From Dehalococcoidales bacterium (GTDB taxonomy: Bacteria; Chloroflexota; Dehalococcoidia; Dehalococcoidales; UBA5760): a stretch of 17,902 bases of DNA. The notes beneath the pieces were generated by a model. It had not been told where the DNA came from. It saw nothing but the letters and a program-made list of their open reading frames with translations, and searched no databases. Below are positions 1 to 17,902 of the stretch, one piece after another; position 1 is the first letter of the stretch; each line of letters starts with the position of its first letter. Position numbers and translations under genes: made by a program. The stretch covers positions 1 to 17,902 of the forward strand of contig JAGYOC010000074.1 of the NCBI GenBank assembly GCA_018399795.1. Direction: 5' to 3'.

Positions 1-34
1 TCTCGCACACTATCTGCGCACCCGTTTTCTTCAT
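1..34 (-). CDS. ilvB: Acetolactate synthase large subunit, N-terminal fragment
   Basis: Only the first 11 codons lie in the window, reading MKKTGAQIVCE on the minus strand. The TGAQ-type opening is typical of the catalytic subunit of acetohydroxyacid synthase, the thiamine-diphosphate enzyme that makes acetolactate and acetohydroxybutyrate for valine, leucine and isoleucine synthesis. An AGGAG ribosome-binding site (complement of 43-47) sits 8 nt before the ATG at 34. In-frame ATGs at 40 and 52 are possible alternative starts but are less well spaced from this site. The gene begins directly after the ilvD stop codon, so the two are almost certainly cotranscribed as ilvDB. The identification rests on a short stretch plus context, because the rest is outside the window. 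Confidence 0.7.
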   Translation of the reverse strand, partial: MKKTGAQIVCE

Positions 35-53
35 CACCATTTCTCCTGCCATA

Positions 54-1721
54 CTATTGATCGAACACCGCTCCGACGTTCGCCGACGTCACCTTCTCCG
101 CATATCTCCTGAGATAACCGGTCTTTACCCGGAATTCAAATTCAGCGAGCCTGTCCAAGCGACGAGATATCTCACCATCATCAAGCTCCACTTCAAGCCT
201 GTAACCTGGTATATCAATGCTGATAATATCGCCCTCTTCCAGGGCAGCAATAGGTCCCCGGCTGGCTGCCTCCGGTGCAACATGGCCGATGGCAGCACCA
301 CGGGTTGCCCCTGAGAAACGACCGTCCGTTACCAGTGCTACCTGCTTATCCATTCCCATACCACTAAGGATAGAGGTAGGGGTCAGCATTTCTCTCATTC
401 CCGGACCACCCCTGGGACCTTCATAACGAATAACCACCACATCACCGTTTTCAATATTGCCTTCCATAATCGCTTCAGTAGCTTCCGCTTCAGAATCAAA
501 TACCCGGGCCGGCCCCCGGTGAACCATCATCTCTGGCGATACGGCTCCCCTTTTTACCACTGCCCCATCAGGTGCCAGATTACCAAACAGTATGCAAATA
601 CCCCCGGTCTCCGAATGCGGATTATCTGCTGAGCGAATCACTGTCCTATCCACGAAGCGGCTTTGGTCAACTATCTCAGCCACCGACTTGCCGGATACCG
701 TGATTGCATCCAGATTAAGCACGCTCCTGATATCTTTCATCACTGCCGGTATACCACCCGCCGCATCCAGATCCTCCAGGTGATAGTCACCGGCCGGCCT
801 CATCTTGACCAGATGTGGAACTCGCTCGCTAACCTTATTTATCATCGGGAGACTGAAATCAACTCCAGCCTCACTGGCTATAGCCAGAAGGTGCAATACC
901 GAATTGGTGCTACCACCCAGAGCCATATCCACGGCAAAGGCATTATATATGGAGCCGATGTTAACGATATCACGTGGCCGAATATTCTCGGCCAGTAGCT
1001 CCATAACACGCTCCCCAGCCCGTTTGGCCAGCTGCATCCGTCTGGCATCAACGGCCGGAATAGTACCGTTACCGGTTAGTCCCATCCCCATAGCCTCGGT
1101 AGCACAGTTCATGGTGTTGGCGGTAAACATGCCTGAACAACTGCCGCAACCGGGGCAAGCCACCATCTCCAGCTGATGCAGTTCGTCTTCACTCATTTTC
1201 CCCTTTGCCACTCTACCAACCGCTTCAAATATAGAGCTAACGTCAACATGCTTTACTCCATCACTACTGCAGAGGCGCCCTGCCAGCATCGGGCCGCCAC
1301 TGATAAAAATAGCCGGCAGATTCAATCTAACCGCTGCCATTAGCATACCGGGGACTATCTTATCGCAATTTGTGATAAATACCAGCGCATCAAAGCCATG
1401 AGCCTCAGCCACTATTTCCACCGAATCTGCGATCAACTCACGGCTGGGCAGGCTATATTTCATGCCCGAATGGTTCATAGCAATACCGTCACATACTGCA
1501 ATGGTATTAACCTCAAAAGGAACGCCTCCTCCGCAAGATACCCCTTCCTTCACCGCCTCCGCAATCTGACGCAGGTTGATATGGCCTGGCACAATCTCAC
1601 TGTAGCTATTGATTATTCCAATGAAAGGCCTTTTCATGTCGCCAGGAGTACAACCGAGTGCATACAACAGAGACCGGTGTGGTGCCCGCTCTACCCCTGT
1701 TTTAACCACATCACTTTTCAT
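54..1721 (-). CDS. ilvD: Dihydroxy-acid dehydratase
   Basis: This 555-residue protein is full length for the IlvD/Edd family. It dehydrates 2,3-dihydroxy-isovalerate and 2,3-dihydroxy-3-methylvalerate to the keto acids that precede valine and isoleucine. Visible motifs include NCDKIVPGM (118-126, candidate cluster ligand C119), [18 protein letters not shown] (189-206, C192) and near the C-terminus the conserved [11 protein letters not shown] and TDGRFSG stretches. At 44-47 it reads VPGH, as in the oxygen-labile 4Fe-4S E. coli enzyme, where 2Fe-2S family members have a Cys in a CNMHL context. This suggests a 4Fe-4S enzyme suited to an anaerobe. The ATG has an AAGGAG site (complement of 1733-1738) 11 nt upstream. 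ilvB follows immediately. A promoter and hairpin lie in the gap before the gene. Confidence 0.97.
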
Positions 1722-1750
1722 AAACCGTTTATCTCCTTAAGCAACAAATA

Positions 1751-1776
1751 ATTAAAAACCGTCCGTATCCGGACGG
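1751..1776 (-). terminator. Intrinsic terminator between rpiB and ilvD
   Basis: A perfect 7-bp GC-rich stem (CCGTCCG / CGGACGG, 1759-1765 with 1770-1776) has a 4-nt loop. On the minus strand it is followed by TTTTT (complement of 1754-1758) and a T-rich stretch. It ends the tsaC-rpiB transcript about 70 nt after the rpiB stop. It also lies downstream of a good candidate ilvD promoter (1817-1845), so it would be inside the ilvD leader and could act as an attenuator. Confidence 0.75.
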
Positions 1777-1816
1777 ATTATTGGAAACAAAACCCCAAGG
1801 TTACATTTTTGAACAA

Positions 1817-1845
1817 AACATAGCATAGCACCTACCTATTGTCAA
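1817..1845 (-). promoter_or_regulatory. Candidate sigma70-type promoter for ilvDB
   Basis: On the minus strand a consensus -35 box TTGACA (complement of 1840-1845) is followed after exactly 17 nt by TATGTT (complement of 1817-1822). Transcription would start near 1810, giving a leader of roughly 90 nt before the ilvD ATG. The -35 box lies right next to the rpiB stop codon. No leader peptide rich in branched-chain codons is visible: the only early ATG is followed directly by a stop. Confidence 0.5.
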
Positions 1846-1846
1846 G

Positions 1847-2296
1847 CTAACCCGTACCCAGACCGCTCTCTATCGCCGTAATCTTATCCACCCTTCTCAG
1901 ATGCCGGCCCCCTTCGAACTCACTGGCAAGATAGGCTTCGATTATTCGGGGGACCTGCTCGTTTCCCCTCTCAGCACCAAGACAGAGTATATTGGCATCA
2001 TTATGCTGCCTGGCACAGCGGGAGTCAGAGCTGTCGAAGCAGAGCGCCGCCCTTATCCCATTCACTTTGTTGGCAGCAATGCTCATACCGATACCGGTAT
2101 TGCATATCAGTATACCATGGTCAAAACCACCCTTTGCCACCACCATGGCCACCTTACTAGCGATATCGGGGTAGTCTACCGGTTCAGGCCCGTAACAGCC
2201 AAAATCCTCAATGCTGTGCTCCATATCGGCAACCAGGGTGATGATATATTGTTTTAAATCCAGTCCCCTGTGGTCACAGCCAATAGCAATACGCAT
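1847..2296 (-). CDS. rpiB: Ribose-5-phosphate isomerase B
   Basis: The protein is 149 residues, the normal length for the RpiB/LacAB family. It interconverts ribulose 5-phosphate and ribose 5-phosphate in the non-oxidative pentose phosphate pathway, supplying ribose for PRPP and therefore for the purine and histidine pathways encoded nearby. Motifs visible are the N-terminal GCDHRG (6-11), the catalytic-Cys segment ILICNTGIGMSIAANK (62-77, C65) and the HND sequence at 98-100. The residue after the catalytic Cys is Asn, where many members have Gly. A strong AAAGGGGGG ribosome-binding site lies before the ATG. tsaC ends 3 nt upstream, so the two form an operon. A hairpin terminator follows the gene. 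Confidence 0.95.
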   Translation of the reverse strand: MRIAIGCDHRGLDLKQYIITLVADMEHSIEDFGCYGPEPVDYPDIASKVAMVVAKGGFDHGILICNTGIGMSIAANKVNGIRAALCFDSSDSRCARQHNDANILCLGAERGNEQVPRIIEAYLASEFEGGRHLRRVDKITAIESGLGTG

Positions 2297-2299
2297 TGG

Positions 2300-2950
2300 T
2301 CAATCCCCCCTTTCCAAGATAATATCCCCACACACCTCTTTAAGTGCAGCAAAATCGATGGCACCCTCACGTATAATCGCCGGCCTGTTACCGGTAACGT
2401 CAACCACCGTGGACTCCCTGCCTCCCGGACAGCGTCCAGCATCGATAATCATATCTAACCGGTCCCCGATCTCACCTCGCACCTCTTCCGCGGTAAACAG
2501 GCTCGGCCTACCACTGATATTGGCACTGGTACCGGAAATGGGCGCACCCACGCCACGGGCAAGGGCAACCGGGACAGGGTGACGGGGGACCCTTACGGCC
2601 ACAGTAGTGCCACCACCGGTAACGAATGCTGGAATCGTACTTTTTTTATTCAATATAATGGTCAAAGCACCCGGTAAAAAATTTTCGATGAGAAGACGCG
2701 CCACCTCCGGCACAGAATCAGCCACCTCGCCGATCTGCCCCGGACTGGAGAGAAGCAAAGGTAGCGCCATACCGGATGGACGCTCCTTTATCGCGTATAT
2801 CCGCTTCACCGCTCCTTCGAGGTAGCAACACGCCCCCAGACCATAAACGGTATCCGTAGGGAAGGCAACGATACCCCCCGTTAACAGTATTTTGACCGCT
2901 TCACCAATCCTCTCTTTTAAACCCTCACTATTACCAGCCAGTTTTTGCAT
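2300..2950 (-). CDS. tsaC: Threonylcarbamoyl-AMP synthase (Sua5/YciO/YrdC family)
   Basis: This 216-residue protein is a single YrdC domain, the short TsaC form without the C-terminal Sua5 domain. The family makes threonylcarbamoyl-AMP from threonine, bicarbonate and ATP, the first step of the t6A modification at position 37 of ANN-decoding tRNAs. Visible motifs are PTDTVYGLG (31-39), AIKERP (53-58, the KxRP element), GTSANISG near 140 and the STVVDV segment near 180. These make the family assignment secure, although YciO-type paralogues of different role share the fold. The ATG follows a weak GGGTGAAGG site. The gene leads a pair with rpiB and is divergent from guaA across a 400-base gap. 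Confidence 0.92.
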   Translation of the reverse strand: MQKLAGNSEGLKERIGEAVKILLTGGIVAFPTDTVYGLGACCYLEGAVKRIYAIKERPSGMALPLLLSSPGQIGEVADSVPEVARLLIENFLPGALTIILNKKSTIPAFVTGGGTTVAVRVPRHPVPVALARGVGAPISGTSANISGRPSLFTAEEVRGEIGDRLDMIIDAGRCPGGRESTVVDVTGNRPAIIREGAIDFAALKEVCGDIILERGD

Positions 2951-3350
2951 CCTTCACCCGCAAAATACAGCCTGCTCCCGCATACAGTATAACATAACGC
3001 TGCCCCCTACGATGACCATGAGTAAAAAAATCTATTCTACCAAACCCGTAAAGATAAGAGCAGAAAAACCATAGCAGCGCCTGGCTAAATGACTTCAAAA
3101 AAACATGCCAGCTATTTCCCCGATCAATGTAGTTCTGCAAACGGTGAATGCGACCGGCACGTCAGTCATGCCGGTGGACGATAGACTACAATTAGGGCAT
3201 AACCTATACTTCGCTCCGTGGTCTGACCCCCATGGAGTATATTGAAAATACCGGGGGAATTCTAAATACTCTAAGACACACGTTCGCCAGAAATTGGATT
3301 GTGCGAGGGGATGGTGACAGATTATCAATGCTTGACCCCTGCTTATCACA
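2951..3350. other. Divergent intergenic region between tsaC and guaA
   Basis: I see no convincing gene in these 400 bases; the open frames on the minus strand have no family features and no ribosome-binding sites. The region must hold the promoters for both flanking operons. On the minus strand a TATACT -10-like box (complement of 2986-2991) lies about 35 nt before tsaC, but no good -35 accompanies it. Two small hairpins are visible: ACCGGCA/TGCCGGT (3153-3159 with 3169-3175) and CTCCGTGG/CCATGGAG (3214-3221 with 3230-3237, one G-U pair). Neither is followed by a T-run. A candidate guaA promoter is at the right end. Confidence 0.6.
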
Positions 3351-3358
3351 ATGATAAT
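3332..3358 (+). promoter_or_regulatory. Candidate promoter for the guaA-pur operon
   Basis: TTGACC (3332-3337) and GATAAT (3353-3358) are spaced by 15 nt, slightly short of the usual 17. A start site near 3365 would place the ATG at 3372 almost at the 5' end of the mRNA. That would explain the absence of a recognisable ribosome-binding site upstream of guaA. The call is weak because of the short spacer. Confidence 0.3.
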
Positions 3359-3371
3359 CTTTGGTATAGCA

Positions 3372-5054
3372 ATGACCGAGAAAAAAGCAAACCAACCACC
3401 CAACAGCCACCGCGTCGCAACCAGCGATGATATCGAGGTATCTACCTATCTGGAGATTGCCAAAGAGCTGGGCGGAGAGCAGCCGTCAGAGGCAAAAGAG
3501 GCTATCTCCGGGGCAAAACGCGAGTCCATAGTGGTCATCGACTTCGGCTCGCAGTACAGCCTGCTCATCGCCAGGCGGATCAGGGAATGCCAGGTATACT
3601 GCGAGATGGTATCCTACGACACGCCGTGGGAAAAAATCGTTCCCCTAAATCCAAGGGGTTTTATACTCTCCGGAGGCCCGGGCAGTGTTTATATGCCGGG
3701 AGCACCACTGGCACCAGCTCATATCTACGAAAGCAAGCTGCCGATTCTGGGTATATGCTACGGGATGCAGGCGATAACCTTCCAGCTCGGTGGCAGGGTA
3801 AGCCGTTCGAAAAGGCATGAATACGGCCATTCTATCCTTCACCTGGGCGATGCCGATTCACCCCTTCTTGCCGATTTACCCAACCCCACCCCGGTATGGA
3901 TGAGCCACGGCGATCAGATTGACGAAATGCCACCCGGTTTCAGCGCACTGGCATACACGGAAGGCTCTCCCTTCGCCGTAATGGGTAATGACCAGGGTAC
4001 ATTCGGTCTCCAGTTTCATCCCGAGGTAGTCCACACCCCACAGGGCAAGTCAATCTTGAAAAACTTCGCCTACCGCGTATGTGGATGCCAGGGGAACTGG
4101 ACCATGGGTAATTTTATCAGGGACAGCCTGACCAAAATCAGGGAACAGGTGGGTGGTGGCAAGGTCATCAATGCCCTTTCCGGAGGCGTCGATTCGGCAG
4201 TCGTGGCCACCCTTATTCACCGGGCCATCGGCGACCAGATTACCTGTATCTTCGTCAACAACGGCCTCCTTCGCCGCGAAGAAGAGGAAAGAACCCTGAA
4301 GATTCTAAGGCAAAACCTGGGTATGAACATCATTCATGTCGACGCCAGCGAAAGGTTTCTCGAACGACTGAAGGGCATCACCGACCCGGAGCAGAAACGT
4401 AAACTTATCGGCGAAGAATTTATCAAAGTGTTCGAGGAAGAAGCCAACCGTATCAGCACGGTGGACTTCCTGGCCCAGGGTACCCTGTATCCGGATGTGA
4501 TAGAGAGCGCCTCCTCAGGAAGCAAGGCCTCTGCCAAGATAAAGACACATCATAACGTTGGCGGGCTGCCGGCCAGGATGACGCTTAACCTGGTCGAACC
4601 ACTTCGCTATCTCTTCAAGGACGAGGTGAGGCAGGTAGGTCTGGAACTGGGGCTGCCCGAGGAAATGATATGGCGGCAACCCTTCCCAGGGCCAGGTCTT
4701 GCCATACGCATCATCGGCGAGGTTACCCGGGAGAAGCTGGAGATACTGCGCAGTGCTGACTGGATTGTTATGGAGGAGATAAAGCAGGCCAAGATGTACC
4801 ACCAGTTGTGGCAGAGCTTCGCCGTGCTCACCGACGTCAAGAGTGTAGGGGTAATGGGAGATTACCGCACCTACGGATACCTGGTGGCATTGCGAGCCGT
4901 AACCAGTGATGATGCGATGACAGCCGACTGGGCGCGGCTGCCCTATGAACTGCTGGCCAGAATATCCAACCGCATTGTCAACGAGATAGCGGGGGTAAAC
5001 CGGGTAGTATACGATATCACTTCCAAGCCCCCTTCAACCATAGAATGGGAATAA
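3372..5054 (+). CDS. guaA: GMP synthase (glutamine-hydrolysing)
   Basis: GuaA converts XMP, ATP and glutamine to GMP. The protein has the standard order: a class I glutamine amidotransferase domain, an ATP pyrophosphatase domain and a GMP-synthase C-terminal dimerisation domain. Counting from the ATG at 3372 (560 residues), the amidotransferase nucleophile is C129 in GICYGMQ, with H216 and E218 in QFHPEV. The pyrophosphatase P-loop is SGGVDS (270-275). The C-terminus ends in the family-typical KPPSTIEWE. The conserved domain begins only at about residue 52 ([13 protein letters not shown]), leaving a hydrophilic N-terminal extension of about 50 residues that many GuaA proteins lack. Its codon use resembles the rest of the gene. 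An ATG at 3351 is also in frame, but it overlaps the candidate promoter. It leads the pur gene run. Confidence 0.96.
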
Positions 5055-5107
5055 GAGGGATATTACTTTTTTGTACCAAATTTACTATCATTTAGAAGAG
5101 GTAAAAA

Positions 5108-5611
5108 ATGAATAATGGCAGCCTTGTCAAGTCAGGCATTGCTCTAGGTGCGATTGCCGTTGTGCTGATCTTATTTGCTCCAACCATTACAAAAAGCAAT
5201 ATCAATATCAATCCCGAGCCTAAACCGGAGCAACCCCAGCAGGAGACGCTGAACTTCCGGCTCTCGACTGACACGGCACCGGGGAATACCGATGAATACG
5301 ACTCCCACAGCGTACCTATCTACCTCGAGCGGGAGCAGGAAATCGCACTATCCTTTTATGCCGAAGGTGCCCCGGTAATGCTCCGGGTGATAACACCGGC
5401 AGACGAAACAATGGGCTATCTGACCAGCACCGGCGGTGCCGGCGATATCGAGGATAAGGGGATGGGGTACCTGCAAAAGGGAAAGTGCTTTGCAGCTGCC
5501 GAAGGGCATTTTCAGTACATCGCCCCGGAAGAAGGCTACTATACCATCGACATTAAATCCACCACACCCAAGGGTGACATCGACGTGGTGATAGAATACC
5601 AGATCGCCTAG
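5108..5611 (+). CDS. Membrane-anchored extracytoplasmic protein of unknown function
   Basis: I do not recognise this 167-residue protein. Residues 8-26 form one hydrophobic segment after a short N-terminus with a Lys, fitting a signal anchor or uncleaved signal peptide. There is no lipobox Cys. A Pro/Glu/Gln-rich linker (35-46) follows, then an acidic, beta-rich region (47-167) with alternating hydrophobic residues and a single Cys (C127). The closing part (EGYYTIDIKS, IDVVIEYQIA) looks like a beta-sandwich edge. The layout suggests a small domain displayed outside the membrane. An AGAAGAGG ribosome-binding site precedes the ATG. The gene sits 53 nt after guaA and 16 nt before purD, so it is probably cotranscribed with purine genes, though nothing in it suggests a role in purine metabolism. 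Confidence 0.8.
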   Translation: MNNGSLVKSGIALGAIAVVLILFAPTITKSNININPEPKPEQPQQETLNFRLSTDTAPGNTDEYDSHSVPIYLEREQEIALSFYAEGAPVMLRVITPADETMGYLTSTGGAGDIEDKGMGYLQKGKCFAAAEGHFQYIAPEEGYYTIDIKSTTPKGDIDVVIEYQIA

Positions 5612-5612
5612 T

Positions 5613-5619
5613 AAAGGAG
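5613..5619 (+). promoter_or_regulatory. Ribosome-binding site that fixes a CTG start for purD
   Basis: AAAGGAG lies 8 nt before the CTG at 5628, the ideal spacing. The first ATG/GTG in frame is the GTG at 5640, 20 nt away, and starting there would remove the conserved KVLVV beta strand of PurD. The site therefore supports initiation at CTG. Confidence 0.7.
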
Positions 5620-5627
5620 AAGTTAAA

Positions 5628-6887
5628 CTGAAAGTACTCGTGGTCGGTGGGGGAGCAAGAGAGCATGCCATTCTCTGGAAGCTTGCCAAAAGCCCCAGAG
5701 TTGAGCGCCTCTACGCTGCACCGGGCAATGCCGGTACGGCATTGCTTGCCTCCAATCTGGATATCAAGCCCACCGATATCAGGGCTTTAATAAAAGCAAC
5801 CCGGGAAAACGAAATTGACCTCGTCGTTGTGGGTCCGGAAGCACCCCTTGCTGCTGGCATCACCGACCGGTTTCAGGAAAATGGAATACCAATATTCGGC
5901 CCCACGCAATCAGCAGCTACCATTGAATCCAGCAAGGTCTTTGCCAGGCATTTAATGCAGAAATACCAAATTCCTTGCGCTCATGGTACCAGCTTCTCGA
6001 ATTACAATAGGGCAAAAAAACATCTCCTCGAGCAAAAACTCCCTGTTGTCATCAAGGCGGACGGGCTCGCTGCCGGCAAAGGAGTTACCGTGGCCAGTTC
6101 ACTGTCAGAAGCCGATGAAGCCCTTTACCAGACCATGGTAGACAAAATCCACGGTCCAGCCGGAGACAGGGTGATAATCGAAGAATGCCTCACAGGAAAA
6201 GAGATGAGCGCTTTTGCCTTTACCGATGGCAATACGGTTGTTCCCATTGTACCAGCCTGCGACTACAAACCAGTCTACGATGGCAACAGTGGGCCCAACA
6301 CCGGAGGTATGGGAAGCTATAGCCCTCCCCACTTTACCAGTGGAGAGCTGGAACAGAAAATTACCAAGGCCATTCTCGAACCGGCCGTGGACGCACTGGC
6401 CAGAGAGAACCGACTCTACCAGGGTGTCCTCTACGCAGGACTAATGATTACCAGCGAGGGTCCAAAGGTGATGGAGTTCAATGCCAGATTCGGAGATCCG
6501 GAAACCCAGGCCATCCTGCCACGGCTGAAGACAGATTTGTTGAACATATTTCTGGCCACAAGCCGTGGCAATCTGGATGAGATAGATGTAAAATGGAGCG
6601 GTGATTCCTGCGTCGCTGTGGTAATGTCATCGGGTGGCTATCCAGGCAGTTACCACACAGGTTATCCCATCAGTGGTCTTGAAAATCTGGAGAGCGACGT
6701 GATGGTTTTTCATGCCGGCACCAGAACGGGTACAAAAAAGGGAGAGATCCTCAGCGACGGCGGGCGCGTTATTACAGTAGTAGGCACCGGTTCGAATATC
6801 GCCCGGGCAAGAGAGCGCGTTTACCACAATATTTCGCACATCCACTTCGAGGGTTGCCATTACCGAAAAGATATCGCAATGGTATAA
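5628..6887 (+). CDS. purD: Phosphoribosylamine-glycine ligase (GAR synthetase)
   Basis: PurD is an ATP-grasp enzyme that joins glycine to phosphoribosylamine, the second step of de novo purine synthesis. Starting at CTG 5628 gives 419 residues, normal for the family, and the expected N-terminus (M)KVLVVGGGAREHA. Other motifs are VVGPEAPLAAG (67-77), the ATP-grasp KADGLAAGKGV (143-153) and the metal and substrate segment MEFNARFGDPETQ in the C-terminal third. The CTG start is preceded by AAAGGAG at 8 nt; the GTG at 5640 is a less likely start because it deletes the first beta strand. The gene follows the small membrane protein by 16 nt and precedes purE by 87 nt. Confidence 0.96.
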   Translation: MKVLVVGGGAREHAILWKLAKSPRVERLYAAPGNAGTALLASNLDIKPTDIRALIKATRENEIDLVVVGPEAPLAAGITDRFQENGIPIFGPTQSAATIESSKVFARHLMQKYQIPCAHGTSFSNYNRAKKHLLEQKLPVVIKADGLAAGKGVTVASSLSEADEALYQTMVDKIHGPAGDRVIIEECLTGKEMSAFAFTDGNTVVPIVPACDYKPVYDGNSGPNTGGMGSYSPPHFTSGELEQKITKAILEPAVDALARENRLYQGVLYAGLMITSEGPKVMEFNARFGDPETQAILPRLKTDLLNIFLATSRGNLDEIDVKWSGDSCVAVVMSSGGYPGSYHTGYPISGLENLESDVMVFHAGTRTGTKKGEILSDGGRVITVVGTGSNIARARERVYHNISHIHFEGCHYRKDIAMV

Positions 6888-6974
6888 TGAGTAAATACCA
6901 TCCCCAAAATTCTGAATCACTTTTACCATCGTTAAATATCAGTTATGCTCAGAGAGAGGAGGCAAGGTAATCAG

Positions 6975-7439
6975 ATGAAGCTTGTATCCGTAGTAATGGG
7001 CAGCAAATCCGATTCGGAAGCGGTTCGTCCGGCACTCGAGATTCTGACCAGGCTGGGAATTGAATACGAACTGAATGTAATGTCCGCCCACCGGACGCCG
7101 GAAAAGGTCCGCCAGTATGGCCTGGATGCCAGAAACAGGGGGTTTGAGGTCATCATTGCAGCCGCCGGCGGTGCCGCACATCTTCCGGGAGTACTGGCCA
7201 GCTGGACCAGCCTGCCAGTCATCGGAGTACCACTTGCCAGCAGCGAGTGCAAGGGAATAGATGCGCTCTATTCTATCGTACAGATGCCGGCCGGGATACC
7301 GGTTGCCTGCATGGCCATAGGGGCTGCCGGGGCCAAGAACGCAGCCTATATGGCTGCCGAAATCCTGGGCCTCAAGCATGACGAAATAAGGAAAGCCTAC
7401 GACAAATACAGAAGCGACTTACAGGGAGAGGGCAAATGA
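6975..7439 (+). CDS. purE: N5-carboxyaminoimidazole ribonucleotide mutase
   Basis: PurE of the bacterial class I type rearranges N5-CAIR to CAIR in purine synthesis. The 154-residue protein from ATG 6975 shows the canonical VMGSKSDSE phosphate loop (7-15), SAHRTPE (35-41), AAGGAAHLPG and SIVQMPAGIPVA segments. I chose 6975 rather than the ATG at 6945 because an AGGAGG motif (6957-6962) precedes it and because the family begins at this point; the longer form would add ten residues encoded by the ribosome-binding site itself. Class I enzymes need N5-CAIR made by PurK. No purK is present in the window, so it is either elsewhere or absent. The stop overlaps the purB start (ATGA). Confidence 0.96.
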   Translation: MKLVSVVMGSKSDSEAVRPALEILTRLGIEYELNVMSAHRTPEKVRQYGLDARNRGFEVIIAAAGGAAHLPGVLASWTSLPVIGVPLASSECKGIDALYSIVQMPAGIPVACMAIGAAGAKNAAYMAAEILGLKHDEIRKAYDKYRSDLQGEGK

Positions 7440-8797
7440 TTGAACGTTATTCACTACCAAAGATGAAAGCCGTATGGTCAGACGAGAATAAGTTCAACAA
7501 GTGGCTCGAGGTGGAGATTGCTGTTTGCGAAGCCTGGGCGGAGCTGGGCATTATTCCCAGAGAGGCAGTGCCTAAAATAAAGATGGCCCGTGTTAACCTC
7601 AAACGTATGGAGGAAATCCTGAAAGAAACCCACCATGATGTCACGGCCTTTCTCGGTTCGGTTTCCGCAAGCCTGGGCAAGGAATCGCGTTTTATTCACC
7701 TTGGCCTGACCTCATCGGATGTCATCGATACCGCACTCAGCCTGCAGCTTATCGAGGCAATAGACATATTGAACCACGACATCAAGGAACTTATCTCTGT
7801 AATGGCTCATCAGGCAATCAAGCATAAATATACGGTAATGATCGGCCGGACGCATGGTATCCATGCCGAACCGCTCTCCTTCGGCCTGAAACTGGCACTG
7901 TGGATTGAAGAGATGAAGCGGCACCGGCAAAGGCTAAGTGCTGCCAAGCGAATTATCAACGTCGGTAAAATATCAGGGGCCGTCGGGACCTATGCGACTC
8001 TACTTCCAGCGCTGGAAGAAAAAGCCTGCCTGAAACTGGGCCTCTCACCAGCTCCGGTATCCAACCAGATAATCCAGCGTGACCGCCATGCTCAATTTAC
8101 CACAACACTTGCTATTATGGGCAGCTCCCTGGAAAAGTTCGCCACCGAAGTGAGAGCGCTGCAGAGAACCGAGGTCCGAGAGGTAGAGGAACCTTTCAGC
8201 GCGGGCCAAACAGGCTCCTCCGCTATGCCCCACAAGCGGAACCCGGAACTCTGCGAAAGAATCTGCGGTCTGGCCCGGCTTTTGCGCGGTTATGCACTAA
8301 CCTCGATGGAAAATATCCCGCTGTGGCACGAAAGAGATATCAGCCACTCATCGACGGAGCGTATTACCCTGCCCGATTCCTGTCTGATCCTAGATTACTG
8401 TCTCAACGTTTTCACCTCGATAATGCGCGGGCTACTGGTATACCCCCAGAAAATGAAGCGGAACATAGATATCACGAAGGGCCTGGTCTTTTCACAGAGG
8501 GTAATGCTGGCACTCATAGATAAGGGATTAACCCGTCAGAAGGCATACGAACTGGTACAGAGAAATGCCATGAAGACATGGGAGAAAAACAGGAACTTCC
8601 TCAAGCTTCTCAAAGCCGATGAAGAAATTACGGCACTTATGTCTCCAGAGGAAATCGAGTCTCTGTTCAATGAGCAATATTACCTGCGCTACATTGACGA
8701 TATCTTCAAACGAGTGGGGCTAACATCCACACAGTGGAAAGAAAAGTCGAAGTGGGATTCCAGCGAAACCTATAATATGGCACCGAGGTCAATATGA
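7436..8797 (+). CDS. purB: Adenylosuccinate lyase
   Basis: PurB releases fumarate from SAICAR and from adenylosuccinate, so it acts twice on the path to AMP. The 453-residue protein belongs to the fumarase/aspartase superfamily. It carries HHDVTAF (66-72), TSSDVIDT (92-99), GRTHGIHAEP (137-146, with the catalytic-region His140) and the family signature SSAMPHKRNP (261-270, flexible loop with the catalytic Ser). HERDISHSSTERI follows at 298-310. The length is close to the B. subtilis-type enzyme. The ATG overlaps the purE stop by 4 nt, and the purC start overlaps the purB stop in the same way. These three genes are therefore likely to be translationally coupled. Confidence 0.97.
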   Translation: MIERYSLPKMKAVWSDENKFNKWLEVEIAVCEAWAELGIIPREAVPKIKMARVNLKRMEEILKETHHDVTAFLGSVSASLGKESRFIHLGLTSSDVIDTALSLQLIEAIDILNHDIKELISVMAHQAIKHKYTVMIGRTHGIHAEPLSFGLKLALWIEEMKRHRQRLSAAKRIINVGKISGAVGTYATLLPALEEKACLKLGLSPAPVSNQIIQRDRHAQFTTTLAIMGSSLEKFATEVRALQRTEVREVEEPFSAGQTGSSAMPHKRNPELCERICGLARLLRGYALTSMENIPLWHERDISHSSTERITLPDSCLILDYCLNVFTSIMRGLLVYPQKMKRNIDITKGLVFSQRVMLALIDKGLTRQKAYELVQRNAMKTWEKNRNFLKLLKADEEITALMSPEEIESLFNEQYYLRYIDDIFKRVGLTSTQWKEKSKWDSSETYNMAPRSI

Positions 8798-9702
8798 AAA
8801 GCCAACCGGTCTTACTGAATAGCGATATACCCCTGCCCCTGTTTTCCCGGGGCAAGGTGCGCGATACCTACCATCTGGGTGACCATTTGCTGATTGTTAC
8901 CACGGACCGCATTTCCGCTTTTGACGTAGTACTGCCCTGTGGAATACCGGACAAGGGAAGAGTACTCAACATGCTTTCCTCTTTCTGGTTCAACAGGACT
9001 AAGAATATAATCGATAACCACCTGATAGAGACGGTCCTCGACAACCGCTGCCTGGATAATTACCTCTCTCCGTCCGAACGTTTTGACTACCCCGCTTATC
9101 TGGAAGGAAGGTCAATGATTGTCAAAAGATCAAAGGTAATACCCGTCGAATGCGTGGTACGTGGCTATATCTCCGGTTCAGCCTGGGCAGATTACCGGGA
9201 TAGTGGTACCGTCAACGGCGAGCCGCTACCGGAAGGACTGCGGGAAAGCGAGGAACTGCCAGAACCAATTTTCACCCCGACAACCAAAGCAGAATCCGGG
9301 CATGACCAGCCCCTGAGTGCCGGGGAAATGGAACAAATGACAGGCAGGAAAATGGCCGGCACACTGAAGGGAATAAGCCTCGAAATTTATCGCTACGCAA
9401 GGAGAAACGCCGACGACATCATCATCGCCGATACCAAGATAGAATTCGGCATGGATAGCAACCGTCTCATTCTTGTCGATGAGCTGCTAACCCCGGACTC
9501 GAGCCGCTTCTGGGACACCAGCCTCTACAAAGTAGGCCAGTCCCAGCCGAGCTACGACAAACAGCCGGTGAGAGACTGGTTGGCCGCTTCAGGCTGGAAC
9601 AGAGAGCCACCGGCCCCGGATTTACCTGCCGATGTTGTCGAAGCTACCAGCAGGAGATATCGCCACGCCTACCAGAAACTGACCGGCGAAGAACTGCCGT
9701 AA
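8794..9702 (+). CDS. purC: Phosphoribosylaminoimidazole-succinocarboxamide synthase (SAICAR synthetase)
   Basis: PurC condenses CAIR with aspartate using ATP to make SAICAR, the step between PurE and PurB. At 302 residues it is the longer form (many bacterial enzymes are about 240). Motifs are SRGKVRDTYHLGD (18-30), TTDRISAFDVV (36-46), the first signature VECVVRGYISGSAW (118-131) and the second signature IADTKIEFG (211-219). The ATG at 8794 overlaps the purB stop (ATGA). It is the last gene of the purine run. It converges on hisB with a 66-nt gap in which I see no clear plus-strand terminator. Confidence 0.97.
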   Translation: MKSQPVLLNSDIPLPLFSRGKVRDTYHLGDHLLIVTTDRISAFDVVLPCGIPDKGRVLNMLSSFWFNRTKNIIDNHLIETVLDNRCLDNYLSPSERFDYPAYLEGRSMIVKRSKVIPVECVVRGYISGSAWADYRDSGTVNGEPLPEGLRESEELPEPIFTPTTKAESGHDQPLSAGEMEQMTGRKMAGTLKGISLEIYRYARRNADDIIIADTKIEFGMDSNRLILVDELLTPDSSRFWDTSLYKVGQSQPSYDKQPVRDWLAASGWNREPPAPDLPADVVEATSRRYRHAYQKLTGEELP

Positions 9703-9768
9703 AACATCGATACGATAGCTATCTGTTGTGCGACGAGAAGCCAAAGAAAAAAGCAGGAGAATTTGCCT

Positions 9769-10359
9769 CTATTCCTCGATAAATTCCTTGGTACTGGGCA
9801 ACTCATCCCTGATGCGTTCATCTATCTGGGTAGCACTATCAATCGCCCTGCCGAGAGCCTTAAACAGTGATTCCACCTTATGGTGATCGTTCCTGCCATA
9901 TAGAATTCGGGCATGGAGGTTGATTCTGGCCTCGGCGGCAAATGTCTCCAGGAAATGACGGACCAAGTCGGTGGGAAAACCGAACATATCGTTATCGTTG
10001 AAAGGTAGCTCCAGCACCGCATATCCACGACCGCTGAAATCCACCACAACCCATGACAGGGCATCATCCATCGGCACGGCCGCATCAGCCATCCTGTAGA
10101 TACCACGCTTATCACCGAGTGCTTTGGCAAAGGCCTTACCCAGTGTTATGGCCACATCCTCAACCACGTGATGCTGGTCAGCACCTGTGGCTGCAAGCTT
10201 TATGTCAAATAGACCATGCTGAGATAGCTGGGATAGCAGGTGATCGAGCATCCGTATGCCACTATTAATGTCCCTCACCCCGCTACCGTCAATGTTAAGT
10301 GACAGGTTGATACTGGTTTCCCCGGTCTCCCTCTTAACAACAGAATTTCGTTTAACCAT
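9769..10359 (-). CDS. hisB: Imidazoleglycerol-phosphate dehydratase
   Basis: HisB dehydrates imidazole-glycerol phosphate to imidazole-acetol phosphate in histidine synthesis. The 196-residue protein is the monofunctional dehydratase form without the phosphatase domain found in E. coli HisB. Its two metal-binding motifs are intact: [10 protein letters not shown] (61-70) and [12 protein letters not shown] (157-168). [12 protein letters not shown] (31-42) is also typical. The ATG overlaps the last 8 nt of hisC and is preceded by a strong GGAGGGG ribosome-binding site. It is the last his gene here; hisA, hisF, hisH and hisI are not in the window. Confidence 0.97.
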
Positions 10360-11461
10360 TTGTCCCCTCCCCTATCTTTTGGAGTGCTCCAACAAGTATA
10401 TCAGTATGCTCCGGTTTACCCACACTGATACGGATATAGTCTTTCAATAGCGGTGTACTGAAATAGCGCACCTGAACACCCTCCCTCTGCAAATTCTGAT
10501 AGATCTTGGAGGCCATACCGTCCTCAACCCGGCACAGGATAAAATTGGCCCGGGAAGGAAGAGGATCCAGAAATTCGGTCTCCCGGAGCTTACCCAACAT
10601 CCGCTCCCGCTCTTGAATTATCGCACTTACATTCCCCATCAAGTAGTCCATATCTTTCAGTGATTCACGAACGGCGATTATTGCCGCTACGTTCACGTTA
10701 TAGGGAAGTTTGATCCTCATAAGGCAATCTGCAACCAGAGACGGAAACATACCATAACCAATCCTGAGCCCAGCAAGCCCTGCCCATTTACTGAAGGTGC
10801 GCAGCACCATCAAATTATCGTAATCCTTCATCATCGGTGCCATGGTATTCCCACCGAATTCATAATAGGCTTCATCCACAATCACCGGCAGACCGGTGTC
10901 GAGCAACTCGAGTATTTCCTCCCTGCTGGCAAGGTTGCCGGTTGGGTTGTTGGGGTTGTCGACGAATATCATCTTGGTCCTTTTATTTATTGCCCCCTTT
11001 ATAGCATCAACATTTAAGGAAAAGTCCCTTTTTCTGGGCACCTCATTCAGAGTGGCATTGCAGATATGAGCGCTGAAAGCGTACATAATGAAGGTGGGTA
11101 CGGTTACTATTACTTCGTCACCGGGTTCAACGAAAAGTCGGAAAAGAAGATCGATCAATTCACAGCTACCATTGCCCGATACAATTTTTTCCGAGCTGAC
11201 CCCGGTATACCCAGAAAGTAAATCACTGAGTTCCCGCTGCCTGGCATCGGCATAGATATTTATCTCACCACAGGAAGCAAGAGCCCGGTTTACCCGCGGC
11301 GAACAGCCGTAGGGATTCTCGTTGGCATCCAGCTTTAGCACCTTATCCGGAGCAAAGCCAAATTCCTCTTTCAGTTCCTCCGCTGATTTACGCACGCTGT
11401 ATCCTCCGAAATCGGACAGGCAGGTTCTTATCAGTCTTTCTATTCCACCTTGCTCCGGCAT
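10352..11461 (-). CDS. hisC: Histidinol-phosphate aminotransferase
   Basis: HisC is a PLP-dependent class I/II aminotransferase that converts imidazole-acetol phosphate to histidinol phosphate. Counting from the ATG at 11461 (369 residues, a usual length), motifs are LDANENPYG near 44-52, DNPNNPTG (168-175), DEAYYEF (196-202) and the PLP-lysine segment [17 protein letters not shown] with K225. The frame stays open to an ATG at 11557, but that longer start would add a hydrophobic stretch unlike the family, has no ribosome-binding site and lies upstream of the candidate promoter. GGGGG 8 nt before 11461 favours this start; an ATG at 11476 is also possible. hisB overlaps the 3' end by 8 nt. Confidence 0.96.
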
Positions 11462-11519
11462 TTCTTTAACCCCCATGTAAAAGGTAAACGCGCTATATTC
11501 TAACACGAAAATCCAGATT

Positions 11520-11547
11520 ATCATATCGGCTTTCAGGAAACAAGCAA
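11520..11547 (-). promoter_or_regulatory. Candidate promoter for hisCB
   Basis: On the minus strand TTGCTT (complement of 11542-11547) and TATGAT (complement of 11520-11525) are spaced by 16 nt. Transcription would start near 11513, about 50 nt before the chosen hisC ATG. It lies just past the terminator that follows the AOR gene, so hisCB would need such a promoter. The match is reasonable but not exceptional. Confidence 0.4.
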
Positions 11548-11555
11548 CGAAAGGC

Positions 11556-11595
11556 ATAATATAAACAGGAGAGCCATTATGCTGTGGCTCTCCTG
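11556..11595 (-). terminator. Intrinsic terminator after the AOR gene
   Basis: A perfect 11-bp inverted repeat (CAGGAGAGCCA at 11566-11576, TGGCTCTCCTG at 11585-11595) encloses an 8-nt loop. On the minus strand it is followed by TTTATATTAT. It lies 63 nt beyond the AOR stop codon and before hisC, so it should end the AOR transcript. Confidence 0.8.
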
Positions 11596-11658
11596 TAATT
11601 TCTAGGACTTTATATAGATGTTAAACCCTGATTACATTACCGCTACCCGGTTAATATA

Positions 11659-13542
11659 TCAATCCCTGTAATCAACGGCTACGGTCCGAAGAGTTTTTTT
11701 CGATTCCAGATCACTGATACCCAACTCCTCAATTTTTTCCCTGCTAGGAATCCCCTTGTTCCATCCCTTGGTTTCCCAGTATTCATTCAGGATATCCTGC
11801 CACGGCGGTACCTGACCAGCAGCGCCACCCTCTTTATGTGGCTTCGTAAGGCGCTCCGGCATTACGTTCTCCTGTTCCGGTACCATTCCCATTTCCAGAT
11901 TGAACATCTGCTGCATACACACGATGCGTTCACCTATCTTCTGGGCTTCTGCCGGGGTTACATCCCATCCCGTTATTGCATTCAGCATGTTAACTTCGTC
12001 ACTCAACGTAACTCCGGAGACAAAATAGAAAAAACACCAGGTAATGCTGTTCCAGAATTGCTGAATATCCTGATAGATCGCTCCGGCATAACCCTTCTTG
12101 TTCACATCAAACCTGTCAGTTCCTTCGGTAATGCCTATCTCAGGAAGCATAACACCCAGGTCAAACAGCTCAGCAAACCCATGCAGGTGACAGCCTCCTC
12201 TTGTCGAGGCAATGGTGGTTATGGTCTGGCCGAAGAATGCCCTGGGATCGTGTGCCCCTATAGTCTGACCTAGTGATTCGATAGCATAGAGTCTTGACCC
12301 CGGAATACGATCAACACAGGCCCTCAGCCCTTCCGCCATGAGATTACCGATACCTTCTCTTTTGGCTATCTTCTCTGTCATCTTTACTAGAGCATCTCCA
12401 CTCCCCCATTCGAGTGCTATGCCGTCAGTATCTTCCTTGGTTATTAAGCCGTTTTCGTAGCACTCAAAAGCCCAGCCCAACACACCACCTAGATCAATGG
12501 TATCTAACGTATATCTACCACAAAGCTCATTAGCCCTTACTATTGCAGCCAAATCATCCACCAGAAGGTTCGCACCGAGCATCCCCAACGTCTCATACTC
12601 CGGGCCACCCGTCTCCGCAGGCTGATATTTCGGGTTTGTAATCCTTCTGTGACACCCCATTATACACGCGGGACAGGGCCACCTCTTGATCTGTAGCTCC
12701 TCCGTATAGTACGGAGTACCTATCTTGGCAGCACCTTCAGGCCATCTATCAAGACTAAAATTCTTCATCGGCAAAAGCCCGTTTTCCTCCCTGGGCACGG
12801 TCGCCGAGGCCTGACCGTGTTGAGAGTTATCCAAAGTGAATGGCGCATCCTTGGCCCTGGCCAGAATTTCTTTATATATCTCCCTGAGTTTATCGGCATC
12901 ACTGACCGGGGGCTTAAGGGTTCCCCTGGTGACCAAAGCCTTCAGGTTCTTGGAACCCATAACAGCACCCATACCACCCCGCCCGAAATAACCATGATTA
13001 TCGTTGGCTATGCAGGCAAATCGGACCAGGTTCTCACCAGCTGGCCCAATAGATGTAACCGCCGCCTTGGGATTGCCAACCGCCTCCTTCAAAGCCGCAG
13101 TCGTTTCAACTGCATCCATCCCCCAGAATTCACCAGCATCTCTAATCTCTGCCTCTCCATCGTTGATCCACAGATAGACTGGATTACTTGCCCTTCCGGT
13201 AATAACCACGGCATCAAATCCAGCCCGTTTCAGTTCGGGTCCAATATGACCTCCGGCATTACCTTCTCCCCAGAAGCCGGTAAGTGGTGACTTGGCAGCA
13301 ACGGAACACCTTCCCGCACTGGCGATATTCGCTGCCTGATATGGCCCAGTAGCGAAGACCAGCACATTACCGGGACCTAAAGGATTGGTATTACCGGTAA
13401 CCGTCTCGGAGATTATCCTGGTAGCCATACCAACACCACCCAGATACTTCCTGGCAAATGAATCGTCAAACGTACCCTCAGTTATCTTTCCGAGAGAGAG
13501 ATCCACCCACAAAATCTTGCCCCAGTACCCACCTTTCAACAT
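11659..13542 (-). CDS. Tungsten-type aldehyde:ferredoxin oxidoreductase family protein
   Basis: The 627-residue protein matches the AOR family, in which a tungsten (rarely molybdenum) bis-pyranopterin and a 4Fe-4S cluster couple aldehyde oxidation to ferredoxin reduction, or acid reduction in reverse, in the cytoplasm of anaerobes. The N-terminal domain opens with GGYWGKILWVDLS and has AGRCSVAAKSPLTGFWGEGN (76-95). The cluster ligands are CPACIMGC (C290, C293, C297) with the distant fourth Cys probably C503 in NSITWCFF. TGGPEYETLG (311-320) is the conserved pterin and catalytic-region segment. The substrate cannot be read from sequence. AGGAGG lies 7 nt before the ATG. The gene sits between hisD and hisC with its own candidate promoter and flanking terminators. 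No ferredoxin or tungsten-cofactor gene is adjacent. Confidence 0.95.
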   Translation of the reverse strand: MLKGGYWGKILWVDLSLGKITEGTFDDSFARKYLGGVGMATRIISETVTGNTNPLGPGNVLVFATGPYQAANIASAGRCSVAAKSPLTGFWGEGNAGGHIGPELKRAGFDAVVITGRASNPVYLWINDGEAEIRDAGEFWGMDAVETTAALKEAVGNPKAAVTSIGPAGENLVRFACIANDNHGYFGRGGMGAVMGSKNLKALVTRGTLKPPVSDADKLREIYKEILARAKDAPFTLDNSQHGQASATVPREENGLLPMKNFSLDRWPEGAAKIGTPYYTEELQIKRWPCPACIMGCHRRITNPKYQPAETGGPEYETLGMLGANLLVDDLAAIVRANELCGRYTLDTIDLGGVLGWAFECYENGLITKEDTDGIALEWGSGDALVKMTEKIAKREGIGNLMAEGLRACVDRIPGSRLYAIESLGQTIGAHDPRAFFGQTITTIASTRGGCHLHGFAELFDLGVMLPEIGITEGTDRFDVNKKGYAGAIYQDIQQFWNSITWCFFYFVSGVTLSDEVNMLNAITGWDVTPAEAQKIGERIVCMQQMFNLEMGMVPEQENVMPERLTKPHKEGGAAGQVPPWQDILNEYWETKGWNKGIPSREKIEELGISDLESKKTLRTVAVDYRD

Positions 13543-13597
13543 AAGCCACCCTCCTGTGAATATTTATTTGCCGCTAGCTATTACCTTACCTGTTTAG

Positions 13598-13628
13598 AAA
13601 AAATGGATTACTGCATGCAGTAATCCAT
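13598..13628 (-). terminator. Perfect 26-bp palindrome with T-run: terminator, attenuator or operator
   Basis: Bases 13603-13628 form a perfect 26-bp palindrome (half-site ATGGATTACTGCA). As RNA it folds into an 11-bp stem with a CATG loop, and on the minus strand a T-run (complement of 13598-13602) follows directly, so it has terminator form. It lies 184 nt after the hisD stop and 55 nt before the AOR ATG. Because a strong candidate promoter lies upstream at 13709-13737, the hairpin would be in the AOR leader. A perfect dyad of this length could equally be a repressor site. Confidence 0.65.
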
Positions 13629-13708
13629 CGATAAGCACAAAGAATTTACAATTTCAACCATAAAAAACACGAATACAATTATGGATATTCTAGTATACCC
13701 AACGCTAA

Positions 13709-13737
13709 ATTATATCACTTAGTATGGACGCAAGCAA
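13709..13737 (-). promoter_or_regulatory. Candidate promoter for the AOR gene
   Basis: On the minus strand TTGCTT (complement of 13732-13737) is followed after exactly 17 nt by a perfect TATAAT (complement of 13709-13714). Transcription would begin near 13702, giving an AOR leader of about 160 nt that includes the terminator-like palindrome. This is the best -10 box in the window. Confidence 0.55.
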
Positions 13738-13811
13738 CCCATCGGTTAAGAGTTCAGACCCGGGTAAGAAATACCGCTGGCTATTCGGCCTAGCAGGACA
13801 AGGATACAGGA

Positions 13812-15146
13812 TCAAAAGGAACCGGACTGATTTCCCAGCCGCTTTTCCATAGCCCGGGCATGAGCCTCAAGCCCCTCGGCCCGAGCGATAACGGATGCAG
13901 CCGGACCGATTCTTTTTACCTCTTCGTCATCAAGATTGACCAGATTAATAAATTTGATAAAGTCGGTCACATTTAGTGGTGAGCTGAACCGCGCCGTTCC
14001 TCCCGTGGGCAATACATGGCTTGGTCCGGCAACATAGTCACCAAGCACCACCGTGGATCTGTTGCCCAAAAAAATACAGCCGGCGTTATCAACCTTCTTC
14101 ACATATTCGGATGCTTTATCGCCCGCCAGGATAAGGTGCTCCGGGGCATAAAGGTTGGCCATTTCAATCGCCTCACCAATATCACCGACTATCACCACCT
14201 TTCCGCAATTTGCTAGAGATTCGGCGGCGATATCCTTTCGTGACAGTGAAGCAAGCTGCTTTTCAACTTCGCGCTCAATATTATCAGCCATCTCCTCAGA
14301 TGTGGTTATCAGTATTGCGGATGCCCGTGTATCATGCTCCGCCTGAGCAAGGAGGTCAGCAGCGCAGTAAACTGGGTCAGCACCAATATCAGCGATTATT
14401 ATTACTTCACTGGGACCCTGCAATCCGTCGATGTCGACCACACCAAAGACCATCTTTTTGGCCAGAACGACAAAAATGTTGCCTGGGCCGCAGATTTTAT
14501 CTACCTTGGGGATAGATTCTGTACCAAAGGCCATAGCTGCAATCGCCTGGGCACCCCCAATGCTGAATATACGGTCCACACCGGCGAGATCGGCAGCGAC
14601 CAGCGTAGCAGGCGGAACACCACCGCCCTTTTTCGGTGCCGTGGCCAGTATGGTTTCCTTAACGCCAGCCACACGGGCCGGTATAGCAGTCATCAGCACG
14701 GTTGACGGGTATGCCGCGGTACCGCCGGGTGCATAGAGACCAACCCGCTGCAGCGTTCTGACTACCTGCCCCAGACCCTGATGCTCAAATCCTTTACCCA
14801 CGCCGCCTAGCTGAACCTCGTGAAAGGCGCTTATACGCCGGGCAGCCAGCTTGAGAGCAGATAGCAGATTTCCATCAATACTTTTATAGGCAGCAGCTAT
14901 CTGTTTCCTGTCCACTTCCAGGCATTGAAGATCAATACCATCAATCTTCGAGGTTAATCTGTAGAGAGCCTCATCCCCATCTCTACGAACCTCTTCCATT
15001 ATATGCCTTACCGCATGCTCTGGATCACCGGTTCCGAACATATCCTTAAGCTTGCTGGCAAGCACCGGCGAAACCCGGCTATAATCATCCGGAACACGGC
15101 GCGATAATAACTCTCTTGCCCGGTCGATTCCGCTGATCCTTTCCAA
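13812..15146 (-). CDS. hisD: Histidinol dehydrogenase
   Basis: HisD is the zinc- and NAD-dependent enzyme of the last two steps of histidine synthesis, oxidising histidinol to histidine. The 444-residue protein has the usual length. Motifs are [13 protein letters not shown] (136-148), the signature [15 protein letters not shown]...[11 protein letters not shown] (217-247), zinc ligands Q268 and H271 in AQAEHD, D370 in GDYVAGPSH and H429 in LEAHARAM. The catalytic APEHL is at 334-338. The start is a TTG at 15146, one base after the hisG stop, supported by GGAGG (complement of 15156-15160) at 9 nt. It ends the hisZGD unit; the downstream gap carries the AOR promoter. Confidence 0.96.
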
Positions 15147-15147
15147 T

Positions 15148-16575
15148 TCAGATATCCTCCACAGCCAGCTTCATAGCTTCGATAATCGCTTCCATATTTT
15201 CCCTTTTTCCCTGACCTGCGGTAGCCCTCGAATTCCCTATCAGACAGGCCGTTGACTCGAAGAAGGTATCAATTATCTTGAGATTGTTTTTGGCCAGCGT
15301 ACGACCTGTCTGGGTATTTTCGATCAATAAGTCGGCATCCTCAGGCAGAAATGCCTCGGTAGCACCCCAGGTGGGAATAATCCGGTAATTGCCCAGGTGG
15401 TTATCCCGGGCATATTTATCGGCAATATTGGTATATTCCGAAGCTATTCTTAAATCCCTGGACTCTTCTAGGGCAAGCTTGCGCAAGCCATCGATATCCG
15501 ATACCGGCATATCATTAACGACAACCGCCACTATCCTGACCCAGCCATAACCAAGACCCACGATTTCCTGTACCGGACTTGAAGGAAACTGATACAGGTG
15601 CTCCCGTACCCAATCCCTTCCGGTAATAGCAAGGTCGAAATTGCCGTTGGCCACCTGAAGCGGCATATCCTGTGGCCGGATAACCTTGACCTCAACTCCA
15701 TCGATATATATATACGGCCTTCGATTGCCGGTTGGAGAGGGGTAGTCATCAATCCGGATACCGGCTCTATGCAAAATATCAAGAGTGGGTTTTTGCTGAT
15801 GCCCATCCGGCAGAGCAAGCCTTATCGTTTCTTTGGCACGCTCGTCCGGGTGAACCCCGTTTGATGGTGTCAAAGCCCCTTTATCATACAAAACGGTCTT
15901 ATATCCATCAACGGACCCGGAACAACCCCTGTCAGAAAGGGATACCAGCAAATCGCTCATATCCTTTTTCTCCAGGCTATATTTATTGGCGACAACAAAA
16001 GCACTGTAGGATAAGACCCTGTACATTGGCTCAAGACACTGACCATAAAAATCGCCCTCTCTCTCCCCCGGTACCAGGGCCAGATCAGCGGTCTCCGGAG
16101 GATAGGCCACAGCAGCACCCCACAGCGGATAAACGTTGAATCGCCTTATACGCAGGTCAAGCGCCAGAGCTTCGGCCAGATTGGGATACTCGCTGGCAAT
16201 ACGCAGGGTGTGCATCTTCGATACTGCCTCATCTACAGAAGACAACCCGCTCGAGCTACCGGCTACAAGGTACAAAGTCCCGCTTCCATAACCCAGGTTA
16301 ATCACCCTGACCAGAGCACTACTGGGATACCTGGTGAGAAGCTCCTCAACCCAGTCCAGTCCACATATACCGAGATCATAATTGCCAATGGCAACCTGTA
16401 CCGGTATGTCCTTCTCATTAAACACCTTGGCAAAAAGGCAGGGGAACTTATCAGAATCAAAACGATAGAGCCGGGTATCTTTATGGTAGCCATTCAAACC
16501 CCAGCCAGCAGACTGAAGTAGCTGAGCCGTTTCGTCAAGAAGACGACCTTTAGGAAGGGCTATCTTTATCGGCAT
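15148..16575 (-). CDS. hisG: ATP phosphoribosyltransferase with two tandem HisG catalytic domains
   Basis: HisG condenses ATP with PRPP in the first, feedback-controlled step of histidine synthesis. Short-form HisG is about 210 residues; this one is 475 because two catalytic domains are fused. Domain 1 (about 1-215) begins IKIALPKGRLLDET; domain 2 (about 250-475) begins IRLALPDGHQQKP. The internal homology is plain: VQVAIGNYDLGICGLDWV with LQVANGNFDLAITGRDWV, LRIASEYPN with LRIASEYTN, and YPLWGAAVA with IPTWGATEA. Domain 1 keeps KGR (9-11) but lacks the PRPP-loop TGxTL. Domain 2 keeps TGRTL (423-427) but has DGH (257-259) in place of KGR. Neither has the long-form C-terminal regulatory domain, fitting a partner HisZ. 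The start is ATG 16575, or an in-frame GTG at 16584; both overlap hisZ. Confidence 0.93.
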   Translation of the reverse strand: MPIKIALPKGRLLDETAQLLQSAGWGLNGYHKDTRLYRFDSDKFPCLFAKVFNEKDIPVQVAIGNYDLGICGLDWVEELLTRYPSSALVRVINLGYGSGTLYLVAGSSSGLSSVDEAVSKMHTLRIASEYPNLAEALALDLRIRRFNVYPLWGAAVAYPPETADLALVPGEREGDFYGQCLEPMYRVLSYSAFVVANKYSLEKKDMSDLLVSLSDRGCSGSVDGYKTVLYDKGALTPSNGVHPDERAKETIRLALPDGHQQKPTLDILHRAGIRIDDYPSPTGNRRPYIYIDGVEVKVIRPQDMPLQVANGNFDLAITGRDWVREHLYQFPSSPVQEIVGLGYGWVRIVAVVVNDMPVSDIDGLRKLALEESRDLRIASEYTNIADKYARDNHLGNYRIIPTWGATEAFLPEDADLLIENTQTGRTLAKNNLKIIDTFFESTACLIGNSRATAGQGKRENMEAIIEAMKLAVEDI

Positions 16576-17809
16576 TGACCTCACCCAGTAACTCTATGAC
16601 CTCACCAGCACTCTCAATCTCGTAATCCCTTTTCTCAACCCTGTCCCGTAAAATATATAATGGGGAACTGCTCCGAACTTCAAGCAACCACCTGATATGG
16701 GTCAAATCCTGATTTTCAAGCATCAATTCCGCAGTATATCCTCCGCTACGCAGGCGATCACTGATATCGAACCCAGCCGATATTGAATCCAGCCCGGTTT
16801 TAACCAGAATCCGTTTTTGCATGGCTTCATTCCAACCGGGATTTTCTACCATTTCCATCAGGCAGTCAAAGTAGAGGGCAAAGCCCGAAGCCGGAGTATC
16901 GCCACCACCCATCATGGGAATAAGATCATCATATCTCCCGCCACCACCCACCTTGACATTACCTTTATATAGCTGGAAAACCATGCCAGTATAGTATTCA
17001 AAACCCCTTCCCGAGGTGAGATCAATTGTGTACTCTCTGCCCAGGGCATCGAGAAGTTCAACAGTAGCCATGAAATCATCTACAAGGGGTAGCAATGAAG
17101 GTGCCGCATCGCTGAACAGCGCCCTCAAATTTCTTAGAAATCCGGGCGCCTTGCCCTCCAGACCAAGTACCGATAAGATGGTACGGTTTATTTCGGAACC
17201 GCCTGAATCTATTCTGCTCAGGGCTTCTTTATCCCCATCCAGAAACCGGTCGAATACCTCCACCCGTTCCTTTTCGCTCAATCCCAGAGCAGAAAGCATA
17301 CCTTTCAAAAGGCCAGCATGGGATAGTTTGAGTTCCACATTATTAATCCCCATCCCCCCCAGGGCATCCAGCGACATAGCGATCAACTCTACATCGGCAA
17401 GATTGGAGCCAGCACCTACCAGCTCCACACCACCCTGCCACCTCTCCCTTGATTCCTGCCCCGTTTCCTCGAACCTGAAGATATTGCTGGTATAAAAGAG
17501 CCTGGCTGGCTTCCTGTCTCCCATGCTATCGATATACATTCTGGCCACAGGGATAGTGCCATCGGGTCTCAACACCAGCCTCTGTCCGCTCCACCCATCC
17601 CAGTCCAGGAAGGAATAGACCCTGCCCAGCATGTCAGGCGTTAATGTACCCACCGAAGTAAAAAGATGCAGATACTCAAGAACCGGTGTCTTTACTTCCT
17701 CGTAGCCCCATTTCAAACAACACTTCCGGAAGGCTTTCTCAACAAAACGAAAATAAAGCATCCGCTCCGGAGTTAAATCACGGCTACCCTTGCACCTCTG
17801 TACCCTCAT
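16550..17809 (-). CDS. hisZ: ATP phosphoribosyltransferase regulatory subunit
   Basis: HisZ is a paralogue of histidyl-tRNA synthetase that lacks aminoacylation and forms the regulatory part of the HisZ-HisG complex, giving histidine feedback. From ATG 17809 the protein has 419 residues. It shows class II synthetase-like motifs: a CKGSRDLTPE opening, LRPDGTIPVARMY (80-92), GRGFEYYTGMVFQL (267-280) and GGGGRYDDL (288-296). The YYTG form, in place of the YYTR/YYNR of true HisRS, and the overlap with hisG favour HisZ. A C-terminal segment (about 330-410) resembles a divergent anticodon-binding domain. AAGGGGAG lies just before ATG 17809; a TTG at 17824 is in frame but overlaps that site. The 3' end overlaps hisG by about 26 nt, which implies translational coupling. 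Confidence 0.9.
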   Translation of the reverse strand: MRVQRCKGSRDLTPERMLYFRFVEKAFRKCCLKWGYEEVKTPVLEYLHLFTSVGTLTPDMLGRVYSFLDWDGWSGQRLVLRPDGTIPVARMYIDSMGDRKPARLFYTSNIFRFEETGQESRERWQGGVELVGAGSNLADVELIAMSLDALGGMGINNVELKLSHAGLLKGMLSALGLSEKERVEVFDRFLDGDKEALSRIDSGGSEINRTILSVLGLEGKAPGFLRNLRALFSDAAPSLLPLVDDFMATVELLDALGREYTIDLTSGRGFEYYTGMVFQLYKGNVKVGGGGRYDDLIPMMGGGDTPASGFALYFDCLMEMVENPGWNEAMQKRILVKTGLDSISAGFDISDRLRSGGYTAELMLENQDLTHIRWLLEVRSSSPLYILRDRVEKRDYEIESAGEVIELLGEVNADKDSPS

Positions 17810-17836
17810 AGCTCCCCTTACCAAGACAATATGTAG

Positions 17837-17866
17837 ATTCTATACCAAATATATCCACCGGTTCAA
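17837..17866 (-). promoter_or_regulatory. Candidate promoter for hisZGD
   Basis: On the minus strand TTGAAC (complement of 17861-17866) is followed after 18 nt by TAGAAT (complement of 17837-17842), or after 16 nt by the overlapping TATAGA. Transcription would start near 17830, about 20 nt before the hisZ ATG. This leaves no space for a leader peptide or T-box, so control is more likely at the enzyme (HisZ feedback) or by a repressor. Confidence 0.45.
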
Positions 17867-17902
17867 ACCTAAAGACAGTTTTATCCATATGTTTACATTG
17901 CT

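Follow-up and report, generated by a model that had tools for sequence, protein, structure and literature searches.

A tandem HisG with one PRPP-loop site in Dehalococcoidia: a candidate intramolecular pseudo-dimer

Introduction

What can an ATP phosphoribosyltransferase do with two catalytic domains in one chain when only one of them retains a PRPP loop? This allosteric enzyme is well studied, and two architectures are described for it: a long form (HisGL) of about 292 aa and a short form (HisGS) of about 214 aa that works with HisZ (PMC8305728). In a contig of a Dehalococcoidales bacterium (JAGYOC010000074.1; the 17,902-nt stretch analyzed here is referred to as the window), one minus-strand frame appeared to hold two HisG domains. 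A sequence-only reading of this frame had proposed that the halves decayed in a complementary way, the N half keeping PKGRL and the C half the PRPP loop TGRTL, and that they make up a covalent pseudo-dimer with one full active site composed from, or regulated by, both. A natural HisG pair with one PRPP site would allow the purpose of the second HisG subunit in the dimer to be tested directly, including whether the arginine that crosses the dimer is all that the partner needs to contribute, and would let the activation of a single site by HisZ be studied.

We found no description of such an architecture in the literature searched, an open-access library. In the accessible parts of a survey of his gene fusions that tabulates two Dehalococcoidetes genomes, hisG is not presented as a case (PMC1963479); in those of a survey of his gene elongation, it is mentioned once, again not as a case (Del Duca 2020; PMC7284861).

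Materials and Methods

Motifs were counted in 230 fusions, obtained by filtering 296 fusions to <90% identity, and alignment columns were numbered as in P. arcticus HisGS. The HisG tree comprised 46 N halves, 44 C halves, and 34 single-domain HisGs (two of them identical), hand-picked from the same class and phylum; it was midpoint-rooted, and no HisG of other phyla was included. Coevolution was analyzed by mean-field DCA on the 296 fusions (Neff = 118) and was left out of the evidence. Occurrence was surveyed in a sample of 400 genomes of the phylum and a sample of 197 Dehalococcoidia genomes. A 325-aa HisG-like frame in one genome (G224, L116) was excluded from the fusion counts; the C-half model matches it in two pieces separated by ~25 additional residues, which suggests one HisG domain carrying an insertion.

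Results

Two HisG domains in one frame

The frame contains 475 codons and no internal stop (Table 1); a GTG three codons 5' of the ATG would yield a 478-aa form. Two profiles each matched it in two stretches (PF01634, the Pfam HisG family: E = 2e-53 overall, 181 against a cut-off of 25.5; TIGR00070, hisG: 223.5 bits, cut-off 75.75), the outcome that the sequence-only reading expected of a profile search, and an alignment of one half to the other spans 174 columns with 36% identity (E = 2e-32). The claim of a single uninterrupted frame with two HisG domains is thereby borne out, and the motifs noted in it, PKGRL and VPGEREGDFYG in the N half and TGRTL and DGH (within PDGHQQ) in the C half, are present as read. 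A Pfam scan at E up to 1 returned no family besides HisG, and the chain stops after the second catalytic domain. When predicted models were submitted to a fold search, the HisG fold was found in both halves of the window protein; for a sister-clade fusion, the C half was nearly the sole part listed and the N half was barely covered.

Table 1. Features of the tandem hisG locus, in positions of the window, and residues of the encoded protein
Feature	Position	Strand	Remarks
Tandem HisG (putative ATP phosphoribosyltransferase, two catalytic-domain copies, 475 aa)	15148..16575	-	Profiles and self-alignment; ATG at 16575, stop codon 15148-15150
hisZ-like gene (HisS paralogue)	16550..17824	-	26-base overlap with hisG start
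hisD	13812..15146	-	Directly downstream, starting one base past the tandem hisG stop
N-terminal HisG copy, residues 3-220	15916..16569	-	Without PRPP loop; Arg at R73 position lost (N53)
N-half PKGRL, residues 8-12	16540..16554	-	Typical of the window's clade only
Arg35	16471..16473	-	Aligned with P. arcticus HisGS Arg56, dimer-crossing; Arg in 220/230 fusions
Eroded N-half PRPP-loop stretch VPGEREGDFYG, residues 168-178	16042..16074	-	
Inter-half linker, residues 221-249	15829..15915	-	Residues 221-244 with pLDDT <50 in window model
C-terminal HisG copy, residues 250-473	15157..15828	-	Sole half with PRPP loop
C-half PDGHQQ, residues 256-261, replacing PKGR	15793..15810	-	DGH in 230/230
C-half Arg285-Arg286	15718..15723	-	Arg286 in 229/230, Arg285 in 194/230
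C-half Arg300	15676..15678	-	Aligned with HisGS Arg73 (ATP gamma-phosphate contact); 230/230
C-half PRPP loop TGRTL, residues 423-427	15295..15309	-	TGx[TS] in 230/230

Occurrence among genomes

In the phylum sample, 36 of the 400 genomes had a full-length fusion match (E < 1e-117), and the best match below these was a single domain (E = 5.7e-38). The survey of related genomes, which had been suggested together with the original reading, returned the whole fusion in one frame in 109 of the 197 Dehalococcoidia genomes, any HisG being found in 178. Fusion-type matches occurred in 116 genomes; both halves were intact in 111 (109 fused, two in separate frames), and the remaining five (G349, G421, G434, G453, and G461) held fusion pieces cut by contig ends. 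In this sample, a lone half was found only at contig ends. No HisG-type match besides the fusion was present in 115 of these 116 genomes; the exception (G404, one of the 109) had an ordinary HisG in addition. In all 16 fusion genomes checked, both HisG matches came from the fusion, with no others.

At least 120 relatives of the window protein (453-507 aa) were among the matches listed, and a search seeded by a distant member added at least 120 further fusion proteins among the matches listed (462-535 aa). Named database entries among these matches are labelled ATP phosphoribosyltransferase. A genome scan, by a method that reaches close relatives only, returned 22 fusion loci, all from Dehalococcoidia, Dehalococcoidales, Chloroflexi, or Chloroflexota; organism-named proteins among the matches listed were likewise from Chloroflexota, in a search of the same reach. 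The carriers include genomes rich in reductive dehalogenases: 11 of 12 fusion genomes (1.4-2.1 Mb) had 20-53 reductive dehalogenase matches, some over the cut-off, the twelfth (G005) had six, none over the cut-off, and 14 control genomes had none over the cut-off. The carriers presumably include cultured organohalide respirers of the Dehalococcoides type.

Genomic neighborhood

The gene order is hisZ, tandem hisG, hisD, an aldehyde:ferredoxin oxidoreductase-like gene, and then hisC and hisB. The window's hisZ-like protein scored 213.6 bits against hisZ and 212.9 against hisS, under the curated cut-offs of both. Because a genuine, separate HisS above the cut-off was found elsewhere in the genome in 13 of 13 related genomes, we take the window gene to be HisZ; on these scores, the present profile models cover its branch of HisZ poorly. 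A HisZ gene lies immediately 5' of the fusion in all 18 loci with upstream DNA among the 22 (two of them partial, at a contig edge), so that the tandem HisG, like HisGS, has an encoded HisZ partner. From the operon context and the lone HisG-type match in 115 of 116 genomes, we infer that the tandem HisG has ATP phosphoribosyltransferase activity.

The gene between hisD and hisC (11659-13542, minus strand, 627 aa) matched aldehyde ferredoxin oxidoreductase at E = 1.6e-55, but its 189 bits fall well short of the curated cut-off (868). Elsewhere in the window, a plus-strand frame of 167 aa between guaA and purD (5108-5611), with a hydrophobic stretch at its N-terminus, had no NCBIfam match at E 1e-5.

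Motif asymmetry between the halves

The PRPP motif TGx[TS] is present in the C half of all 230 fusions and in the N half of none, so the whole protein has a PRPP loop by virtue of its C half. At the KGR position, the C half reads DGH in every fusion; His thus replaces Arg, and the C half lacks the Arg32 of HisGS. The halves also differ in Arg at the R73 position (C: 230/230; N: 103/230), in Glu at the E163 position (C: 230/230; N: 180/230), and at the D176 position, which is acidic in the C half of 230/230 and hydrophobic in the N half of 227/230. Within the C half, Glu407 and Glu/Asp419 are each found in 230/230. Of 4000 random pairs, 3821 showed higher conservation in the C half than in the N half, with mean identities of 0.572 and 0.501, respectively; the C half has 53 columns conserved at ≥95%, against 30 in the N half.

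In the N half, K9 and R11 occur together in 109 of 230 fusions (K9 is missing in 107 and R11 in 117, gaps included). The motif follows clade: in the window's clade (127 fusions), the N half mostly reads PKGRL (by the listed motif strings, at least 106 of the 127 have PKGR), and in the sister clade B (103) it mostly reads PTGDL, while the C half retains PDGH and the PRPP loop, and therefore KGR is found in neither half. N halves of clade B have Arg at the Arg73 position in nearly all cases. The N site, dead by its motifs, would accordingly seem to have decayed via two routes, clade by clade, and complementary decay of KGR and PRPP loop fails as a general principle. Among single-domain Chloroflexota HisGs, the KGR Arg was present in 9 of 34 hand-picked proteins, a count in which the column alignment may be inexact for long forms.

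In the N half, the columns corresponding to the PRPP loop vary and frequently hold acidic residues. Conserved in this half are D56 (230/230), R142 (228), E54 (227), Tyr30 (227), an arginine loop with R35 (220) and R38 (209), and YPP at 158-160 (≥97%). Such conservation indicates that the N half is under constraint and not drifting freely.

The register of the C-half pair Arg285/Arg286 relative to HisGS Arg56 is ambiguous by 1-3 residues: Arg56 falls on Gly283 by MAFFT and on Arg285 by hhalign of C halves against single domains, and hhalign of N against C pairs Arg38 with Arg286. Given these conflicting registers, we make no case for a loss of Arg56 from the C half.

Origin and split versions

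N halves, C halves, and single-domain HisGs each fell on one side of a supported branch (100/100, 99/97, and 100/99, respectively), and the N-half and C-half trees recovered the same two main clades. Because the three groups separate and both trees match, a single duplication before the radiation of the carriers is indicated. A hisG of the short-form type would have been duplicated in tandem once, and the copies merged into one frame. The stem of the N halves is longer than that of the C halves (1.0 vs. 0.39 changes per column).

Two genomes, G344 (L114, 2328-3693) and G355 (L115, 3694-5450), encode the halves in separate overlapping frames, in the same order and with hisZ adjoining and hisD downstream. 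The G355 frames meet at TGATG, upstream of which lies GGGGA; the G344 frames overlap around GTGCAGGATAG, and the linker is nearly absent. The hisZ match of G355 runs across one stop, so this contig may hold sequence errors. In the N tree, the two split genes lie near the base of the two clades; in the C tree, G344 is nested. We considered an independent double fusion from an unfused ancestor, against which speak the nesting of G344 in the C tree and an inter-half span equal in both clades (median 71 residues, Leu181 to Ala254). One fusion followed by two later fissions is, on the sequences, the simpler account. G344 and G355 may possibly encode a naturally split, heterodimeric HisG; if their split frames are real, the covalent link between the partner halves is dispensable.

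Predicted structures and coevolution

AlphaFold returned a pTM of 0.78 for the window fusion (58 alignment rows) and of 0.91 for a sister-clade fusion (mean pLDDT 95.1, 96 alignment rows). Two domains would hardly reach such values without a predicted relative placement, which points to mutual packing of the N and C halves; the pTM of 0.91, an overall score, suggests that this packing is specific and lies within one chain.

In the DCA, the block pairing the arginine loop of the N half with the PRPP loop of the C half, chosen once the top pairs were known, ranked among inter-half blocks at 0.957 by its mean and at 0.999 by its top five pairs. The top 50 pairs showed no enrichment in inter-half ones (20, against 25.6 expected), intra-half scores of the N and C halves were uncorrelated (r = 0.016), the controls, two strand pairs assumed to be neighbors, failed to score high within clades, and the two fusion clades disagreed.

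Discussion

The computed tandem architecture, clade, motif asymmetry, HisZ adjacency, and overall model confidence, which implies packing, lead us to regard it as fairly probable that the tandem HisG is an intramolecular pseudo-dimer in which the C half holds the single catalytic site and the N half is its obligatory partner. A real, ancient, and asymmetric tandem is present, and the covalent pseudo-dimer of the sequence-only reading stands as the simplest account of it; an active site composed from the KGR of one half and the TGxT of the other is unlikely.

The C half, judged from its motifs the only plausible PRPP site, would bind PRPP and ATP with its complete PRPP loop, Arg300, and Glu407, and perform the chemistry. 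Its invariant Asp-Gly-His would occupy the place of the KGR arginine, which is thought to help pyrophosphate leave. In P. arcticus HisGS, Arg32 (of KGR) and Arg56 matter for catalysis, Arg56 crossing between the subunits of the dimer and reaching the pyrophosphate in the opposite active site (PMC9734150), and Arg73 contacts the ATP gamma-phosphate (PMC10795190). Loss of Arg32 is reported to cost 25-fold without HisZ, and with HisZ to lower kcat from 1.72 to 0.48 per second (PMC9734150); because HisZ-bound HisGS stays active without Arg32, an enzyme always paired with HisZ could tolerate its loss.

The N half, its PRPP loop gone, would be unable to bind PRPP in the usual way and would pack on the C half as a built-in dimer partner, a role suggested by the model confidence, the kept loop aligned with Arg56, and the finding of lone halves only at contig ends in the class sample. 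By analogy with P. arcticus HisGS, it probably supplies a trans-acting arginine loop, Arg35/Arg38 being offered to the C-half active site. HisZ would still bind and regulate the fusion. If the complex is patterned on the HisG4-HisZ4 octamer, it would consist of two tandem chains and four HisZ, with two active sites; the expectation that the fusion changes the stoichiometry with HisZ agrees with the HisZ gene kept beside it.

The catalytic unit might instead be a canonical C:C' homodimer of two chains, with the N half serving as a HisZ docking or regulatory domain, a reading that we consider rather unlikely. HisZ is retained beside the fusion, as this reading would have it, and the C-half R286 is Arg in 229 of 230 fusions, as though serving a live site. 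A pure pseudo-dimer, in which this residue and Arg285 (194/230) would face the dead N site, does not account for the near-invariance of the pair; a C:C' dimer would. Against a C:C' unit, the N half keeps R35 (220/230), R38 (209/230), D56 (230/230), and E54 (227/230) despite its lost PRPP loop, the R35 column aligns with the dimer-crossing Arg56, and the pTM of 0.91 suggests that N packs on C within the chain. Since Arg286 fits C:C' at least equally well and coevolution is undecided, our confidence in the pseudo-dimer is held at the modest level given above. The N cleft could also have been kept as an effector site for a nucleotide or other phosphate ligand, comparable to eukaryotic phosphofructokinase (PMC12203962), and the conservation specific to the N half (R142 228/230, E54 227/230, YPP at 158-160 ≥97%) would suit such regulation; its variable and often acidic PRPP-loop columns are contrary to a phosphate site, and we give this reading only a small chance.

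One full active site formed jointly by the N-half KGR and the C-half TGxTL is highly improbable. Within the window's clade, the motifs fit such a site (at least 106/127 have PKGR, and C-half TGx[TS] is present in 230/230 fusions), but 107 of the 230 fusions lack K9 and 117 lack R11, clade B (103) mostly reads PTGDL, and the KGR Arg is found in just 9 of 34 single-domain Chloroflexota HisGs; it is because KGR is clade-limited and its Arg is not universal in single domains that we set the composite site aside. More probably, the N half contributes structurally and through the dimer-crossing arginine loop. An assembly duplication, the outcome under which the original reading was to be given up, is ruled out by the 36% identity of the halves and by recurrence in 109 of 197 genomes, and with at least 240 fusion proteins among the matches listed there is next to no chance that the frame is an artefact of this or any accidental kind.

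Beyond the pseudo-dimer itself, we tentatively raise the possibility of a third HisG architecture: an obligate, hemi-active pseudo-dimer with a DGH site, an arginine provided in trans by the dead N paralogue, half the usual number of active sites in the complex with HisZ, and split heterodimers. Within it, the His of DGH might perhaps stabilize the leaving group or act as the general base that is still sought.

Among known systems, HisGS-HisZ (P. arcticus, A. baumannii, and L. lactis) is like the fusion in the HisG fold, the adjoining HisZ gene, the PRPP loop, and the Arg73 position. HisGS forms a head-to-tail dimer with an arginine across the interface (PMC9734150, PMC10795190); it has a single catalytic domain of about 214 aa and two equal active sites per dimer, whereas the fusion (475 aa, two domains) has two unequal copies per chain, one PRPP-loop site, and DGH for KGR. 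HisGL shares the catalytic domain family, but has a regulatory domain at its C-terminus and is reported to work independently of HisZ (PMC8305728), whereas no regulatory domain was matched in the fusion and HisZ is present. The elongations of HisA/HisF, HisB, and HisD are likewise in-tandem duplications and fusions of a histidine gene; unlike the tandem HisG, they are proposed to be ancient elongations of modules (PMC7284861). Tandem fusion with one regulatory half is already known as an evolutionary pattern, for example in eukaryotic 6-phosphofructokinase, a duplicated and fused bacterial-like enzyme with a catalytic and a regulatory half (PMC12203962). That enzyme belongs to an unrelated family, and its catalytic half is the N-terminal one, whereas in the tandem HisG it would be the C-terminal one.
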